Origin: Reinekea thalattae
GTDB taxonomy: Bacteria > Pseudomonadota > Gammaproteobacteria > Pseudomonadales > Natronospirillaceae
Length of the DNA stretch: 64,000 nt
Assembly: GCF_008041945.1 (NCBI RefSeq)
Contig: NZ_VKAD01000003.1
Coordinates: forward strand, 124,001 to 188,000
Direction of reading: 5' to 3'
A program made the translations under genes and the position numbers. The number at the start of each line of letters is the position of its first letter. Position 1 is the stretch's first letter. The notes under the pieces are model-generated. The model worked only from the letters and a program-made list of their open reading frames with translations, made no database searches and was not told where the DNA came from. Shown one piece after another: positions 1 through 64,000 of the stretch.

Positions 1-2
1 CC

Positions 3-665
3 ATTGGCCGAACCAATTATGATGTCGCCGACCAGCTGGCTAATTTGGGCATGGAAGCGATCCACCCTAAAGCGGCAAAAGGTTTGCGCCAAAATAATAT
101 TCCATTGCGGGTAAAAAATACTTTTGAGCCTCAACACTACGGCACCTTGATTACGGGTGAATACGTTAGTGAAACGCCATGCGTTGAAATTATCGCCGGT
201 ACTCAAGGCGTGTATGCGTTGGAGGTTTTTGATCAGGATATGGCCGGTCTGTTTCATAGCTACGATGCAAAGATCATTCAGGTGATTAAAGAATATAGAG
301 CGCACATCGTTTCTAAAGATATCAACGCCAATACAGTGACGCACTATTTATCAACCAATTTAAAAACCGTTAACCGCATTCGCAGAAAGTTGGAATCGCT
401 TTTTGTTGAAGCAGAAATCGACCAAAAGAAAGTCGCCGTGGTTTCGGCTATTGGTTCGGATTTAAAAATCAGCGGCATGCTTGCCAGTGCCAGCAGCGCT
501 TTAGCCGATGCCGGTATTGATATTCTGGCGGTGCATCAATGCATGCGTCAGGTAGAAGTGCAATTTGTTATTAACGAACAAGATTATCAGCAGGCGGTAA
601 AAACATTACACGCTGCTTTTGTTGAGGTGTTCGATCATGGCAGAGCGATCTGCTTAGCATCCTAA
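3..665 (+). CDS. ask: Aspartate kinase, ectoine-type (Ask_Ect), C-terminal part
   Basis: This is the C-terminal portion of an aspartate kinase; the reading frame runs off the left edge, so the start is missing. Aspartate kinase phosphorylates L-aspartate as the first step towards aspartate semialdehyde, the precursor of lysine, methionine, threonine and ectoine. The visible part carries the regulatory ACT-type tail. The stretches SKDINANTVTHYL, LKTVNRIRRKLE and VVSAIGSDLKISGML, and the VHQCMRQVEVQF segment, resemble the specialised Ask_Ect enzyme found at the end of ectABC operons rather than LysC or ThrA. The betaine transporter immediately downstream fits an osmoprotection role. ectABC would be expected upstream, outside the window. 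Aspartate kinase is secure; the ectoine subtype is recalled from family similarity and is less certain. Confidence 0.85.
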   Translation: MGRTNYDVADQLANLGMEAIHPKAAKGLRQNNIPLRVKNTFEPQHYGTLITGEYVSETPCVEIIAGTQGVYALEVFDQDMAGLFHSYDAKIIQVIKEYRAHIVSKDINANTVTHYLSTNLKTVNRIRRKLESLFVEAEIDQKKVAVVSAIGSDLKISGMLASASSALADAGIDILAVHQCMRQVEVQFVINEQDYQQAVKTLHAAFVEVFDHGRAICLAS

Positions 666-719
666 CGGCGAGTGATATCGATATTACTCGCAATTCATTG
701 TAACGAATTAGGTTTAAAC

Positions 720-1913
720 ATGAGCGTTAAATTAGAAGTAAAGGGTTTATATAAGGTGTTTGGTGCTAACCCTCAAAAAGCGTTAGCGCTACTCGATCAG
801 GGCAGTGATAAGGACAGTATTTTTGAATCCACCGGAATGACGGTGGGTGTTAAAGATGCCAACCTTGCAATTGAAGAGGGTGAAATCTTTGTTGTCATGG
901 GTTTGTCTGGCTCCGGTAAGTCGACGTTGGTTCGCTTGCTTAATCGGCTGATTGAACCATCGCGCGGCGAGGTGTTGATCGACGGTGAAAACATTCTCGA
1001 CATTAATGAAAAACAATTACGTGACGTTCGTCGGCAAAAAATTTCAATGGTGTTTCAGTCGTTTGCATTGATGCCACATATGAATGTTTTAGATAACGCC
1101 GCCTTTGGTTTGGAGCTGGCCGGTGTCAATGTTGATCAACGCCATGAAAAGGCGATGCAGGCATTGGAGCAAGTGGGTTTGGAGAACCACGCAGAAAGTT
1201 ATCCCGATGAACTTTCCGGCGGCATGCAACAGCGTGTTGGTTTGGCGCGAGCGCTGACCAACGACCCGGATATTCTATTAATGGACGAAGCCTTTTCGGC
1301 ATTGGATCCGTTAATCCGAACCGAGATGCAAGATGAATTAGTGCGCTTACAAGCAGAACAACAACGCACAGTAGTCTTTATTTCTCATGACTTGGATGAA
1401 GCCATGCGCATTGGTGATCGCATTGCCATCATGCAAGGCGGTGAAGTTGTGCAAGTCGGTACTCCGGATGAAATTTTAAATCAACCGGCTAACGATTACG
1501 TTAAGTCGTTCTTTAAAGGGGTCGATGTTGCCAATGTGTTTTCCGCAAAAGATATCGCCCTGCATCTACAAACCACCATTGTTAAAAAAGACGCCGACAA
1601 AGGCCTGCGCACCGGCCTAAAAGTGTTGCGTGATAACGACCGAGATTTTGGTTACGTGGTGTCTAAAACCAATCAATTTATTGGCGTTGTTTCGGCTGAA
1701 TCACTGCATCAGGTTATTAAGCAGGATGAGCCATTTGAGAACGCCTTGTTAAATGACATAAAACCGATTCAAGCAGAAACCCCAATCAGTGAAATCATGA
1801 GCATCGTGGCGCAGATGGTTTGCCCTGTGCCTGTCGTGGATGAGCAGGGTAAGTATCAAGGCTATATCAGCCGTACTCGTCTGTTAGAAACCTTAGATAG
1901 GGAGAATTCATAA
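720..1913 (+). CDS. proV: Glycine betaine/proline ABC transporter ATP-binding protein ProV
   Basis: This is the ATPase subunit (397 residues) of an osmoprotectant ABC importer. It energises betaine or proline-betaine uptake from the cytoplasmic face. Walker [10 protein letters not shown] is at about residues 61-69, the signature LSGGMQQR at 165-172, and Walker B ILLMDE at 185-190. The last ~115 residues look like the paired CBS domains that sense ionic strength in the OpuA/ProV family. The frame is open from 672, but residue 1 is placed at ATG 720 because [15 protein letters not shown] matches the usual ProV N-terminus. The stop overlaps the proW start (TAATG), so the two are translationally coupled. 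Confidence 0.95.
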
Positions 1914-2989
1914 TGTCGAGCGAAACTGTTAGTGACCCTTGGTCAACACCCGCCAGCGATACCAGCACGACCGGTTCAGATCCGTGGGGAACTCAAACCG
2001 ATGCCGACGCCGGTGCCTTTATGTCGGCAGCAGAGTCCGCACCAGAACATAGTTTTTCTCTGAGTCAGCCGTTCGATCACGAACTGATCCCGCTACAGAC
2101 TTGGGTTGAATATTTTATCGATTGGTTGGTCAGCAACTTCCGGCCGTTTTTCTCGCTGATTAAAGCGCCAGTCGACGCCACCTTGCAGGCTGTCGATGTC
2201 GCCTTTAACGCAGTGCCACCGTTAATGATGATCGCCCTGTTGGCGTTATTAGCTTGGCAACTAACTGGGCGCAGAGTGGCTATCGGCACACTTGTGGGTA
2301 TGAGCTTTATTGGTGCCATTGGCGCTTGGCAAGAAGCCATGACAACGCTGTCATTAGTGGTGACTTCTGTGCTGTTTTGTATGGTGGTCGGTATTCCTGC
2401 GGGCATTGGCATGGCCAGCAGTGATCGCGCAGGGAAAATCGTGCGGCCCATTCTAGACACCATGCAAACCACTCCGGCGTTTGTTTATTTGGTGCCGGTG
2501 GTGATGCTGTTCGGTATCGGTAATGTGCCCGGCGTTGTCGTGACCATTATTTTTGCCGTGCCGCCAGTAATACGACTCACCAATTTAGGCATTCGCCAAG
2601 TACCCGAAGACCTAATCGAAGCCGCCAATTCTTTTGGTGCCAGCAAATGGCAAAAGCTATTTAAAGTTCAATTGCCACTCGCCATGCCAACCATTATGGC
2701 AGGTGTTAACCAAACCTTGATGCTCGGCCTTTCGATGGTGGTCATCGCTTCGATGATCTCAGTAGGCGGTCTCGGCCTAATGGTGCTACGCGGTATTGGT
2801 CGACTAGATATTGGTTTAGCAACCGTTGGTGGTATTGGCATTGTGATTCTCGCCATTGTCTTGGATCGCATGACGCAATCTCTAGGTCAGGATGCTCGCG
2901 GCAGAGGTACTCGCCACTGGTATCAAAGCGGCCCAATTGGTTTGTTGCTGAAACTGTTTCATTCAAACAGGGTTGAAAGCAAAAAATAA
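1913..2989 (+). CDS. proW: Glycine betaine/proline ABC transporter permease ProW
   Basis: This is the inner-membrane permease (358 residues) of the ProVWX importer. As in E. coli ProW, a long acidic, low-complexity N-terminal tail (about 60 residues, with two SDPW motifs) precedes the membrane core. Hydrophobic segments lie at roughly 100-120, 125-140, 150-170, 195-220, 265-290 and 305-320. The EAA-like loop that contacts the ATPase is visible around [20 protein letters not shown]. The start codon overlaps the proV stop. A 186-bp gap rich in direct repeats separates it from proX, which is unusual for such a tight transporter operon. Confidence 0.95.
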
Positions 2990-3061
2990 TCGCAGCTGTA
3001 AGCCTGCCAAAAACTTCTAAGCAATTAGAAATGTTTCAACAGGCTTAGAGGAATTTAGAAA

Positions 3062-3115
3062 AGCTAGAAAGTTTAGAAAGAGCTAGAAGTAGCTAGAAAG
3101 TTTAGAAAGAGCTAG
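3062..3115 (+). repeat. 25-bp direct repeats in the proW-proX gap
   Basis: Two identical 25-nt copies (3062-3086 and 3091-3115) begin AGCTAGAAAGTTTAGAAAG and end AGCTAG, spaced 29 nt apart. Degenerate shorter AGAAA/TTAGAA units precede them from about 3028. The stretch is purine-rich, lies just upstream of the proX ribosome-binding site (GAGGAG before ATG 3176), and is transcribed if proVWX is one operon. No function is known to me. Confidence 0.85.
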
Positions 3116-3175
3116 CAAAAAATTAGCAAGAGCAAAGTCACAAAACAATATTTTATAGAACGCTGAGGAGTAAAC

Positions 3176-4159
3176 ATGAACAAATCAATATTAGCCGTAG
3201 CAGCCGCAACCAGCCTGTCACTTAATGCGATAGCCGATGATATGCCGGGTAAAGGTGTCGAAGTGACACCAGTACAGAGCGCCATTGCAGAAGAAAGCTT
3301 CCAAACGATTGTTATTAACAAAGCGCTGGAGCAGCTCGGTTACGATGTTCAAGACATTAAAGAGGTCGACTACAGCGCAGGCTACACTTCGATTGCTAAT
3401 GGCGATGCGACTTACATGGCCGTGAACTGGTACCCATTGCACAACGGCATGTTTGAAAGTGCTGGCGGTGACGAGGTGTTTTATCGCAAAGGCGCTTACA
3501 TTGAAGGCGCTGCGCAAGGTTATCTGATTGATAAAAAGACAGCCGACAAGTACGGCATTACTAATATCAATGATCTGCAAGACCCTAAAATCGCCGCCCT
3601 GTTCGACACCAATGGTGACGGCAAAGCCGACTTAACAGGCTGCCAAGCCGGTTGGGGTTGTGAAGGTGTGATTGAACACCAACTCGATGCCTTTGAGTTA
3701 CGCGACAACATCAACCATAACCAAGGCCAGTACGCGGCGATTATTTCGGACACCATTGTGCGTTATAACGAAGGTCAGCCTATCTTTTATTACACCTGGA
3801 CGCCTTACTGGGTTTCAGGAAAACTGGTTCCGGGTAAAGATGTGGTTTGGCTAGAAGTTCCGTTCTCTGCCAACCCGAATGGCACCGACACAACTCTACC
3901 AAACGGCAAAAACTACGGTTTTGAAATTAACCAAGAACGTATTTTAGCCAACAAAGAATTCGCTATGGAAAACCCAGCAGCGGCCAAACTGTTTGAAGTG
4001 GCGAAGCTGCCGATCAACCATGTCAGTGCAGAAAACATGCTGATCGCCAATGGTGAAGACTCACAACAACAAATCGAAGCGCATGCCGAAAATTGGATTA
4101 AGGCAAACCAAGCGACGTTTGATTCATGGATAGAGCAAGCTCTAGCAGCGGCAAAATAA
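3176..4159 (+). CDS. proX: Glycine betaine-binding periplasmic protein ProX
   Basis: This is the periplasmic substrate-binding protein (327 residues) of the betaine importer. A signal peptide of about 20 residues ([20 protein letters not shown]) ends in a plausible AxA-like cleavage site. The body matches the OpuAC/ProX fold: a VNWYPLHN segment with Trp85 and a TWTPYW segment offer aromatic residues for a betaine-binding cage. The GWGCEG stretch carries the paired cysteines also seen in E. coli ProX. A strong GAGGAG ribosome-binding site precedes ATG 3176. It is probably co-transcribed with proVW and is followed by a clear terminator. Binding of betaine itself is inferred from the family. Confidence 0.95.
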
Positions 4160-4183
4160 TAACCATAAAGCTGTAAACCCTGA

Positions 4184-4206
4184 GCCGCACCGAGTGCGGC
4201 TTTTTT
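4184..4206 (+). terminator. Rho-independent terminator after proX
   Basis: A 7-bp GC-rich stem (GCCGCAC/GTGCGGC, 3-nt loop) is followed by six T. It is nearly identical to the terminator after the chemoreceptor gene at 5950. Confidence 0.93.
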
Positions 4207-4300
4207 ATTGGCTGAACTTATATTGTTTAGCTCGGTCTGAGGCCTTTAAATCAATAAGTACCTCATAAGAGCGATACTTTATTAAGGCCGGAGCCAGACC

Positions 4301-5908
4301 ATGTTGTTAGAAAAACTCAGTTTAAAGCTGCGAATTATTTTAATTATTCTATTTTCGGTGTTAACGCTGCTGGCCACCTCTGGGTATCAAATCTATAAAT
4401 TCAGTGTTATCGAAGATTTGGTGGATAACATGTACAACCACCCAATCGCCGTTGCCAATGCTATTAAAAATGTCGATTACGACATCGTGATTATCGACCG
4501 CGAAATGAAAGGTATTGCTTTGGGGCGCGATTATGATGCTGCCATTAATGCCATTGAACAAGCGCATCAAGACGCGTTGGCCAACTTTGCCGTGATGAAA
4601 GATCGCTTTTTAGGTGATAAGCGCGATATTGAAGAGCTAGAACAATACTACTTAGATTGGACTCAGGTTTGGCGCAAAGTGTTAGAAATTAATCAGGGTG
4701 GTTCAAGTGATGAGCTTGGCCCGGTGATTGCCCGAGGTGTCATACTGGTTAAAGAATTAACTGAACGCATTGCTTATGTCAGAGAGGCTGCGGACAGCAA
4801 CTTAGATATGTTTTACGACGGTGTTCATACCAATGTGAAGCAATCTTTCAGTATTGCTTTGTGGGTTGCCATTGTTGCAGTGTTGTTATTTATCATTATT
4901 GGTTACCTGATTGCGCAGAGTATCGTGCGACCACTGCAACGCTTGGTGGTGTTTTCTGAGCAAATTTCGCGCGGCGACCTCAGTTCTAAAATCTCCGCCA
5001 AAAATAATAATGAGATTGACCATCTGGGCCGAGAAATGCTCTCCATGCGCGATAATTTGAGAGGCCTTATTGCTAATATTAGCCAAGCGGTTGAATCGGT
5101 AACGCATTCCAGTAGCGATATGCAAAGGCTGGTTGAACAGTTTAGTCATGCTACATCCGAGCAAGCCAGTAACCTTGAACAGGTAACGGCGGCGGTCGAT
5201 CAGATGTCTTCGACGGTAAATAATGTCGCACAGAATGCGCAACAAGCCAGAAGCGGCGCAACCGAGGCCAGCGAGCATGCTGTAGAAGGCAACGACGCCA
5301 TCCGTCAGGTAAATTCGCAAGCAGAAGATCTGGTTAAAAATACTCGTGAAGTCAGCGAAACGCTGAAGCAGTTGAAAGAAGAAACCATGAACGTTGGCGA
5401 TGTATTAAACATCATCAGTGAAGTTTCAGAGCAGACTAATCTATTGGCATTGAACGCTGCAATTGAAGCGGCAAGGGCGGGTCAACATGGCCGAGGCTTT
5501 GCGGTCGTTGCCGACGAAGTTCGCAACCTAGCATCAAAAACGCAAGACAGCGTTGAGGTGATTCAAAAGACGATTTCGCAGCTACAAACCGAATCGGTTA
5601 ATGCGGTCGAAAAAATGAGCCAAAACTACAGCAAAGCAGAAAATACATCAGAGCTGGCTAACCAAACCAGTGAAAGCCTGTACAAAATTATCGACTCGGC
5701 TAATCAGATTTTAGCAATGAACAGCAATATAGCCGAAGACTCAGAACAACAAAGCCAGGCCGCTAGCGACATCAGCAGGAATGTTGCCAACATCTTTGCC
5801 AGTGCAAAACAGATTAACAATGATATAGGCACTGTTGCCGACTCGGCCAGTAACTTAGGTAAGATGTCTGACAGCCTATCGCAGAGCTTGGCAAAGTTCC
5901 GAATGTAG
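4301..5908 (+). CDS. Methyl-accepting chemotaxis protein
   Basis: This is a transmembrane chemoreceptor (535 residues) that would signal through CheA/CheW to the flagellar or pilus motor. Membrane helices lie at about 10-30 and 183-205. The ~150-residue periplasmic part is helical, resembling the four-helix-bundle sensor (4HB_MCP) type. A HAMP domain follows at about 206-258, then the cytoplasmic signalling domain. The highly conserved hairpin tip is visible as [19 protein letters not shown] followed by [12 protein letters not shown]. There is no C-terminal CheR-tethering pentapeptide. It is a single-gene unit with its own terminator. The ligand cannot be told; its place beside proVWX could mean an osmolyte but proves nothing. 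Confidence 0.95.
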
Positions 5909-5949
5909 CCATTGATGAGCATGGCTTACGATTACCATTTATATGAAGA

Positions 5950-5972
5950 GCCGCACCGAGTGCGGCTTTTTT
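5950..5972 (+). terminator. Rho-independent terminator after the chemoreceptor gene
   Basis: The stem is GCCGCAC/GTGCGGC with a CGA loop, followed by six T. About 27 nt including the flanks are identical to the terminator at 4184. Confidence 0.93.
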
Positions 5973-6086
5973 ATGCCCATAAAATATGGCCTAGAGCGTT
6001 ACAGATAACATAGCAGCATATATTTTTGCCTTAAGTAGCTAATAAGCCTTAAAGTAACGGCTTTAAACCTAAGCAAGGAGATTGGC

Positions 6087-7100
6087 TTGAGTAATTCGGC
6101 AATTAAACAGCTATTAAAGAGCATCGACAAACAGCTTGACCAAGCAACCAGCTCGGAGGATGTGCTGAACGCGGTGTCTTTAGCGGTGAGCTTTGGTGCG
6201 CCTGTCCGCTTTAACTATTTTAAACCCATCCTTATTGGTTGCGTATTGTTGCTAATCGCGATTGGTTTGCTTACCTATGGCTTTCAATATGAGCCAAGCG
6301 ATGCAACGGACGCGGCAGTATTAGTTGGCATGCTATTGTTTATCGCCGGTATCGTTCCTATGGTCGTTGCAGGTTTGGCCAAAAAACGGTTGCGTAAGGT
6401 TTCTGACAAGGCCTTTCAGATAGATTCTTTGTTGGATAACAAACTATCTAAGCAAGCAGCACCTTCGGCTCGGGAATTGGCTCAGCAATATACCGAGTTT
6501 AATCAGGGTAATCACAAGCGTGAAATTTGGGATTGGTACCGCGGCGAATATGAAGGCTCAGAACATAGCTTCCATTATTTCTATTATCGCTTTCATTATG
6601 TTGATAGACGCCGAGAAACCTACACAACCACCAACTCCAAGGGTGAAACGGTCACTAAAACCCGTATCGTTTATGACCATTACGACCGCTATGGTTTGAT
6701 CATGCCGTATGAGTTTGCCAAAAATCTGCACATTGTCAGTAGGGGCATGAGAGGCGATTATGAGAAAAAATACAAAACCGACTCTTTAGTTTTTAATAAA
6801 GACTTAACGGTCTATTGTGACGACGATCTTGATGCGGCTAAATTTTTTAAACCGTCGATCATTGTCGCCTTCGAAGACTTTGGCAAAGAGTTTAAACGCA
6901 TCAACCTAGAGATTCCGGATAATGGCAACCTTTGCTTATCGTTCGATAACAGCGATTTACTCAATGGTACACGAGAAAAAGACTTAACCGAGCCACAAGC
7001 CTTTTATGATGAATTAGCCGGACATACCGATCTGGTTAAACTCAATACAGCGCTAGAATTTATCCACCAAGTTATGAAACATACAGACTCAAACTTTTAA
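6087..7100 (+). CDS. Membrane protein of unknown function paired with LemA
   Basis: I do not recognise this 337-residue protein with certainty. It has a soluble N-terminal helix of about 40 residues, two membrane helices at roughly 44-64 and 78-98, and a long cytoplasmic or periplasmic C-terminal domain rich in Tyr, His and Asp (for example HSFHYFYYRFHYVDRRRE). The start is a TTG at 6087 with an AAGGAG ribosome-binding site 6 nt upstream; no better ATG exists nearby. It ends 11 bp before lemA, so the two are almost certainly co-transcribed. Similar two-helix proteins of the DUF3137 kind sit next to lemA in other bacteria, which is a possible but unverified assignment. Confidence 0.8.
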   Translation: MSNSAIKQLLKSIDKQLDQATSSEDVLNAVSLAVSFGAPVRFNYFKPILIGCVLLLIAIGLLTYGFQYEPSDATDAAVLVGMLLFIAGIVPMVVAGLAKKRLRKVSDKAFQIDSLLDNKLSKQAAPSARELAQQYTEFNQGNHKREIWDWYRGEYEGSEHSFHYFYYRFHYVDRRRETYTTTNSKGETVTKTRIVYDHYDRYGLIMPYEFAKNLHIVSRGMRGDYEKKYKTDSLVFNKDLTVYCDDDLDAAKFFKPSIIVAFEDFGKEFKRINLEIPDNGNLCLSFDNSDLLNGTREKDLTEPQAFYDELAGHTDLVKLNTALEFIHQVMKHTDSNF

Positions 7101-7111
7101 GGAAGCAGAAC

Positions 7112-7684
7112 ATGGATATGAACCTGATTATTATTGCCGTCGTTGCCGTTATTGTCGTTGTTTGGGGCATTAGCATCTACAATAAAATTATCACTTCTAA
7201 AAATACGGTCGAGCGCGCATGGGCCGGAGTGATAACGCAAGAACGGCAGAAAAACAAAATCTTACCCGAGTTAGAAAAGGTTGTAGAACAACATAAAGAA
7301 TTTGAAAGTAGCGTGCTTAGCGACATTACTAAACTACGCTCAATGATGGGTGAACTGTCTGACAGCAATGTCGACATTAACAAACTAAAAAGTGTTGAAG
7401 CGCAATCGCAAAAAGTCATGAGCGGTTTCCAACTAACCGTAGAAGCTTACCCAGAATTAAAGACCGCTGACTTGATGAACAACCTAATGAAAGAGATCAG
7501 CGAGCAACAAGAAAACATCGGTGCGGCGTTACGCCTGTTTAACCAAAACGTTGAACTGTTTAACTCAACGATTGAAGTGTTCCCAAATAGCATCATCAAC
7601 AAGCACTTCAACAAAGCCAATAAAATCGATGTCTTCACCGACAGCGAAGCAGAACAGGGTTTCGACTATAAACCGAATTTTTAA
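7112..7684 (+). CDS. lemA: LemA family protein
   Basis: This 190-residue protein has one N-terminal membrane helix (about residues 4-23) and then an almost entirely helical, coiled-coil-like domain. The segment YNKIITSKNTVERAWAGV (about 23-40) is the hallmark of the LemA family: a basic patch after the helix and then the alternating N/V/AW motif. LemA proteins are membrane-anchored and their biochemical role is unresolved. The gene forms a two-gene unit with the TTG-started membrane protein upstream. A weak AT-rich hairpin after the stop may end the unit. Confidence 0.9.
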   Translation: MDMNLIIIAVVAVIVVVWGISIYNKIITSKNTVERAWAGVITQERQKNKILPELEKVVEQHKEFESSVLSDITKLRSMMGELSDSNVDINKLKSVEAQSQKVMSGFQLTVEAYPELKTADLMNNLMKEISEQQENIGAALRLFNQNVELFNSTIEVFPNSIINKHFNKANKIDVFTDSEAEQGFDYKPNF

Positions 7685-7696
7685 AGACTGATGACA

Positions 7697-7728
7697 ATAT
7701 AACGACAGCATAAAGACGTTATATTTTT
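7697..7728 (+). terminator. Weak AT-rich terminator-like hairpin after lemA
   Basis: The 8-bp stem ATATAACG (7697-7704) pairs with CGTTATAT (7717-7724) and is followed by TTTT. The stem is AT-rich, so efficiency is doubtful. A second hairpin (CCCCAT/ATGGGG, about 7736-7757) follows without a T-run. Confidence 0.45.
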
Positions 7729-7814
7729 GCACTACCCCCATTACTTAGTGATGGGGTCTGATTCATAGACCGACGTTAAGATAATAATTAATTTAACTAA
7801 CTGGAGGTTATACG

Positions 7815-9542
7815 ATGAGCCAGCCAAGTATTGCGTACTATATTGCCGAAACCTTAAAACAGGCCGGTGTAAAACAAATATGGGGAGTCACGGGTGACTC
7901 GCTGAATGGTCTAAGTGATAGCCTCAATAACGTTGGTGGTATCCAATGGTTAGGCACTCGACACGAAGAGGCCGCAGCCTTTGCTGCCGGAGCGGAAGCC
8001 CACGTAAGCGAACGGCTTGCCGTTTGTGCCGGTTCTTGTGGCCCGGGTAACATGCATCTAATGAATGGCCTGTACGATTGTCATCGTAATAAAGTTCCGG
8101 TACTTGCCATCGCGTCTCACATTCCATCGTCAGAAATTGGCAGTCAATATTTCCAAGAAACTCATCCGCAAGAATTATTCAAAGAATGCAGTGTTTTTTG
8201 CGAATTAGTTTCTAATCCAGAACAGATGCCGTTGTTGCTAGAAACCGCAATGCGTCAGGCCATTTTGCACAGCGACGTTGCGGTGCTGGTATTGCCCGGT
8301 GATGTCGCACTAGAACCGATGCCGAGCAATAGCAAACAAAATTGGAGCCTGCCAAAACCTGCTGTTTTAATGCCGCAAGCTAGTGAGCTCAATCAACTGG
8401 CAGAGGCACTGCAAGGGCAGAAAAAAGTCACCATCATGGCGGGCGCAGGTGCAAAGGGCGCGCACCAAGAGTTGATCGCCTTAGCAGAAAAACTGCAAGC
8501 ACCAATTGTTCATGCCTTACGTGGCAAAGAATACATTGAATACGATAACCCGTTTGATGTCGGCATGACTGGTTTAATTGGTTTTTCTTCTGGTTACCAT
8601 GCAATGCGAGAAGCGGATGTGCTGTTGCTCATTGGCTGTGGTTTTCCGTACCGTGCTTTTTATCCTGAAAAGGCGAAGGTATTGCAGATCGATCACAATC
8701 CGGCGTCGCTTGGCCGACATACGCAAATTGATCTCGGTGTATTAGGCAGCAGCAAACAAACCCTGCAAGCGTTATTGCCGTTAGTGGAAAAAAACGAATC
8801 GTCGAAACACTTAGAAAAAAGCCTGAAAAATTACCAAGAGGCACGCCAAGATTTAAATAAATTAGCTAGCGGTGACAGCGGCTTAGGGCTTATTCATCCG
8901 CAGTATTTAACACGATTAATCAGCGAGCAAGCCAACGACGATGCCGTCTTTACCTGTGATGTCGGCACACCAACAGTTTGGGCAGCGCGCTATTTGGCAA
9001 TGAATGGCCAGCGCCGTTTAATCGGTTCGTTCAGTCACGGTTCTATGGCCAATGCGTTATCGCAAGCCATGGGCGCGCAATCGTTAGATCGCGACCGGCA
9101 AGTCATCGCCTTGTGTGGTGATGGTGGTTTTTCAATGCTCATGGGCGATCTGCTATCGCTAAAACCATTAGAATTACCAATCAAGGTGGTGGTTTTTAAT
9201 AACCGCTCGCTCGGCTTTGTCGCCATGGAAATGAAAGCCGGTGGCTATGTTTCGGACGACACCGACCTAGATAACCCAAGCTTCGCAAAAATAGCCCAAG
9301 CCTGTGGCATCAAAGGTATTCATGTTGGCGAACCAGAAAAACTTTCGGCAGCGGTCACGGAAGCACTCAATCACCCAGGGCCAGTGGTATTAGAAGTGGA
9401 TACCGCCAAGCAAGAATTAGCAATGCCACCGCAAATTAACTTAGAGCAAGCCAAAGGTTTTAGCCTGTATATGATGAAGGCGATTTTAAACGGCCGTGGC
9501 GATGAAATTGTCGATCTCGGTAAAACCAATTGGTTGCGTTAG
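7815..9542 (+). CDS. poxB: Pyruvate dehydrogenase (quinone), pyruvate oxidase PoxB
   Basis: This is a thiamine-diphosphate, FAD-dependent enzyme (575 residues) that oxidises pyruvate to acetate and CO2 and passes electrons to ubiquinone at the inner membrane. The length is close to E. coli PoxB (572). The N-terminal TPP-PYR domain contains [13 protein letters not shown] and [15 protein letters not shown], the latter with the conserved Glu that activates TPP. The C-terminal TPP domain has the binding motif [15 protein letters not shown] ending in VVFNN. An [20 protein letters not shown] segment belongs to the central FAD-type domain. A CTGGAGG ribosome-binding site precedes the ATG. It is monocistronic and marks the conserved left border of the accessory island. 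Confidence 0.95.
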
Positions 9543-9649
9543 TGTGTTGGTACTAAAGCTTTTATATCGCACTATGAAAAGCCGCGCAGGCGGCGGGCTA
9601 TGGAATCATTACCGTTCGCCAAAAACGTTATATGTAATCAAGGAAGCTT

Positions 9650-10276
9650 ATGTCTAAAGCAGAGATCGAAGCAAAAATTGAGTATCAACAAGAAATTGGT
9701 GAAGCCAATCCTGGTGGATATCAGCCAGTGAGGTTTACACGTGTAAAATACAAAGCTAGTCCAACTGCTCATATCGACATTAGGCGATTTCAACGGGGTT
9801 ACGATGACGAACAAGAGGAGCAATACTTCCCAACAAAGGTAGGCGTTAGGTTACCAGAGTCTGAATTTCGTCGTGTAATAAAGAAATACGCGCTGATGCC
9901 CGAAAGTTACGTTCATCCTGTGATTGTTAAAAAATGTTTTTCATTGCTAAATAGCGGAGAATTTGAGAGCGCAGTTATACAGGCTTTCAAAGCAATAGAG
10001 ACTACTACTCGTGAGAAGATTGGAGCACCAGACGATATGTTCGGAGAACGGTTACTGAAAAAAGCTTTCAACCCCGATGAAGGAGTACTTACTAACTACA
10101 ACCTTCCCAAATCGGAACGCTTTTCTTTTCTTAACTATATAACCGGTGCTTTTAGTTTCTATCGTAATTCGAGCACCCATAGGGATATTGAATTAGACTT
10201 TGTCACCGCATTTGATCGAATTGCAGTTGCAAGTGACTTATTAAAGACTATTGAAGATGCAGAACTCAAGATATAA
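9650..10276 (+). CDS. Predicted PC4-like domain fused to a TIGR02391/HEPN-like domain
   Basis: This 208-residue protein appears to join two domains. Residues about 40-80 (IDIRRFQRG, then PTKVGVRLPESEFRRV) resemble the PC4/YdbC single-stranded nucleic-acid-binding fold, whose hallmark is IDIRxx...RKGIxL. Residues about 87-205 resemble TIGR02391 (phage Ymh-like) proteins: VHPVIVKKCFSLLNSGEFES, AVIQAFKAIE, and a final helix pair containing RNSSTH. The last is an R-x4-H motif (R172, H177), the catalytic signature of HEPN RNases. Such proteins are often found in defence or mobile regions. A good ribosome-binding site (AAGGAAGC) precedes the ATG. Both domain calls are by eye; catalytic activity is inference. 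Confidence 0.7.
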   Translation: MSKAEIEAKIEYQQEIGEANPGGYQPVRFTRVKYKASPTAHIDIRRFQRGYDDEQEEQYFPTKVGVRLPESEFRRVIKKYALMPESYVHPVIVKKCFSLLNSGEFESAVIQAFKAIETTTREKIGAPDDMFGERLLKKAFNPDEGVLTNYNLPKSERFSFLNYITGAFSFYRNSSTHRDIELDFVTAFDRIAVASDLLKTIEDAELKI

Positions 10277-10383
10277 CAAAACTAATCAAGCGGAAAAAAT
10301 TACTCGTTACGCCCCTATTTTTATGTGTTTGCGACTTGTGACATGCGAACCGCGTATCTAAATAAAAACTAAGGTGATTCTAT

Positions 10384-10719
10384 ATGGTTATTCCAAGCGA
10401 ATATGAAAAATATTCAGGTGAAGTTTTCGATCCAATAGATGCTTTGGATGAAATTGAGAAAGCGAATGCCCATATAAATAAGTTTATTGAAGATATGCGC
10501 AGCGGAAATAACCCTGAAACTAATCTCGATTCTCTTAGTTTAGCAACTGATGTGCTTGGGCTTTATGCTGGGTATCCTTCTGAGGCAGCGAATATGGAGG
10601 GCTATATTAAATCAGAGTTGGCCGTCAGCTATATCGAAGTTGCAGATTTATTAATAGAGTGGTCAGCGAAAATGAATGCTTTAATTAAGTCTAGGTTGAT
10701 GAATCGACCTAAAGGCTAG
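10384..10719 (+). CDS. Small acidic hypothetical protein
   Basis: I do not recognise this 111-residue protein. It is acidic, predicted to be mostly helical, has no signal peptide or membrane helix, and its middle (SLATDVLGLYAGYPSEAANMEGYIKSELAVSYIEVADLL) suggests a compact helical bundle. AAGGTG lies 8 nt before the ATG. It sits 107 bp after the PC4-HEPN gene on the same strand and could be its partner or antitoxin, but nothing in the sequence proves a link; the gap is larger than in a typical toxin-antitoxin pair. Confidence 0.6.
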   Translation: MVIPSEYEKYSGEVFDPIDALDEIEKANAHINKFIEDMRSGNNPETNLDSLSLATDVLGLYAGYPSEAANMEGYIKSELAVSYIEVADLLIEWSAKMNALIKSRLMNRPKG

Positions 10720-10801
10720 AAAAATTTATTAGTCCGGCCACTTTAAAAAAGCAGTCAGACTGATTCAGCAATTCGCCGCTATAGGACTCCTTCACATACT
10801 T

Positions 10802-11125
10802 ATGGAAAAGTCAGTTAAAGATTCGAAGCTAAAAGCTTTGCAGAATTTCCGAGACGTATTGTCTACCCACAACATAAAGACAAAAGAAGAGTTGATTTCA
10901 ATAGCAGATGAAAATGCTGAGATACATTTAATACTTGTAGAGCATTTCAAAAATAACTGTTGGGGACACACTGAACTGAAAACCTATGATGGATATTATT
11001 GTTTAAATGATTATCCAAAAATTGGGACCTATACTTTTTTATATCAAGAGCGAGGTTCGATACGCCTCGAAAAGAAAGATTTTTCTAGTTATTTCGCTTG
11101 TTTGGTTTATGGCATATATTTCTAA
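10802..11125 (+). CDS. Hypothetical protein, possibly the N-terminal half of a split gene
   Basis: This 107-residue frame is not recognised. The first half is helical and charged; the second half (NCWGHTELKTYDGYYCLNDYPKIGTY) is rich in aromatic and polar residues, as in small immunity-type proteins, but I cannot assign it. Its TAA stop (11123-11125) is directly followed in the same frame by an ATG that opens the next, DUF3592-like frame. Two readings fit: two abutting coupled genes, or one gene of about 282 codons broken by a nonsense mutation. The ribosome-binding site before 10802 is poor. Confidence 0.55.
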   Translation: MEKSVKDSKLKALQNFRDVLSTHNIKTKEELISIADENAEIHLILVEHFKNNCWGHTELKTYDGYYCLNDYPKIGTYTFLYQERGSIRLEKKDFSSYFACLVYGIYF

Positions 11126-11650
11126 ATGGTAGTTTTCAAGGATAGAAATGACGGTTTGATAAAACCAATAACAGGCCGAGAGGAAGAATTAATTTCTCGA
11201 TGCCTAATGGGTATCGGTATTTTGATATTAATCATTACTGTTATTGTGAATACTTTCCAAACCGTGCATGTTGCTTCATTAGAAAAACATACCGCTTACA
11301 TCATTCGAGTTGATAGCGAGTGGGTTACTTTAGCTACACGCACAACAAATAAAATATTGAAACATGATGTAACGGTACTTCTGGAAATCGATGGCGAAAT
11401 GAAATCGTTAGAGCTAAACACATACACTCCATCCCCCAGGGTTGGCGATGAAGTAGAAGTAAAATATGACCCCAAACCACCGGGGAAGTTGGTTGTTTTT
11501 AAGTTTAGCGATGTTTGGTTTGGGCTTTATGATGGCCTAGCATACACAATTGCTGGCTGCTTTTTATTTTTAGGGTTCGCAATCAGTTCTTTATTTTATT
11601 CGCTTATCGCAAGAATAACTAATCGAAACAGAACTTACCGTAAATATTAG
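11126..11650 (+). CDS. DUF3592-like membrane protein
   Basis: This is a 174-residue protein with a membrane helix at about 27-46 and another near 134-160. Between them lies a beta-rich segment (HTAYIIRVDSEWVTLATR, then SPRVGDEVEVKYDPKPPGK). The helix, extracellular beta sandwich ending in G-D-x-V-x-V-x-Y-D-P, and helix arrangement is the DUF3592 pattern. Function is unknown. Its ATG immediately follows, in frame, the stop of the upstream frame and has no ribosome-binding site of its own, so translation depends on coupling or readthrough. The last 65 bp of coding sequence are duplicated at 14808-14872. Confidence 0.65.
   Translation: MVVFKDRNDGLIKPITGREEELISRCLMGIGILILIITVIVNTFQTVHVASLEKHTAYIIRVDSEWVTLATRTTNKILKHDVTVLLEIDGEMKSLELNTYTPSPRVGDEVEVKYDPKPPGKLVVFKFSDVWFGLYDGLAYTIAGCFLFLGFAISSLFYSLIARITNRNRTYRKY
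11576..11640 (+). repeat. Direct repeat copy A (3' end of the DUF3592-like gene)
   Basis: This 65-bp segment matches 14808-14872 at 62 of 65 positions by direct comparison. Here it is the last coding stretch of the DUF3592-like gene; in the second copy it lies outside any long frame. It indicates a duplication inside the island. Confidence 0.9.
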
Positions 11651-12024
11651 GCAACCCAATTTAAGTAAATAGTCTGGCTAATTCAGCAAGTAACGAACTT
11701 CATTTCAGCTTCTGCGATGCTCGTAATCAAAACCATTTGGGCATGTAGGTGGCATGGAAGGTTGGGGAGAGGACGAAAATGATAAGAATAATGCTAATCG
11801 TTAGAGCTTTCTTAATTTCCGGAAATTAAAAATAATCCTAAAGAAGGCGACCAAATTCCTTTGTTTTTATGATATAACAAGCCACTTAAAATGAAGTGGT
11901 TTTATCTAAGAAGCTTGATAATAAATTTTGGTTAAATTAACCATGCTACCCACATTACAACCCTGAAAATTGAAGAGTTTAAAGGGGGTGCAGTAAGTTT
12001 TCTTAGTACATTAGAGTTTTTATT
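11651..12024 (+). other. 374-bp gap in the accessory island
   Basis: No gene was found. It contains an 18-bp perfect palindrome at 11812-11829 (TTAATTTCC/GGAAATTAA) and a terminator-like hairpin at 11882-11903. A short open tail at about 11746-11806 ends at TAG and reads GGMEGWGEDENDKNNANR, which could be the end of a lost gene. The composition is AT-rich like its neighbours. Confidence 0.6.
11882..11903 (+). terminator. Terminator-like hairpin upstream of the T-rich membrane gene
   Basis: The stem CCACTT/AAGTGG (6-nt loop AAAATG) is followed by TTTT. It could end transcription from the DUF3592-like gene or from a lost cassette. Confidence 0.5.
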
Positions 12025-12804
12025 ATGATTAAAAAAATAATTGAGCCTGACTTTGAAGGGCTTTATATGCAATATGGTGGGAGAAAATTTTTTTTAATTG
12101 TTCATTTTTTTGGTCCTTTTTTATCCTTAATGGCATTTCTTTTTTTTCCATTAGTTTTTTATTTTGGAGAAGAAATAGATTTGTTAAGTGGTTTTTTCAT
12201 AGTTACATTGATTTACATTCCTAGTGTTTTTTCTTTTTTACTACTTTTTTTATATAAGAAAATACATCTCTATATAATGCTTCCAGAGTTTGTTGTTTTT
12301 ATTTGTTTTTTTCTTGGTTCATTTGCATGGGCTAGTATGTATGGGTTTAATTATTGGTTTTATATTTTAATGATCTTTGATTTTTTTGTGGCAAACTCTC
12401 TTGTTATATTTGCTTCTTTAAGAGTTTGTGGTCATGAAATAGATGATTTTATGGGTGGGATTTTCATTGAAACTGAAGATGGAAGATGCATTTTAAGTTT
12501 AAATAAAAGAGATAAAGAAGGTGTTCTTATTAGAAGTACAGGAAGCGAAAGGCTATTTTATTCAACTAATTTTGGTTTTTTAACTCGGTTTTTTTTGGTT
12601 TTTTTATTTTTTAAAATACCAGTCTTGTTATATATATTTCCAGATTTTTTTTATATTTATAATTCAGGTAATCCTGAATTTTTAAAATTTATGTCAATTG
12701 CACTTATGTTGACATATTTATCTTCTCGAAAAAATACATTTGAACGTTTTGTTTTACTAAGAGCAATTAACCGGCGGGAGTTTTTCGTTAATAAGTATAT
12801 TTGA
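12025..12804 (+). CDS. Very T-rich multi-pass membrane protein, unknown
   Basis: This is a 259-residue protein with about six membrane segments (roughly 22-45, 50-75, 85-105, 108-133, 185-205 and 220-235), many of them Phe-rich. A soluble loop at about 135-180 (GHEIDDFMGGIFIETEDGRC) separates the first four from the rest. The coding strand is strikingly rich in T and poor in C, unlike the surrounding housekeeping genes. Phe is almost always TTT and Leu TTA or CTT. That base use suggests recent acquisition from an AT-rich source. No family is recognised and the ribosome-binding site is poor. Confidence 0.6.
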   Translation: MIKKIIEPDFEGLYMQYGGRKFFLIVHFFGPFLSLMAFLFFPLVFYFGEEIDLLSGFFIVTLIYIPSVFSFLLLFLYKKIHLYIMLPEFVVFICFFLGSFAWASMYGFNYWFYILMIFDFFVANSLVIFASLRVCGHEIDDFMGGIFIETEDGRCILSLNKRDKEGVLIRSTGSERLFYSTNFGFLTRFFLVFLFFKIPVLLYIFPDFFYIYNSGNPEFLKFMSIALMLTYLSSRKNTFERFVLLRAINRREFFVNKYI

Positions 12805-13067
12805 TTTTTATAAGCGTTTTGGAATCAAAGGGGTTAGGTTTTTTTATTTTGTTAACGCGACAGTAGTTTAACTACTTCCAGCGATAAACAACCGATGGTT
12901 ACTATAACGACTAACAAAAAATCATTTCAATGTGCAATTAATCGGCTTGTGTATTTATAAAAATTTGAGTGGCTGTCCTCGTTAGTCTGAAGAAAAGATA
13001 TTATGATAAAGTTGGGATGACTGATTAAATAAATTCGATATCAATATTAATGTGTAAGTGATGATTT

Positions 13068-14567
13068 ATGGAAAACGAGATTTCAAAATCGATACTGACC
13101 GAGGCTGAAAAGAGCTATGTCTTATCAATACAAAAAAAACTTAACGATACTCGCCAGTTAATTTACGGCATATTCCTCTTCAGCGAGTTAATAATGGCTG
13201 GCTTGATGGTTCTTTTTTGGTTAGATGGTAAAGGTATCGGGCAACTAATCGCTTTTTTTGGACTTCCTTTGCTAGTTTTTGAAATTTTCAGGAGGGTTAA
13301 TAAGTATCAACCTAAAGAAGAGGTCGCTTTACATAAAGAGGTTAAGAAAGGCCTGCTAGAGGTTAAAATAATTGAAAAACTTTCAATGAGATTTGGTCCT
13401 CCTTTTTACTATCGCCGTGAAGCTATCGACTATATTGACAAAGATCTTTCTCTGATACCTAGTACTTGGAAAAATAATAATTTCATCACCTATAACGAGA
13501 GCGTTAAGTGTGAAGGTGTTTATATTCCGCTCAATGGCACTCTAAAGACTCACTATAAGTCTAATCAAATTTTTGTTGTTACTCGCCTTAATCAATATTC
13601 AATCGAAACAGAAAAAGCCATCAGTTATAAGCCGGTAAAGCTAAAGTTTATGGTTCTCTTGCTTTTAGCATTCATACTCTCCATTCCTTCAAGTGTTTTG
13701 TACATTGCAGAAACAAACAGTAAATATGGCTCCATTAGTAATTTTGCTGAGTTGGTCATTTATCAGCCGTTGCAATATTCAGATATAAATAGCCTTATCG
13801 AGGATGGGCCACAACTTAATCGTCGAGTGCAGATTTCTGAGATGGACATCGGCTATTATGAAAAGTCAGTTAGCATGTCTAAATATCGGACTATTCCAGG
13901 AAAATCGGTCAATGGCCTAGTCATAGAACTTCAAGCATTACAAAAATCATGGCATATAAAAGAGCAAGAGTATTTAACGTTTAAAAAACTTACGCGTGAA
14001 AATCTTAATACAGAAATGATTGATAAAACATTACCTGTGTTATCACTAAATCCTAACTTTAGAAGTGTTTTAAACGACATCGAAAATAACCTAGTGGACT
14101 CGGATTTACAAAAAAAACTAAAGTTCTATCTGTTGTATGATGAGTATGAAAACTTTAATAAAGAGATTGATGCTTTGTTTGGTTATGAGGTAAATACATC
14201 ATTTAGAATTAGCGGTTTAGATAGATATCTAGCAATTGGTTATATGTTAAAAGAGGATGTTCTTAGCGGTGAGGTTAGTGAGCGATATCAAAAAATAATC
14301 GATGATATACACTTTATTTCAACTCATAATAAGGTCGGCGCGGTAACTCGGCTTGCTGATCCTAGCGCTCGTTATTCTTACGATCGTTACTTAACAATAA
14401 ATGTAGATGCTAGATATTCATATCCAACTCTAGGTATCTGGCTATTCATTGGTTTAACACTCGTTATTATCATTGTCACCACTGTGGTGTATTTACCGGC
14501 GGCTTATTTAAGGTACAGGCATTACTTCTATCAAATACAATCCATTTATGCAAAGAGCGGTTGTTAA
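13068..14567 (+). CDS. Large membrane protein of unknown function
   Basis: I do not recognise this 499-residue protein. Membrane helices are visible at about 32-52, 58-75, 200-222 and 462-485. The segment between the third and fourth helix (about 225-460) would be one large extracytoplasmic domain, if the topology is the simple one. That domain starts SNFAELVIYQPLQYSDINSL and is helical and charged; residues about 76-200 would be cytoplasmic. The overall plan vaguely recalls IgaA/YrfF-type proteins but no defining motif was seen, so no function is proposed. The ribosome-binding site is weak. It is AT-rich and part of the accessory island. Confidence 0.65.
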   Translation: MENEISKSILTEAEKSYVLSIQKKLNDTRQLIYGIFLFSELIMAGLMVLFWLDGKGIGQLIAFFGLPLLVFEIFRRVNKYQPKEEVALHKEVKKGLLEVKIIEKLSMRFGPPFYYRREAIDYIDKDLSLIPSTWKNNNFITYNESVKCEGVYIPLNGTLKTHYKSNQIFVVTRLNQYSIETEKAISYKPVKLKFMVLLLLAFILSIPSSVLYIAETNSKYGSISNFAELVIYQPLQYSDINSLIEDGPQLNRRVQISEMDIGYYEKSVSMSKYRTIPGKSVNGLVIELQALQKSWHIKEQEYLTFKKLTRENLNTEMIDKTLPVLSLNPNFRSVLNDIENNLVDSDLQKKLKFYLLYDEYENFNKEIDALFGYEVNTSFRISGLDRYLAIGYMLKEDVLSGEVSERYQKIIDDIHFISTHNKVGAVTRLADPSARYSYDRYLTINVDARYSYPTLGIWLFIGLTLVIIIVTTVVYLPAAYLRYRHYFYQIQSIYAKSGC

Positions 14568-14807
14568 ATTTATATTTTAACTTTTTAATGTAGGCTTTAA
14601 GAGTCCAGAAATAAAAGGGATATCCATTTTAAGTTGATGGGTCAGGTACTGGGCCCTCTATTGCAGAGCGTGTTCAATTGGCGCTTGAATTCAATGATTG
14701 GCATGAGCTCTGATGGACGTGGATCAACGGTATTTTCCAACAACGGATGACGGCGCTGAATTATGTTTGAATTTTATGTTACTTAAAGAGATCAGAGTCT
14801 TGGATTT
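14568..14807 (+). other. Gap holding unassigned remnant sequence
   Basis: No intact gene. From about 14646 a short frame reads GTGPSIAERVQLALEFND and ends at TGA; the opposite strand is also open for about 38 codons over part of the same stretch. These look like pieces of lost genes but are too short to name. The segment leads into repeat copy B and the IS3 remnant. Confidence 0.4.
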
Positions 14808-14872
14808 TTCGCAATCAGCTCTTTATTTTATTCGCTTATCGCAAGAATAACTAATCGAAGCGGAACTTACCG
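14808..14872 (+). repeat. Direct repeat copy B (detached DUF3592-like gene end)
   Basis: This matches 11576-11640 at 62 of 65 positions. It is followed directly by CGCCTAACAAACACC, which copy A lacks but the third, shorter copy at 15732 shares. Confidence 0.9.
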
Positions 14873-14913
14873 CGCCTAACAAACACCCCTAGCTAGTTTA
14901 ACTAGAGGTGCTT
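14853..14913 (+). repeat. Direct repeat, first copy (IS left-end-like sequence)
   Basis: The first 51 bp match 15732-15782 at 49 positions, and the last 10 bp (AGAGGTGCTT) match 15790-15799. The later copy has a 7-bp insertion between these blocks. The copy includes GCGCCTAAC and a hairpin-forming CACCCCTAG...CTAGAGGTG, then runs straight into the ATG of the IS3-type orfA. Confidence 0.88.
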
Positions 14914-15048
14914 ATGCCAAAATCTAAAAACTGGGAATATTCAAAAGAATTTAAAATCAGAGCGGTTAAAATGAGTTATCAGCCTGATATCCAAAGCAAA
15001 CAAGTGGCTCACTGTTTAGGTGGGCTTTATGAGGGATTTTATAGATGA
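14914..15048 (+). pseudogene. Truncated IS3-family transposase OrfA
   Basis: This 44-codon frame begins with about 35 residues typical of the N-terminal helix-turn-helix of IS3-family OrfA: WEYSKEFKIRAVKMSY, then SKQVAHCLG. After the glycine the similarity stops and the frame reads into unrelated sequence. Full OrfA is about 90-100 residues and OrfB about 270-300; neither the rest of OrfA nor OrfB is present. The frame's TGA overlaps the ATG of the following ankyrin gene (ATGA). It is a scar of an insertion sequence followed by deletion or recombination. Confidence 0.8.
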
Positions 15049-15731
15049 CTTTGAAGAACTTTTTACTAGTTATTCTTTCTGCACTAATTTTTGGATGTGC
15101 TACTACTAATACTCAAAAGGAGCAGGAACGACAGATGCTATTTGAGGCTATTAGGGATAAAAATTTGTCTCAGGTTCAAGTAATCGTAGAAAGAGGTGTA
15201 GTGGACTTAGATCCGCCAACTCAACCTAATATGGTAAATAAAGCGTTGGCATATGCATCCATATACGGAAATCTAGACATAGTCGAATACATTTTAAGTC
15301 AAGGTGTTGAGATAGATGGGATAGTCTCTTATAGAGGTACAGCTTTACTAAGAGCAAGCGAAGCCAGAAATTTTGATATTGCTACCTTTTTAATTAAATC
15401 AGGAGCAAATGTGAACCATGCTAATTCTTTTGGAATTTCGGTTATGAGTGGGTATGCCATTGTCTGTAAACCGGAGCTTATCGATCTCGCGCTAGAGTAT
15501 GGCGGGGATATAAATATGTCGCATGTTATGACAGTTTCTACAAATTATGGTGAGCAAGCATACAATCCTATTCAATGGGCTGTATTAAAAGGAAATGTTG
15601 AGTGCGTGGAGCACCTTATAAATAAAGGCGCTGATTTAAACGTCGTGTCGAGAGACAATGAAACTTTAATTGATTTGGCCAACAGGCAAGAGAATCAGAA
15701 AATCATTCGATTAATTGAGGAGAACTCATAA
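15045..15731 (+). CDS. Ankyrin-repeat lipoprotein
   Basis: This is a 228-residue protein with a lipoprotein signal peptide: MTLKNFLLVILSALIFGC, with the lipobox cysteine at 18. It should be lipid-anchored in the envelope. About five ankyrin-type repeats follow. The clearest are ALAYASIYGNLDIVEYILSQ, RNFDIATFLIKSGANVN and IQWAVLKGNVECVEHLINKG, ending in the GADLNVV turn. Ankyrin repeats mediate protein contacts; the partner is unknown. The ribosome-binding site GAGGGA lies inside the IS3 remnant, so the present start region may be a product of the same rearrangement. Location is inferred from the lipobox. Confidence 0.8.
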   Translation: MTLKNFLLVILSALIFGCATTNTQKEQERQMLFEAIRDKNLSQVQVIVERGVVDLDPPTQPNMVNKALAYASIYGNLDIVEYILSQGVEIDGIVSYRGTALLRASEARNFDIATFLIKSGANVNHANSFGISVMSGYAIVCKPELIDLALEYGGDINMSHVMTVSTNYGEQAYNPIQWAVLKGNVECVEHLINKGADLNVVSRDNETLIDLANRQENQKIIRLIEENS

Positions 15732-15799
15732 AATCGAAGCGGTACTTACCGCGCCTAACAAACACCTCTAGCTAGTTTAACTGGAGACTAGAGGTGCTT
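15732..15799 (+). repeat. Direct repeat, second copy, with internal hairpin
   Basis: This is the counterpart of 14853-14913, with a 7-bp insertion (15783-15789). It forms a long hairpin: CACCTCTAG (15763-15771) pairs with CTAGAGGTG (15788-15796), and CTAGTT/AACTGG adds further inner pairs. No transposase frame follows this copy. Confidence 0.85.
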
Positions 15800-15834
15800 G
15801 CTTACCGCATTACTTTCAGAGTTGTTAGAGCGCG
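15750..15834. repeat. attC-like imperfect inverted repeat beside the parE stop
   Basis: CGCGCCTAAC (15750-15759) and GTTAGAGCGCG (15824-15834) are inverted complements apart from one inserted A. They enclose about 64 bp containing the hairpin above. GCCTAAC fits the RYYYAAC outer box of integron attC sites and the right arm nearly fits GTTRRRY. The right arm ends 2 bp before the parE stop codon. No integron integrase is in the window, so the call is tentative. Confidence 0.35.
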
Positions 15835-15836
15835 AA

Positions 15837-17729
15837 TTACAAAACGACTTCGGCGAGGCTGCCTTTGCTTTCTAGCCAAGTTTTACGATCACCGCTGCGT
15901 TTTTTCGCCAGCAACATGTCCATCATTTCCATGGTGTCGTCACCTTCTTCGATAGTCAGTTGCACTAGGCGACGGGTATTTGGGTCCATGGTGGTTTCGC
16001 GCAGCTGTATCGGGTTCATTTCACCCAAGCCTTTAAAGCGAGTGACTTGAACTTTGCCGCGTTTTTTCTCTGCTTCAAGGCGATTTAAAATGCCTTCGCG
16101 CTCTTCATCATCGAGTGCGTAATAAACTTCTTTGCCAATATCAATTCGATACAACGGCGGCATGGCAACGTAGACGTGTCCTTTTTGCACCAAGGTTTTA
16201 AAGTGGCGAACAAAGAGTGCACACAGCAATGTAGCAATGTGCAAACCGTCTGAGTCAGCATCGGCAAGGATACAGATTTTACCGTAACGTAAGCCTTCGA
16301 TGTCTTGGCTGTCTGGGTCAACACCCAGTGCAATGGCAATGTCGTGAACTTCTTGGCTGGCAAGAATTTCGTTACTGTCGACTTCCCATGTGTTCAAAAT
16401 TTTACCGCGCAACGGCATGATCGCTTGGAAAATTCGGTCGCGTGCTTGCTTTGCAGAACCGCCTGCCGAATCACCTTCCACTAAAAACAGTTCGCCTTTC
16501 ATGGCATCGTTGCCGGAACAGTCTGCTAATTTACCCGGCAGTGCTGGGCCTGAAGTGACTTTTTTACGGGCGACTTTTTTAGCTTTGCGCATACGCGCGT
16601 TAGCGTTTGAGATTGCCAGTTCTGCGAGCAGCTCGGCAATGTCGGTGTGCTGGTTAAGCCAGAGTGCAAATTCATCTTTGACCACGCCAGCAATAAAGGC
16701 TGAGGCTTGGCGCGAAGAAAGCCGCTCTTTGGTTTGGCCGGCAAATTGTGGATCTTGCATCTTAAAGGACAACACATAAGAGCACCTGTCCCAAATATCT
16801 TCTGGGCCAAGTTTTACGCCGCGCGGTAGTAAGTTGCGGTATTCACAGAATTCGCGCATGGCATCGAGCAAGCCTTGGCGCAAACCGTTAACGTGGGTGC
16901 CGCCTTGCGCTGTAGGAATCAGGTTAACGTAGCTTTCGAACAGACCTTCGCCACCTTCGGGTAGCCATTGCAACGCCCAATCGACAGCTTCGGTTTCGCT
17001 GGAAAAAGAACCGGTAAAAGGCGCTTCTGGTAATGTTTCATAAACCTTGGTGTGGCTGATTAGATAATCTTTTAGGCCATCTTCGTAGAACCAGGTTTCG
17101 GTTTCGTCTTTCTCTTCGTTATAAAAGTTAATGCGTAAGCCAGGGCACAATACTGCTTTTGCTCGAAGTACATGGCGCAAACGGCTGACTAAAAACTTGC
17201 CGGTATCGAAGTAGGACTCGTCCGGTAAAAAGCGTACCGTGGTGCCGGTTTCGCGTTTTTTGCACTCGCCGACCACTTCCATATCCATAGCTTTATCGCC
17301 ATTTTGGAAGCCCATGCGATGAATTTTACCGTCGCGTTTTACCGAAACTTCTAACACCTTAGAGAGGGCGTTAACAACCGAAACACCAACACCGTGCAAA
17401 CCACCGGAAAACTGATAGTTCTTGCCAGAGAATTTACCGCCGGAGTGCAGCGTTGTAAGAATCAACTCGACGCCGGGTATGCCGTGCTCAGGGTGAATAT
17501 CAACCGGCATGCCTCGGCCGTTATCGGTGACGCTCAGTGAGCCGTCTTTAAACAGGGCGATATCAATTTGGTCTGCATGGCCGCCTAGGGCTTCGTCCAC
17601 CGAGTTATCGATCACCTCTTGCGCTAGGTGATTGGGCCGCGTGGTATCGGTATACATGCCAGGTCGTTTTCGAACGGGTTCTAAACCGCTTAGCACTTCA
17701 ATGGCTTCTGCCGAATAATTGTTAGTCAT
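15837..17729 (-). CDS. parE: DNA topoisomerase IV subunit B (ParE)
   Basis: This is the ATPase subunit of topoisomerase IV (630 residues), which with ParC decatenates daughter chromosomes. The N-terminus AEAIEVLSGLEPVRKRPGMYTDTTRPNHL and the ATP-binding EVIDNSVDEA, DNGRGMP and GGLHGVGVSVVNALS motifs are clear. The TOPRIM segment follows: LFLVEGDSAGGSA, and later DADSDGLHIATLL. It is ParE rather than GyrB: shorter than GyrB and lacking its ~170-residue insert. The frame is open to ATG 17741, but ATG 17729 (MTNNYSAEAIEV) matches E. coli ParE and has GAGGT at correct spacing. The conserved yqiA gene usually found next to it is absent. Confidence 0.96.
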   Translation of the reverse strand: MTNNYSAEAIEVLSGLEPVRKRPGMYTDTTRPNHLAQEVIDNSVDEALGGHADQIDIALFKDGSLSVTDNGRGMPVDIHPEHGIPGVELILTTLHSGGKFSGKNYQFSGGLHGVGVSVVNALSKVLEVSVKRDGKIHRMGFQNGDKAMDMEVVGECKKRETGTTVRFLPDESYFDTGKFLVSRLRHVLRAKAVLCPGLRINFYNEEKDETETWFYEDGLKDYLISHTKVYETLPEAPFTGSFSSETEAVDWALQWLPEGGEGLFESYVNLIPTAQGGTHVNGLRQGLLDAMREFCEYRNLLPRGVKLGPEDIWDRCSYVLSFKMQDPQFAGQTKERLSSRQASAFIAGVVKDEFALWLNQHTDIAELLAELAISNANARMRKAKKVARKKVTSGPALPGKLADCSGNDAMKGELFLVEGDSAGGSAKQARDRIFQAIMPLRGKILNTWEVDSNEILASQEVHDIAIALGVDPDSQDIEGLRYGKICILADADSDGLHIATLLCALFVRHFKTLVQKGHVYVAMPPLYRIDIGKEVYYALDDEEREGILNRLEAEKKRGKVQVTRFKGLGEMNPIQLRETTMDPNTRRLVQLTIEEGDDTMEMMDMLLAKKRSGDRKTWLESKGSLAEVVL

Positions 17730-17977
17730 GGGCGCATGCACCTCTTTATAAACTCGATGATAAAACTTGAATAAAAATAATGACTTAGGATAACAGAAAA
17801 TCGCCGATGTGCGATCACTTAGCGTCGTTGTCGTAGCTTTTACAGTGCCTCGCTACAGCTGTGCTGCCAAAGCATAAGCTTAAGTGTGGTTATTTGTTGG
17901 GTTTATTTGCTAGCTAGCAGAAAGTTGGGGCTTGTCGGCGATGTTTGAATGAGCGCTCAGGGCTCAGGATTCAAAGC

Positions 17978-18781
17978 TTAGTAAGCGGTGAGCGTTTCAT
18001 CGAGCTCTACTTTAAAGTGCGACACTCGACTAACTCGGGTTTCTATCTGACCGTTAGCTTTGAGTTTGAGCACACGAAAACCCGGCGGTTGGCTGTCGGT
18101 GGCAAATTCATCGCTGTTTGGCAAAAACTGCACGCAGGTCGATGGCGTAGAAAGGTAGCGAACGCCGTTTAGGGTTCGGTCGCTTTGTTGATGAACATGG
18201 CCAAATAGAACGCAACGCACGTTGTTGTGACAGCGAATAATGGCTTGCAGTTTATCGCCATTATGAATGCCGATTTTATCCATCCAAGCACTGCCAATAT
18301 TGATTGGGTGGTGGTGGCAGCTGATCAGGACATGATGATTCGGGTGCTGTTCTAGCGCTCGCTCTAGGCGGTCTAGTTCGGTGTGGCTGAGCTCGCCATG
18401 GACTTCATCGCAAACGTGAGTATCGAGCAGCACAATAAGCCACGAACCCAATTCGAGCACCGATTGCTCATGGTTAAACCCTTTGCTCGAATGGCTCATG
18501 CCGCGAGGGCAGTCATGGTTGCCGGGAATCCAATACATGGGCGCGTCGATCGCCGACACGCTGTTCAAAAAATGCTGATAGGCCTGTTGGCTGCCGTCTT
18601 GTGAGATATCACCCGTCGCCAATAGCAGATCGATATTACTGCCACATAGCTGAACCTGACCTATCACCTGTTGCAGGCTGTCATAGGTATTCATGCCAAG
18701 CAAGGTACCTTCTTTGCTGGCATGCAGGTGAGGATCTGTAATTTGAAGCAGGGTGTAGCTTTGTTCCATCATTACCGCCAT
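17978..18781 (-). CDS. cpdA: 3',5'-cyclic-AMP phosphodiesterase CpdA
   Basis: This is a class III cyclic-nucleotide phosphodiesterase (up to 267 residues) that hydrolyses cAMP to AMP and so tempers CRP signalling. All metallophosphoesterase motifs are visible: ITDPHLH near residue 14-20, ATGDIS, IPGNHDCP, ISCHHHP and LFGHVH. These supply the Asp, His and Asn ligands of the two-metal centre. Its place between yqiB and parE matches E. coli gene order. The start could be ATG 18781, 18772 or 18769; no ribosome-binding site decides it cleanly, and GGCGG upstream slightly favours the inner pair. Confidence 0.93.
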   Translation of the reverse strand: MAVMMEQSYTLLQITDPHLHASKEGTLLGMNTYDSLQQVIGQVQLCGSNIDLLLATGDISQDGSQQAYQHFLNSVSAIDAPMYWIPGNHDCPRGMSHSSKGFNHEQSVLELGSWLIVLLDTHVCDEVHGELSHTELDRLERALEQHPNHHVLISCHHHPINIGSAWMDKIGIHNGDKLQAIIRCHNNVRCVLFGHVHQQSDRTLNGVRYLSTPSTCVQFLPNSDEFATDSQPPGFRVLKLKANGQIETRVSRVSHFKVELDETLTAY

Positions 18782-18878
18782 ATCACATCAATGCAGAGTA
18801 TTTCGGGTTGGGCTTTTCAAATACGTCGCAGAATTGTATGGGGTTTAATTTGCTCAAAGAAGGAACTGATCGACAAAA

Positions 18879-19349
18879 TTAAGGCGTGTTTGGGTCATTT
18901 TCCAGTTTTGCGGGTTGCCACACAGTTCGAACGCTGCCGTGGTTTAGTAGGTGGCTGAGCCATTCGGCCAAATAGTGGTTGGCCTGCTCTTTTTCATCAA
19001 TTTGGTACATCATGTCGTTCGGGTAGCGGTAAACACCGTTTAGCTGGCTGCCTTGCTTTAGTGTTACGACTTCCGCCATGCGAGCATCGGAATAGAGCCG
19101 AACAGTCAATTCGACGACATTTAGCGGCTCGGGAAAGTGACTGAAGGTTTTGGTTAGCTGTAAGGTTGTGGTGTATTTAAAGCGCTCGACCACGTCGATG
19201 CTGACAGCGACTTCGTTGTCGTTGTCATGCCAGCCAAACTCAAAGTGGTCGGCCTTTTTGTCTCTGAGCAATCGCTCCAAACGTACAAAGTTGGCTTCGC
19301 AAAGCTGACCGTGTTTGGCGATGTCGGGGATGTAGCGTTTTATAATCAA
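18879..19349 (-). CDS. yqiB: DUF1249 family protein YqiB
   Basis: This is a 156-residue cytoplasmic protein of the DUF1249/YqiB family. Recognisable stretches are YIPDIAKHGQLCEANFVRLERLL near the N-terminus and the central VVELTVRLYSDARMAEVV, the most conserved block in the family. The biochemical function is unknown. It lies between nudF and cpdA exactly as in E. coli, which supports the call. The gap to cpdA is about 97 bp and the gap to nudF about 154 bp, so co-transcription is likely but not enforced by overlap. Confidence 0.88.
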   Translation of the reverse strand: MIIKRYIPDIAKHGQLCEANFVRLERLLRDKKADHFEFGWHDNDNEVAVSIDVVERFKYTTTLQLTKTFSHFPEPLNVVELTVRLYSDARMAEVVTLKQGSQLNGVYRYPNDMMYQIDEKEQANHYLAEWLSHLLNHGSVRTVWQPAKLENDPNTP

Positions 19350-19503
19350 AAGGTTACTCGTCGTTATTTTTTAAATATCACTGAATTGCTTAAAGCTTAG
19401 TTTAGCTGCTGCATTAGAGGTTCTAAATCGGAGGTTGTAAAGCGATAACCGGCTCTCGCCTTACTGGAATACTAAAGCATGCTGGTTGATCAGTAGAGCC
19501 AAA

Positions 19504-20115
19504 TTAGGCGGTTTGCCACTTTTGTCGCAAGGTTGCTTGGTTTAAGGCAAACCATTGCAGAGCAATAACACTGGCGGCGTTGTTAATAACACCCTGTTCG
19601 AGCCATTGCAGGCCTTCGTCAAAGCTGGGTGTTAATACCTGAATGTCTTCACCTTCGTAATCTAAGCCATGCACGCCACTGGCGCAGCGGCTATCGACTT
19701 CACCGACATAGAGGTGAATGCGCTCGTTGGTGCCGCCTGGTGAAGGCAGGTAACGACAAATAAACTCCATTCGGCCAACCTCGACACCGGCTTCCTCTTG
19801 AGCTTCTCTTCGGGCGACTTGCTCAGGGCTTTCATCGGTATCGATCATGCCTGCCACCAATTCAATAAGCCAAGGGTTGGCTTCACGCAATGCGCCGCAG
19901 CGAAACTGCTCGATCATGACAAAGCTGTCGGCATTAAAGTCGACCAGCAGTAAGCAAACCGCTTCTGTGCGCTTTAGCAGTTCGCGCTCAATGGTTAGCT
20001 CGCCACCGTCGAAACGCTGATGAGTAATGGTGAGCTTGTCCATTTGGTTAAAGCCCTGATAGAGCGGCTCACTGTGCTTAATATCAAACTTAAAAAGATC
20101 GGTGTTTCGCTTCAT
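19504..20115 (-). CDS. nudF: ADP-ribose pyrophosphatase NudF
   Basis: This is a Nudix hydrolase (203 residues) that cleaves ADP-ribose to AMP and ribose 5-phosphate. The Nudix box is complete: GMIDTDESPEQVARREAQEE followed by AGV, matching G-x5-E-x7-REUXEEXGU. The upstream ELLKRTEAVCLLLVDFNADS and downstream YLPSPGGTNERIHLYVG segments are typical of the ADP-ribose subgroup (NudF/TrgB). It is transcribed divergently from tolC, the same arrangement as in E. coli (tolC / nudF-yqiB-cpdA-yqiA-parE). Confidence 0.94.
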   Translation of the reverse strand: MKRNTDLFKFDIKHSEPLYQGFNQMDKLTITHQRFDGGELTIERELLKRTEAVCLLLVDFNADSFVMIEQFRCGALREANPWLIELVAGMIDTDESPEQVARREAQEEAGVEVGRMEFICRYLPSPGGTNERIHLYVGEVDSRCASGVHGLDYEGEDIQVLTPSFDEGLQWLEQGVINNAASVIALQWFALNQATLRQKWQTA

Positions 20116-20295
20116 AGTGGATTAAACCTTGAATAGAACAGTGTTTTTTTGAAATATAGTGACTTTCGATGCAGTTTATTTTGCCGTATTTGTTGAAATA
20201 ATGGCTAGCTAGTCTGATATTAAACTTTAGGATTGAATGCTCTGCGCGCATAATGAATCCTGCCTCCCTTTAAATGCAAGTTTCGAGACGCCCTT

Positions 20296-21633
20296 ATGCT
20301 AAAAAAATTACCGATAATATGTGTGTTGTTTACCCTTTCTTCTGTCTATGCCAATGCGGCGCAATCATTGATTGAAACCTATGAACAGGCGTCACAGAAC
20401 GACCCGACGTTGCAGATGGCTCAGTTAGCGGTTTTAAGTGCGCAACAAGATGTCACCAATGGTTTATCTAATGTGTTACCTAATGTTTCTGCCAGTGCCA
20501 GCTACGGTATTGGTAATGATGCATCGATGGACGGTGAAGAAAGCCTAGCGTTAGACAGTGACTTCCAAGCCATTAATGGTTCGTTAGATATCACGCAAAA
20601 TGTTTTTGCACTCGCTGCCTTTACCGCCTACGAGGCCGTTAAGGTGAATGCATCGATTGAAGATATTGAAGCTGCCTATGCCGAACAAGATTTAATGGTG
20701 CGCGTTGCCGAAGCCTATCTGAATGCGTTACGAGCTAAGGACGCACTGGATGTTGCCAAGGCACAGTTGGCAGCAGTCGAGCGCCAATTTGAACAAACAG
20801 AGCAGCGTTACGATGTTGGTTTGGTTCCAATCACCGATGTGCTTGATGCAACAGCAACGTTAGATGAAACCAAAGTCAGCCTAATTCGTGCAAACTCTAG
20901 CTATAATATCGCGCTGCAAAATATTTCGATAACCACTGGCCAATCGCCAGACGGTATTTTGGATATCAGCGACAGCATTCCAATTACACAACTCGACGAG
21001 AGCTTACAAGAGCAATGGATCGAGCTGGCGATTACTCAGCATCCAGACATTATTGTCGCCGAGCGAGGTTTGCAAGTAGGCCAACTGACTGCGCGTGCGT
21101 TGGCGCAGCAGTATCGTTTACCGACTGTTGGTGCTTCTATTTCGTTCGATTATGACGACATCTATAACTACGACTATTACAACAACGACGATGAAGACAA
21201 CTGGAGCGTTGCCGTTGGTGTTCAAGTGAGCATGGATTTATTTACCGGTGGTGCGAATAACTCTGCCATTGCGAAACAAGGCATTCAGAATAACATCGTC
21301 GAGCAGCAAATTGAGTTGCTTAAGCGTGGCAAGGCGGTAACGGTTGCCAATCTATTTAACTCAGTGCAGGCCGATGCTCAAAACGTAGCGGCGCAACAGC
21401 AGGCATTGAAGTCACGCCAAAGCGCACTGCAAGCAACGGAAGTTGGCTACGATGTCGGTACTCGAAATATCGTGGAAGTATTGGATTCTCAGCTGGCGGT
21501 ATTTTCTGCGCAAAATAACCTAAATAATGCACGGTATGATTATCTGATTGATCTGTTAAACCTTAAAAAAGAAACAGGTCTGTTAGCATTTCAAGATCTT
21601 GCAAGCATCGACCAATACTTGATTGCAGAATAA
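20296..21633 (+). CDS. tolC: Outer-membrane efflux channel TolC
   Basis: This is a trimeric outer-membrane and periplasmic tunnel protein (445 residues) used by drug efflux pumps and type I secretion systems. A signal peptide of about 21 residues (MLKKLPIICVLFTLSSVYANA) precedes two homologous outer-membrane-efflux repeats rich in heptad Gln/Ala helices. The paired TQRYDVGLVPITDVLDA-like motif (about 172-190) and VGYDVGTRNIVEVLDSQL (about 383-400) are the family signature at the equatorial region. A short acidic Tyr/Asp/Asn-rich loop (YDDIYNYDYYNNDDEDN) is a local oddity. A strong bidirectional terminator follows. Confidence 0.95.
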   Translation: MLKKLPIICVLFTLSSVYANAAQSLIETYEQASQNDPTLQMAQLAVLSAQQDVTNGLSNVLPNVSASASYGIGNDASMDGEESLALDSDFQAINGSLDITQNVFALAAFTAYEAVKVNASIEDIEAAYAEQDLMVRVAEAYLNALRAKDALDVAKAQLAAVERQFEQTEQRYDVGLVPITDVLDATATLDETKVSLIRANSSYNIALQNISITTGQSPDGILDISDSIPITQLDESLQEQWIELAITQHPDIIVAERGLQVGQLTARALAQQYRLPTVGASISFDYDDIYNYDYYNNDDEDNWSVAVGVQVSMDLFTGGANNSAIAKQGIQNNIVEQQIELLKRGKAVTVANLFNSVQADAQNVAAQQQALKSRQSALQATEVGYDVGTRNIVEVLDSQLAVFSAQNNLNNARYDYLIDLLNLKKETGLLAFQDLASIDQYLIAE

Positions 21634-21654
21634 GCGGTTTAAGCTTCTCGATGG

Positions 21655-21688
21655 GATAAAAAAAGCAGTGCCTTGGCACTGCTTTTTT
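21655..21688. terminator. Bidirectional terminator between tolC and pxpC
   Basis: The stem GCAGTGCC (21665-21672) pairs with GGCACTGC (21675-21682). It is flanked by an A-run on the left and six T on the right, so it can terminate both tolC (+) and pxpC (-). Confidence 0.95.
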
Positions 21689-21707
21689 CGTTTTGCGAAG
21701 ACCCGTT

Positions 21708-22646
21708 TTATGCCGATTGTGACAGGGTAAGAGCCTCGAATCGGATGTGCTCGATCTCATCGCTATAAGCATTGAACTCGCGGATAGCCTGCTCAGGGCT
21801 AATCGCTATAAAGCGAACGCTCGCACCTGCAGTGAGCTGCGATAAACGATCCAGATCGGCTGAAATTACCGAGCCGAGTTTTGGATAGCCGCCAATGGTT
21901 TGCCTATCGTTCATTAGGATAATCGGCTGACCATTACCAGGCAGCTGAATAGTCCCTTTGCTGATGCCTTCTGAGTAGATTTTTTCGATACCGGAATCAA
22001 TGGCGTCGCCCTCTAGCTGATAACCCATGCGATCATTGCGTGGCGATATCTGATAATCGCAAGCCAAAAATTTAGCCTGCTCGGCGGCCGTTAAATGTTG
22101 CCATTGGTAGCCAGCAATAAAGCGTAAGGTAATCTGTTTGCGCAGACTGGCTTGCTTCAAATAGTGCAATCGATTGGCAGGCTTAGCATTACCAAGAGCG
22201 GTTAGGCTATCGCCTTTCTGCAAGGCTTGGCCGAGGCTTTCGCGAATTACCGTAGCGCTACTGTTGAACCAACGAGGGCTGTCAAAACCGCCACTGACCG
22301 CCAAATAGCTGCGTACACCAATGCCAGCAAAGCCGATTTTGATTTCGTCGCCACTGTTTACCTGATGCGTTTGCCAAAGTGGTTTGGCTTTGCCATTAAT
22401 AAATAAAGGAGCGTAAGCACCCGTTAAGCACAGGGTTGTTGGCTTAAGGCATTTTAGAATGAGGCCGCCAAAGGTGATTTCTAATGCGGTGCTGTTGATG
22501 TCGTTTTCAACCAGCCGATTGGCGATAGCGAACGAGCGGAAGTCCATCGGGCCACCTTCGGTGAGGCCAATAGCGTGGTGACCAATGCGGCCAGCGTCCT
22601 GAAAGGTGGTTAATGGACCGGGGGATACAACACTAAAGGTACTCAT
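21708..22646 (-). CDS. pxpC: 5-oxoprolinase subunit PxpC (biotin-dependent carboxyltransferase family)
   Basis: This is a subunit of the ATP-dependent prokaryotic 5-oxoprolinase PxpABC (312 residues), which converts pyroglutamate to glutamate. The N-terminus VVSPGPLTTFQDAGRIGHHA and the following GLTEGGPMDFRSFAIANRL are the hallmark of the KipA/PxpC (AHS2) family. SYLAVSGGF and a late RQTIGGYPKLGSVI are further conserved blocks. Its ATG overlaps the pxpB stop by 4 bp, so the genes are coupled. The order here is pxpA-pxpB-pxpC. The biotin-carboxyltransferase name is historical; no biotin site is expected. Confidence 0.92.
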   Translation of the reverse strand: MSTFSVVSPGPLTTFQDAGRIGHHAIGLTEGGPMDFRSFAIANRLVENDINSTALEITFGGLILKCLKPTTLCLTGAYAPLFINGKAKPLWQTHQVNSGDEIKIGFAGIGVRSYLAVSGGFDSPRWFNSSATVIRESLGQALQKGDSLTALGNAKPANRLHYLKQASLRKQITLRFIAGYQWQHLTAAEQAKFLACDYQISPRNDRMGYQLEGDAIDSGIEKIYSEGISKGTIQLPGNGQPIILMNDRQTIGGYPKLGSVISADLDRLSQLTAGASVRFIAISPEQAIREFNAYSDEIEHIRFEALTLSQSA

Positions 22647-23323
22647 AAAATACCTCCAAGATTAATAAATTCGTCTTTGTTGATGGCACTAAATTGCACG
22701 TTGTCGCCAACATTAAAAGGCATCGCTGGTGTTTGCTCTGGATTAAACAGTTCAATTGGGCAGCGTCCAATCAGGTTCCAGCCTCCAGGTGACGCTGCTG
22801 GATAGATCGCCGTCTGTTGATCGGCAATACCGACCGAGCCTTTGGCGACTTTAGGTCGCGGTGACTTAAGTCGTGGCATGGCAATATCGCTGGCCACTTC
22901 GCCCAAATAGGCAAAGCCCGGCGCAAAACCAATGGCATAAACCTGATAGGCTTGCGAGCAGTGGCGTTCAATCACTTGCTCAATTGTGAGCTTATGATGA
23001 CTGGCAATACGTTCTAAATCTGGGCCGACTTCTTCGTGATAATAAACCGGTAATCGCACCAGCTGTTGATGAGTTGCCATACTGCCTGTCGGTAGGTTTT
23101 CGATGCATTGCTCGATGATCTTGATAACAGACGGGTGGCTGCTTAGGCGCGGATTAAAGATAACCAGCAACGATTGATACGATTGCACCAAGTCTAACAG
23201 TTGTTCGCCTAATGCCGATTTAATCTGTTTGCCAAGATATTGCAGCTGAGCCGTAGTCTGTGCACCAATGGGCTCATCATGATAGACAATAACAGATCGT
23301 TCCGAAGCTAATTCAGTTTTCAT
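22643..23323 (-). CDS. pxpB: 5-oxoprolinase subunit PxpB (KipI/AHS1 family)
   Basis: This is the second subunit (226 residues) of the PxpABC 5-oxoprolinase. The conserved C-terminal core of the AHS1/KipI family is clear: YAIGFAPGFAYLGEV, then PRLKSPRPKVAKGSVGIA, and AIYPAASPGGWNLIGR. In Bacillus the paralogue KipI inhibits sporulation kinase KinA, but in proteobacteria with pxpA beside it the enzyme role is expected. The gene overlaps pxpA by 11 bp and pxpC by 4 bp, showing a tightly coupled operon. Confidence 0.92.
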   Translation of the reverse strand: MKTELASERSVIVYHDEPIGAQTTAQLQYLGKQIKSALGEQLLDLVQSYQSLLVIFNPRLSSHPSVIKIIEQCIENLPTGSMATHQQLVRLPVYYHEEVGPDLERIASHHKLTIEQVIERHCSQAYQVYAIGFAPGFAYLGEVASDIAMPRLKSPRPKVAKGSVGIADQQTAIYPAASPGGWNLIGRCPIELFNPEQTPAMPFNVGDNVQFSAINKDEFINLGGIL

Positions 23324-24053
23324 AACACCTCATCAGAGATTGAATTTCTTGAATGTGAGCAACCGACTCAGCGTTGTCGCCATGAACACACAGCGAATCG
23401 ACTGGGTAGGTTAATGCAGCGCCATCGACCGAATAGATGACACCCTGTTCGCAGAGTGACTTTACTCGCTCTAACATCTGCTCACCGTTAAGCATCGCCC
23501 CGGCTTGATTGCGAGGCACCAATAGCCCTTGGTTGGTGTAGCCGCGATCAGCAAAGGCTTCAAACAGTAATGGCAGGTCATATTGGTCGGCTTCTGCTTG
23601 ATGTTGTTGATGCTGTTCAGTCGCTTGCAGCATCAGTGGCAGAGCCAGCGGGTAGTCAGCCACGGCTTGCATTATCGTGGCTCGAACTTTGTCGTCGCGC
23701 ATCATGTCGTTGTACAGCGCACCATGCGGTTTGACGTAACTTAGCGTAAGCCCCTGTATCGAGGCCATGCCTGCAACGGCGGCAATTTGATATTGAACGC
23801 AGGTTTTTAATTCCAACTCTGACATCGCCATCGAGCGGCGACCAAAACCGTTTAGGTCTGGGTAGCCAGGATGCGCGCCAACAGATACCTGATGCTGTTT
23901 AGCCAGTGCTAAGGTTTTACTCATGGTGACCGGGTCACCAGCGTGGAAGCCACAGGCAATGTTGGCTTGGTCGATCAGAGGCATCACCTGCTCTTCACCT
24001 TCAATTTTCCAAGAACCAAAGCTTTCAGCTAGATCGCAGTTTAATTTCATCAA
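23313..24053 (-). CDS. pxpA: 5-oxoprolinase subunit PxpA (LamB/YcsF family)
   Basis: This is a LamB/YcsF-family subunit (246 residues) of 5-oxoprolinase PxpABC. Key motifs are LNCDLAESFG at the N-terminus, QANIACGFHAGDP (about 29-41) and SVGAHPGYPDLNGFGRR (about 56-72). A VKPHGALYND segment and an ADRGYT segment follow further on. These supply the acidic and His residues expected of its metal-dependent active site. It heads the three-gene operon. The E. coli order puts pxpB-pxpC-pxpA, so the order differs here. Two consecutive ATG codons open the gene; either may start. Confidence 0.93.
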   Translation of the reverse strand: MMKLNCDLAESFGSWKIEGEEQVMPLIDQANIACGFHAGDPVTMSKTLALAKQHQVSVGAHPGYPDLNGFGRRSMAMSELELKTCVQYQIAAVAGMASIQGLTLSYVKPHGALYNDMMRDDKVRATIMQAVADYPLALPLMLQATEQHQQHQAEADQYDLPLLFEAFADRGYTNQGLLVPRNQAGAMLNGEQMLERVKSLCEQGVIYSVDGAALTYPVDSLCVHGDNAESVAHIQEIQSLMRCYEN

Positions 24054-24223
24054 TATCTCTTGTCTTCTCGACTGTTTATAACAATGGCTGTGAAAGCCGC
24101 TTACTGAATTTTAAATCGTCATTCGACGCCGAGCTGTGTGATTGTCACTGGGTAGTTGTAAAGTGCAACTAATCTAACTAACAAACGCTGAGTTAACTAA
24201 AGGTTTTATGGTTAAAAACTTTG

Positions 24224-25147
24224 CTAGGTAACTGGTTCTGGCGGTGAGATTAATTCTTCAATCAGACCTTCGCGGATCGCCCGTGGCGATAAGCGTAACT
24301 CTTTAATATCGAAACGATGAAAAATTCTATGTGCAATAACGTAGCCAGCTGCAAAGACCGAAATGCGGCGCGGGCTTAACTCGAGTAACTGTGAGAGTTG
24401 TCGCTGACTGTCGGCTTGAGTGAGTACCGGTAATAGCCGATCCAGTTGATCGCGATGGATCGTACCGGTTTCGGCTATATGTAAATTAGTCATGGCCCAA
24501 TTAATAGCTTTAATAGTGCCTGAAGAGCCTATCGCTTCTTGCCATGAAAGATCTTTGAATAATGGCATAACGCTGTCGAGTTGTTGATCGACATAGTCCA
24601 TGCACTCAACAAGCTGGGCTTCGGATAGGGTGTCGTAGTCTAAAAATTGAGCCGTTAAGGTGACGCAACCAATTTCTAGGCTGGTCAGCACTTGTGGTTG
24701 TCGGCCCTTGCCGACGATCAGCTCGGTGCTGCCACCGCCGATGTCGAGTACTAATCTTGAGCGGTCCGCTTCGTTTTGCGACACGCCTAAATAGATGTAG
24801 CGAGCCTCATCGTCGCCACTGATAATGCGAATAGGGTGATGCAATGCGCGTTCGGCTTCGGCAATGAAGCTGGGGTCATTATAGATTCGCCGAAAGGCGC
24901 TGGTGCCGACTGCCGCAATGCTGACGTTTGGCAGGCTCTTAAGGTGATCGTGGAAGTGAGCTAGGCAACGTAAGGCGCGAGTTTTGGTTTCTTTATTGAT
25001 TCGACCATTGCTAATGCCAGCTGCAAGACGCACCAGTTCGCGCCGACAGTCGACAGACGTCAGCTTTTTGTTTTCGTGTTTCATGATGACTAGATGAAAG
25101 CTATTGGAGCCTAAATCTATTGCAGCTACGTATTCTGGGCCTAACAT
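24224..25147 (-). CDS. ppx: Ppx/GppA family phosphatase, short form
   Basis: This is an exopolyphosphatase or pppGpp phosphatase family protein (307 residues) of the ASKHA fold. Visible motifs are AIDLGSNSFHLVI (phosphate 1), VGTSAFRR, ISGDDEARYIYLG, VLDIGGGSTELIVG (phosphate 2), GCVTLTAQFL and the final LSPRAIREGLIEEL. It stops right after the catalytic core. E. coli Ppx (513) and GppA (494) carry an additional C-terminal HD-type helical domain that is missing here, as in other stand-alone short Ppx proteins. Whether it cleaves polyphosphate or pppGpp cannot be told. It is divergent from gltB across a long gap. Confidence 0.88.
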   Translation of the reverse strand: MLGPEYVAAIDLGSNSFHLVIMKHENKKLTSVDCRRELVRLAAGISNGRINKETKTRALRCLAHFHDHLKSLPNVSIAAVGTSAFRRIYNDPSFIAEAERALHHPIRIISGDDEARYIYLGVSQNEADRSRLVLDIGGGSTELIVGKGRQPQVLTSLEIGCVTLTAQFLDYDTLSEAQLVECMDYVDQQLDSVMPLFKDLSWQEAIGSSGTIKAINWAMTNLHIAETGTIHRDQLDRLLPVLTQADSQRQLSQLLELSPRRISVFAAGYVIAHRIFHRFDIKELRLSPRAIREGLIEELISPPEPVT

Positions 25148-25727
25148 AGTTCAGTGTTCATTACTTTGCTTTTGAATATAACTTTTATTCGCTGGCAAAG
25201 CCAAGTAAACCCGTAGCTTGGACCAATAAGCTGTCAGGATTGGTCGTTTTTGTTGATCAGTTAGATTATTATGATCTGTATTTTTATGGTTTTTGTGTTT
25301 TTCGATCTAAAAAACAGAATATAAAAAAATGAAAGACTGTCTGTCGAAAAAATCAATTAACGAATCGACATTTTTGTCGGGGTAAATATGACGCACAAGG
25401 TCGGTTTTGTGCACCAAGTTGAAGCATTAGTTAGGTGTCGGTGGTATGCGGTTTTCTCGGCAGTTTTGGACCAGAGAATGAGTCAAAAGCTAGACTAAAG
25501 TGCGCAAAATGTAAGTTTGTGTAACAAAATAGGTGGTAAAATGATCAGCATAAGGATTGCCTCCGGCTATTTAATCATTAGTATGGGAGTTTCGAGAATC
25601 GACATCGCATTTTCATTTTTGCGACTTCTCTCTAACTTACCGATTAAACACCCGACCTATAAAGGATCGCGCTAGAAATGCTTTTTGGCGGGTATCGGTA
25701 CGAATAAAAAATGAATTGGAAGAGACT
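25148..25727. other. 580-bp intergenic region between ppx and gltB
   Basis: No gene or RNA was recognised. The region is AT-rich on the ppx side (25250-25400) and must hold the divergent promoters of ppx and gltBD. I found no convincing sigma-70 pair, riboswitch or terminator. The unusual length suggests regulatory input, or a short transcript I could not define. Confidence 0.5.
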
Positions 25728-28700
25728 ATGACTAACATGCACTCTGGTCTATATCGGCCCGAATTTGAGCACGATGCCTGCGGTATCGGATTTGTTGCCA
25801 ATTTAAAAGGCCGTAAGTCACACGACATTATCGAAAACGCGCTGACCATGCTTAGCTGCATGGAGCACCGGGGTGGTACCGGTGTTGATACCAGCAGCGG
25901 CGATGGTGCAGGTGTATTGATTCAAATTCCACATGAGCTATTTGAAGAAGAGACCACAAAGCTAGGCTTTAATTTACCTGCTAATGGCGAATATGGTGTC
26001 GGCATGGTGTTTTTCCCATCCGATGAAAGCAAGCGCCAAGAATGCCGCGAGTTGCTAGAACGGAACATGAGTCGCTTAGGTCTGCGTCTATTAGGTTACC
26101 GAGTTGTACCTGTGGATAACAGCATGATCGGCCAAGCAGCTAAAGACCAAGAACCGCAAATGGAACAGGTCTTTATTCAGAATCACAACTGTAAAACGCA
26201 GCAACAGTTTGAGCGTAAGCTTTATGTGTTGCGTAACTACACCCGTCATTTGGTGGCGGAAACGGTGGCAAACATTGGCGAAGATTTTTATATCGCGTCG
26301 ATGTCATCGCGTACATTGGTTTACAAAGGCCAGCTGACAACAGCTCAGGTGCGTCAATATTACTTAGATTTACAGGATGAGCGTTGCGTCTCTGCAATGG
26401 CGATGTTCCATTCGCGTTTTGCTACCAACACCTTCCCGCATTGGCGTCGCGCCCAGCCGTTCCGTTATATGTCGCACAACGGTGAAATTAATACAGTTAA
26501 GGGCAACGTTAACTGGTTAGAGGCACGCCAAGCGTTATTTGAATCGATTCGTTTTACTAACGAAGAAATGGATATGTTAATGCCGATCTTTGATCGTGAC
26601 ATGTCCGACTCTGCCAACCTCGACATGATGGTTGAATTGCTGGTCTTAGCTGGCCGACCTTTGGCGCATACCATGATGATGGTGGTACCAGAAGCTTGGC
26701 AAACTCAAGAAGACATGGACCCAGTTAAGCGTGCGTTCTATGAATATCACGCCTGCATTATGGAACCTTGGGATGGCCCAGCCTCTATTTCATTTACCGA
26801 TGGTAATATCATTGGTGCGACTTTGGACCGTAACGGTTTGCGTCCGTCTCGTTATTTAGTGACCGACGATGACATGGTAGTTATGGGCTCAGAAACTGGC
26901 GCTCTGATTGTTGATCAATCTAAAGTGGTCGAAAAAGGCCGTTTGCAGCCGGGTAAAATCTTCATTTGCGATCTTAATGAAGGTCGTATTATTTCTGACG
27001 AAGAAGTAAAAGCCGATATCTGCTCGCGCCAAGACTACGTGAAGTGGGTAGAGCAAGAAAAAATCATTTTGGATGAATTGCCAACACCAGAAGTGAAGGT
27101 TGAGCATCCATTAGTTGATAACTTGAAGAAACGTCAGCGTGCCTTTGGTTATAGCACCGAAGATTTGCATCTGATTCTGGCCGATATGGTTGGCACCAAA
27201 AAAGAACCGCTTGGTTCTATGGGTACCGATACACCCTTTGCGATTCTTTCGGATCGTCCTCAGCATTTATCGCACTACTTTAAGCAGTTGTTTGCTCAGG
27301 TGACTAACCCGCCAATCGACCCGATTCGCGAAGAGATGGTGATGTCTCTGCGTACCTATATTGGTGGTGATTTAAACCTACTCGAAGAGTCGGCCAAGCA
27401 TTGTCATAAGTTGGAAATCAAACAACCGATCTTAAATAACGAACAGCTGATGAAGCTTCGCTATATCGATCACTCGCATTTCCAAACGCGCACGATTCCA
27501 ACAACCTTCCGTGCGACGGGTAAAGCTGGAGAGCTAGAGCGAGCGTTGGAGCGAATTTGTCGTTATGCAGCCGATGCAGTGAATGATGGTTTCCAAATTC
27601 TTATTTTGTCGGACCGTGATATCGATACCGACCACGTTGCAATTCCATCCGTATTGGCAACCGCAGCCGTGCATCACCACCTTATTAAGGCTGGTTTACG
27701 CGCTGATTGCGACATTGTTGGTGAATTTGGCGATGTCCGTGAGACGCATCACTTTGCCACAGTATTAGGCTTTGGTGCTTCGGCGGTGAATCCATTTATT
27801 GCCATCGAGTCGCTATTAGAGTTGCGCAACGAAGACATCATCGATTCTGAACTGACCGATACCGAAGTGTTTGATCGCTATGCTAAAGCGGTAAGTTCTG
27901 GCTTGTTGAAAATCTTCTCTAAAATGGGGATTTCAACATTACAGTCTTATCAAGGCGCGCAAATTTTTGAAGCTTTGGGTATTAATCAAGCCGTTGTCGA
28001 CCGTTATTTCTGCGGTACGGTAACGCGTATTCAAGGTTTAGGTTTGGATGAAATAGCGCAAGAGTCGCTGACCAAACATCGCGAAGGTTACCCGGCCGAC
28101 GATCGTATCTTTGTTGAGCCTGCATTAGAGTCTGGCGGTGAATATGCTTGGCGTCACGATGGTGAGCGCCACCTATTTAACCCAACCACGATTCGTTTAT
28201 TGCAGCACGCGACTGAACAAAACGATCTTGAGCAATTTAAAGAATATTGCCGCAACGTCGACGATCAGTCGAAAGAGATGTACACTCTACGTGGTTTATT
28301 GAAGTTCCAGTCGGATCGTCAATCGATTCCATTGGCTGAAGTTGAGTCCGTAGAGTCAATCTTTAAGCGTTTTGCAACGGGTGCAATGTCGTTCGGTTCT
28401 ATTTCTTGGGAAGCGCACACAACACTCGCCATCGCTATGAACCGTATTGGTGGTAAGTCGAACTCAGGTGAGGGCGGCGAAGATCCTATTCGCTTTAAGC
28501 CACTTGAGAATGGCGACAACATGATCTCCAAGATCAAGCAGGTTGCTTCTGGTCGCTTTGGTGTCACCTCTCATTACCTTGCTAACGCCGAAGAGCTACA
28601 AATTAAGATGGCGCAGGGTGCAAAACCGGGTGAAGGCGGGCAGTTGCCAGGCCATAAAGTCGATGCTTGGATTGGTCGTACTCGTGGTTCGACGCCAGGT

Positions 28701-30344
28701 GTTGGTTTGATTTCACCGCCGCCGCATCACGATATTTATTCAATCGAAGATTTAGCCCAGCTGATCTACGACCTGAAAAACGCCAACCGCGATGCGCGTA
28801 TCAACGTTAAGCTGGTTTCTGAAGCTGGTGTTGGCACCATTGCATCGGGTGTTTGTAAAGCCTTTGCCGACGTGGTGCTGATTGCCGGCCACGATGGTGG
28901 TACCGGTGCTTCGCCATTGAGTTCGATCAAACACGCAGGTTTACCGTGGGAACTAGGCTTGGCCGAAACTCACCAAACTTTGGTACAAAACGGTTTGCGT
29001 TCGCGCATTGTTGTGCAGGCTGATGGCCAGATGAAAACGCCACGCGACCTTGCCATCGCTACGTTATTAGGTGCCGAAGAATGGGGCGTTGCAACCGCTG
29101 CATTGGTTGTTGAAGGCTGCATCATGATGCGTAAGTGTCACCTAAATACTTGCCCAGCCGGTATTGCGACGCAAGATAAGCGTTTGCGTGATCGCTACCA
29201 AGGTAAGGTCGAAAACGTAGTCAACTTCTTCACTATGATGGCCGAAGGCTTACGTGAAATTATGGCTGAGTTAGGTTTCCGCAGTATCAACGAAATGGTC
29301 GGTCAAGTGCAGTGCTTAGCGCCGCGTACCGATGTTGATCATTGGAAATTCCAAACCGTTGACCTTAAGCCTGTACTCTACAAAGCAGTGCCAATGTTTG
29401 CCGAAGATACGCTGTATCAATCGATCAAACAGAAGCATCAAATCGACGACATCATCGATCGGAAAATGATTAGCGATGCCGCCGACGCGTTAGAAAACGC
29501 CAAGCGCGTAGACTTAAGCTACAGCATTCGTAACACCGACCGTTCGGTGGGCACGATGTTGTCGAATGAAATCTCTAAACGCTATCACGCCGATGGCTTA
29601 CCGGAAGATACCGTCAGCGTTAAATTTAACGGTTCTGCGGGTCAAAGTTTTGCGGCGTTCGCAGCCAAAGGTGTCACCTTTGAGCTAGAAGGCGATGCAA
29701 ACGATTACTGCGGTAAAGGTTTGTCTGGTGCCAAGTTGGTGATTTACCCAGACAAAAAAGCGCCATTCGAGCCAAGCAAAAATATCCTCATTGGTAACGT
29801 AGCCTTCTTTGGCGGTACCGATGGTCGTGCCTTTATTCGAGGCCGAGCTGGCGAACGTTTCTGTGTTCGTAACTCAGGTGTGACTGCTGTTGTCGAAGGT
29901 GTCGGTGATCACGGTCTGGAATACATGACCGGTGGTTGCGCTGTGATCTTAGGTGAAACGGGACGCAACTTTGCTGCAGGTATGTCCGGTGGTGTTGCCT
30001 ACGTTTGGGATAAAAACCAAAGCCTTGCCGATAAGTGCAACATGGAAATGGTAGAGATCGAAGCACTGGAGCCTGAAGATCAGGCGCGTTTAAAAGCCTT
30101 GATCGAAGAGCATGCACAAAGCACTGGTTCCGATGTCGCACAAGCGCTACTGGCCGATTGGCAAAGTGCGCTCAGCCAGTTTGTTAAGGTAATGCCTGTT
30201 GATTACAAGCGTATCCAACAGTACATGCAAACGGCTCGCGACAGTGGCAAATACGAAACAGAAGAAGATGTTTCGGCCGCTGCGTTCGAAATGCACATCG
30301 AAAATTTAAAAAAGCCGAAGCAATCGGCTAAATCGACGGTTTAA
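25728..30344 (+). CDS. gltB: Glutamate synthase [NADPH] large subunit GltB
   Basis: This is the large (alpha) subunit of NADPH-glutamate synthase (1538 residues). It transfers the amide nitrogen of glutamine to 2-oxoglutarate, giving two glutamates. A short propeptide precedes the catalytic Cys18 (EHDACGIGF), which becomes the N-terminus of the class II amidotransferase domain. A central domain, the FMN-binding synthase domain (KPGEGGQLPGHKV, AGHDGGTGASPLSS) and the 3Fe-4S cysteines in CMMRKCHLNTCPAGIA (about residue 1130) follow. A C-terminal GxGxG helix domain completes it. ATG 25728 is chosen because GGAAGAG lies just upstream; an upstream TTG at 25716 also stays open. Confidence 0.97.
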   Translation: MTNMHSGLYRPEFEHDACGIGFVANLKGRKSHDIIENALTMLSCMEHRGGTGVDTSSGDGAGVLIQIPHELFEEETTKLGFNLPANGEYGVGMVFFPSDESKRQECRELLERNMSRLGLRLLGYRVVPVDNSMIGQAAKDQEPQMEQVFIQNHNCKTQQQFERKLYVLRNYTRHLVAETVANIGEDFYIASMSSRTLVYKGQLTTAQVRQYYLDLQDERCVSAMAMFHSRFATNTFPHWRRAQPFRYMSHNGEINTVKGNVNWLEARQALFESIRFTNEEMDMLMPIFDRDMSDSANLDMMVELLVLAGRPLAHTMMMVVPEAWQTQEDMDPVKRAFYEYHACIMEPWDGPASISFTDGNIIGATLDRNGLRPSRYLVTDDDMVVMGSETGALIVDQSKVVEKGRLQPGKIFICDLNEGRIISDEEVKADICSRQDYVKWVEQEKIILDELPTPEVKVEHPLVDNLKKRQRAFGYSTEDLHLILADMVGTKKEPLGSMGTDTPFAILSDRPQHLSHYFKQLFAQVTNPPIDPIREEMVMSLRTYIGGDLNLLEESAKHCHKLEIKQPILNNEQLMKLRYIDHSHFQTRTIPTTFRATGKAGELERALERICRYAADAVNDGFQILILSDRDIDTDHVAIPSVLATAAVHHHLIKAGLRADCDIVGEFGDVRETHHFATVLGFGASAVNPFIAIESLLELRNEDIIDSELTDTEVFDRYAKAVSSGLLKIFSKMGISTLQSYQGAQIFEALGINQAVVDRYFCGTVTRIQGLGLDEIAQESLTKHREGYPADDRIFVEPALESGGEYAWRHDGERHLFNPTTIRLLQHATEQNDLEQFKEYCRNVDDQSKEMYTLRGLLKFQSDRQSIPLAEVESVESIFKRFATGAMSFGSISWEAHTTLAIAMNRIGGKSNSGEGGEDPIRFKPLENGDNMISKIKQVASGRFGVTSHYLANAEELQIKMAQGAKPGEGGQLPGHKVDAWIGRTRGSTPGVGLISPPPHHDIYSIEDLAQLIYDLKNANRDARINVKLVSEAGVGTIASGVCKAFADVVLIAGHDGGTGASPLSSIKHAGLPWELGLAETHQTLVQNGLRSRIVVQADGQMKTPRDLAIATLLGAEEWGVATAALVVEGCIMMRKCHLNTCPAGIATQDKRLRDRYQGKVENVVNFFTMMAEGLREIMAELGFRSINEMVGQVQCLAPRTDVDHWKFQTVDLKPVLYKAVPMFAEDTLYQSIKQKHQIDDIIDRKMISDAADALENAKRVDLSYSIRNTDRSVGTMLSNEISKRYHADGLPEDTVSVKFNGSAGQSFAAFAAKGVTFELEGDANDYCGKGLSGAKLVIYPDKKAPFEPSKNILIGNVAFFGGTDGRAFIRGRAGERFCVRNSGVTAVVEGVGDHGLEYMTGGCAVILGETGRNFAAGMSGGVAYVWDKNQSLADKCNMEMVEIEALEPEDQARLKALIEEHAQSTGSDVAQALLADWQSALSQFVKVMPVDYKRIQQYMQTARDSGKYETEEDVSAAAFEMHIENLKKPKQSAKSTV

Positions 30345-30356
30345 GGAGGGCTATTC

Positions 30357-31847
30357 ATGGGAAATCCAACGGGTTTTATCGACGTTGCGCGTAAGCTACC
30401 TGAAGACCGTAACGCAAAAGATCGTCTTATTGATTGGAAAGAAGTTCACGAACACATGCCAGAGGCAGAAATTCGTGAACAGGCTTCTCGCTGTATGGAC
30501 TGTGGCGTACCATTTTGTATGTCTGGTAAGTCTCAGTACGCGCCAGCCGTAGCCGGTTGTCCAGTCAATAACTTGATTCCAGAATGGAACGACTTGGTCT
30601 ACCAAGGCCGCTGGAAAGAAGCGTTACAGCGTTTGCACAAGACCAATAACTTCCCTGAGTTTACTGGTCGAGTTTGTCCAGCGCCGTGTGAAGGTTCTTG
30701 CGTTTTAGGTATTAACGCCGACCCTGTCACCATTAAGCATCACGAAGTCTCGATTATCGAAAAAGGCTTCGCGGAAGGTTGGGTTGTTGCGAATCCACCG
30801 AAAACACGCACCGGAAAAACCGTTGCCGTGGTCGGTTCTGGCCCAGCAGGCTTAGCGGCAGCTGCTCAGCTTAACTCAGCTGGTCACACTGTTACTGTAT
30901 ATGAACGAGCAGATCGCATTGGTGGTCTATTGATGTACGGTATTCCAAACATGAAGTTACAGAAAGAAGTCGTTGAGCGTCGTGTTGAAATCATGCGTCA
31001 AGAAGGCGTTAACTTTGTAACCAATACCGAGATTGGCAAAGACTTATCGGCAAATCGTTTAAACGATGATTTCGATGCCGTCGTGATTGCAACCGGTGCG
31101 ACAGTGCCGCGTGACTTACCAGTTGAAGGTCGTAACTCCAAAGGCGTTCACTTTGCTATGGAGTTCTTGGCAAAAAATACCAAGAGCCTACTCGACAGCG
31201 AACACAAAGACGGTAATTACATCAGTGCAAAAGGTAAGCACGTTGTCGTGATCGGCGGTGGTGATACGGGTACCGACTGTGTTGGTACCTCGCTTCGTCA
31301 TGGTTGTGAGTCTGTTGTGCAGTTAGAAATTATGCCGCAACCGCCACAGTCGCGTCAGTCAAATAACCCTTGGCCGCAGTGGCCAAAACGCCTATTGGTT
31401 GATTATGGCCAAGAGGAGTCAGTGGCAACGCAAGGTCGTGATCCGCGTGATTACTTAGTAATGACTAAGAAGATTGAGGCCGATGATCAAGGCAATGTTA
31501 AAGCGGTTCATACAGTTAACATTGAATGGCAGAAGAACCCTGAAGGCCAAATGGTACCGCAAGAAATTGCCGGATCAGAAAAGGTTTACCCTGCCGATCT
31601 TGTCTTGTTAGCGATGGGCTTTTTAGGTCCAGAAGCAAAAATCTTAGATGACTTAGGTGTCGAAAAAGATATGCGCTCCAATGCAAAAGCTGAGTATGGT
31701 GAGTTCGATACCAGCGTTGAAGGTATCTTTGCCTGTGGCGATGCTCGTCGTGGTCAGAGCCTGATTGTATGGGCGATCAATGAAGGTCGTGGTGCAGCAC
31801 AAGCGGCTGATAAATACCTAATGGGCCATTCATACTTGCCTAAATAA
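30357..31847 (+). CDS. gltD: Glutamate synthase [NADPH] small subunit GltD
   Basis: This is the small (beta) subunit of glutamate synthase (496 residues). It is a flavoprotein that takes electrons from NADPH and passes them via FAD and Fe-S clusters to GltB. The N-terminal Fe-S domain has CMDCGVPFC (about 42-50), then CPVNN and CPAPCEGSC. The FAD site [13 protein letters not shown] lies near residue 160 and the NADPH site [12 protein letters not shown] near 300. A C-terminal [16 protein letters not shown] segment closes the FAD fold. It starts 12 bp after gltB with a perfect AGGAGG ribosome-binding site, so gltBD is an operon. Confidence 0.97.
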
Positions 31848-31922
31848 TGTGCGTTGAAGCTGTCGGTGATTACCGGCAGCGAAGCGCAATGGCACTATAA
31901 GTTGCTTTGTTAATCACAAAGC

Positions 31923-31963
31923 AAAAAAGCCGTCAACCGTATTATCGGTGACGGCTTTTTTTA
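31923..31963. terminator. Terminator between gltD and cysK
   Basis: The stem GCCGTC-A-ACCG pairs with CGGT-GACGGC around a 6-nt loop, with an A-run before and a run of seven T after. It can serve both the gltBD transcript (+) and cysK (-). Confidence 0.93.
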
Positions 31964-31994
31964 TGCTTGGTCTAGGTCGTTGTTGAGTGCCGGA

Positions 31995-32930
31995 TTAGTC
32001 AGCCAGATCAGCAAACAACGGAGTTGAAAGATAGCGTTCGCCATAGGATGGAATAATAACAACAATCAGCTTACCAGCGTTTTCTTCACGCTTGGCGACC
32101 TCAATGGCACTCCAAATGGCTGCACCAGAGGAAATACCCACTAACAAACCTTCGTCGGTTGCGGCTGCACGCGCGGTACTCATAGCGTCTTCGTTTTCAA
32201 CTTGGATAATTTCATCAAGCAGCTCGGTATCGAGCACTTCAGGGACAAAGCCCGCGCCAATACCTTGGATCGGGTGAGGACCTTTATCGCCGCCGGACAA
32301 CACAGGTGAAGCTGCCGGTTCTACGGCAATGGCTTTAACATCGGCTTTGCGCTGCTTCAAAACTTTCGCGGTACCAGTAACGGTGCCACCCGTGCCGACG
32401 CCGGAGATTAGAATATCGACTTGGCCGTCGGTATCGTTCCATATTTCTTCTGCTGTTGTTGCTGCGTGAGCCGCAGGATTGGCAGCGTTTTCGAACTGTT
32501 GCGGCATGAAATAACGCGCCGGATCACTTTCTGCCAGCGACTTGGCTTTAGCGATTGCACCGCCCATGCCTTCTGGGCCAGGGGTTAAAATTAATTCAGC
32601 ACCGTAGGCTCTCAGTAATTGGCGACGCTCTTTCGACATCGTTTCTGGCATAGTTAAAATGCAGTTGAAACCTTTGGCCGCGGCGACCATTGCCAATGCA
32701 ATGCCGGTGTTACCGGAGGTTGGTTCAACGATGGTCATGCCTTCTTTTAATGCGCCGGACTCTATAGCTGCTTCGATCATGGCGAAGCCGATTCGGTCTT
32801 TAACGGATTTTCCCGGATTAACGTATTCGAGCTTGGCGACAACCGTGGCTTTGCAATCTTTGGTCAATCTGTTGAGTTTAACAAGAGGGGTGTTGCCGAT
32901 TAGGTCGGTGACGTTATTTGCGATGCGCAT
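31995..32930 (-). CDS. cysK: Cysteine synthase A
   Basis: This is a PLP-dependent O-acetylserine sulfhydrylase (311 residues) forming L-cysteine from O-acetylserine and sulfide. The PLP lysine is K44 in [14 protein letters not shown]. The substrate loop [13 protein letters not shown] and the phosphate-binding [10 protein letters not shown] are intact. Near the C-terminus [10 protein letters not shown] and [10 protein letters not shown] are typical of CysK rather than CysM. ATG 32930 is used because TGGAG lies about 7 nt upstream; the frame also opens at 32942. It is monocistronic, with the shared terminator downstream and a gap containing tandem repeats upstream. Confidence 0.95.
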
Positions 32931-33124
32931 ATCGATCTCCATTCACTGATTCATACAGTAGAGAGTTATGGCTCCCAGAGCGTAAAGCTTAGCGAGCTTA
33001 TTATGAGCATTCAGTGTAACCAGTTTCTTACGCCGATCTAAATAATCTTATTGGCTAGCGATGTAGCGAATGGTTATTTAGAACATGAACTGTTTATTTA
33101 AGAAGAACGGTAGCGCTATCGTTC

Positions 33125-33221
33125 GGGTTGGTTATCTATTTGGTTAGGCTATCGGTTGGCTATCTATTTGGTTGGAGCTATCTATCAGGTTGGCTATCTA
33201 TTTGGCTGGAGCTATCTATCA
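33125..33221. repeat. 34-bp tandem repeats upstream of cysK
   Basis: Two full 34-bp units (33154-33187 and 33188-33221) differ at one position. A degenerate partial unit precedes them from 33125. Each unit starts GGTTGGCTATCTATTTGG and ends CTATCTATCA. The last ten bases overlap the stop codon end of the FlgI-like gene on the minus strand. Confidence 0.9.
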
Positions 33222-33601
33222 GCTTGAATGTCGAGCTTAAGCAGTGCTGCTATAAAGCGAACTCGTTGGCTGCTATCGCGTGGCGCTTGAACCAATAGCG
33301 TTTGGCTGTTTTCAATCCGAGTCATGTTTGGGCCAAGCCAATCGGTGATCGCTTGGTCAATCTGTGCGATCAAACCATAGCTTGGTGCGTGCAGGGTTAA
33401 GCGAATGTAATCACTCACCTCCGGCATTGTGCTGTATTGGCTGGTGGCTGGAGCAGTTTGCTCTTCGCCCTCATTGGGCTCGCTAGGTATTGTGATCGGT
33501 GTTGCCGTTAAGCCGTCGTCGACAGTTACCATATGAAGTAATGGTCTGGCTTCGGCCATTAAAGCGACGGTTAGAAGTAATAAAACGATGGCTGCACGCA
33601 T
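33212..33601 (-). CDS. Small secreted protein resembling one domain of flagellar P-ring FlgI
   Basis: This is a 129-residue protein with a clear signal peptide (MRAAIVLLLLTVALMAEA, cleavage around 18-19). A Thr/Glu/Pro-rich linker follows to about residue 60, then one compact domain. That domain reads YIRLTLHAPSYGLIAQIDQA, then LGPNMTRIENSQTLLVQAPR and SQRVRFIAALLKLDI. This pattern (beta strand, helix, FGPGTAxxxDxxTVxVQAPxD, QRVAFLAxLExLxV) is the repeated domain of FlgI. Full FlgI is about 370 residues, so this is a mini-protein. No flagellar gene lies nearby. Its stop sits inside the tandem repeat array. The FlgI link is from memory of the family pattern and needs a profile search. Confidence 0.65.
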   Translation of the reverse strand: MRAAIVLLLLTVALMAEARPLLHMVTVDDGLTATPITIPSEPNEGEEQTAPATSQYSTMPEVSDYIRLTLHAPSYGLIAQIDQAITDWLGPNMTRIENSQTLLVQAPRDSSQRVRFIAALLKLDIQADR

Positions 33602-33983
33602 AGCAGATCTCTCTTAGTTGAATCTGGTTTCAAGTCTAGCAACGACACCATACTGTGCAGCTAATTGTTTGTCACTGATAGATCACAGGCCGGATTTTTC
33701 CACCAACTAAATCGCCAGACCCTCTTGACAGATTTTAAAAGACAGTTTTATTAATCAAGATTAGAAGTTGTTTGTAAGTGACTGTTTTTATTGAAGTTTT
33801 TTGGTCAAAATTCATGCTGGATAAAATAAACGCAATCATTAATAGTCCCATTCCATAAGGCTTGGAGTCAGTTCTCAAAAGTTTGTTCACAGAGTTATCC
33901 ACAGAATCAGTGTGTAACTTTTTTGTCGATGTGATGATAAAACACTTGCCAAATTAGAGTAGTCGTTGTTCCACGTTAGAGCG
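33602..33983. other. 382-bp gap with promoter-like, terminator-like and DnaA-box-like elements
   Basis: No protein gene. On the + strand TTGACA (33725-33730) and TATTAA (33749-33754) are spaced by 18 bp. A hairpin plus six T lies at 33893-33924. The hairpin contains TTATCCACA (33895-33903), a perfect DnaA box, and TTGTTCACA (33883-33891) is one mismatch from consensus. The promoter of the minus-strand FlgI-like gene must also lie here. Confidence 0.55.
33761..33924 (+). ncRNA. Candidate small RNA (promoter and terminator pair, no ORF)
   Basis: A sigma-70-like promoter (TTGACA, 18 bp, TATTAA) would start transcription near 33761. A hairpin (AGTTA/TAACT, a 2-nt bulge, CACA/TGTG, 7-nt loop) followed by six T ends near 33924. 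No open frame of note lies between, and no + strand gene follows, so the promoter otherwise has no target. The stem is only moderately stable and the idea is speculative. Confidence 0.25.
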
Positions 33984-35462
33984 TCAGTATTGCCAAAATT
34001 TGGGGATAAGCAGCACTAGGATGGTGAGGTATTCCAAACGGCCTAATAACATGGTGAAGGTCAGCAAGGCGGTACCGGCGTCGCTGACCGGAATAAAGTT
34101 ATTGCTCAGCTGGCCAAACGCTGGGCCAACAACATTTAGGCAGGATGCCACAGCGCTAACCGAAGACCACAGGTCTAAACCGGTCATCATTAATGCTATC
34201 GATAGCACAACATTGGAGACAATAACAAAGAGGATAAATGCCAGCGTATTGCGAATAACAGAATCTTCAATGGGGCGGCCTTGGTAGCGTATCGAAAAGA
34301 CGCCGCCAGGGTGAATGAGTCGGCGCACTTCGCGGCGGACTAATTTGAATAAAATAACAATGCGGATGATTTTACTGCCGCCAGCGGTAGAGCCTGCACA
34401 ACCGCCAAAAAAACCACTAACAAGCAACAAAAATAGCGCCGCCAATGGCCAGGCGGTAAAGTTTTCACCGCCAAAGCCGGTACTGGTCATAAACGAGATC
34501 AGGATAAAAAATGCATGATTCAGTGTTCGTAACATCGAAGGATCATGGCTGGCGGTTAAAATAACCGCAAAGATAGCCAAGCCAAGAAACAGCAGAATGC
34601 CAAAGAAAGCGCGCGTTTCTTCATTTTTTAAATAGGGCGAAACTCGTTTAACGCGAAAAAAGTGGTAATGCAGCGCAAAGTTAACTGCGCCGGCAATCAT
34701 AAAAAAATCGCTGATAAGATAGATTAATTCGCTTTCAAAATAGCCCAAGCTGGCATCGTGGGTGGAAAAGCCGCCGGTCGATACGGTCGAAAAGCTGTGG
34801 CTAATGGCATCGAAAAAGCTCATGCCTGCTAGGTAGTAAGCAATAGCACATAATATGGTAATGGCACTGTAGACAATCCATAAGTACTGCGCCGTGTGTA
34901 CGGTACGGGAAACTAATTTGTCGTCTTTCATCGGCCCTGGCACTTCAGCCTTTAATAGCTTCATGCCGCCGACGTTGAGTGTTGGCAAAACCGCGACGAC
35001 AAAAATGACGATACCTAAACCGCCGAGCCACTGCAGAAATTGTCGATACAACAAGAAGCTGTGCGGCATGCTGTCCAGCCCAGTTAACACTGTCGCGCCA
35101 GTGGTTGTTAATGCACTGAAGGACTCAAAAATAGCATCGACTGCCGATACGTGGGTGACTTCAGCAATAGGAATGGCAGCGCAAAAACCGATAATGAGCC
35201 AGGCTAACACGGCAAAAAATGGCGCCGTGCGGCCCTTAATAATGATCGGCTTTTTATGCGAGACGAGCCAAAGAGTAAAAGCCACCGCCAGTAATTGAAT
35301 ACCAGGAACAACAAAGGTGTTTTTTAGATGGTCGGCAAAAACAAACAGCGATAGATAACCAAATACGATAAACACCGTACCGATGATTGCCAGTGGTAAA
35401 ACCGACAATGACACGATGCTGAGCAAATTGAAGGGCGTACGATTCGTGCTAAAACCGACCAT
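33984..35462 (-). CDS. trkH: TrkH family potassium uptake protein
   Basis: This is the membrane subunit of a Trk-type K+ uptake system (492 residues), gated by the cytosolic NAD-binding partner TrkA, which is not in this window. Four pore-loop repeats are visible through their filter segments: SALTTTGATVLTG, HSFSTVSTGGFSTH, SFMTSTGFGGEN and CLNVVGPAFGQL. A GGCAGSTAGGSKIIR loop, conserved in TrkH, precedes a basic helix. The frame is open well upstream, but MVGFSTNRTPFNLLSIVS at 35462 begins the membrane domain and is the likely start. Together with betaine uptake it fits an organism that copes with salt stress. Confidence 0.92.
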   Translation of the reverse strand: MVGFSTNRTPFNLLSIVSLSVLPLAIIGTVFIVFGYLSLFVFADHLKNTFVVPGIQLLAVAFTLWLVSHKKPIIIKGRTAPFFAVLAWLIIGFCAAIPIAEVTHVSAVDAIFESFSALTTTGATVLTGLDSMPHSFLLYRQFLQWLGGLGIVIFVVAVLPTLNVGGMKLLKAEVPGPMKDDKLVSRTVHTAQYLWIVYSAITILCAIAYYLAGMSFFDAISHSFSTVSTGGFSTHDASLGYFESELIYLISDFFMIAGAVNFALHYHFFRVKRVSPYLKNEETRAFFGILLFLGLAIFAVILTASHDPSMLRTLNHAFFILISFMTSTGFGGENFTAWPLAALFLLLVSGFFGGCAGSTAGGSKIIRIVILFKLVRREVRRLIHPGGVFSIRYQGRPIEDSVIRNTLAFILFVIVSNVVLSIALMMTGLDLWSSVSAVASCLNVVGPAFGQLSNNFIPVSDAGTALLTFTMLLGRLEYLTILVLLIPKFWQY

Positions 35463-35539
35463 ATACTTACACCAATGATCTCTCGAACCTAGTTGGGATG
35501 GCGCGGCTCGTTGAGCGTTTTCGTGACTGGAATGAAGGG

Positions 35540-36418
35540 TCAAAAGTGTGCCATGCCTTCTTTGCCATGCCAATAGCCATTGCAATAGGGTGCTGAAGAG
35601 TTTGGTGTTTGCAGCCCAGTATTGCCAGCAATGGCTTGAGCGTAGGCTGTGACGATGCCTTCCATATCGATTTGGCTGGGCGATATGCGAATCGAATCAA
35701 CGCCCATTTCATCTAGGGTCGTAACCTGATCGAGCAAATCAAGGATTAAACCCGACTGAGTTTGAATGCCGTTTAGATTAAATAGGCGCTGTTGTTCACG
35801 GTTATCAACCGCAATGCCAGTAGGGTAGTCGATACAGATTTTTTTGCAGGCATCCTTTTCTCGCTCGTGTGCTCGTGCTGTAAAACAACGAGCAGACAAC
35901 GCCAACGGTAAATAGCCGTGCACCATCACTTCGGTGCGCAGCGGCAGTTGGTGTTGATTAATCTCAGTTAATAATCGTTGTAGCGGTTGCTGCCCCAGCT
36001 CGACCGGCAAAGTCCAATGGCTCATGCCATCGGCCTGTAATTGCTTGAGGCTTTCAATGTTATAGAGGTTTAAATAGGGCCCGCCAATAAAGGTTTTTTG
36101 TTGCTGAAAGCAATATTCTGCCGCCGCCAGATCGTTAGCTTCTATTAAATAGTCGCTGTCTTTGCACAGGCTTTTAATGGCTTTCAGTTCTGACTCTGCC
36201 TCTACCAATGCCAATGTGCTCATGACGACTTCCTTGCCTGCGTCGCTGAGCTGCTCAGCTAGGTTTAGCCAGTCTTCATTACGTAGTTCTCGGCGTTTAG
36301 AGCAGATGGTTTCGCCCAGACAAATTCGATCCACAGGCCATTCTGCTGCCTGCTTATAAAACTGGAAAACGGTTTCTTTCGGCCAGTAAAAAGGAATGGG
36401 TGCCAGAGTAATTTGCAT
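35540..36418 (-). CDS. ubiV: Ubiquinone biosynthesis protein UbiV (U32 peptidase family)
   Basis: This is a [4Fe-4S] protein (292 residues) of the peptidase U32 family. With UbiU it performs the O2-independent hydroxylations of the ubiquinone ring. Four cysteines match the E. coli cluster ligands: C39 (ETICSKRRELR), C178, C191 and C195 (ARCFTARAHEREKDACKKIC). The family block MVHGYLPLALSARC is intact. It lies 57 bp after ubiU on the same strand, so ubiU-ubiV is an operon. Its promoter region holds a perfect FNR box, implying anaerobic induction. No protease activity is expected. Confidence 0.93.
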   Translation of the reverse strand: MQITLAPIPFYWPKETVFQFYKQAAEWPVDRICLGETICSKRRELRNEDWLNLAEQLSDAGKEVVMSTLALVEAESELKAIKSLCKDSDYLIEANDLAAAEYCFQQQKTFIGGPYLNLYNIESLKQLQADGMSHWTLPVELGQQPLQRLLTEINQHQLPLRTEVMVHGYLPLALSARCFTARAHEREKDACKKICIDYPTGIAVDNREQQRLFNLNGIQTQSGLILDLLDQVTTLDEMGVDSIRISPSQIDMEGIVTAYAQAIAGNTGLQTPNSSAPYCNGYWHGKEGMAHF

Positions 36419-36475
36419 ACATAAGTCCAGATCAATAGAGGGTGTTATCGCAATGGCTTGATAAAGCTGAGCGGT

Positions 36476-37471
36476 TTATTGCCAGTTTCGTTCATAAGCG
36501 CCAAGGGTGATTTGCGAGCCTTCGGAGACGGCCAATAATTGTTGCTGCCATTGGCTGTCGACCTTAAAGCTTTCTTGGTGGCTGAGGTAATGGTCAATCG
36601 CCTGTCGCCAAACACGAACCACTTGCGCGACGTAAGCCGGACTGCGCTGACGGCCTTCAATTTTTAATGCCTTAATGCCAGAGGCATGTAGCCGAGGCAA
36701 AATATCCAAAGTATTAAGGCTGGTCGGTTCTTCTAGCACGTGGAATTGCTTGCCCAGTGCCTGAAATCGACCCTTGCAGAGTGTTGGGTAGCCTGCGGTT
36801 TCTGCTTCACTGTATTGGTCGATCAGTACATCGTTTAGCCGCGCTTTGAGCGTTGTGCCATCATTTTGCCAAGCAACGTATTTGGCTGGAGAGCAAGCGC
36901 CGACCGTATTCGGCGATTCGCCGGTCAGGTATGAACTTAAGTAGCAACGGCCTTCGGCCATCACGCAGAGGCTGCCAAAGGCAAACACTTCCAACTCAAC
37001 AGGGCTGCTTTTGGCTAACGCTTCCACTTGCGGTAATGAAAGTACGCGCGGCAACACAGCGCGTTGAATATTAAAATGTCGCTGATAAAACGCCAGTGCC
37101 GCAGCGTTGGTGGCAGAAGCTTGCACCGAAAGATGTAATGTTTGCTCTGGGTGTCGCGTGCTTAGATAACCAAGTACAGCAGGATCGGCTGCGATAATCG
37201 CGTCGGCGCCCAGCTCAACGGCAGAGTCTGCCGCCTGTTGCCATTTGCTCCAGTGTTCGTCGTTGGCGTAAGTGTTGATCGCGACAAAGAGTTTTACACC
37301 CTTGTCTCGCGCCAATTGAAGCGCCTTTTGCGCCGCCTTGTCGTTAAAGTTTAAGCCAGAAAAATGCCGAGCGTTGGTTTCATCTTTGAACCCTAAATAC
37401 ACCGCATCGGCACCGTTTTCTACCGCGGCTTTAAAGGCATTGAGACTACCGGCGGGACAGACAAGCTCCAT
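36476..37471 (-). CDS. ubiU: Ubiquinone biosynthesis protein UbiU (U32 peptidase family)
   Basis: This is the partner of UbiV in oxygen-independent ubiquinone ring hydroxylation. From ATG 37471 (MELVCPAGSLNAFKAAVENG) it is 331 residues, the same as I recall for E. coli UbiU. Cysteines C169, C176, C193 and C232 fall at the positions of the known [4Fe-4S] ligands (FGSLCVMAEGRCYLSSYL, GACSPAKY, YPTLCKGRF). The frame is open upstream to 37537, but the upstream residues do not belong to the family. A TACACT -10 element (37497-37502, read on the minus strand) places the FNR box near -41. Confidence 0.94.
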   Translation of the reverse strand: MELVCPAGSLNAFKAAVENGADAVYLGFKDETNARHFSGLNFNDKAAQKALQLARDKGVKLFVAINTYANDEHWSKWQQAADSAVELGADAIIAADPAVLGYLSTRHPEQTLHLSVQASATNAAALAFYQRHFNIQRAVLPRVLSLPQVEALAKSSPVELEVFAFGSLCVMAEGRCYLSSYLTGESPNTVGACSPAKYVAWQNDGTTLKARLNDVLIDQYSEAETAGYPTLCKGRFQALGKQFHVLEEPTSLNTLDILPRLHASGIKALKIEGRQRSPAYVAQVVRVWRQAIDHYLSHQESFKVDSQWQQQLLAVSEGSQITLGAYERNWQ

Positions 37472-37523
37472 ACTGTTGGCTCCAAAAAAACAGCAGAGTG
37501 TAGTCCGCTTGGTTGGCCGTGCA

Positions 37524-37537
37524 TTGATGAATATCAA
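37524..37537. promoter_or_regulatory. Perfect FNR/Anr binding site between ubiU and ubiT
   Basis: TTGATGAATATCAA matches the TTGAT-N4-ATCAA consensus exactly and is palindromic. It is centred at 37530.5 in the divergent ubiU-ubiT promoter region. Leftward, a TACACT -10 (37497-37502) puts it near -41 of ubiUV. Rightward, TATTAT (37580-37585) puts it near -61 of ubiT. These are the two classical FNR activation positions. Confidence 0.85.
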
Positions 37538-37622
37538 TGTCGCTCGGGGCCAGAGCCCGTAGTGTCGCGTTTTTATCGCTATTATTTATTGTAATTATTT
37601 ATTGAAATTAAGAGTCTACCGA

Positions 37623-38201
37623 ATGATCTTGAACCGAATACCTTCGCCGAAACAATGCTTAGACAACGCAAAAGATGCATTAGCACCCAGCGTGCATCGT
37701 CTAGCAATACAGACTAAACCACTCGAAAAAAGCCTACTCGCCAGCAGCTGGCTGTTTGCCAAATTACCGCAACCATTGCAGGCTAAGTTGTTGGCTCGGC
37801 TACTGAACCAAGCATTGGCGGAGCAAATCGATAACGGCGAACTCGACTTTTTAGCCCAGCGTTGTTGCGCCATTGAATTAAAAGACGAATCAAAAGACAA
37901 CCAACAGCGTTGGCACATTGGCTTTGCTGAACAGGCTTTAATTGTAGATGCCAGCTTGCAACCCGATGTCACCATCAGTGCAACAGCCGCCGCTTTTTTG
38001 AGTTTGGTCAGCCAAAGCGTTGACCCTGACACGCTGTTTTTTCAGCGCCAGCTAGCCATCGAAGGCGATGTTGAAATGGGTTTAACCATTAAGAATTTGC
38101 TCGATGCACTCGATGAAGATGAGTTGCCAAAAGCTTGGCAAGCGATGATCAAGCAGTTACGTCGGCTGGTGGCGTTTGAGTCCGCTGTGGGTATTGGTTA
38201 G
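37623..38201 (+). CDS. ubiT: Ubiquinone biosynthesis accessory protein UbiT (SCP2 domain)
   Basis: This is an SCP2 sterol-carrier-like lipid-binding protein (192 residues) that assists anaerobic ubiquinone synthesis with UbiU and UbiV. The C-terminal SCP2 fold is visible: RWHIGFAEQALIVDASLQPD, then TISATAAAFLSLVSQSVDPD and FFQRQLAIEGDVEMGLTIKN. The last block, with GDVEMGLTIKNLLD, is characteristic of YhbT/UbiT. ATG 37623 is favoured (AAGAG about 9 nt upstream) over TTG 37602. It is divergent from ubiUV, as in E. coli, across a gap with an FNR box. Its last 4 bp overlap the convergent ppiC stop. Confidence 0.9.
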   Translation: MILNRIPSPKQCLDNAKDALAPSVHRLAIQTKPLEKSLLASSWLFAKLPQPLQAKLLARLLNQALAEQIDNGELDFLAQRCCAIELKDESKDNQQRWHIGFAEQALIVDASLQPDVTISATAAAFLSLVSQSVDPDTLFFQRQLAIEGDVEMGLTIKNLLDALDEDELPKAWQAMIKQLRRLVAFESAVGIG

Positions 38202-38479
38202 TTACGAAAAATGGTCTGGATAATATGAAAACCGAATTTGGTTTTTACTGGGCCGTGAATATCGAGCACCTTCTTTTTAAAGACTACATCGTCGAATGCT
38301 TTCACCATATCGCCACGGCGAAACTCGCCAAGGTCGCCGCCCTTTTTAGCTGAAGGGCAGGTGGAATACTGCTTAGCCAGTTTGCCAAAATCTTGGCCTT
38401 TGTTGAGTTTGGCTAAAATCTCTTCAGCTTGCTCTTTGCTTTTAACCAGAATGTGTCGGGCGCAGGCGGTGTTTGCCAT
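38198..38479 (-). CDS. ppiC: Peptidyl-prolyl cis-trans isomerase, parvulin type (PpiC)
   Basis: This is a single-domain cytoplasmic parvulin (93 residues), the same length as E. coli PpiC, that isomerises X-Pro bonds. The family pattern is complete: ARHILVKSKEQAEEIL, then FGKLAKQYSTCPSAKKGGDL, GEFRRGDMVKAFDDVVF and a final TKFGFHIIQ. The conserved catalytic-site residues His9, Cys41 and His86-type positions are present. There is no signal peptide. The gene converges on ubiT with a 4-bp overlap of stop codons, leaving no room for an intergenic terminator. Confidence 0.95.
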   Translation of the reverse strand: MANTACARHILVKSKEQAEEILAKLNKGQDFGKLAKQYSTCPSAKKGGDLGEFRRGDMVKAFDDVVFKKKVLDIHGPVKTKFGFHIIQTIFRN

Positions 38480-38499
38480 GAAGCTTGAGTCCTTGTTAT

Positions 38500-39849
38500 T
38501 TAGATCGGAAAGTTGTCATCGCTTTTTTGTTCAACACGGCGAAAGCGAATGGTGTTGGCCGGTGCCGAAGGCGAAATATCGGCAAGCGTTTCAATCCAGC
38601 TGATCAGGCGTTTTAATGCGCCCTGTTGTTTTTGATGGAACAAATAGGCGCGTTGGCCGTAGGTGTCGCGTAGGTCTTTCGATTGCAGCAAGCCAGTGAG
38701 TCGGCTCAGTAAATCTTCGTTGCCGTGTGTGATGATCACCGCCTGTTCACTGTGCATGGCTTCAACAATCGATTGGAAGTTGACGTAGTGCTCGCCCATT
38801 AACACCGGTTTTGCCAGTGCTGCTGGTTCAACTGGGTTATGGCCACCGCCCGTTTCGAGCAGGGTGTTGCCAATAAAGGCGGCGTCTGCCAAACCGAAAA
38901 AAGTCATCATCTCGCCCAGAGTATCGATTAAAAATACCGATTGATCGGCGCTCGGAATTTGCTCGTGTGAGCGGCGCGCAAACTCTAAATGGTTATTGTA
39001 AAGCAGGCCACCAACGGCATCGGCGCGTTCAGGGTGACGCGGTACCAAAATCATCAATACGTCAGGGATTTTAACCCGTAGCTTGGCTTGGATGGCAATG
39101 AGCTGTTCTTCTTCACCAACATGAGTGCTGGCGGCAATCCAGATTGGGCGGTTGCCGAGTTGCTGTTTTAATTTTTTAGTTTCCAGTGCTGCCTCTGGGT
39201 CGAGCGAGATATCGAACTTAATCGAACCGGTGACTTGCAGCTTTTTCTCGTCGAAGCCCAATTCAATAAAGCGGTTGGCATCGGGCGTGTGTTGCGCCGC
39301 GATGGCGGTTAATTTATTCAGCATTGGCTCTGTCAGTGCGCTAAAACGCTGATAGCCCTTTTTCGATTTTTCAGACAGCCGGGCGTTAGCTAAAAGCACC
39401 GGCACCTGTTGCTTATGGCAAGCATGAATTAGGTTGGGCCAAAGTTCGGTTTCGATAATCACCAGCATGCGCGGCTTCAGCTGCTTCACCAGTCGGCTTT
39501 GAATGTAGCTGATATCCCACGGCAAATAGGCGTGATAAACCGACTGACCAAACAGTTTATGCACGGTTTGCGAGCCGGTCGGAGTGGTCGAACTGATCAC
39601 GATAGCAATGCCCGGGTGTTTCTGTTGCCATTGCTGCACTAGGTTTTGCGCGGCAATGGTTTCGCCGACGCTGACGGCGTGAATCCATAAGCAGCCGGTT
39701 GGAATTTCTGGCCAATGACCGAGCCGTTCAGACCAACGCTTGCGGTAGTCTGGCAGGTTGCGGCCCTTGCGCCAAAGGCGAATGAAAACTAAGGGTGTTA
39801 GGAGCCAACAAAGAAGTGAGTAGCCACTTAGGGCGAGACGTTGTTTCAT
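38500..39849 (-). CDS. waaA: 3-deoxy-D-manno-octulosonic acid transferase WaaA
   Basis: This is a membrane-anchored glycosyltransferase (449 residues) that adds Kdo to lipid IVA during lipopolysaccharide synthesis at the inner membrane. An N-terminal hydrophobic anchor (about 8-25) precedes the GT-B fold. WIHAVSVGETIAAQNLVQ carries the catalytic Glu of the family. Further blocks are VIETELWPNLIHACH, LANARLSEKSKKGYQRF, RHPERADAVGGLL and FIGNTLLETGGGHNPVEPA, the last being the CMP-Kdo-binding signature. It starts 3 bp from the hemW stop and is likely transcribed with hemW and rdgB. The tail after about residue 420 is slightly longer than in E. coli (425 residues). Confidence 0.95.
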   Translation of the reverse strand: MKQRLALSGYSLLCWLLTPLVFIRLWRKGRNLPDYRKRWSERLGHWPEIPTGCLWIHAVSVGETIAAQNLVQQWQQKHPGIAIVISSTTPTGSQTVHKLFGQSVYHAYLPWDISYIQSRLVKQLKPRMLVIIETELWPNLIHACHKQQVPVLLANARLSEKSKKGYQRFSALTEPMLNKLTAIAAQHTPDANRFIELGFDEKKLQVTGSIKFDISLDPEAALETKKLKQQLGNRPIWIAASTHVGEEEQLIAIQAKLRVKIPDVLMILVPRHPERADAVGGLLYNNHLEFARRSHEQIPSADQSVFLIDTLGEMMTFFGLADAAFIGNTLLETGGGHNPVEPAALAKPVLMGEHYVNFQSIVEAMHSEQAVIITHGNEDLLSRLTGLLQSKDLRDTYGQRAYLFHQKQQGALKRLISWIETLADISPSAPANTIRFRRVEQKSDDNFPI

Positions 39850-39852
39850 AAT

Positions 39853-41031
39853 TTACTCCAGCCAGCACGCCAATACTTCGTTTAAGTATAGGTAACCTTT
39901 GGTGGTTGTGACGATAGAATTGCTCTGCCAGTCTATAAAACCCTTTTCTTGTAGCAGTTGCAAGGTCGGTTCTATGTGCGCCAGTGGTACCGAGGTAAAG
40001 TTAATAAAGTCGGCCAAGTCGGTGCTTTCGCGCAAGCGAAGGCTATTCATAAAGTAGTCGAACGGGCGGTCTTCTAAAGGCACGCTTTCTTCAAGGCGAA
40101 CCAGCGGCTTTTGCTGATTGAGGTAATCACGCGGTAAGCGAGTTTTTCGCGTCCGTGTGATGTGCAGTTCATCTGCTTGCCAATGACTGTATTTACCGTG
40201 GGCTCCCGGGCCAATGCCTAGATAGTCACCATAGCGCCAGTAGTTCAGGTTGTGTCGACATTGGCGCTGTTGTTTGGCGTAGGCAGAAACTTCATATTGG
40301 TTATAGCCTGCTTCGGCCAGCCGTTCTTGTCCTGCTTGTTGGATTTCCCAGAGCCGATCGTCGTCTGGAATCGCCGGTGGCTTGTTATAAAACTCGGTGT
40401 TTGCTTCGATGGTAAGTTGGTACCAACTCAGGTGTTCTGGTGCTAGCTCAATAGCGCTGTTGAGATCGGCTAATGCCTGCTGCAAGGTTTGCTCCGGCAA
40501 GCCATGCATTAGATCGAGATTTATGTTGTCGAAGCCTGCTTCGCGCGCCAGTGCAAATGCTGTTTTGGCTTCATCGGCGGAATGAATGCGGCCCAGTACT
40601 TTAAGGTGATCATCATTAAAACTTTGGATACCCATCGAAAGTCGATTAACTCCGGCCTTGCGATAACCAATAAAGCGATCGGCTTCTACTGTACCCGGGT
40701 TTGCTTCGAGGGTGATTTCAGCACCGTCGCTAAAGCCGACATGCTGCGCCAACAATTCAATGATGCGGCCGATGGCCTGCGCACTTAATAAGCTCGGCGT
40801 ACCGCCGCCAAAAAACAATGACTCAATCTTTCGCCCTTGAGCTAAGCCTGCATCCTGTTTGATGTCTTGTTCGATGCGTTGTAAGAACTCAGCCTCGGGA
40901 ATATTGTCTGCATCGGCGGCATGCGAATTGAAATCGCAGTACGGGCATTTACGAACACACCAAGGCACATGCACATAGGCTGAAAGTTTTGGCAATTCAG
41001 CCGTTGCTTGCGTGGTTAATTCAAAGCTCAA
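39853..41031 (-). CDS. hemW: Radical SAM heme chaperone HemW
   Basis: This is a HemN-like radical SAM protein (392 residues) now regarded as a heme chaperone rather than an oxidase. The Fe-S cysteines are C25, C29 and C32 in WCVRKCPYCDFNSH. The lack of the additional upstream N-terminal segment distinguishes it from HemN. SLFFGGGTPSLLS, EITLEANPGTVE and RLSMGIQSFNDDHLKVLGR are family blocks. GIGPGAHGKYS and a C-terminal HemN domain follow. Its start overlaps the rdgB stop by 4 bp. The rdgB-hemW pairing is conserved in Pseudomonas and E. coli. Confidence 0.95.
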   Translation of the reverse strand: MSFELTTQATAELPKLSAYVHVPWCVRKCPYCDFNSHAADADNIPEAEFLQRIEQDIKQDAGLAQGRKIESLFFGGGTPSLLSAQAIGRIIELLAQHVGFSDGAEITLEANPGTVEADRFIGYRKAGVNRLSMGIQSFNDDHLKVLGRIHSADEAKTAFALAREAGFDNINLDLMHGLPEQTLQQALADLNSAIELAPEHLSWYQLTIEANTEFYNKPPAIPDDDRLWEIQQAGQERLAEAGYNQYEVSAYAKQQRQCRHNLNYWRYGDYLGIGPGAHGKYSHWQADELHITRTRKTRLPRDYLNQQKPLVRLEESVPLEDRPFDYFMNSLRLRESTDLADFINFTSVPLAHIEPTLQLLQEKGFIDWQSNSIVTTTKGYLYLNEVLACWLE

Positions 41032-41642
41032 AGTAGGGTTTCCATCTTGGCTTTGAATTGTCGTACCGCCTGACCGCGATGACTGAGTTGGTTCTTGCGT
41101 TCTTTGCTTAACTCAGCAGAGCTGCATTGCTCGCTTTCGACCCAAAAAATAGGATCATAGCCAAAACCATTTTCGCCGCGCGCTGCTTCCAGCAAAGTAC
41201 CTTGCCAAGTGCCTTGAATAATAATCGGCGTTGGGTCTAGCTCATGGCGAACAAAGGCCAGCACGCAATGAAAACGAGCGATGCGCTGCTCCGGCGCGAC
41301 GCCTTTCATTTGCTCTAATACGAGGTTGAGGTTGGCTAAATCACCAGCTTCACCGCCGTTCATCTGCGAATAGCGCGCGCTGTAAATACCTGGCGCGCCC
41401 TTTAAGAAGTCTACTTCTAGACCGGAATCATCAGATAAAGCCGGAAGTCCGGTAGCTTTGGCGGCATGGCGAGCCTTAATAATGGCGTTCTCGATAAAGC
41501 TGAGGCCGTCTTCAACCGCGTCTTCGACACCGAATTCACGTTGCGCTTTGATCTCGATGTTCATCGGTGCAAGCAATTCATTAAACTCTTTTAACTTTCC
41601 GGCGTTATTCGAGGCGAGTACCCACTGGCGCTGACAATACAT
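41028..41642 (-). CDS. rdgB: Non-canonical purine NTP pyrophosphatase RdgB/HAM1
   Basis: This house-cleaning enzyme hydrolyses dITP, ITP and XTP to monophosphates, keeping deaminated purines out of DNA. From ATG 41642 it has 204 residues. The N-terminal VLASNNAGKLKEFNELL holds the substrate-binding SxNxxK motif. ALSDDSGLEVDFLKGAPGIYSARYS contains the catalytic DDSG and the following HAM1 block. FGYDPIFWV and a final LSHRGQA are also diagnostic. GAGAGGA lies 7 nt before ATG 41642; the frame is open upstream, where it would collide with comF. It is coupled to hemW by overlap. Confidence 0.95.
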   Translation of the reverse strand: MYCQRQWVLASNNAGKLKEFNELLAPMNIEIKAQREFGVEDAVEDGLSFIENAIIKARHAAKATGLPALSDDSGLEVDFLKGAPGIYSARYSQMNGGEAGDLANLNLVLEQMKGVAPEQRIARFHCVLAFVRHELDPTPIIIQGTWQGTLLEAARGENGFGYDPIFWVESEQCSSAELSKERKNQLSHRGQAVRQFKAKMETLL

Positions 41643-41719
41643 GTAAAAATCCTCTCGCTGCGCGTTGGCGCAGAGTTGTGAATGGTCATTTACCAGACCT
41701 AGGTTTGATAAAAAGGGCG

Positions 41720-42409
41720 CTATTGTAATGGTGTCCGCGCCAATGCCCAAACATCAATTTGCTCGGCGCCTGATTTTGCCAACAGACGAGCAATTTCGTT
41801 CACCGTTGCACCTGAGGTATAAACATCATCGACAATGGCAATATGGCGTGGCGGCTTCTCTGCCACCGTAAAGGCACCTTTTAATGCGAGGCGGCGTTGT
41901 TTTTTTGTTAAACCTTCTAGCGATTCGGTTGCCATGCTGCGCTTTAAACCCCGCCAAACCGCAAGTTGGTAATGCTTAGCAAAGTAGTCAGTTAGCCACT
42001 GTGCCTGATTAAAACCCTTTTTAAATTGCCGCCGATGATGCATCGGCACAGCCACCAAAGCCTCGGGTAAAACATAGGTTGAGTGAGTGGATTGCTCAAA
42101 ATGCTCTATCCAAGCCGCGGCTAAAGCACGCCCAGCGGCGAAGTCGGCTTGGTATTTAAAACGATGAATGAGGTAGCGGCTTAAATCTTGAAAGTGCCAC
42201 GCAATTCGGCTGTGTTGCCAAACGGGCGGTTTTTTTAGGCATTGTCCACAGATTAAATCGAAACAGTCTGGTTCACTGCAGCGAGGGCAAGGTGAATTAA
42301 TGACAGCAAGATAACTGTGGCACACCTCGCACAATAAGCCTTGCGGTGAACTTTGTAAGCAGGCTGGGCACAACAGCGGTAATCGTGACAACAGAGCGTC
42401 CTTGCTCAT
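41720..42409 (-). CDS. comF: ComF family phosphoribosyltransferase-like protein
   Basis: This 229-residue protein has an N-terminal zinc-binding region (CPACLQSS, CEVCHSYL, CPRCSEPDC, CGQC) and a C-terminal phosphoribosyltransferase-like domain. The PRPP-loop VAIVDDVYTSGATVNE (about 192-207) is clear. The family includes ComF, needed for DNA uptake in Haemophilus and Bacillus, and GntX. In organisms with type IV pili such as this one (pilT is nearby), a role in natural competence is possible but not shown. It precedes rdgB by about 77 bp on the same strand. Confidence 0.9.
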   Translation of the reverse strand: MSKDALLSRLPLLCPACLQSSPQGLLCEVCHSYLAVINSPCPRCSEPDCFDLICGQCLKKPPVWQHSRIAWHFQDLSRYLIHRFKYQADFAAGRALAAAWIEHFEQSTHSTYVLPEALVAVPMHHRRQFKKGFNQAQWLTDYFAKHYQLAVWRGLKRSMATESLEGLTKKQRRLALKGAFTVAEKPPRHIAIVDDVYTSGATVNEIARLLAKSGAEQIDVWALARTPLQ

Positions 42410-42472
42410 CAGTACTGTCCTTTGTGAAGGTTCTTGCTGCTATCTTTCAAACAGCAGAATTAGATGTAATCG

Positions 42473-42880
42473 CTAAATATTACAATCTTCTATTGTGGTG
42501 AAATTGTAGTGAGTCGTATCTGTTAACTTAGTGACCATAGCGAAACCCGCTTCCAACTCGGGTTTTAGAGAGTCACAGCCCCAAGCTTCGAAATTGGCGA
42601 TAACTGAACTGACTCCGTCCCGAGTCCATTCATATCGAGGTTTAAGTCTTGTATAAAAAACAAACACGTCTTCAGTCATTGAACATGTAATGGTAAGACC
42701 TCGAACGCTCTCTTTATAACTGTCACACCATTCATTTAATTCAGGCCTCATAGCATTACGATCGGCTGCTGTTTCCGGAGGTGCTTGGTATTCAGATATA
42801 GTGTTGTTGATGCGAGTTCCGGTTGTTGTACACCCTACGGCTAATAAGGCTAATACGCCGACCGCGACCAATTGCTTCAT
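42473..42880 (-). CDS. Hypothetical lipoprotein
   Basis: This is a 135-residue protein not recognised beyond its export signal. MKQLVAVGVLALLAVGC is a lipoprotein signal peptide with the lipobox LAVGC. Four further cysteines (in EWCDSY, TITCSM, WGCDSL and EDCNI) probably form two disulfides, in line with a periplasmic or outer-membrane location. The frame opens upstream at 42943 but ATG 42880 starts the signal peptide. It stands alone between comF and metW, where the related Pseudomonas cluster has different genes. It is probably a lineage-specific insertion. Confidence 0.75.
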   Translation of the reverse strand: MKQLVAVGVLALLAVGCTTTGTRINNTISEYQAPPETAADRNAMRPELNEWCDSYKESVRGLTITCSMTEDVFVFYTRLKPRYEWTRDGVSSVIANFEAWGCDSLKPELEAGFAMVTKLTDTTHYNFTTIEDCNI

Positions 42881-43043
42881 AATAATTTCTCTTGATTTTT
42901 GATATAACAGAACATTCTGCCATCTTTGCAAACCTATAGGCAATGGTTGGCATTATGCGAAGTTAATTGGTGTTTTGAATCTATTGTTCGCTAATGTTTT
43001 GTGAAGAATAAAAATTACGGCAGTTGAACTGCTGGTAAATCAA

Positions 43044-43079
43044 TCGCACCTTCTACTCGGCAAAGACTAGAAGGTGCGA
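43044..43079. repeat. Perfect 12-bp inverted repeat downstream of metW
   Basis: TCGCACCTTCTA (43044-43055) and TAGAAGGTGCGA (43068-43079) are perfect complements around a 12-nt loop. It lies 36 bp past the metW stop. Without a T-run it is a poor intrinsic terminator, but it may stabilise the 3' end or assist termination. Confidence 0.6.
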
Positions 43080-43115
43080 AGTGATAGTAGGCTGTAGAAA
43101 TTACCTTTTTGAAAA

Positions 43116-43715
43116 TTAGCGTTCTTGTTTTTCAATATGATAAAGCGCGACCTGACCTAAGATGTTGGGCATCAATTTAATGGCCCAGCTTTCTTCAAGG
43201 TCGGTATTTACAACCGTTCGCTGAATAATACGAATGCCTTGCTCCTTACAGAGAATTTCAAAATCCTTAAAGGTGCAGTTATGGATGTTGGGCGTGTTAT
43301 ACCAACGAAAAGGGAAGGTTTTAGACATCGGCATCATGCCTTTTAAGCCTAAATAAACACGCGTGGTCCAATGGCCAAAATTAGGAAAGGTGACGATGGC
43401 TCGTTTGCCAATACGCACCATTTCGTTCAGCAAAATTTCTGGGTGACGAGTCTGTTGCAATGATTGCGTCATCATCACCGTGTCGAAACTGGCATCATCC
43501 AAGTAGTCCAAACTGTCATTAAGGTCTTGATGAATAACATCAACGCCGCGCTCGGTACAGGCAATTATTTCATCGATATTAATTTCCATGCCGTAGCCGC
43601 TGGTGTTTTTCTCAGCGCTTAGATAGGCCAGTAATTCACCGTCGCCGCAACCTAGGTCGAGTACTCGGTCGTTAGTGCTAACCCAATTGGCGATGTATTT
43701 TAGATCATGACGCAT
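43116..43715 (-). CDS. metW: Methionine biosynthesis protein MetW
   Basis: This is a methyltransferase-fold protein (199 residues) that partners MetX in methionine synthesis. The SAM-binding motif [16 protein letters not shown] is present. The MetW-type blocks [11 protein letters not shown] and [23 protein letters not shown] follow, then [16 protein letters not shown] and [14 protein letters not shown]. In bacteria with this pairing MetW is needed for full MetX activity. The gene overlaps the metX 3' end by 11 bp. A lone inverted repeat follows its stop. Confidence 0.93.
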
Positions 43716-44874
43716 GCGGCGCTGCTCCTTCAGTCGTGCCTAATTCGGCAGGGTTCAAGAAGTTCCGTAAAAAACTGAAGTACTCAGGAATGGGGAACAA
43801 GAAGGCATCGTGGCCTTGAGGGGCATCAACTTCTAAATAGGACACCGGCTTTTGCGCACGTACTAAAGCATCGACGATCTCTTTACTGCGCTCCGGTGCA
43901 AAACGCCAATCGGTAGAAAACGAAGTCACCATGAATTTACATTGGCTACGGCTGAGGCATTTGCTCAAATCGTTGTCAAAGTCGCTGGCGGGATCAAAAT
44001 AGTCTAATGACTTGGTCATCAACAAATAGGAATTAGCATCGAACATGTCAGAGAATCGCTTACCCTGATAACGCAGGTAGCTTTCAATTTCAAAGTCGAT
44101 TTCATAGTTAAAATTAAGTTTGCCGGTTTTTAATTCACGACCAAATTTATCGCGCATGCTGTCATCACTCAGGTAGGTGATGTGGCCGAGCATTCTCGCC
44201 AAAGCTAAGCCTTTGCGTGGCAGTGTATCGTGCTTGTAATAGTAGCCTTGGTGAAACTCGGTATCGCTGGTAATCGCTTGTCGCGCTACTTCGTTAAAGG
44301 CAATGTTTTGTGCGGTGAGCTTCGGTGCTGCTGCAATGACGGCGCATTTTTTTAACCGTTCTGGGTAGTCTATTGACCACCGCAATGCTTGCATGCCGCC
44401 TAACGAGCCACCGACAACCGCATGCCAGCAGTTAATCCCTAAACGGTCGGCTAAGCGTGCATGGCTGGTGACCCAATCACGCACAGCCATAATTGGGAAT
44501 TCCGGGCCGTAAGGTTCGTTAGTTGTTGGGTCAATTGAAGTCGGCCCAGTAGAGCCGTGACAGCCGCCTAAGTTGTTCAGTGCTACAACGAAGAAATGAT
44601 TAGTATCAATAGGCTTACCCGGACCAATAGCTGAATCCCACCAACCGGGTTTTTTGTCGTCCATAGAATGATAGCCAGCGGCGTGATGATGACCGCTGAG
44701 GGCGTGACAAATTAGAATGGCGTTGCTGTGATCTTTATTTAGAGTGCCGTAGGTTTCATACACTAACTGATAGCTTTCCAGTACGCGGCCACTGCGTAAC
44801 GTCAGTGGCTCATCAAACTGGGCGATCTGTGGTGTGACTAGGCCAACACTGTCTGCCGGGATTTCTGTAGGCAT
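43705..44874 (-). CDS. metX: Homoserine O-acyltransferase MetX (probably succinyl-specific)
   Basis: This is an alpha/beta-hydrolase-fold acyltransferase (389 residues) that acylates L-homoserine on the way to methionine. The nucleophile is Ser157 in [14 protein letters not shown]. The catalytic His lies in APQGHDAFL near the C-terminus and the Asp in the preceding [10 protein letters not shown] block. The early segment [12 protein letters not shown] resembles the MetX enzymes that use succinyl-CoA in gammaproteobacteria that encode MetW, rather than the acetyl-CoA form. That substrate call is inference. It is coupled to metW by an 11-bp overlap, and the pair follows yggT as in Pseudomonas. 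Confidence 0.93.
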
Positions 44875-45013
44875 TGAATTGCTCTTTATTTGTTATTAAG
44901 TGGTTCGTTGTTTGGTGGCTTGTTAATCCGAGGCTCGCTATCAATTTACTGGCAATAGCTTTTTGCTGTTAATAGAAGGCCAGCGAATGAGCGCTGGCCA
45001 GTATAGTGGTGGA

Positions 45014-45598
45014 TTAGCCGCCAACAAACAAACGAGGTGTATAACCGACGACAGGACCAATGGTTTGCAGTAGCAAAAAGTCTTTGAGCAAATAGATCAC
45101 AATGATCGCCAGAATAAAGGAAAGATCAAGCACGCCAATTTGTAAGTTTAAGCGACGAAACGGGCCAACGAAAGGCTCAATCATTTGAGAAATAAAATAA
45201 ACAAAAGGATTGTGTTGGCCCATTAAGATAAAGCTTGCGATAGCGACAATGATCATCGACCAGTAAATAACCCAAAGGATTAGAACACCGCTAGCGATCA
45301 AACTACCGATAACCAGAGTACTAATATAGGTTGACGGATTCACTCCGTTAATGAGCAAAATTAAAACCGAATACAGTAGCTGCCCAAGGATGATCAATAT
45401 TAGCGAGGCCATATCCAAGCCTGCAACGCTGGGGATAATTCGGCGCGCGGGTTTTAAAAATGGATCGGTAATTTTAACCACGGTTTGCGCCAGTGGATTA
45501 TAAAAATCGGCGCGCGCCATCTGTGCTAAAAAGCGAGCCACTAAAGAGACTAAGACAATGTTAAAGGCGATGCTTAGAATCATTTGAATAAGAAACAT
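45014..45598 (-). CDS. yggT: YggT family membrane protein
   Basis: This is a 194-residue inner-membrane protein made of two similar YggT repeats, each with a pair of hydrophobic helices. The signatures are FYNPLAQTVVKITDPFLKPARRIIP (about 32-56) and NPFVYFISQMIEPFVGPFRR (about 128-147). YggT proteins in bacteria are linked to osmotic tolerance and in plastids (CCB3/YlmG) to cytochrome and nucleoid functions; the exact role is unsettled. It follows proC by about 52 bp, the standard yggS-proC-yggT order. Confidence 0.92.
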   Translation of the reverse strand: MFLIQMILSIAFNIVLVSLVARFLAQMARADFYNPLAQTVVKITDPFLKPARRIIPSVAGLDMASLILIILGQLLYSVLILLINGVNPSTYISTLVIGSLIASGVLILWVIYWSMIIVAIASFILMGQHNPFVYFISQMIEPFVGPFRRLNLQIGVLDLSFILAIIVIYLLKDFLLLQTIGPVVGYTPRLFVGG

Positions 45599-45649
45599 GG
45601 AAATACTCCAATATAGGTTGGTCTAATGATTGTTTTTTCTGTCCGTGCT

Positions 45650-46471
45650 TTATTTTGCCAGTAGATCGGACAGCTCAACCGATCGGTCATAACAGGCACT
45701 CATCGCTTGGTCGACCCACTCATCGATGTTATTTGCTTCAAAACTACGAATAGCTCGTTCAGTGGTGCCGTTTGGAGAACATACATTTTGGCACATTTGG
45801 CTAATGCTTTCGTCCGTTTGTAGAATCATTTTAGCGGCACCCAGCATGGTTTGGCCAATTAGCTGTCGAGCTTGCTGTTCGGTTAAATTTTGCGCCAGTG
45901 CGGTTTTGGTCATGGCTTCGGCAAAGCGAAAAAAATAGGCTGGAGCACTACCTGCCGCGGCTGTCACTGCATGCAATAAATCTTCTTCTGCTACCCAGCA
46001 GAATTCGCCAATAGCTTGAAAAATATGTTCGGCAAAGGCTCGTTGCTGTTGGTTCGCTAACGGGTTTGCAAATAAGCCAGTGGCGCCAGCGCTGACCAGC
46101 GCGGGTGTGTTTGGCATGGTGCGAATAATAGCCAGTTCGCCACCCAACCATTGATCAATACTGCTGGATGGAATGGCGGCAACGACACTGAGAATCAGTG
46201 GACGCTGTTGTTGCGCCAGTTCGGCCAATGGCTCCAGTACGCTTTTGAGTACTTGAGGCTTAACGGCAAGCACAATGGCATCGCTCCAAGCGAAAAGCTC
46301 CGCTGCATCCTGAGTTGTATGGCAGCCGCGCGCGCTAAAGCGCTCAAGTTGAGCCTCGTTGAGGTCGCACACCATGATTGCTTCGGGGTTGTAGCCGCTG
46401 TCGATTAAGCCGCTATTTATCGCATTGGCCATGTTGCCGCCGCCGAGGAATCCGAGTTTTTGTTGCTTCAA
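45650..46471 (-). CDS. proC: Pyrroline-5-carboxylate reductase
   Basis: This is an NAD(P)H-dependent enzyme (273 residues) that makes the last step of proline synthesis. The Rossmann motif LGFLGGGNMANAI is at residues 5-17. IIRTMPNTPALVSAGATG and AVTAAAGSAPAYFFRFAEAM are the family blocks, and SPNGTTERAIRSFE ends the active-site region. The start is taken as TTG 46471 because AGGAG lies 7 nt upstream and the protein then matches the usual length. An ATG at 46513 stays in frame but adds an atypical 14-residue extension with a poor ribosome-binding site. Confidence 0.93.
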   Translation of the reverse strand: MKQQKLGFLGGGNMANAINSGLIDSGYNPEAIMVCDLNEAQLERFSARGCHTTQDAAELFAWSDAIVLAVKPQVLKSVLEPLAELAQQQRPLILSVVAAIPSSSIDQWLGGELAIIRTMPNTPALVSAGATGLFANPLANQQQRAFAEHIFQAIGEFCWVAEEDLLHAVTAAAGSAPAYFFRFAEAMTKTALAQNLTEQQARQLIGQTMLGAAKMILQTDESISQMCQNVCSPNGTTERAIRSFEANNIDEWVDQAMSACYDRSVELSDLLAK

Positions 46472-46531
46472 TGCACTGCTCCTGAGTCGTTGTTGAGTGC
46501 TGCCTTGGGTCATCGAGGTCGAAGTCTTAAG

Positions 46532-47221
46532 CTAACTACGTTTGCCAAAAATATCGCTGCCCACTCTGACCATCGTTGCGCCAGCTTGGATGGCGAGTTC
46601 AAAATCGCTGCTCATGCCCATCGATAATTCTTTGCAATCTGGATGCTCTTTAATAAGGGCTTGTTGCAGTTTTTTCAATTCTTGGAATTGCGCCAGCCTG
46701 TGCTGTTCACTGAGCTGCGCTTCTAAAATAGTCATCAGTCCGCGTAGCCGAACATTTGGCAGTACTGATATCTGTTTGGCCAGTGTGACTGCCTGCGCCG
46801 CGGTGACACCAGATTTTGCCGGATCTTGACTGATGTTTACCTGAATCAACAGATTTAATGGCGGCTTTTCTGGTGGGCGTTGGTCGCTGAGTCGGCGTGC
46901 GATTTTTTCACGATCGATGGTGTGCACCCAATCAAAATGCTCGGCGATGAGTTTGGTCTTGTTAGACTGTAGTGGGCCAATAAAGTGCCAGATGGCGTCG
47001 TCAAACGGGGCTTGCTGGCACTTTTCGACACCTTCTTGGGCGTAGTTTTCGGCAAACTGGCGATGACCTGCTTGGTACAGGGTAATGATGTCGGCTAACG
47101 GTTTGGTTTTGCTGACCGCCAATAGCGCGACATCATCGCAGTTTCGCTTTGTTTTGCTGCAAGCTTCGACTATGCGTTGATTGACGGATGCGAGTTGAGA
47201 TTCAAGCTGAGGCGCTGACAT
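46532..47221 (-). CDS. yggS: PLP homeostasis protein YggS (PLPBP family)
   Basis: This single-domain PLP-binding protein (229 residues) buffers pyridoxal phosphate and affects amino-acid metabolism. The PLP lysine is K38 in LLAVSKTKP. Further family blocks are FAENYAQEGVEKC, WHFIGPLQSNKTK, LIQVNISQDPAKSG and a C-terminal LSMGMSSDFELAIQAGATMVRVGSDIFG. It leads the yggS-proC-yggT series and is divergent from pilT, an arrangement shared with Pseudomonas. Confidence 0.95.
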   Translation of the reverse strand: MSAPQLESQLASVNQRIVEACSKTKRNCDDVALLAVSKTKPLADIITLYQAGHRQFAENYAQEGVEKCQQAPFDDAIWHFIGPLQSNKTKLIAEHFDWVHTIDREKIARRLSDQRPPEKPPLNLLIQVNISQDPAKSGVTAAQAVTLAKQISVLPNVRLRGLMTILEAQLSEQHRLAQFQELKKLQQALIKEHPDCKELSMGMSSDFELAIQAGATMVRVGSDIFGKRS

Positions 47222-47378
47222 GATAGTTCTCTACGTTATTGAATTACAGCAGGGCTAATAAATTACACTAGGGCTAAATTTCTACCTAGCCAGAGTCACT
47301 GGCCGTGTTAAGCTCATTTGTCTGACTATTCTATCAGAAAGCACAGCACTTAGATCATGGGTTAATGTGGAGTAACGA

Positions 47379-48413
47379 ATGGAAATTACCGATTTATTGG
47401 CGTTTAGTGTGAAACAGGGCGCCTCCGATTTACATCTTTCGGCTGGCTTGCCGCCCATGATACGGGTCGATGGTGACGTGTTAAAAATTAATGCGCCTGT
47501 GCTTTCAAATGACGATGCCCAAAAATTGATCTATTCGGTGATGTCGGACAAACAGATTGAGGACTTTAAAGCCAGCTTAGAGTTGGACTTGTCGTTTGAT
47601 CTAGAAGGCGTTGCGCGCTTTCGAGTCAACGCCTTTCATCAGCAGCGAGGCGTTGGTGCGGTTTTTCGAACCATTCCTAATCAGATTGTAACGATGAGCG
47701 ATTTGCAGATGGGCCCAGTGTTTGAGCAGATTTGCCAAACCGCGCGTGGTATCTGTTTAGTAACCGGGCCGACAGGTTCTGGTAAATCGACAACCTTGGC
47801 CGCGATGGTTAACTACATTAACGAGACTCGACAAGAGCATATTCTCACCATCGAAGATCCAATTGAGTTTGTTCATGAGTCGAAAAAGTGTCTGGTTAAT
47901 CAGCGAGAAGTGCATCGCGATACCTTAGGTTTTAGTGAGGCTTTGCGCGCCGCATTACGTGAAGATCCAGATGTGATATTGGTTGGCGAAATGCGAGATT
48001 TGCAGACTATTCGCTTAGCCTTGGAAGCCGCTGAGACCGGACACCTCGTGTTTGCCACCTTGCATACTCAGTCGGCGGCGAAGTCGATCGACCGGATTAT
48101 TGATGTTTTCCCTGCCGAAGAGAAGTCGGTGGTGCGCTCCATGTTGTCAGAATCACTGATGGCGGTAATCTCTCAAACACTGGTGAAAAAGCCAGAAGGT
48201 GGCCGAGTCGCGGCTCGGGAAATTATGCTCGGTACGCCGGCTATTCGTAATCTGATTCGTGAAGATAAAGTAGCGCAGATGTATTCGGCCATTCAGACCG
48301 GAGCTCAGTTTGGTATGCAAACGTTGGATCAGCATTTATCCGAACTGGTGGCTCAAGGGGTGATTAGCTTAGACGCAGCCAAAGCTAAGGCGAAACAGCC
48401 AGAGTCGATCTAG
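47379..48413 (+). CDS. pilT: Twitching motility retraction ATPase PilT
   Basis: This is a hexameric ATPase (344 residues) that powers type IV pilus retraction for twitching and DNA uptake. Walker A GPTGSGKST is at 130-138, Asp-box and Walker B blocks around ILTIEDPIEFVH and LREDPDVILVGEMRD, and the His box as FATLHTQSA. The PilT-specific AIRNLIRED motif is present near residue 289. It is divergent from yggS. The paralogue pilU, which often follows pilT, is absent; a small minus-strand gene converges instead. The pilus assembly genes themselves are outside the window. Confidence 0.96.
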   Translation: MEITDLLAFSVKQGASDLHLSAGLPPMIRVDGDVLKINAPVLSNDDAQKLIYSVMSDKQIEDFKASLELDLSFDLEGVARFRVNAFHQQRGVGAVFRTIPNQIVTMSDLQMGPVFEQICQTARGICLVTGPTGSGKSTTLAAMVNYINETRQEHILTIEDPIEFVHESKKCLVNQREVHRDTLGFSEALRAALREDPDVILVGEMRDLQTIRLALEAAETGHLVFATLHTQSAAKSIDRIIDVFPAEEKSVVRSMLSESLMAVISQTLVKKPEGGRVAAREIMLGTPAIRNLIREDKVAQMYSAIQTGAQFGMQTLDQHLSELVAQGVISLDAAKAKAKQPESI

Positions 48414-48426
48414 TGGTTGTTAAGTT

Positions 48427-48690
48427 CTAGCCTTGTTGATCGCTCATTCGTGCCAGCAGCGCCTGTTTTTTTGCAGTCAGTTTTTGATTGTTAGGGTGCT
48501 GTTTAAGTTCTTTTTCTAGATAGTTGAGCGCTTCGGCATCTTTGGCTAGCGCTTCAAACACGGCCACCTTTTCAATAATCGCATCAATTTCAGATTTGCT
48601 CGGCTTTACTGGACGCCTTCTACTAAAGGTGCGCAAGTATTGAATCAATACAATAGTCAGCATGATAATACCGATGGAAATAAACGACAT
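48427..48690 (-). CDS. Small single-pass membrane protein, unknown
   Basis: This 87-residue protein has an N-terminal membrane helix (SIGIIMLTIVLIQYL) followed by a basic patch (FSRRRPVKP). A soluble C-terminal half follows that reads like one tetratricopeptide-type helical hairpin (ALAKDAEALNYLEKELKQHP). I know no name or function. It converges on pilT with a 13-bp gap and no terminator between them. An AGAGGAG-type ribosome-binding site upstream of ATG 48690 and a membrane/helix plan support a real gene. Confidence 0.7.
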   Translation of the reverse strand: MSFISIGIIMLTIVLIQYLRTFSRRRPVKPSKSEIDAIIEKVAVFEALAKDAEALNYLEKELKQHPNNQKLTAKKQALLARMSDQQG

Positions 48691-48770
48691 AAAAAGCTCT
48701 CCTCTATCTATGTCTTATGTCAGCTTAATAGATTGTCAGCTTAATGCATTCGGCGGCAGCGAGGAAAGGT

Positions 48771-49421
48771 ATGTCTAATCAAGGTAAGAGAATAGAGGTT
48801 TGTGTGACGCAACGATTGCTACAGGGTGACTCGGGTTGTCCGCTTTATATTATGGCGCACGGCGCCGGTGCGCCGATGGATTCGCCCTTTATGAATGCCA
48901 TGGCCGAAGGTTTGGTGGCGCAAGGTATTCGAGTTCTGCGTTTCGAGTTTGACTATATGTACCAACGGCGGCAGACCGGTAAAAAGCGGCCACCGGAGCG
49001 TGCCGATAAATTGCTAGCCTGTTTCCAACGAGTTATCGATGAGGCTGCTGCGGATGAGCCTGTTGTCATTGGTGGTAAGTCGATGGGCGGTCGCATGGCA
49101 ACGTTGTTAGCTGCCGAACGAGATGTCGCTGGCGTTGCAGTCTTAGGTTACCCTTTTCATGCGTTGGGCAAACCCGATAAGTTGCGAGTTGAGCACTTTG
49201 CAGATCTGTCTGCCCCGGTACTTATTTGTCAGGGCGAGCGAGACCCAATGGGTAATGCTTTAGAGGTTGCCGAATACGATTTACCGGCTCAGATCAGGGT
49301 GCAGTGGTTTGCCGATGGCGATCACGACCTCAAACCGCGTAAGGCTAGCGGCTTGACTCATGAACAACATATGCAGAGCGCGATTGAAGCGGTTGCTGGT
49401 TTTATAAAAGAATGCGTATAA
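48771..49421 (+). CDS. Alpha/beta hydrolase (KANL3/Tex30-like)
   Basis: This is a cytoplasmic hydrolase-fold protein (216 residues). YIMAHGAGAPMDSPFM is the HGAG oxyanion segment, VIGGKSMGGRMATLLA holds the nucleophilic serine (GKSMGG), CQGERDPMG supplies the acid, and FADGDHDLKPRK holds the catalytic His. The combination is typical of the KANL3/Tex30 alpha/beta-hydrolase-like family; substrates are unknown. ATG 48771 has AGGAAAGG upstream and is preferred to 48744. It may be co-transcribed with the metallo-hydrolase gene about 94 bp downstream. Confidence 0.85.
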   Translation: MSNQGKRIEVCVTQRLLQGDSGCPLYIMAHGAGAPMDSPFMNAMAEGLVAQGIRVLRFEFDYMYQRRQTGKKRPPERADKLLACFQRVIDEAAADEPVVIGGKSMGGRMATLLAAERDVAGVAVLGYPFHALGKPDKLRVEHFADLSAPVLICQGERDPMGNALEVAEYDLPAQIRVQWFADGDHDLKPRKASGLTHEQHMQSAIEAVAGFIKECV

Positions 49422-49515
49422 CGCTATAAAGCAGTGCGTATAAAGCTGGATTCTCAGCAGCTCTGTGCGATCGATCAGTCAGATTAATTAAAGAAATAAA
49501 TTAAGGAAGCCATCA

Positions 49516-50175
49516 ATGTTGCAATATATGACCATTCCCGTCACTGAGCTTATGCAAAACTGCTCGTTGGTTTGGTGCGATGAAACCAATGAAGCGGTGT
49601 TGGTTGATCCGGGCGGCGAGCCTGATCGTCTAATGCAGGCAGTTGAGGATAAGGGGTTGACGCTGACGGCTATTTGGTTAACGCATGGCCACCTTGATCA
49701 TGCTGGTGGAGCGCAAACTATTCGTGAACAGCTTTCGGTTCCGGTGATTGGTCCTGGCCCTGAAGATGAGTTTCTGCTGCAGTCGATAGAGCAGCAATGC
49801 CAGATGTTTGGTCTCAGTGGCTTGCGTAATGTCAGCACCGACCGTTATTTAGCCGAAGGCGATGAGCTGGTGGTTGGTAATCATCGATTAACAGTATTAC
49901 AAACGCCGGGTCATACGCCGGGTCATTTATCCTTTATTCATGACCAGCAAAAACTGGCTTGGGTTGGTGATGTGTTATTTGCTGGCTCGATTGGTCGAAC
50001 CGATTTTGAGCGCAGTAATCATGAACACCTTATTCGCTCCGTTGCAGAGAAGCTTTGGCCGTTGAGCGATGAGTATCGTTTTATTCCGGGTCATGGCCCT
50101 GAATCGACCTTCGCTGAACAGAAGCAATCTAACCCTTATGTCAGCTTAGCTGCCTTGGCCGCGCGCAACGCTTAG
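49516..50175 (+). CDS. MBL-fold metallohydrolase (glyoxalase II-like, YcbL type)
   Basis: This metallo-beta-lactamase-fold hydrolase has 219 residues. The metal site THGHLDHAGG (H57, H59, D61, H62) is complete, and later metal ligands lie in TPGHTPGHLSF, WVGDVLFAGSIGRTDF and FIPGHGPEST. This pattern, with the short C-terminus and GSIGRTDF motif, matches YcbL-type glyoxalase II-like proteins, which lack the C-terminal substrate-binding domain of GloB. It probably hydrolyses a thioester such as S-lactoylglutathione, but this is inference. A GGAAG ribosome-binding site precedes ATG 49516. It converges on the cardiolipin synthase gene. Confidence 0.9.
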   Translation: MLQYMTIPVTELMQNCSLVWCDETNEAVLVDPGGEPDRLMQAVEDKGLTLTAIWLTHGHLDHAGGAQTIREQLSVPVIGPGPEDEFLLQSIEQQCQMFGLSGLRNVSTDRYLAEGDELVVGNHRLTVLQTPGHTPGHLSFIHDQQKLAWVGDVLFAGSIGRTDFERSNHEHLIRSVAEKLWPLSDEYRFIPGHGPESTFAEQKQSNPYVSLAALAARNA

Positions 50176-50194
50176 TGGGCTGTTTATCAGTTGG

Positions 50195-51640
50195 CTAAAG
50201 CAGAGGGCTGGCTAACTGAATTAGGTTTTCGAGTAGTCGCTGATAGCGCGGTCGTTTTTGCCATTGGCCTATCGTTAGGTGGTCGGAGCGCTCGCGGTAT
50301 TGCTCGATTTGACTCAGCACTTCAGCAGAGAAATCCTCGTCATCAACAATCAGGGTCGCTTCAAAGTTTAGCCAGATGGAGCGCATGTCGAGATTGACCG
50401 AGCCGATCAGCACCAGGTGTCGATCAACAATGACGGTTTTGGTATGCAGCAAGCCGTCCTTAAACAGCAGCAGTCTGACACCGGCTTGCAGTAACTCGAG
50501 ATAAAACGAACGACCAGCGTAATCGGCTAGTCGACTGTCGTTTTTTGCCGGCACTATGATGGTAACGTCTAGGCCTCTTTTTGCCGCCGACTTAAGTGCT
50601 TGCAGTAATGCTTCATCCGGCACAAAGTAAGGCGTCGTAATCATGACCGACTCTCGGGCGTTGTGAATGCCGGTAAGCAGCACTTGCAACAGCACTTCGT
50701 CATCCAGCGCAGGCCCGCTTGGTAACAGTTGCATGAGGTTATCGTCTTTGACGGCTTTGAATTCTGGCGCTTGCAGGTGTTTTTCTAGGCGTTTGCCGGT
50801 CTCCATTTCCCAATCAAAGATTAACGTCCCCTGGATAACTTTGGCGATGTCGCCCTCAAGCCTGACCATCATATCGACCCAAGGCCCAACACCAGATTGC
50901 GTTTTAAAGTAGCTAGGATCGGCAAGATTCATCGAGCCGGTGTAAGCAATGCTGTTGTCGATAGACACCAGTTTGCGATGTTGGCGTATGTCCTGTCGGC
51001 GAAAGGCCATGCGCAATAGGTTGGCATGCAGAGCGTCGACCAGTTGCACCCTTGCCGCGATAAGTTGTTTAGCATGTTTAGAGTGCAAAAACCGATTCGA
51101 GCCGACACTGTCGAGCATCATGTAGACATCAACACCGCGTCGACTAGCATGCTGCAGCGCTGTGAGTACTGGCAATAGCGCGCCTTCAGCTTCGACGATA
51201 TAAAACTCCATGAAAATGCTGTGCTGTGCTTGATCGATATCTTTAATCAGTCGCTCGAAGACATCACTGGCTTCGCAGTGCAGTGACCAGCGACTGCCGA
51301 CAATGATTGGCATGCCTAGGCTGCCGCGGGTCAATTCCATCACTGGGCGCAGCACAGGACGGGCGGGCGAGAGGTTTTGTTGTTCCAGTAAGATATGTTC
51401 AAGCCAATGCGAATAATAGCTGAACAGCTCGTCAGCGCGTTTGGCTCTTAAATGGCCAAGGTAGCGTTCACCGAGTAACAGGTAAGCGAATATTCCGCCG
51501 ACAGGAATAATATAAAGAAATAACAGCCATGCGAGTGAAACGCCAACTGGGCGGCGCTTCATAAGGATACGCAGTGTCAGTGCGATTAAGGCCGCGGCAT
51601 AAAGCCAGAGACCTATGCTGACCAACCATTGCCAGTTCAT
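50195..51640 (-). CDS. cls: Cardiolipin synthase
   Basis: This is a phospholipase D-family membrane enzyme (481 residues) that joins phosphatidyl groups to form cardiolipin. Two N-terminal membrane helices (about 5-25 and 35-58) precede two catalytic HKD motifs. The first is HRKLVSID (about residue 219) within RQHRKLVSIDNSIAYTG. The second is HTKTVIVD (near 400) followed by LVLIGSVNLDMRS. The length and two-helix anchor fit ClsA. Cardiolipin synthases often respond to osmotic stress, in keeping with neighbouring osmotic genes, though that link is not shown here. It is divergent from rpsJ. Confidence 0.93.
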   Translation of the reverse strand: MNWQWLVSIGLWLYAAALIALTLRILMKRRPVGVSLAWLLFLYIIPVGGIFAYLLLGERYLGHLRAKRADELFSYYSHWLEHILLEQQNLSPARPVLRPVMELTRGSLGMPIIVGSRWSLHCEASDVFERLIKDIDQAQHSIFMEFYIVEAEGALLPVLTALQHASRRGVDVYMMLDSVGSNRFLHSKHAKQLIAARVQLVDALHANLLRMAFRRQDIRQHRKLVSIDNSIAYTGSMNLADPSYFKTQSGVGPWVDMMVRLEGDIAKVIQGTLIFDWEMETGKRLEKHLQAPEFKAVKDDNLMQLLPSGPALDDEVLLQVLLTGIHNARESVMITTPYFVPDEALLQALKSAAKRGLDVTIIVPAKNDSRLADYAGRSFYLELLQAGVRLLLFKDGLLHTKTVIVDRHLVLIGSVNLDMRSIWLNFEATLIVDDEDFSAEVLSQIEQYRERSDHLTIGQWQKRPRYQRLLENLIQLASPLL

Positions 51641-51835
51641 AAGGGTTACATTATTTGAAGTATTTGCATCAGTGTATCGATTTTCACTTGCAGGTGATAG
51701 CGAGCGGTTTTTGGTGCGCCATTGGTCGAGTGCTTAGTCGAGTTATTTGTGAATTATGTAACGAATTGTAATTTCTGACAGGCTAATGGATTTAAGTTGT
51801 TGTTTTTAAGTCTGTTTTCCCACGGAAACTAGTGA

Positions 51836-51864
51836 TTGACAGGGTTGCACCAGATAAATACAAT
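51836..51864 (+). promoter_or_regulatory. Sigma-70 promoter of the S10 operon
   Basis: TTGACA (51836-51841) and TACAAT (51859-51864) are separated by 17 bp, near the consensus. Transcription would start near 51871, at a perfect 16-bp palindrome CCCTCAAATTTGAGGG (51871-51886). The leader to rpsJ would be only about 50 nt. Confidence 0.85.
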
Positions 51865-51923
51865 ACGCCTCCCTCAAATTTGAGGGTCTTAACGCTGTTT
51901 AACAATCTTGGAGCTTTGGTCAC

Positions 51924-52235
51924 ATGCAGAACCAAAAGATCAGAATTCGCTTGAAAGCATTCGATCATCGATTGATCGATGTGTCGACTCAAGAAATTGT
52001 CGACACGGCGAAGCGTACAGGCGCGCAGGTGCGTGGTCCGATTCCACTGCCTACACGAAAAGAACGCTTCACTGTGCTGATCTCTCCGCACGTGAATAAG
52101 GATGCCCGTGATCAGTACGAAATTCGTACTCACAAGCGCATGCTAGATATTGTTGAGCCAACTGAAAAGACAGTCGATGCACTGCGTAAGTTGGACTTGG
52201 CAGCAGGTGTGGATATTCAAATTAGTCTTGGCTAA
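51924..52235 (+). CDS. rpsJ: 30S ribosomal protein S10
   Basis: S10 (103 residues) is a 30S head protein and, as NusE, a transcription antitermination factor that pairs with NusB and NusG. The sequence matches the family from [15 protein letters not shown] to the hairpin [14 protein letters not shown] and the ending [19 protein letters not shown] lies 13 nt before ATG 51924. It heads the S10 cluster. The usual str genes (tuf, fusA, rpsG, rpsL) are not directly upstream in this window. Confidence 0.97.
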
Positions 52236-52341
52236 TGCGAATTGAGAAGTAGTAAAAAGTAGAAATCTCTACTGTAACGGCCCTGATGAAAGTTGGGGCG
52301 GCCATAGCGGGTTTTAGCCCCGTACATAGAGGATGTTAAAA

Positions 52342-52974
52342 ATGTCAATTGGTTTAATTGGCCGTAAAGCAGGTATGACTCGGGTTTTTACCGAGCAAGG
52401 TAGTTCAATACCTGTAACGGTTGTCGAGGTAGAGCCAAATCGCATTTCTCAGGTTAAAACTGAAGATGCCGATGGTTATTCTGCCGTCCAGCTAACCGCT
52501 GGTAAAAAGCGTGCTAATCACGTTAGCAAAGCAGAGGCAGGTCACTTTGCAAAAGCTAATGTTGAAATGGGTACGTTGACTCGTGAGTTTAGAGTAGCGG
52601 ATGTTTCAGAGTTTGAAGCAGGTAAAGAGCTTACTGTAGCCTTATTTGAAGCGGGTCAGAAAGTTGATGTGATCGGTACCTCCAAGGGTAAAGGTTTCGC
52701 TGGTGGCATTAAGCGCCACAACTTTCACATGCAAGATGCAACTCATGGTAACTCGCTTTCTCACCGCGCTCCCGGTTCTATCGGTCAGTGTCAGACGCCT
52801 GGTCGTGTCTGGAAAGGTAAGAAAATGGCAGGTCACATGGGTGCAGAGCGTAAGACGGTTCAATCTGTTGAAGTCGTACGTGTTGATGCAGAACGTAACT
52901 TGTTACTTATTAAAGGTGGTGTTCCGGGCGCAACTGGTTCACACGTTTTTGTTCAACCAGCAGTTAAAGGCTAA
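52342..52974 (+). CDS. rplC: 50S ribosomal protein L3
   Basis: L3 (about 210 residues) is an early-assembly protein reaching near the peptidyl-transferase centre. [18 protein letters not shown] opens the protein, and the extended loop [14 protein letters not shown] with [14 protein letters not shown] is complete. ATG 52342 is chosen over the in-frame ATG 52333, which sits too close to the AGAGGA ribosome-binding site. The 106-bp gap from rpsJ holds a GGGGC/GCCCC hairpin that may be a spacer structure. Confidence 0.96.
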
Positions 52975-52983
52975 GGGGTAGCA

Positions 52984-53589
52984 ATGGATATTCAAGTTGC
53001 AAACGCTAAGTCAAAGGTTGAATTAAACGATGCAACCTTTGGTAAAGAATATAATGAAGCTTTAGTGCACCAGGTAGTGACCGCTTATTTGGCGGGCGCG
53101 CGACAGGGTTCTGTTGCGACTAAAAACCGTTCTGCGGTTGCTGGTGGCGGTGCTAAGCCATGGCGTCAAAAGGGTACGGGCCGTGCTCGTGCAGGTACTA
53201 TTCGTTCACCTATCTGGGTTGGCGGTGGTCATACTTTTGCTCGCTCTCAACAAAACTGGACTCAGAAAGTAAACAAAAAGATGTATCGCGGTGCGATGAA
53301 ATCTATTTTGTCTGAGCTAGTTCGTCAGGAGCGTTTGGTTGTGGTTGAAGATCTTAAGTTCGATCAACCAAAAACTAAGGCTTTCTTGGCAAAAATGAAA
53401 GATTTCAATGTCTCTAATGCTTTGATTGTTGCGGATGAGGTTGATCAAAATCTTTATCTTTCGGCACGTAACGTACCACACGTAGAAGTTAGCGATGTTG
53501 CTGGTGTTAACCCAGTGAATCTTGTTGCTTACGAAAAAGTAGTGGTAACTGTTGCTGCGATTGAAAAACTACAGGAGGTGTTCGCATGA
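52984..53589 (+). CDS. rplD: 50S ribosomal protein L4
   Basis: L4 (201 residues) lines the exit tunnel. In E. coli it also represses its own S10 operon through the leader and inhibits RNase E. The tunnel loop [20 protein letters not shown] is intact. The leader here is short, so L4 autoregulation of the E. coli kind is not evident. The rplW start overlaps its last 4 bp. Confidence 0.97.
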
Positions 53590-53882
53590 ATCAGGAACGC
53601 ATCTATCAGGTCGTTTTCGGACCGCACATCTCTGAAAAAGCGACTATCGTAGCTGAAGATAACAGCCAATATGTATTCCGCGTAGCAAACGATGCCACTA
53701 AGCCTGAAATTCGTAAGGCTGTTGAGCAATTGTTTGACGTTAAAGTGGAATCCGTTCGCACACTTATCCAGAAGGGTAAAACCAAGCGCACTCAGCGCGG
53801 TATGGGTAAGCGTAACGACGTTAAAAAGGCTTACGTTCGTCTAGCAGCAGGTCAGGAAATTGATTTCCTGGCGGCAGAATAA
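53586..53882 (+). CDS. rplW: 50S ribosomal protein L23
   Basis: L23 (98 residues) sits at the tunnel exit and docks trigger factor and SRP. The [18 protein letters not shown] opening and [12 protein letters not shown] loop are typical. The start overlaps the rplD stop by 4 bp (ATGA), showing coupling. Confidence 0.97.
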
Positions 53883-53899
53883 GGTAGGGGTGTCGAGCA

Positions 53900-54724
53900 A
53901 TGGCAATTGTCAAAGCAAAACCGACGTCAGCAGGACGTCGTCACCTAACTAAAGTAGTTAATGCTGAGTTACACAAAGGTGCTCCTCATGCTGCGTTAGT
54001 TGAGAAAAAGTCTAAAACTGGTGGTCGTAACAACAACGGTCGCATTACAACTCGTCACATTGGTGGTGGTCATAAGCACCATTACCGTGTTGTTGATTTC
54101 AAACGCAACAAAGACGGTGTTGAAGCGAAAGTTGAGCGTCTTGAATACGATCCAAACCGTTCTGCGCACATTGCGTTGGTTTGTTACTTGGACGGTGAGC
54201 GTCGTTACGTTCTCGCGCCAAACGGTCTAAAAGCAGGAGATAAAATTATCTCTGGCGAACATGCACCAATTAAAATTGGTAACAGCATGCCGTTACGTAG
54301 CATTCCTGTAGGTTCGGTTGTACACAACGTTGAATTGAAGCCTGGTAAGGGTGGTCAGCTGGCTCGTTCAGCCGGTACATCAATTCAATTGGTTGCACGT
54401 GAAGGCTCTTACGCAACCTTGCGTCTTCGTTCAGGCGAAATGCGCAAAGTGTTGTCAGATTGTCGTGCAACTCTCGGTGAAGTTAGTAACTCCGAGCACA
54501 GCTTACGCCAGTTAGGTAAAGCCGGTGCAACTCGTTGGCGTGGTGTTCGTCCAACAGTTCGTGGTGTTGCAATGAACCCGGTAGATCACCCACATGGTGG
54601 TGGTGAAGGTCGTACCTCTGGTGGTCGTCACCCTGTTACACCTTGGGGTGTGCCTACAAAAGGTTACAAGACTCGTAAAAACAAGCGCACGGACAAGTAT
54701 ATCGTTCGTCGTCGCTCTAAATAA
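53900..54724 (+). CDS. rplB: 50S ribosomal protein L2
   Basis: L2 (274 residues) is a core 50S protein needed for subunit joining and peptidyl transfer. The C-terminal block [20 protein letters not shown] carries the conserved His in HPHGGGEG. The N-terminal Lys/Pro opening and ending [13 protein letters not shown] are full length. Confidence 0.98.
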
Positions 54725-54745
54725 TTGAATTAAGAGGAAAAGGCT

Positions 54746-55021
54746 GTGCCACGTTCACTTAAGAAAGGTCCATTTGTTGACCTGCACTTGATGAAAAAGG
54801 TAGAGGCTGCACTGGAAGCAGGCGAAAAGCGTCCAATTAAAACTTGGTCGCGTCGCTCCACAATCTTCCCAGATTTTGTTGGGTTGACCTTTGCAGTCCA
54901 TAATGGCCGTCAACATGTGCCTGTGTTTGTAACCGAAGATATGGTTGGACACAAGTTGGGCGAGTTTGCATTAACTCGTACTTACAAGGGTCATGCTGCG
55001 GATAAAAAAGCGAAGCGTTAA
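54746..55021 (+). CDS. rpsS: 30S ribosomal protein S19
   Basis: S19 (91 residues) lies in the 30S head and contacts S13 and the A-site region. [18 protein letters not shown] opens it and [20 protein letters not shown] is conserved. The start is GTG at 54746, with AGAGGAAA upstream; it is the only non-ATG start in this cluster. Confidence 0.96.
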
Positions 55022-55033
55022 GGAGTAGATGAG

Positions 55034-55369
55034 ATGGAAACACAAGCTGTATTGCGCGGTGCGCGTCTGTCTGCTCAGAAGGGTCGTCTAATTGCGGATC
55101 TTATCCGTGGTAAGGCGGTCGCTGAAGCTTTGGATATTTTGACTTTTAGCCCGAAAAAAGGTGCTGACCTTTTCAAGAAGGTTTTAGAGTCTGCCATTGC
55201 TAACGCTGAGCATAACAACGGTGCTGATATCGACGAGTTAACTGTGTCGACTGTATTCGTAGATGAAGGCATGACAATGAAACGTATTCGCCCACGTGCG
55301 AAAGGTCGTGCGGATCGTATCTTAAAACGTACGAGCCACATTACGGTCAAAGTTGCCGAGCAGAATTAA
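55034..55369 (+). CDS. rplV: 50S ribosomal protein L22
   Basis: L22 (111 residues) lines the exit tunnel. [20 protein letters not shown] opens the domain and the tunnel-reaching beta hairpin [20 protein letters not shown] is intact, without deletions of the kind tied to macrolide resistance. Confidence 0.97.
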
Positions 55370-55383
55370 GAGGAGTCAATCAA

Positions 55384-56070
55384 ATGGGTCAAAAGGTTCA
55401 TCCGACTGGTATCCGACTCGGCATCACTAAAGACCATAATTCGGTCTGGTATGCAGGTTCAGATACTTATTCAGATAAGCTATTGAACGACATCGAAGTT
55501 CGTAGCTATCTAGAAAAGAAACTAGAGAAAGCCTCTGTAAGCAAGATTGTTATTGAACGTCCTGCGCAGAACGCAAAAATCTCTATTCATACCGCTCGCC
55601 CAGGTATTGTGATCGGTAAGAAAGGTGAAGATGTGGAAGTTCTTCGTCAAGATTTGACGAAGATGATGGGTATTCCTGTCCACATCAACATCGAAGAGAT
55701 TCGTAAGCCTGATTTAGACGGCAAGTTAGTTGCTCAGTCTATTGCAGGTCAGCTAGAGCGTCGCGTTATGTTCCGTCGTGCTATGAAGCGCGCGATGCAA
55801 AATGCAATGCGTTCAGGTGCTGAAGGTATTCGTGTTGAAGTAAGTGGTCGTTTAGGCGGTGCAGAAATTGCTCGTTCTGAATGGTACTTAGAAGGTCGAG
55901 TTCCGTTGCACACACTACGTGCCGATATCGATTACGCGACTGCAGAAGCGAACACCACTTATGGTGTTATCGGTGTAAAAGTTTGGATTTTCAAAGGTGA
56001 AGTTTTAGGTGGTATCGAACAAGTTCGTGCCCAAGCTAAAGCAGCTCCTAAGAAAAACCAGAAGCGATAA
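55384..56070 (+). CDS. rpsC: 30S ribosomal protein S3
   Basis: S3 (228 residues) lies at the mRNA entry channel. The KH domain is visible around [20 protein letters not shown] and the C-terminal domain around [20 protein letters not shown]. It opens with [13 protein letters not shown], as is standard. The Ala/Lys tail is short. Confidence 0.98.
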
Positions 56071-56081
56071 GGGGTACGTAG

Positions 56082-56495
56082 ATGTTACAGCCAAAACGTA
56101 CAAAATTCCGCAAGATGATGAAAGGCCGCAATCGTGGTCTGGCAGAACGCGGAAGTAAAGTTAGCTTCGGTGAATACGCGCTAAAAGCCACCGGTCGCGG
56201 TCGTATTACGGCTCGCCAGATCGAGGCAGCACGTCGTGCAATGACCCGTCACGTTAAGCGTGGTGGTAAAATTTGGATCCGTGTATTCCCGGACAAGCCG
56301 ATTACTCGTAAGCCTCTAGAGGTTCGTCAGGGTAAAGGTAAAGGTAATGTTGAATACTGGGTTTGCCAGGTTCAGCCAGGCAAGGTTTTATACGAAATGG
56401 AAGGTGTTGACGAAGAGATCGCACGCGAAGCATTCCGCTTAGCTGCTGCGAAGATTCCAGTAGCTACCACTTTCGTTAAGCGACAGGTGATGTGA
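56082..56495 (+). CDS. rplP: 50S ribosomal protein L16
   Basis: L16 (137 residues) supports the A site of the 50S subunit. [14 protein letters not shown] opens it, and [20 protein letters not shown] is conserved. The Arg in the [15 protein letters not shown] block is the residue hydroxylated in E. coli. The rpmC ATG overlaps the stop (TGATG). Confidence 0.97.
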
Positions 56496-56686
56496 TGAAC
56501 GCTAAAGATCTTCGTGAAAAATCTGTAGACGAGTTGAACACCACTCTGCTGGACTTGCTACGCGATCAATTCAAATATCGCATGCAAAAGGCGACGGGTC
56601 AGATGACTCAGACGCATTTGCTTCCGCAAGTCCGCAAGGACATTGCTCGTGTTAAAACTGTACTAAACGAGAAAGCAGGTGCTTGA
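56495..56686 (+). CDS. rpmC: 50S ribosomal protein L29
   Basis: L29 (63 residues) is a small helical protein near the tunnel exit. [21 protein letters not shown], then [14 protein letters not shown], fit the two-helix family. ATG 56495 overlaps the rplP stop; a GTG one codon upstream is less likely. Confidence 0.95.
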
Positions 56687-56687
56687 T

Positions 56688-56948
56688 ATGTCTGAGAAAA
56701 CAACTCGTACCGTAACTGGTCAAGTCGTCAGCGATAAAGCTGACAAGACAATCACAGTATTGCTTGAGCGCAAAGTGAAGCATCCTATTTATGGGAAATT
56801 CGTTAAGCGTTCAACCAAGATCCACGCTCATGATGAAAATAATGACTGTGGTTTGGGTGATACTGTGACTGTCGAAGAGTGCCGTCCGATGTCCAAGTCT
56901 AAGACCTGGCGGTTGGTAAGTATCGACGAACGCGCAGTCCGCGTTTAA
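56688..56948 (+). CDS. rpsQ: 30S ribosomal protein S17
   Basis: S17 (86 residues) is an OB-fold primary binder of 16S r[23 protein letters not shown] and [15 protein letters not shown] are the family blocks. ATG 56688, immediately after the rpmC stop, matches the usual start; an open extension upstream is ignored. Confidence 0.96.
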
Positions 56949-56964
56949 TTCGGGAGTTTGAGAG

Positions 56965-57333
56965 ATGATCCAAACAGAATCCGTATTGGATGTAGCAGAC
57001 AACAGCGGTGCCAAACGAGTCCAGTGTATTAAGGTCTTGGGTGGTTCACACCGTCGTTATGCTCACATTGGCGACCTGATTAAAGTTTCCGTGAAAGAAG
57101 CAATTCCTCGCGGCAAAGTTAAGAAAGGTCAAGTGATGAACGCAGTTGTTGTTCGCACTAAAAAAGGTGTTCGTCGTCCGGATGGTTCTATCATTCGTTT
57201 CGATACGAACTCAGCAGTATTGTTGAACGCGTCTAACGCTCCGGTAGGTACTCGTATCTTCGGTCCTGTTACTCGTGAACTACGTACTGAAAAATTCATG
57301 AAAATCATTTCCCTGGCACCGGAAGTACTTTAA
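56965..57333 (+). CDS. rplN: 50S ribosomal protein L14
   Basis: L14 (122 residues) forms an intersubunit bridge. [20 protein letters not shown] opens it and [11 protein letters not shown] closes the core. A small hairpin directly follows the stop. It is the first gene of the classical spc operon portion. Confidence 0.98.
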
Positions 57334-57350
57334 GCCCCTTACGGGGCTTT
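57332..57350 (+). terminator. Terminator-like hairpin between rplN and rplX
   Basis: A 7-bp stem AAGCCCC/GGGGCTT with loop TTAC starts inside the rplN stop codon and is followed by only one further T. It is too weak for full termination and may act as an attenuator or processing site. Confidence 0.4.
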
Positions 57351-57384
57351 CGTATGAGACGGAAGCAGGAAGTGGAGACAAATA

Positions 57385-57714
57385 ATGCGTAAGTTAATTA
57401 AAGGCGATGAAGTTGTAGTTATCGCTGGCAAGGATAAAGGTAAGCGCGGCAAAATTACTTCGGTAATTTTTGACGCTAAGAAAGGCGACAAGTTTTTAGT
57501 GTCTGGTGTCAATATGATTAAAAAACACCAGAAGCCAAACCCACAGGCGCAAGTCGTGGGCGGCATCATTGAAAAAGAAGCTCCAATTGCAGTTTCTAAT
57601 GTTGCTATCTTCAACCCGGAAACTAATAAAGGTGACCGTGTTGGCTTCAAGACGAATGAAGACGGAACTAAGGTTCGCATCTTCAAATCCACTAACAAAG
57701 TTATCGGTGAATAA
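57385..57714 (+). CDS. rplX: 50S ribosomal protein L24
   Basis: L24 (109 residues) initiates 50S assembly. The KOW motif is clear in [20 protein letters not shown]. In E. coli the next genes, rplE and rpsN, are controlled by S8 near here; no S8 site was identified by eye. Confidence 0.96.
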
Positions 57715-57725
57715 GGGATACGACT

Positions 57726-58265
57726 ATGTCTAGACTTAAAGATCTATACAAAGCTGATGTTGTGCCCGCGCTTTTAAAAGAGTTCGGTTACGCAAACGTC
57801 ATGGAAGTGCCACGCGTCACCAAAGTAACTTTGAACATGGGTGTCGGTGAAGCGTTAGGCGACAAAAAGCAATTGGAAAGTGCTGTTAAAGATTTAGAAG
57901 CGATCTCTGGTCAAAAAGTTGTTGTGACCAAGGCTCGTAAATCTGTTGCAGGCTTTAAAGTTCGTGAAGGTTGGCCGATTGGTGCCAAGGTAACACTACG
58001 TAAAGAACGTATGTGGGAATTCTTGGATCGTTTGGTTGACATTTCTTTACCTCGTGTACGTGACTTCCGCGGTATTAACCCTAAGTCATTCGATGGGCGT
58101 GGTAACTACAGCATGGGTGTTAAAGAGCAGATCATCTTCCCAGAGATCGAATACGATAAAGTGGATAAGTTGCGTGGTATGGACATTACCATCACTACAA
58201 CTGCTCGCACCAATGACGAAGGCCGCGCTCTATTGAAAGCGTTGTCCTTCCCATTCAAAAGCTAA
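57726..58265 (+). CDS. rplE: 50S ribosomal protein L5
   Basis: L5 (179 residues) binds 5S rRNA and bridges to the 30S head. [17 protein letters not shown] opens the core, [17 protein letters not shown] is conserved, and [17 protein letters not shown] is near the end. Confidence 0.98.
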
Positions 58266-58277
58266 GGGGTAAGGTTC

Positions 58278-58583
58278 ATGGCTAAAGAGAGTATGAAGGC
58301 TCGCGAAGCTAAGCGTGCCAAGCTAGTTGCTAAGTTTGCTGAGAAGCGAGCGAAGTTAAAAGCAATTATCAAAAACCCAGCTTCTTCTGACGAAGATGTA
58401 TGGGAAGCACAAATAGCGTTGCAAAAGCTTCCAAAAGACGCAAGTCCTGTTAGAATGCAGCGCCGTTGTCAAGTGACGGGTCGTCCACACGCGGTTTACC
58501 GTAAGTTTGGTCTATCTCGTAACATACTTCGTGAACAAGCCATGTTAGGCAATGTTCCGGGGCTTAAAAAAGCAAGTTGGTAA
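58278..58583 (+). CDS. rpsN: 30S ribosomal protein S14
   Basis: S14 (101 residues) is the long, zinc-free form found in most gammaproteobacteria. [19 protein letters not shown] replaces the CxxC zinc motifs of the short form. It ends in [10 protein letters not shown]. Confidence 0.97.
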
Positions 58584-58597
58584 GCAAAACGGCCAGG

Positions 58598-58619
58598 GCC
58601 GGAGCAATAACGCTCCGGC
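58598..58619 (+). other. GC-rich hairpin between rpsN and rpsH
   Basis: GCCGGAGC (58598-58605) pairs perfectly with GCTCCGGC (58612-58619) around a 6-nt loop AATAAC. No T-run follows, so it is more likely an RNA-processing or regulatory structure than a terminator. Confidence 0.55.
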
Positions 58620-58654
58620 TACCGCGTTTTAGCTGATAATAGAGGTTATATTCA

Positions 58655-59047
58655 ATGAGTATGCAAGACACGCTTGCGGATATGTTCACACGTATTCGTA
58701 ATGCACAGCGTTCCGGTCATGCTGCAGTTGCACTTCCTTCTTCTAAGCAGAAGGTTGCAGTTGCTGAAGTATTGAAAGCCGAAGGTTATGTAGCTGGTTT
58801 TAACGTCGAAGGTGATGTTAAGAAAGTTATGACTATCGAGCTGAAGTATTTCGAAGGCAAGCCGGTAATCGAATCGATTAAGCGAATTTCCCGTCCTGGT
58901 TTACGTCAATACCGTGGCGCACAGGATCTGCCTAGTGTATCAGGCGGTTTGGGCATTGCTATTATTTCCACTTCTAAAGGCGTCATGACTGATCGCGCAG
59001 CCCGAGCTGCAGCAATTGGTGGTGAAGTGCTTTGTGAAGTCTTCTAA
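58655..59047 (+). CDS. rpsH: 30S ribosomal protein S8
   Basis: S8 (130 residues) binds 16S helix 21 and in E. coli represses the spc operon. [20 protein letters not shown] opens it and the C-terminal [20 protein letters not shown] block is intact. A hairpin lies in the 71-bp gap upstream. Confidence 0.98.
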
Positions 59048-59061
59048 GGAGTTAATTTAGC

Positions 59062-59595
59062 ATGTCTCGAATAGCAAAATCTCCTGTGACTATTCCTTCT
59101 GGTGTTGAAGTAAAACTGGATAGTTCAGCTATTACAGTTAAAGCCGGTAAGGCAAGTTTAACTCAGGCTCAGCACCCTTCTGTTGAAATTAAACAAGAAG
59201 GTGAAGCTCTTACTTTTGTCCCGCGTGACGGTGGCAAAATTGCTCATGCGATGTCTGGTACTATGCGCGCGCTTGTTAACAACATGGTTGTTGGCGTATC
59301 ACAAGGTTTCGAAAAGAAACTGGTACTTAACGGTGTTGGTTACCGTGCAAAAGCAGCGGGCAAGTCCGTCAATCTAACTCTTGGCTTTTCACATCCAGTG
59401 GATTATGACTTGCCAGAGGGTGTTTCCGCAGAAACGCCAAGCAACACTGAGATCGTACTGAAAAGTGCTGATAAGCAGTTGCTAGGTCAGGTTGCCGCAG
59501 AAATCCGCGCATTCCGTCCGCCAGAGCCATATAAAGGCAAGGGTGTACGTTACGCTGACGAATACGTTCGTCGTAAAGAAGCTAAGAAGAAGTAA
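59062..59595 (+). CDS. rplF: 50S ribosomal protein L6
   Basis: L6 (177 residues) is near the GTPase-associated centre. Two similar beta-alpha domains are visible; [21 protein letters not shown] near the C-terminus is the family signature, ending RRKEAKKK. Confidence 0.97.
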
Positions 59596-59606
59596 GGGCA
59601 TAGGTT

Positions 59607-59957
59607 ATGAGCGAAAAGAAAATTTCCCGTTTACGCCGTGCTCTTCGCAGCCGCGTAAAAATACGCGATTTGCGTATGCATCGTTTGTGTGTAAACCGTA
59701 CAAACCAGCATATTTATGCGCAAATCATCGCGCCGAATGGCAGCGAAGTTATCGCCAATGCATCGACATTGGACGAATCGCTGCGTAAAGGTGCAACTAG
59801 TAATGCTGATGCTGCCGCTAAAGTAGGTGCTCTTATTGCAGAGCGCGCTAAAGCAGCAGGTATCGAACAGGTGGCTTTTGATCGATCTGGTTTTAAATAC
59901 CATGGTCGTATTAAGTCTTTGGCAGACGCGGCCCGTGAAGGCGGCCTGAAATTCTAA
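59607..59957 (+). CDS. rplR: 50S ribosomal protein L18
   Basis: L18 (116 residues) binds 5S rRNA together with L5. [15 protein letters not shown] opens it, [20 protein letters not shown] is conserved, and the ending GGLKF is standard. Confidence 0.97.
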
Positions 59958-59967
59958 GGTGTGAATG

Positions 59968-60474
59968 ATGGCGAATAATGATCAAGTTCAAGCTGGCGGT
60001 GATCTGCAAGAAAAGTTAGTTCAGGTTAACCGAGTAGCAAAAGTTGTTAAGGGTGGTCGTATTTTCGGCTTCACAGCCTTAACAGTTGTAGGTGATGGCA
60101 ACGGTAAAGTTGGCTTCGGTCGCGGTAAAGCGAAAGAAGTTCCTGTTGCTATCCAGAAGGCGATGGATTCTGCACGCAGAAACATTGTCGAAGTTAATAT
60201 CGTTGATGGCACATTACAGTACCCTGTAAGCGCTCGTCACGGTGGTTCAAAGGTATACATGCAACCGGCATCAGAAGGTACTGGTGTAATTGCAGGCGGT
60301 GCGATGCGTGCTGTTCTGGAAGTTGCAGGTGTACATAATATTCTTGCTAAGTGTTATGGCTCTACAAACCCAGCGAACGTTGTTCGTGCAACGGTTAAGG
60401 GTTTATCCATGATGCGTTCACCAGATGAGATCGCTGCGAAGCGTGGCCTGTCTGTTGAAAATATTCTGGGGTAA
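59968..60474 (+). CDS. rpsE: 30S ribosomal protein S5
   Basis: S5 (168 residues) controls decoding accuracy. [17 protein letters not shown] and the [19 protein letters not shown] block are present. ATG 59968 has better spacing (7 nt) from AAGGT than the ATG one codon upstream. The spectinomycin-loop residues around VVKGGR are unaltered. Confidence 0.97.
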
Positions 60475-60480
60475 ATAACC

Positions 60481-60666
60481 ATGGCTAAGAAAACAGTAAA
60501 AGTTCAATTAGTTCGTAGCCCAATTGGCTGCCAACCTAAGCACCGTTTATCGGTAAAAGGTTTAGGTCTGTCAAAGATCAATCAGGTTCGTGAACTCGAA
60601 GATACGCCCGCGGTTCGCGGTATGATCAATAAAGTGAACTATCTAGTTCGTGTTATTGAGGAGTAA
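60481..60666 (+). CDS. rpmD: 50S ribosomal protein L30
   Basis: L30 (61 residues) is the short bacterial form: [18 protein letters not shown] opens it, [18 protein letters not shown] follows. It starts 6 bp after rpsE. Confidence 0.96.
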
Positions 60667-60670
60667 CGAA

Positions 60671-61105
60671 ATGTTTTTAAATACTATCAGCCCAGCGGAA
60701 GGCGCTAAGTCTTCAGCTAAGCGTGTCGGTCGTGGTATCGGCTCAGGCTTAGGTAAAACCGGTGGTCGCGGACACAAGGGTTTGAAGTCTCGCTCTGGTG
60801 GTTCCGTTAAGCCAGGCTTCGAAGGCGGTCAAATGCCTTTGCAGCGTCGTTTGCCTAAGTTTGGTTTTAACTCGCGTAAAGCAGCATTGGTTGCAGAAAT
60901 TCGTTTGAACGAATTAGCGCTAGTTGAAGGCGATACAGTTGATCTTGAAGCGCTTAAGAAAGCGGACATCATCGGTGAAAAGATTCAACGTGCACGCGTT
61001 ATTCTTTCTGGTGAGATCAAATCAGCGGTTACCGTTAAAGGCTTAAAAGTTACCAAAGGCGCTAAAGCTGCAATTGAAGCGGCAGGCGGCAAGGTAGAGG
61101 AATAA
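60671..61105 (+). CDS. rplO: 50S ribosomal protein L15
   Basis: L15 (144 residues) is a late-assembly protein. [18 protein letters not shown] and [15 protein letters not shown] are diagnostic. ATG 60671 is used because a GAGGAG ribosome-binding site lies upstream; the open extension into rpmD is ignored. Confidence 0.97.
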
Positions 61106-61111
61106 CCACTA

Positions 61112-62434
61112 ATGACCAATCAAGGATTACCTTCAGGAATCGGTGGTGGTGCGCTAGGCGAGCTTTGGGCTCGCCTACGTTTCGTATTGCTGGCATTGCT
61201 AGTTTATCGAATCGGTGCACACATCCCAGTTCCTGGTATTAACCCGGACCAGTTGGCAGCGTTGTTTGAGCGTAACCAAGATACCATTTTAAGCATGATC
61301 AATATGTTTTCTGGTGGTTCTCTTGAGCGTATGAGTATTTTTGCATTGGGCATTATGCCGTATATCAGTGCTTCTATTATCATGCAGCTTTTAACCGTTG
61401 TTAGTCCGCAGCTAGAACAGTTGAAAAAAGATGGTGAAGCAGGGCGTCGTAAGATGTCTCAATACACCCGCTATTTAACTTTGGTATTAGCCATTGTTCA
61501 GTCTTTAGCGATCTCGGCCGGTCTTGCCAGCCAAGGTATTGCTTTTGCAGCTAGCTTTAGCTTCTACTTCGTCTCTGTTGTTACATTTACAACCGGTACC
61601 ATGTTTTTGATGTGGCTCGGTGAGCAGATTACAGAGCGGGGTATTGGTAACGGTATTTCCTTGATTATCTTTGCTGGTATCGTCGCAGGCTTACCAGGTG
61701 CGATCGGACAAAGTTTCGAGTCTGCACGACTAGGTGAGATAAGCGCTATCGCCTTACTACTTGTCGGTCTTTTTGCCGTAGCAGTAGTGGCGTTTGTTGT
61801 CTTTATCGAACGCGGTCAGCGACGTATTACTATTAACTATGCCAAACGACAACAGGGTCGTAAGGTTTTTCAGGCTCAAAGCAGTCACTTGCCACTTAAG
61901 GTGAACATGGCCGGTGTAATTCCGCCAATTTTTGCCTCAAGTATCCTTCTATTCCCTGCATCGCTAGGAAACTGGTTTGGCCAGAGAGAAGGTATGGCGT
62001 GGTTGCAAGACTTAGCAATCTTGCTGGGTCCTAACCAGCCTTTATACCTCGTGTTGTTTGCGGCGGCGGTTGTGTTCTTCTGCTACTTCTACACTGCGGT
62101 TACTTTTAACCCGAAAGAAGTTTCAGAGAACCTAAAGCGTTCAGGTGCGTTTATTCCAGGGATTCGTCCAGGTGAACAAACCTCTCGCTATATCGACGGT
62201 GTATCAGCTCGTTTGACGTTCTTCGGCGCGCTATACATTACAGCGGTTTCGCTGTTGCCTCAGGGTCTCGTTGTTGCGGCGAACGTGCCGTTCTATCTCG
62301 GTGGAACCTCGTTGCTAATCGTAGTTGTAGTTGTCATGGACTTTATGGCGCAAGTGCAGAGTCATTTAATGTCACATCAGTATTCCTCTCTGATGAAAAA
62401 GTCGAATTTAAAATCTTCCGGTAATCTTTTTTAA
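61112..62434 (+). CDS. secY: Protein translocase subunit SecY
   Basis: SecY (440 residues) is the channel subunit of the Sec translocon in the inner membrane, working with SecE, SecG and SecA. Ten membrane segments are visible. The plug and lateral-gate region follows [35 protein letters not shown] (about 168-186) and the SecA/ribosome-contacting loops, including [15 protein letters not shown] and [15 protein letters not shown], are conserved. It follows rplO by 6 bp as the last large gene of the spc part. Confidence 0.97.
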
Positions 62435-62453
62435 CCGGTAATTGGAGTTAAAC

Positions 62454-62570
62454 ATGAAAGTACGTGCATCTGTGAAGAAAATCTGCCGTAGCTGTAAGGT
62501 TATCCGTAGAAACGGATCTGTGCGTGTGATCTGTTCTTCTGATCCTAAGCATAAGCAACGTCAAGGTTAA
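62454..62570 (+). CDS. rpmJ: 50S ribosomal protein L36
   Basis: L36 (38 residues) is a tiny zinc-ribbon protein too short to be found by length filters. The translation [20 protein letters not shown], then a segment ending KHKQRQG, retains the zinc ligands C11, C14, C27 and H33, so it is the zinc-binding (C+) form. TTGGAG lies 8 nt upstream of ATG 62454. It sits between secY and rpsM as usual. Confidence 0.96.
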
Positions 62571-62700
62571 CTTTATAATCGGAGTAGTGCTTGCTTTTAG
62601 CAGTCGCAAGCGCTATTCTTTCGCGCCCTCGTTTTGGGGGCATGTAAGCATATCGATAGGCATGTCGCTTATCGATCTTATTATAGACGGAGTAAGTTGA
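62571..62700 (+). promoter_or_regulatory. Leader region before rpsM (possible alpha-operon S4 control region)
   Basis: This 130-nt gap separates rpmJ from rpsM. In E. coli the equivalent mRNA leader forms a pseudoknot bound by S4. Here GCGCCCTCG and GGGGGCAT could pair and the stretch 62640-62690 has AT-rich self-complementary pieces (ATCGAT). I could not establish the pseudoknot by eye, so the role is inferred mainly from position. Confidence 0.4.
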
Positions 62701-63057
62701 ATGGCCCGTATAGCAGGCGTCAATATACCTGACAATAAGCATGCGGTGATTTCCCTGACCTATATCTTTGGTATTGGTCGCACCCGTGCTAATGCAATCT
62801 GTCAGTCTGTTGGTATTGATCCAACAACTAAAGTATCGAGTCTCGACGAAGCTAAGCTAGATGAGATTCGCGCTGAAGTCGGAAATTTCACTGTTGAAGG
62901 TGATCTACGCCGTGACGTACAGATGAATATTAAGCGCTTGATGGATTTGGGATGTAACCGTGGTATTCGTCACCGTCGTAATCTGCCTGTTCGAGGTCAG
63001 AATACGAAGAATAACGCACGCACCCGTAAAGGTCCTAAAAAGCCGATCAAACGTTAA
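62701..63057 (+). CDS. rpsM: 30S ribosomal protein S13
   Basis: S13 (118 residues) contacts tRNAs and the 50S head bridge. [20 protein letters not shown] opens it, and [20 protein letters not shown] is conserved at the C-terminus. It is the first gene of the alpha operon portion. Confidence 0.98.
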
Positions 63058-63097
63058 GTTTGAATTGCATTAACTAAATTTACATAGGAAATCGAAG

Positions 63098-63487
63098 ATG
63101 GCAAAGCCAGGTACGAAGTCACGTAAGAAGGTGAAAAAGCAAGTAGCGGATGGCATTGCGCACATCCACGCTTCTTTTAATAACACCATCGTGACAATCA
63201 CGGACCGCCAAGGCAATACCCTGAGTTGGGCAACTGCTGGTGGCTCCGGTTTCCGTGGATCGCGAAAGAGCACCCCTTTCGCAGCACAGATCGCTGCAGA
63301 GCGCGCTGGTACAGCTGCACAGGAATATGGTCTTAAGAATCTAGACGTGGAAGTTAAAGGTCCAGGTCCAGGTCGCGAATCTGCGGTACGCGCATTAAAC
63401 GCAGTGGGATATCGAATTAGCAATATTACAGATGTTACCCCTATCCCACATAACGGTTGTCGCCCGCCTAAAAAGCGTCGCGTTTAA
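63098..63487 (+). CDS. rpsK: 30S ribosomal protein S11
   Basis: S11 (129 residues) lies on the platform near the E-site m[22 protein letters not shown] and the C-terminal [19 protein letters not shown] are diagnostic. It follows rpsM by 40 bp. Confidence 0.98.
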
Positions 63488-63505
63488 TAAAGGAGACAGA
63501 GATTA

Positions 63506-64000
63506 ATGGCACGTTATATTGGTCCTAAGTGTAAGCTGTCTCGTCGTGAAGGCACTGACTTATTTCTAAAGAGTGGTGTACGCGCACTAGATTCGAAATG
63601 TAAGCTCGAGACTGTACCAGGTGTTCACGGTGCTCGTCGCGGTCGCTTATCCGACTATGGTGTACAGCTTCGCGAGAAGCAGAAAGTTCGTCGTATGTAC
63701 GGTGTGCTTGAAAAGCAATTCCGTAACTACTATTCAGAAGCGGCTCGTATCAAGGGCGCAACAGGTGAAAACCTTTTGCAACTTCTTGAAAGTCGTTTAG
63801 ATAATGTTGTTTATCGAATGGGTTTTGGTGTGACTCGTGCTGAGTCTCGTCAATTGGTTTCACACAAAGCTATCCTTGTGAATGGTCAATCGGTAAACAT
63901 TCCGTCATATCAGGTTAAAACAGGTGACGTGATTTCTATTCGTGAAAAATCTGCAAGCCAATTGCGTATTAAAAACGCATTGGATGTGGCTTCTTCAAGA
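63506..64000 (+). CDS. rpsD: 30S ribosomal protein S4 (3' end outside the window)
   Basis: This is the first 165 codons of S4, cut by the right edge. It opens [20 protein letters not shown] and runs through the S4-type RNA-binding fold ([20 protein letters not shown]). Family length is about 206 residues. In E. coli S4 is the repressor of the alpha operon. An AGGAGA ribosome-binding site precedes ATG 63506. Confidence 0.97.

Follow-up and report, generated by a model that had tools for sequence, protein, structure and literature searches.

Among the closest known counterparts of the locus analysed here is the ubiUV/ubiT region of Escherichia coli, where two FNR sites, F1 and F2, have been proven, mutation of F1 sparing ubiT and mutation of F2 sparing ubiV (PMC10470549). 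FNR control of ubiUV in E. coli, on which the initial annotation of the present DNA drew, is correct as far as it goes, but that statement was incomplete, as ubiT is also FNR-activated, through the second, independent site (PMC10470549). Each of the two E. coli sites has a -10 element on a single side, TAAAAT at 22 bp for one (toward ubiU) and CAAAAT at 21 bp for the other (toward ubiT). Besides its FNR-dependent promoter, ubiT has a constitutive one that keeps some UbiT present in air (PMC10470549). Beyond E. coli, 96% of the divergent loci of Pseudomonadota have a predicted FNR site separating ubiU from ubiT, and it has already been proposed for this phylum that the three genes are induced jointly (PMC11707229). 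Additionally, most FNR boxes of the regulated genes in Sphingopyxis are centred at about -40.5/-41.5, that of ubiT at -40.5, and one Fnr site might serve the divergent genes ccoN and ompW (PMC7713065).

Activation of divergent promoters from one site is familiar from CRP: single-site control of this kind is known, with 11 E. coli cases that have a single CRP site listed in one study, which cites El-Robh and Busby (2002) (PMC3105977). When CRP is placed at -40.5 or -60.5 on a promoter with a shared -10 element, the polymerases are made to compete (PMC12825309).

The divergent locus, its FNR box and the predicted regulator

In the window, i.e., the whole 64-kb stretch of DNA that was analysed, UbiU, UbiV and UbiT were identified with NCBIfam models, all above the curated cut-offs: ubiU (36476..37471, minus strand; NF047963, 541 bits, cut-off 440), ubiV (35540..36418, minus strand; NF047965, 361 bits, cut-off 275) and ubiT (37623..38201, plus strand; NF047962, 126 bits, cut-off 46.9). 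The ATG of ubiU (37471, minus strand) and that of ubiT (37623, plus strand) delimit a gap of 151 bp, from which ubiUV is read leftward and ubiT rightward, and the box TTGATGAATATCAA (37524..37537, palindromic, assigned to neither strand) would be common to both. A probable ribosome-binding site of ubiU, GGAG, can be read from the sequence at 37480..37483 (minus strand), 8 bases from the ATG. At the other end of the leftward unit (33984-35540), trkH is the next gene after ubiV in the same orientation, about 80 bp away and with no terminator-like site detected in between, and may be carried on an FNR-driven ubiUV transcript. A search for known structured RNAs with Rfam at the gathering threshold gave no match in 37300-37800.

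The box is a real and exact observation. As the initial annotation had it, the match to the FNR/Anr consensus is complete: TTGATNNNNATCAA is matched with 0 mismatches by a perfect consensus palindrome, and this is the only such site in the whole 64-kb window. When up to one mismatch is allowed, the window has 6 sites, whereas shuffled sequence yields 3.1 on average, so that weak boxes on their own mean little; the runner-up within the gap, TTTATTGAAATTAA, has two mismatches and scores 8.0 bits, against 18.0 for the box. Exact boxes number 11 in the whole genome (2.94 Mb), compared with 2 for a reversed control pattern, and by our own arithmetic the chance of an exact box within the 151-bp gap is about 0.0006.

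The locus combines two marks of an FNR regulon, an exact TTGATNNNNATCAA match in the control region (37524-37537) and an FNR protein encoded in the same genome (NF008365, 316 bits, cut-off 228). The half-site of the box is TTGAT, which we take to be of the FNR type and not of the CRP type, TGTGA. It is highly improbable that another protein of the Crp family, DNR or CRP, uses the box instead of FNR: although DNR recognises the same consensus in pseudomonads (PMC1274295) and a CRP gene is present in the genome (363 bits, cut-off 266), FNR and CRP are the sole two Crp-family helix-turn-helix matches, with no DNR paralogue at the cut-off, and DNR and CRP were accordingly set aside as owners of the box.

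Two other exact boxes of this genome accompany genes of their own. One coincides with the called start of fnr (L012:929-942; G000:C1:1235028-1235041), whose reading frame runs from L012:925; six relatives align to the protein only from residue 8-12, and the true start of fnr is probably downstream of the called one, in which case the box may serve autoregulation. Another lies upstream of a pflB-like gene (L009:1501-1514; TIGR01255, 661 bits over a partial sequence, which is below the whole-protein cut-off). Toward this gene, TAGTCT, a hexamer of the type proposed below as the ubiT -10, stands at class II spacing from the box. Exact boxes at fnr and at a pflB-like gene are as expected of an FNR regulon.

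Putative promoter elements on either side of the box

Within the genus, ubiU lies beside a divergent ubiT in 4/7 genomes, that of the window included, and in the other three the proteins are 79-82% (UbiU) and 47-51% (UbiT) identical to those of the window. FNR is encoded in 7/7 genomes, including the three that have neither ubiU nor ubiT (G003, G004 and G006), in which protein searches found neither an orthologue of UbiU nor a match to UbiT and fnr is kept; G003 and G004 show weak SCP2 matches below the cut-off. The anaerobic ubiquinone pathway seems to have been lost in these three. In all four genomes that carry the gene pair the box is present, in three of them exactly and in one with one mismatch.

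On the ubiUV side, the putative -10 element is TACACT (37497..37502, minus strand, i.e., 37502-37497), 21 bp from the box and present in 4/4 of these genus members with a spacing of 21 or 22 bp to the edge of the box. With a start predicted from this hexamer near 37490, the box centre (37530.5) falls at about -40.5, which is class II spacing, and the placement at about -41 originally proposed for ubiUV holds. A terminator-like stem over this -10 (37492-37509, minus strand; 6 pairs, 3 of them G-C) was set aside since it lies within the promoter itself.

The ubiT side offers two candidates. The initial annotation had chosen TATTAT (37580..37585, plus strand), from which a start near 37592 and a box centre at about -61.5 follow; both of its -10 candidates, TACACT and TATTAT, are present, and its distances are arithmetically right. 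TAGTGT (37560..37565, plus strand), which it did not mention, lies 22 bp from the box and would give the ubiT promoter class II spacing too, with a predicted start near 37572 and the box centre at about -41.5. By score TATTAT is nearer to the consensus (6.7 bits against 2.1 bits for TAGTGT, a weak hexamer), and it is the top-scoring hexamer on the right side, 42 bp from the box, the proper distance for class I. A layout in which FNR acts as class II (about -41) on ubiUV and as class I (-61.5) on ubiT through TATTAT nevertheless appears quite unlikely. In the alignment of the four ubiU/ubiT-bearing genus members TATTAT occurs in the window only and is absent from the other three, whereas the columns of TAG..T are invariant: the rightward element reads TAGTGT, TAGGGT, TAGGGT and TAGGAT in the four genomes, its distance to the box being 21 or 22 bp in every case. 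Thus, of the conservation in relatives that the initial annotation had proposed to check, the part concerning the box and TACACT stood and the part concerning TATTAT did not. Furthermore, the likely ubiT ATG is only 52-56 bp from the box in the three relatives (likely, as these starts were assigned by N-terminal length), so that a -10 at 42 bp would place transcription initiation at about the start codon. At a class I promoter, moreover, sigma has to bind the -35 region unaided by FNR, which counts against this layout, as a scan of the gap detected no -35/-10 pair at its threshold. The placement of the box at -61 for ubiT is therefore probably wrong, and the class I layout was rejected for the main ubiT promoter.

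TATTAT may at most be an extra promoter of the window species. In such an arrangement TAGTGT would be the FNR class II promoter and TATTAT an additional one, perhaps FNR-independent, in the manner of ubiTp1 of E. coli, where a constitutive promoter of ubiT accompanies the FNR-dependent one (PMC10470549). In favour of it, the distance from the box to the likely ATG is longer in the window than in the relatives by about 30 bp (85 bp versus 52-56), but TATTAT lacks a -35 partner at the threshold of the scan as well as counterparts in the relatives, and we regard this second ubiT promoter as unlikely.

The reading that we prefer, with a probability of roughly 0.7, is that one FNR dimer at 37524-37537 would activate two back-to-back class II promoters, a -10 element lying at activating distance on each side of the single site (21 and 22 bp). 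What can be read directly is the box, the spacing on both sides, their conservation and the FNR gene, and from these we predict binding, starts and activation. The shared-site layout is supported as more symmetrical than originally described, with the box at about -41 for both predicted promoters.

The layout across ubiU/ubiT loci

UbiT loci for a wider survey were drawn from relatives, from the order and from the class. A box of at least 10 bits was counted as good and a hexamer of at least 1.5 bits at 21/22 bp as -10-like; a -10 edge 21/22 bp from the 14-bp box puts the two centres 31-32 bp apart and the box at about -40.5/-41.5, i.e., in class II position. The first analysis comprised 26 compact divergent loci, 16 of them with a good box, and at these 16 the hexamer was found at 21/22 bp on the ubiU side in 14, on the ubiT side in 15 and on both in 13. 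Other offsets gave both sides in at most 2 loci (mean 0.62), and shuffled flanks gave a mean of 0.51, with at most 4 in 5000 rounds. With a cut of 3 bits the counts were 10 for the ubiU side, 10 for the ubiT side and 5/16 for both, against at most 1 at other offsets. The 21/22-bp rule arose from the first 15 loci; the compact good-box loci gathered after it pass on both sides in 6/6 cases (L037, L061, L100, L101, L123, L144). Among divergent loci with a larger gap, 9/11 passed in the first analysis, and in the window's own genome a single one of the 11 exact boxes, namely the ubiUV/ubiT box, has hexamers on both sides. At one surveyed locus a radical-SAM gene (TIGR01212, MnmL/YtqA, yhcC-like; L020:279-1271) lies between ubiU and ubiT, codirectional with ubiU, and the FNR box is located between this gene and ubiT; in E. 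coli, yhcC occupies a different part of the genome and is listed among the targets of FNR (PMC3688515).

With thresholds preset, the order of genome G517 gave a different picture for the two sides, the ubiU side passing at 12/12 loci and the ubiT side at 1/12, while another offset reached 6/12 for both sides; these 12 loci represent one family and two genera. The 11 failing loci carry CA[AC]TAT at 22 bp, in which the A and T of the hexamer are kept and the score is 0.8-1.3, so in this order the ubiT promoter would be weaker or located elsewhere. Seven non-divergent good-box loci from the same round had the left element in 0 and the right in 4 cases. The order of genome G501 contributed mostly non-divergent loci or weak boxes.

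The final tally started from 203 loci, of which 6 were dropped (3 as duplicates, 2 because BLAST gave no UbiT hit and 1 for want of upstream DNA) and 197 kept; left out were 7 above-cut-off matches from the class, some of them low-scoring or short of upstream sequence, together with 1 borderline case from the order. It comprises 39 compact divergent loci, 11 divergent loci whose genes lie further apart and 147 others, among which good boxes number 28, 11 and 57, respectively, so that a good box is found at 39 of the 50 divergent loci and at none of the remaining 11, all compact. By the pattern NANNNT, a test picked after the result for the order of G517 was known, both sides are occupied at 21/22 bp in 33/39 loci, compared with at most 7 for non-overlapping offset pairs; by a score of at least 1.5, both sides pass in 23/39. 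In line with these counts and with the 21 and 22 bp at the window's locus, the earlier suggestion of a single box common to both divergent units gains support.

The controls separate the two sides. The left NANNNT is present in 37/39 divergent versus 17/57 non-divergent good-box loci (Fisher p 4e-11, with relatedness ignored, and with the non-divergent group including loci whose ubiU may lie past the sequenced stretch examined), and by score the left side passes in 35/39 versus 12/57. The right-side NANNNT, by comparison, is kept in 44/57 of the non-divergent controls, so a class II box would be common for ubiT in general and the left element would go with the divergent gene. The control counts were 12 (left), 36 (right) and 7 (both) of 57 in the final tally and 14, 34 and 7 of 51 in an earlier one, which differed in search range and rounding. 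The counts for offsets, shuffles and controls, in which loci were counted irrespective of relatedness, speak against chance as the origin of the symmetry.

The better-kept left side, most marked in the order of G517, could also mean that the box serves ubiUV alone, ubiT being transcribed without FNR and TAG..T being coincidental. We consider this very unlikely: TAG..T recurs in every genus member that has the locus, non-divergent ubiT genes in the survey mostly retain the box together with the right-hand A and T, and ubiT of E. coli is itself activated by FNR (PMC10470549).

A proposed shared activator site and the known systems

When oxygen falls, FNR carrying its iron-sulfur cluster dimerises and binds DNA. 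At low oxygen, the dimer would bind the palindrome and present equivalent surfaces to the left and to the right, each subunit thus being the polymerase-near subunit for one of the two promoters, and ubiT and ubiUV would rise together. Neither promoter has a recognisable -35 element, so both should depend on FNR. The predicted divergent starts are about 82 bp apart. The site upstream of FNR for the alpha arms of one polymerase would be where the other polymerase sits, and the two polymerases may sit together or alternate. More tentatively, and with somewhat less than even confidence, the perfect palindrome and the mirrored -10 elements may constitute a conserved two-way switch, which would tie both operons of the pathway to a single binding event and in which the polymerases share or contest the alpha-arm space, so that one promoter may limit the other. 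The two-site layout of E. coli would then be a design of its own, with ubiT uncoupled from ubiUV.

None of UbiT, UbiU and UbiV is dispensable for anaerobic ubiquinone synthesis. Were a single dimer to drive the two promoters, the ratio of UbiT to UbiUV would be fixed by the geometry of the DNA; E. coli, by contrast, tunes ubiT separately and makes UbiT in air too. The mirror layout, found across many divergent loci, would also offer a natural system in which to ask if two polymerases can be served simultaneously by one class II activator, a question on which the comparable work found concerns CRP and, in part, synthetic constructs. Control by FNR has already been published, as has the presence of an FNR site at divergent loci; the mirror class II geometry for ubiUV/ubiT was not found described in a search covering the article text of open-licence PMC papers. 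The accessible text of the Pseudomonadota survey differs from the present analysis in giving no -10 positions and in not describing a single site as class II for the two units (PMC11707229).

The single-site CRP systems resemble this locus in that one dimer of a protein of the same superfamily acts on both flanking promoters (PMC3105977); they differ in the activator, which is CRP and not FNR. Bidirectional promoters share with it a symmetry that yields divergent transcription, and activation in one direction can limit the other, but in them the -10 element is shared and the starts are typically 10-23 bp apart (PMC12825309), whereas in the window the activator site would be shared and the predicted starts are about 82 bp apart. 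The separate predicted -10 elements at 37497-37502 and 37560-37565 make the locus, by the definition given in that source, two divergent promoters and not one bidirectional promoter (PMC12825309).

With ubiUV/ubiT of E. coli K-12 the locus has in common the divergent arrangement, activation of both units by FNR, here predicted, and -10 elements likewise 21-22 bp from the sites (PMC10470549). The difference lies in the sites, which in E. coli K-12 are two, separate and imperfect, each serving one side (PMC10470549), whereas the window has one perfect box with candidate -10 elements on both sides. The gap contains one good box, and TTTATTGAAATTAA does not coincide with any -10 arrangement like that of E. 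coli. Thus, one box here appears to do what two sites do in E. coli.
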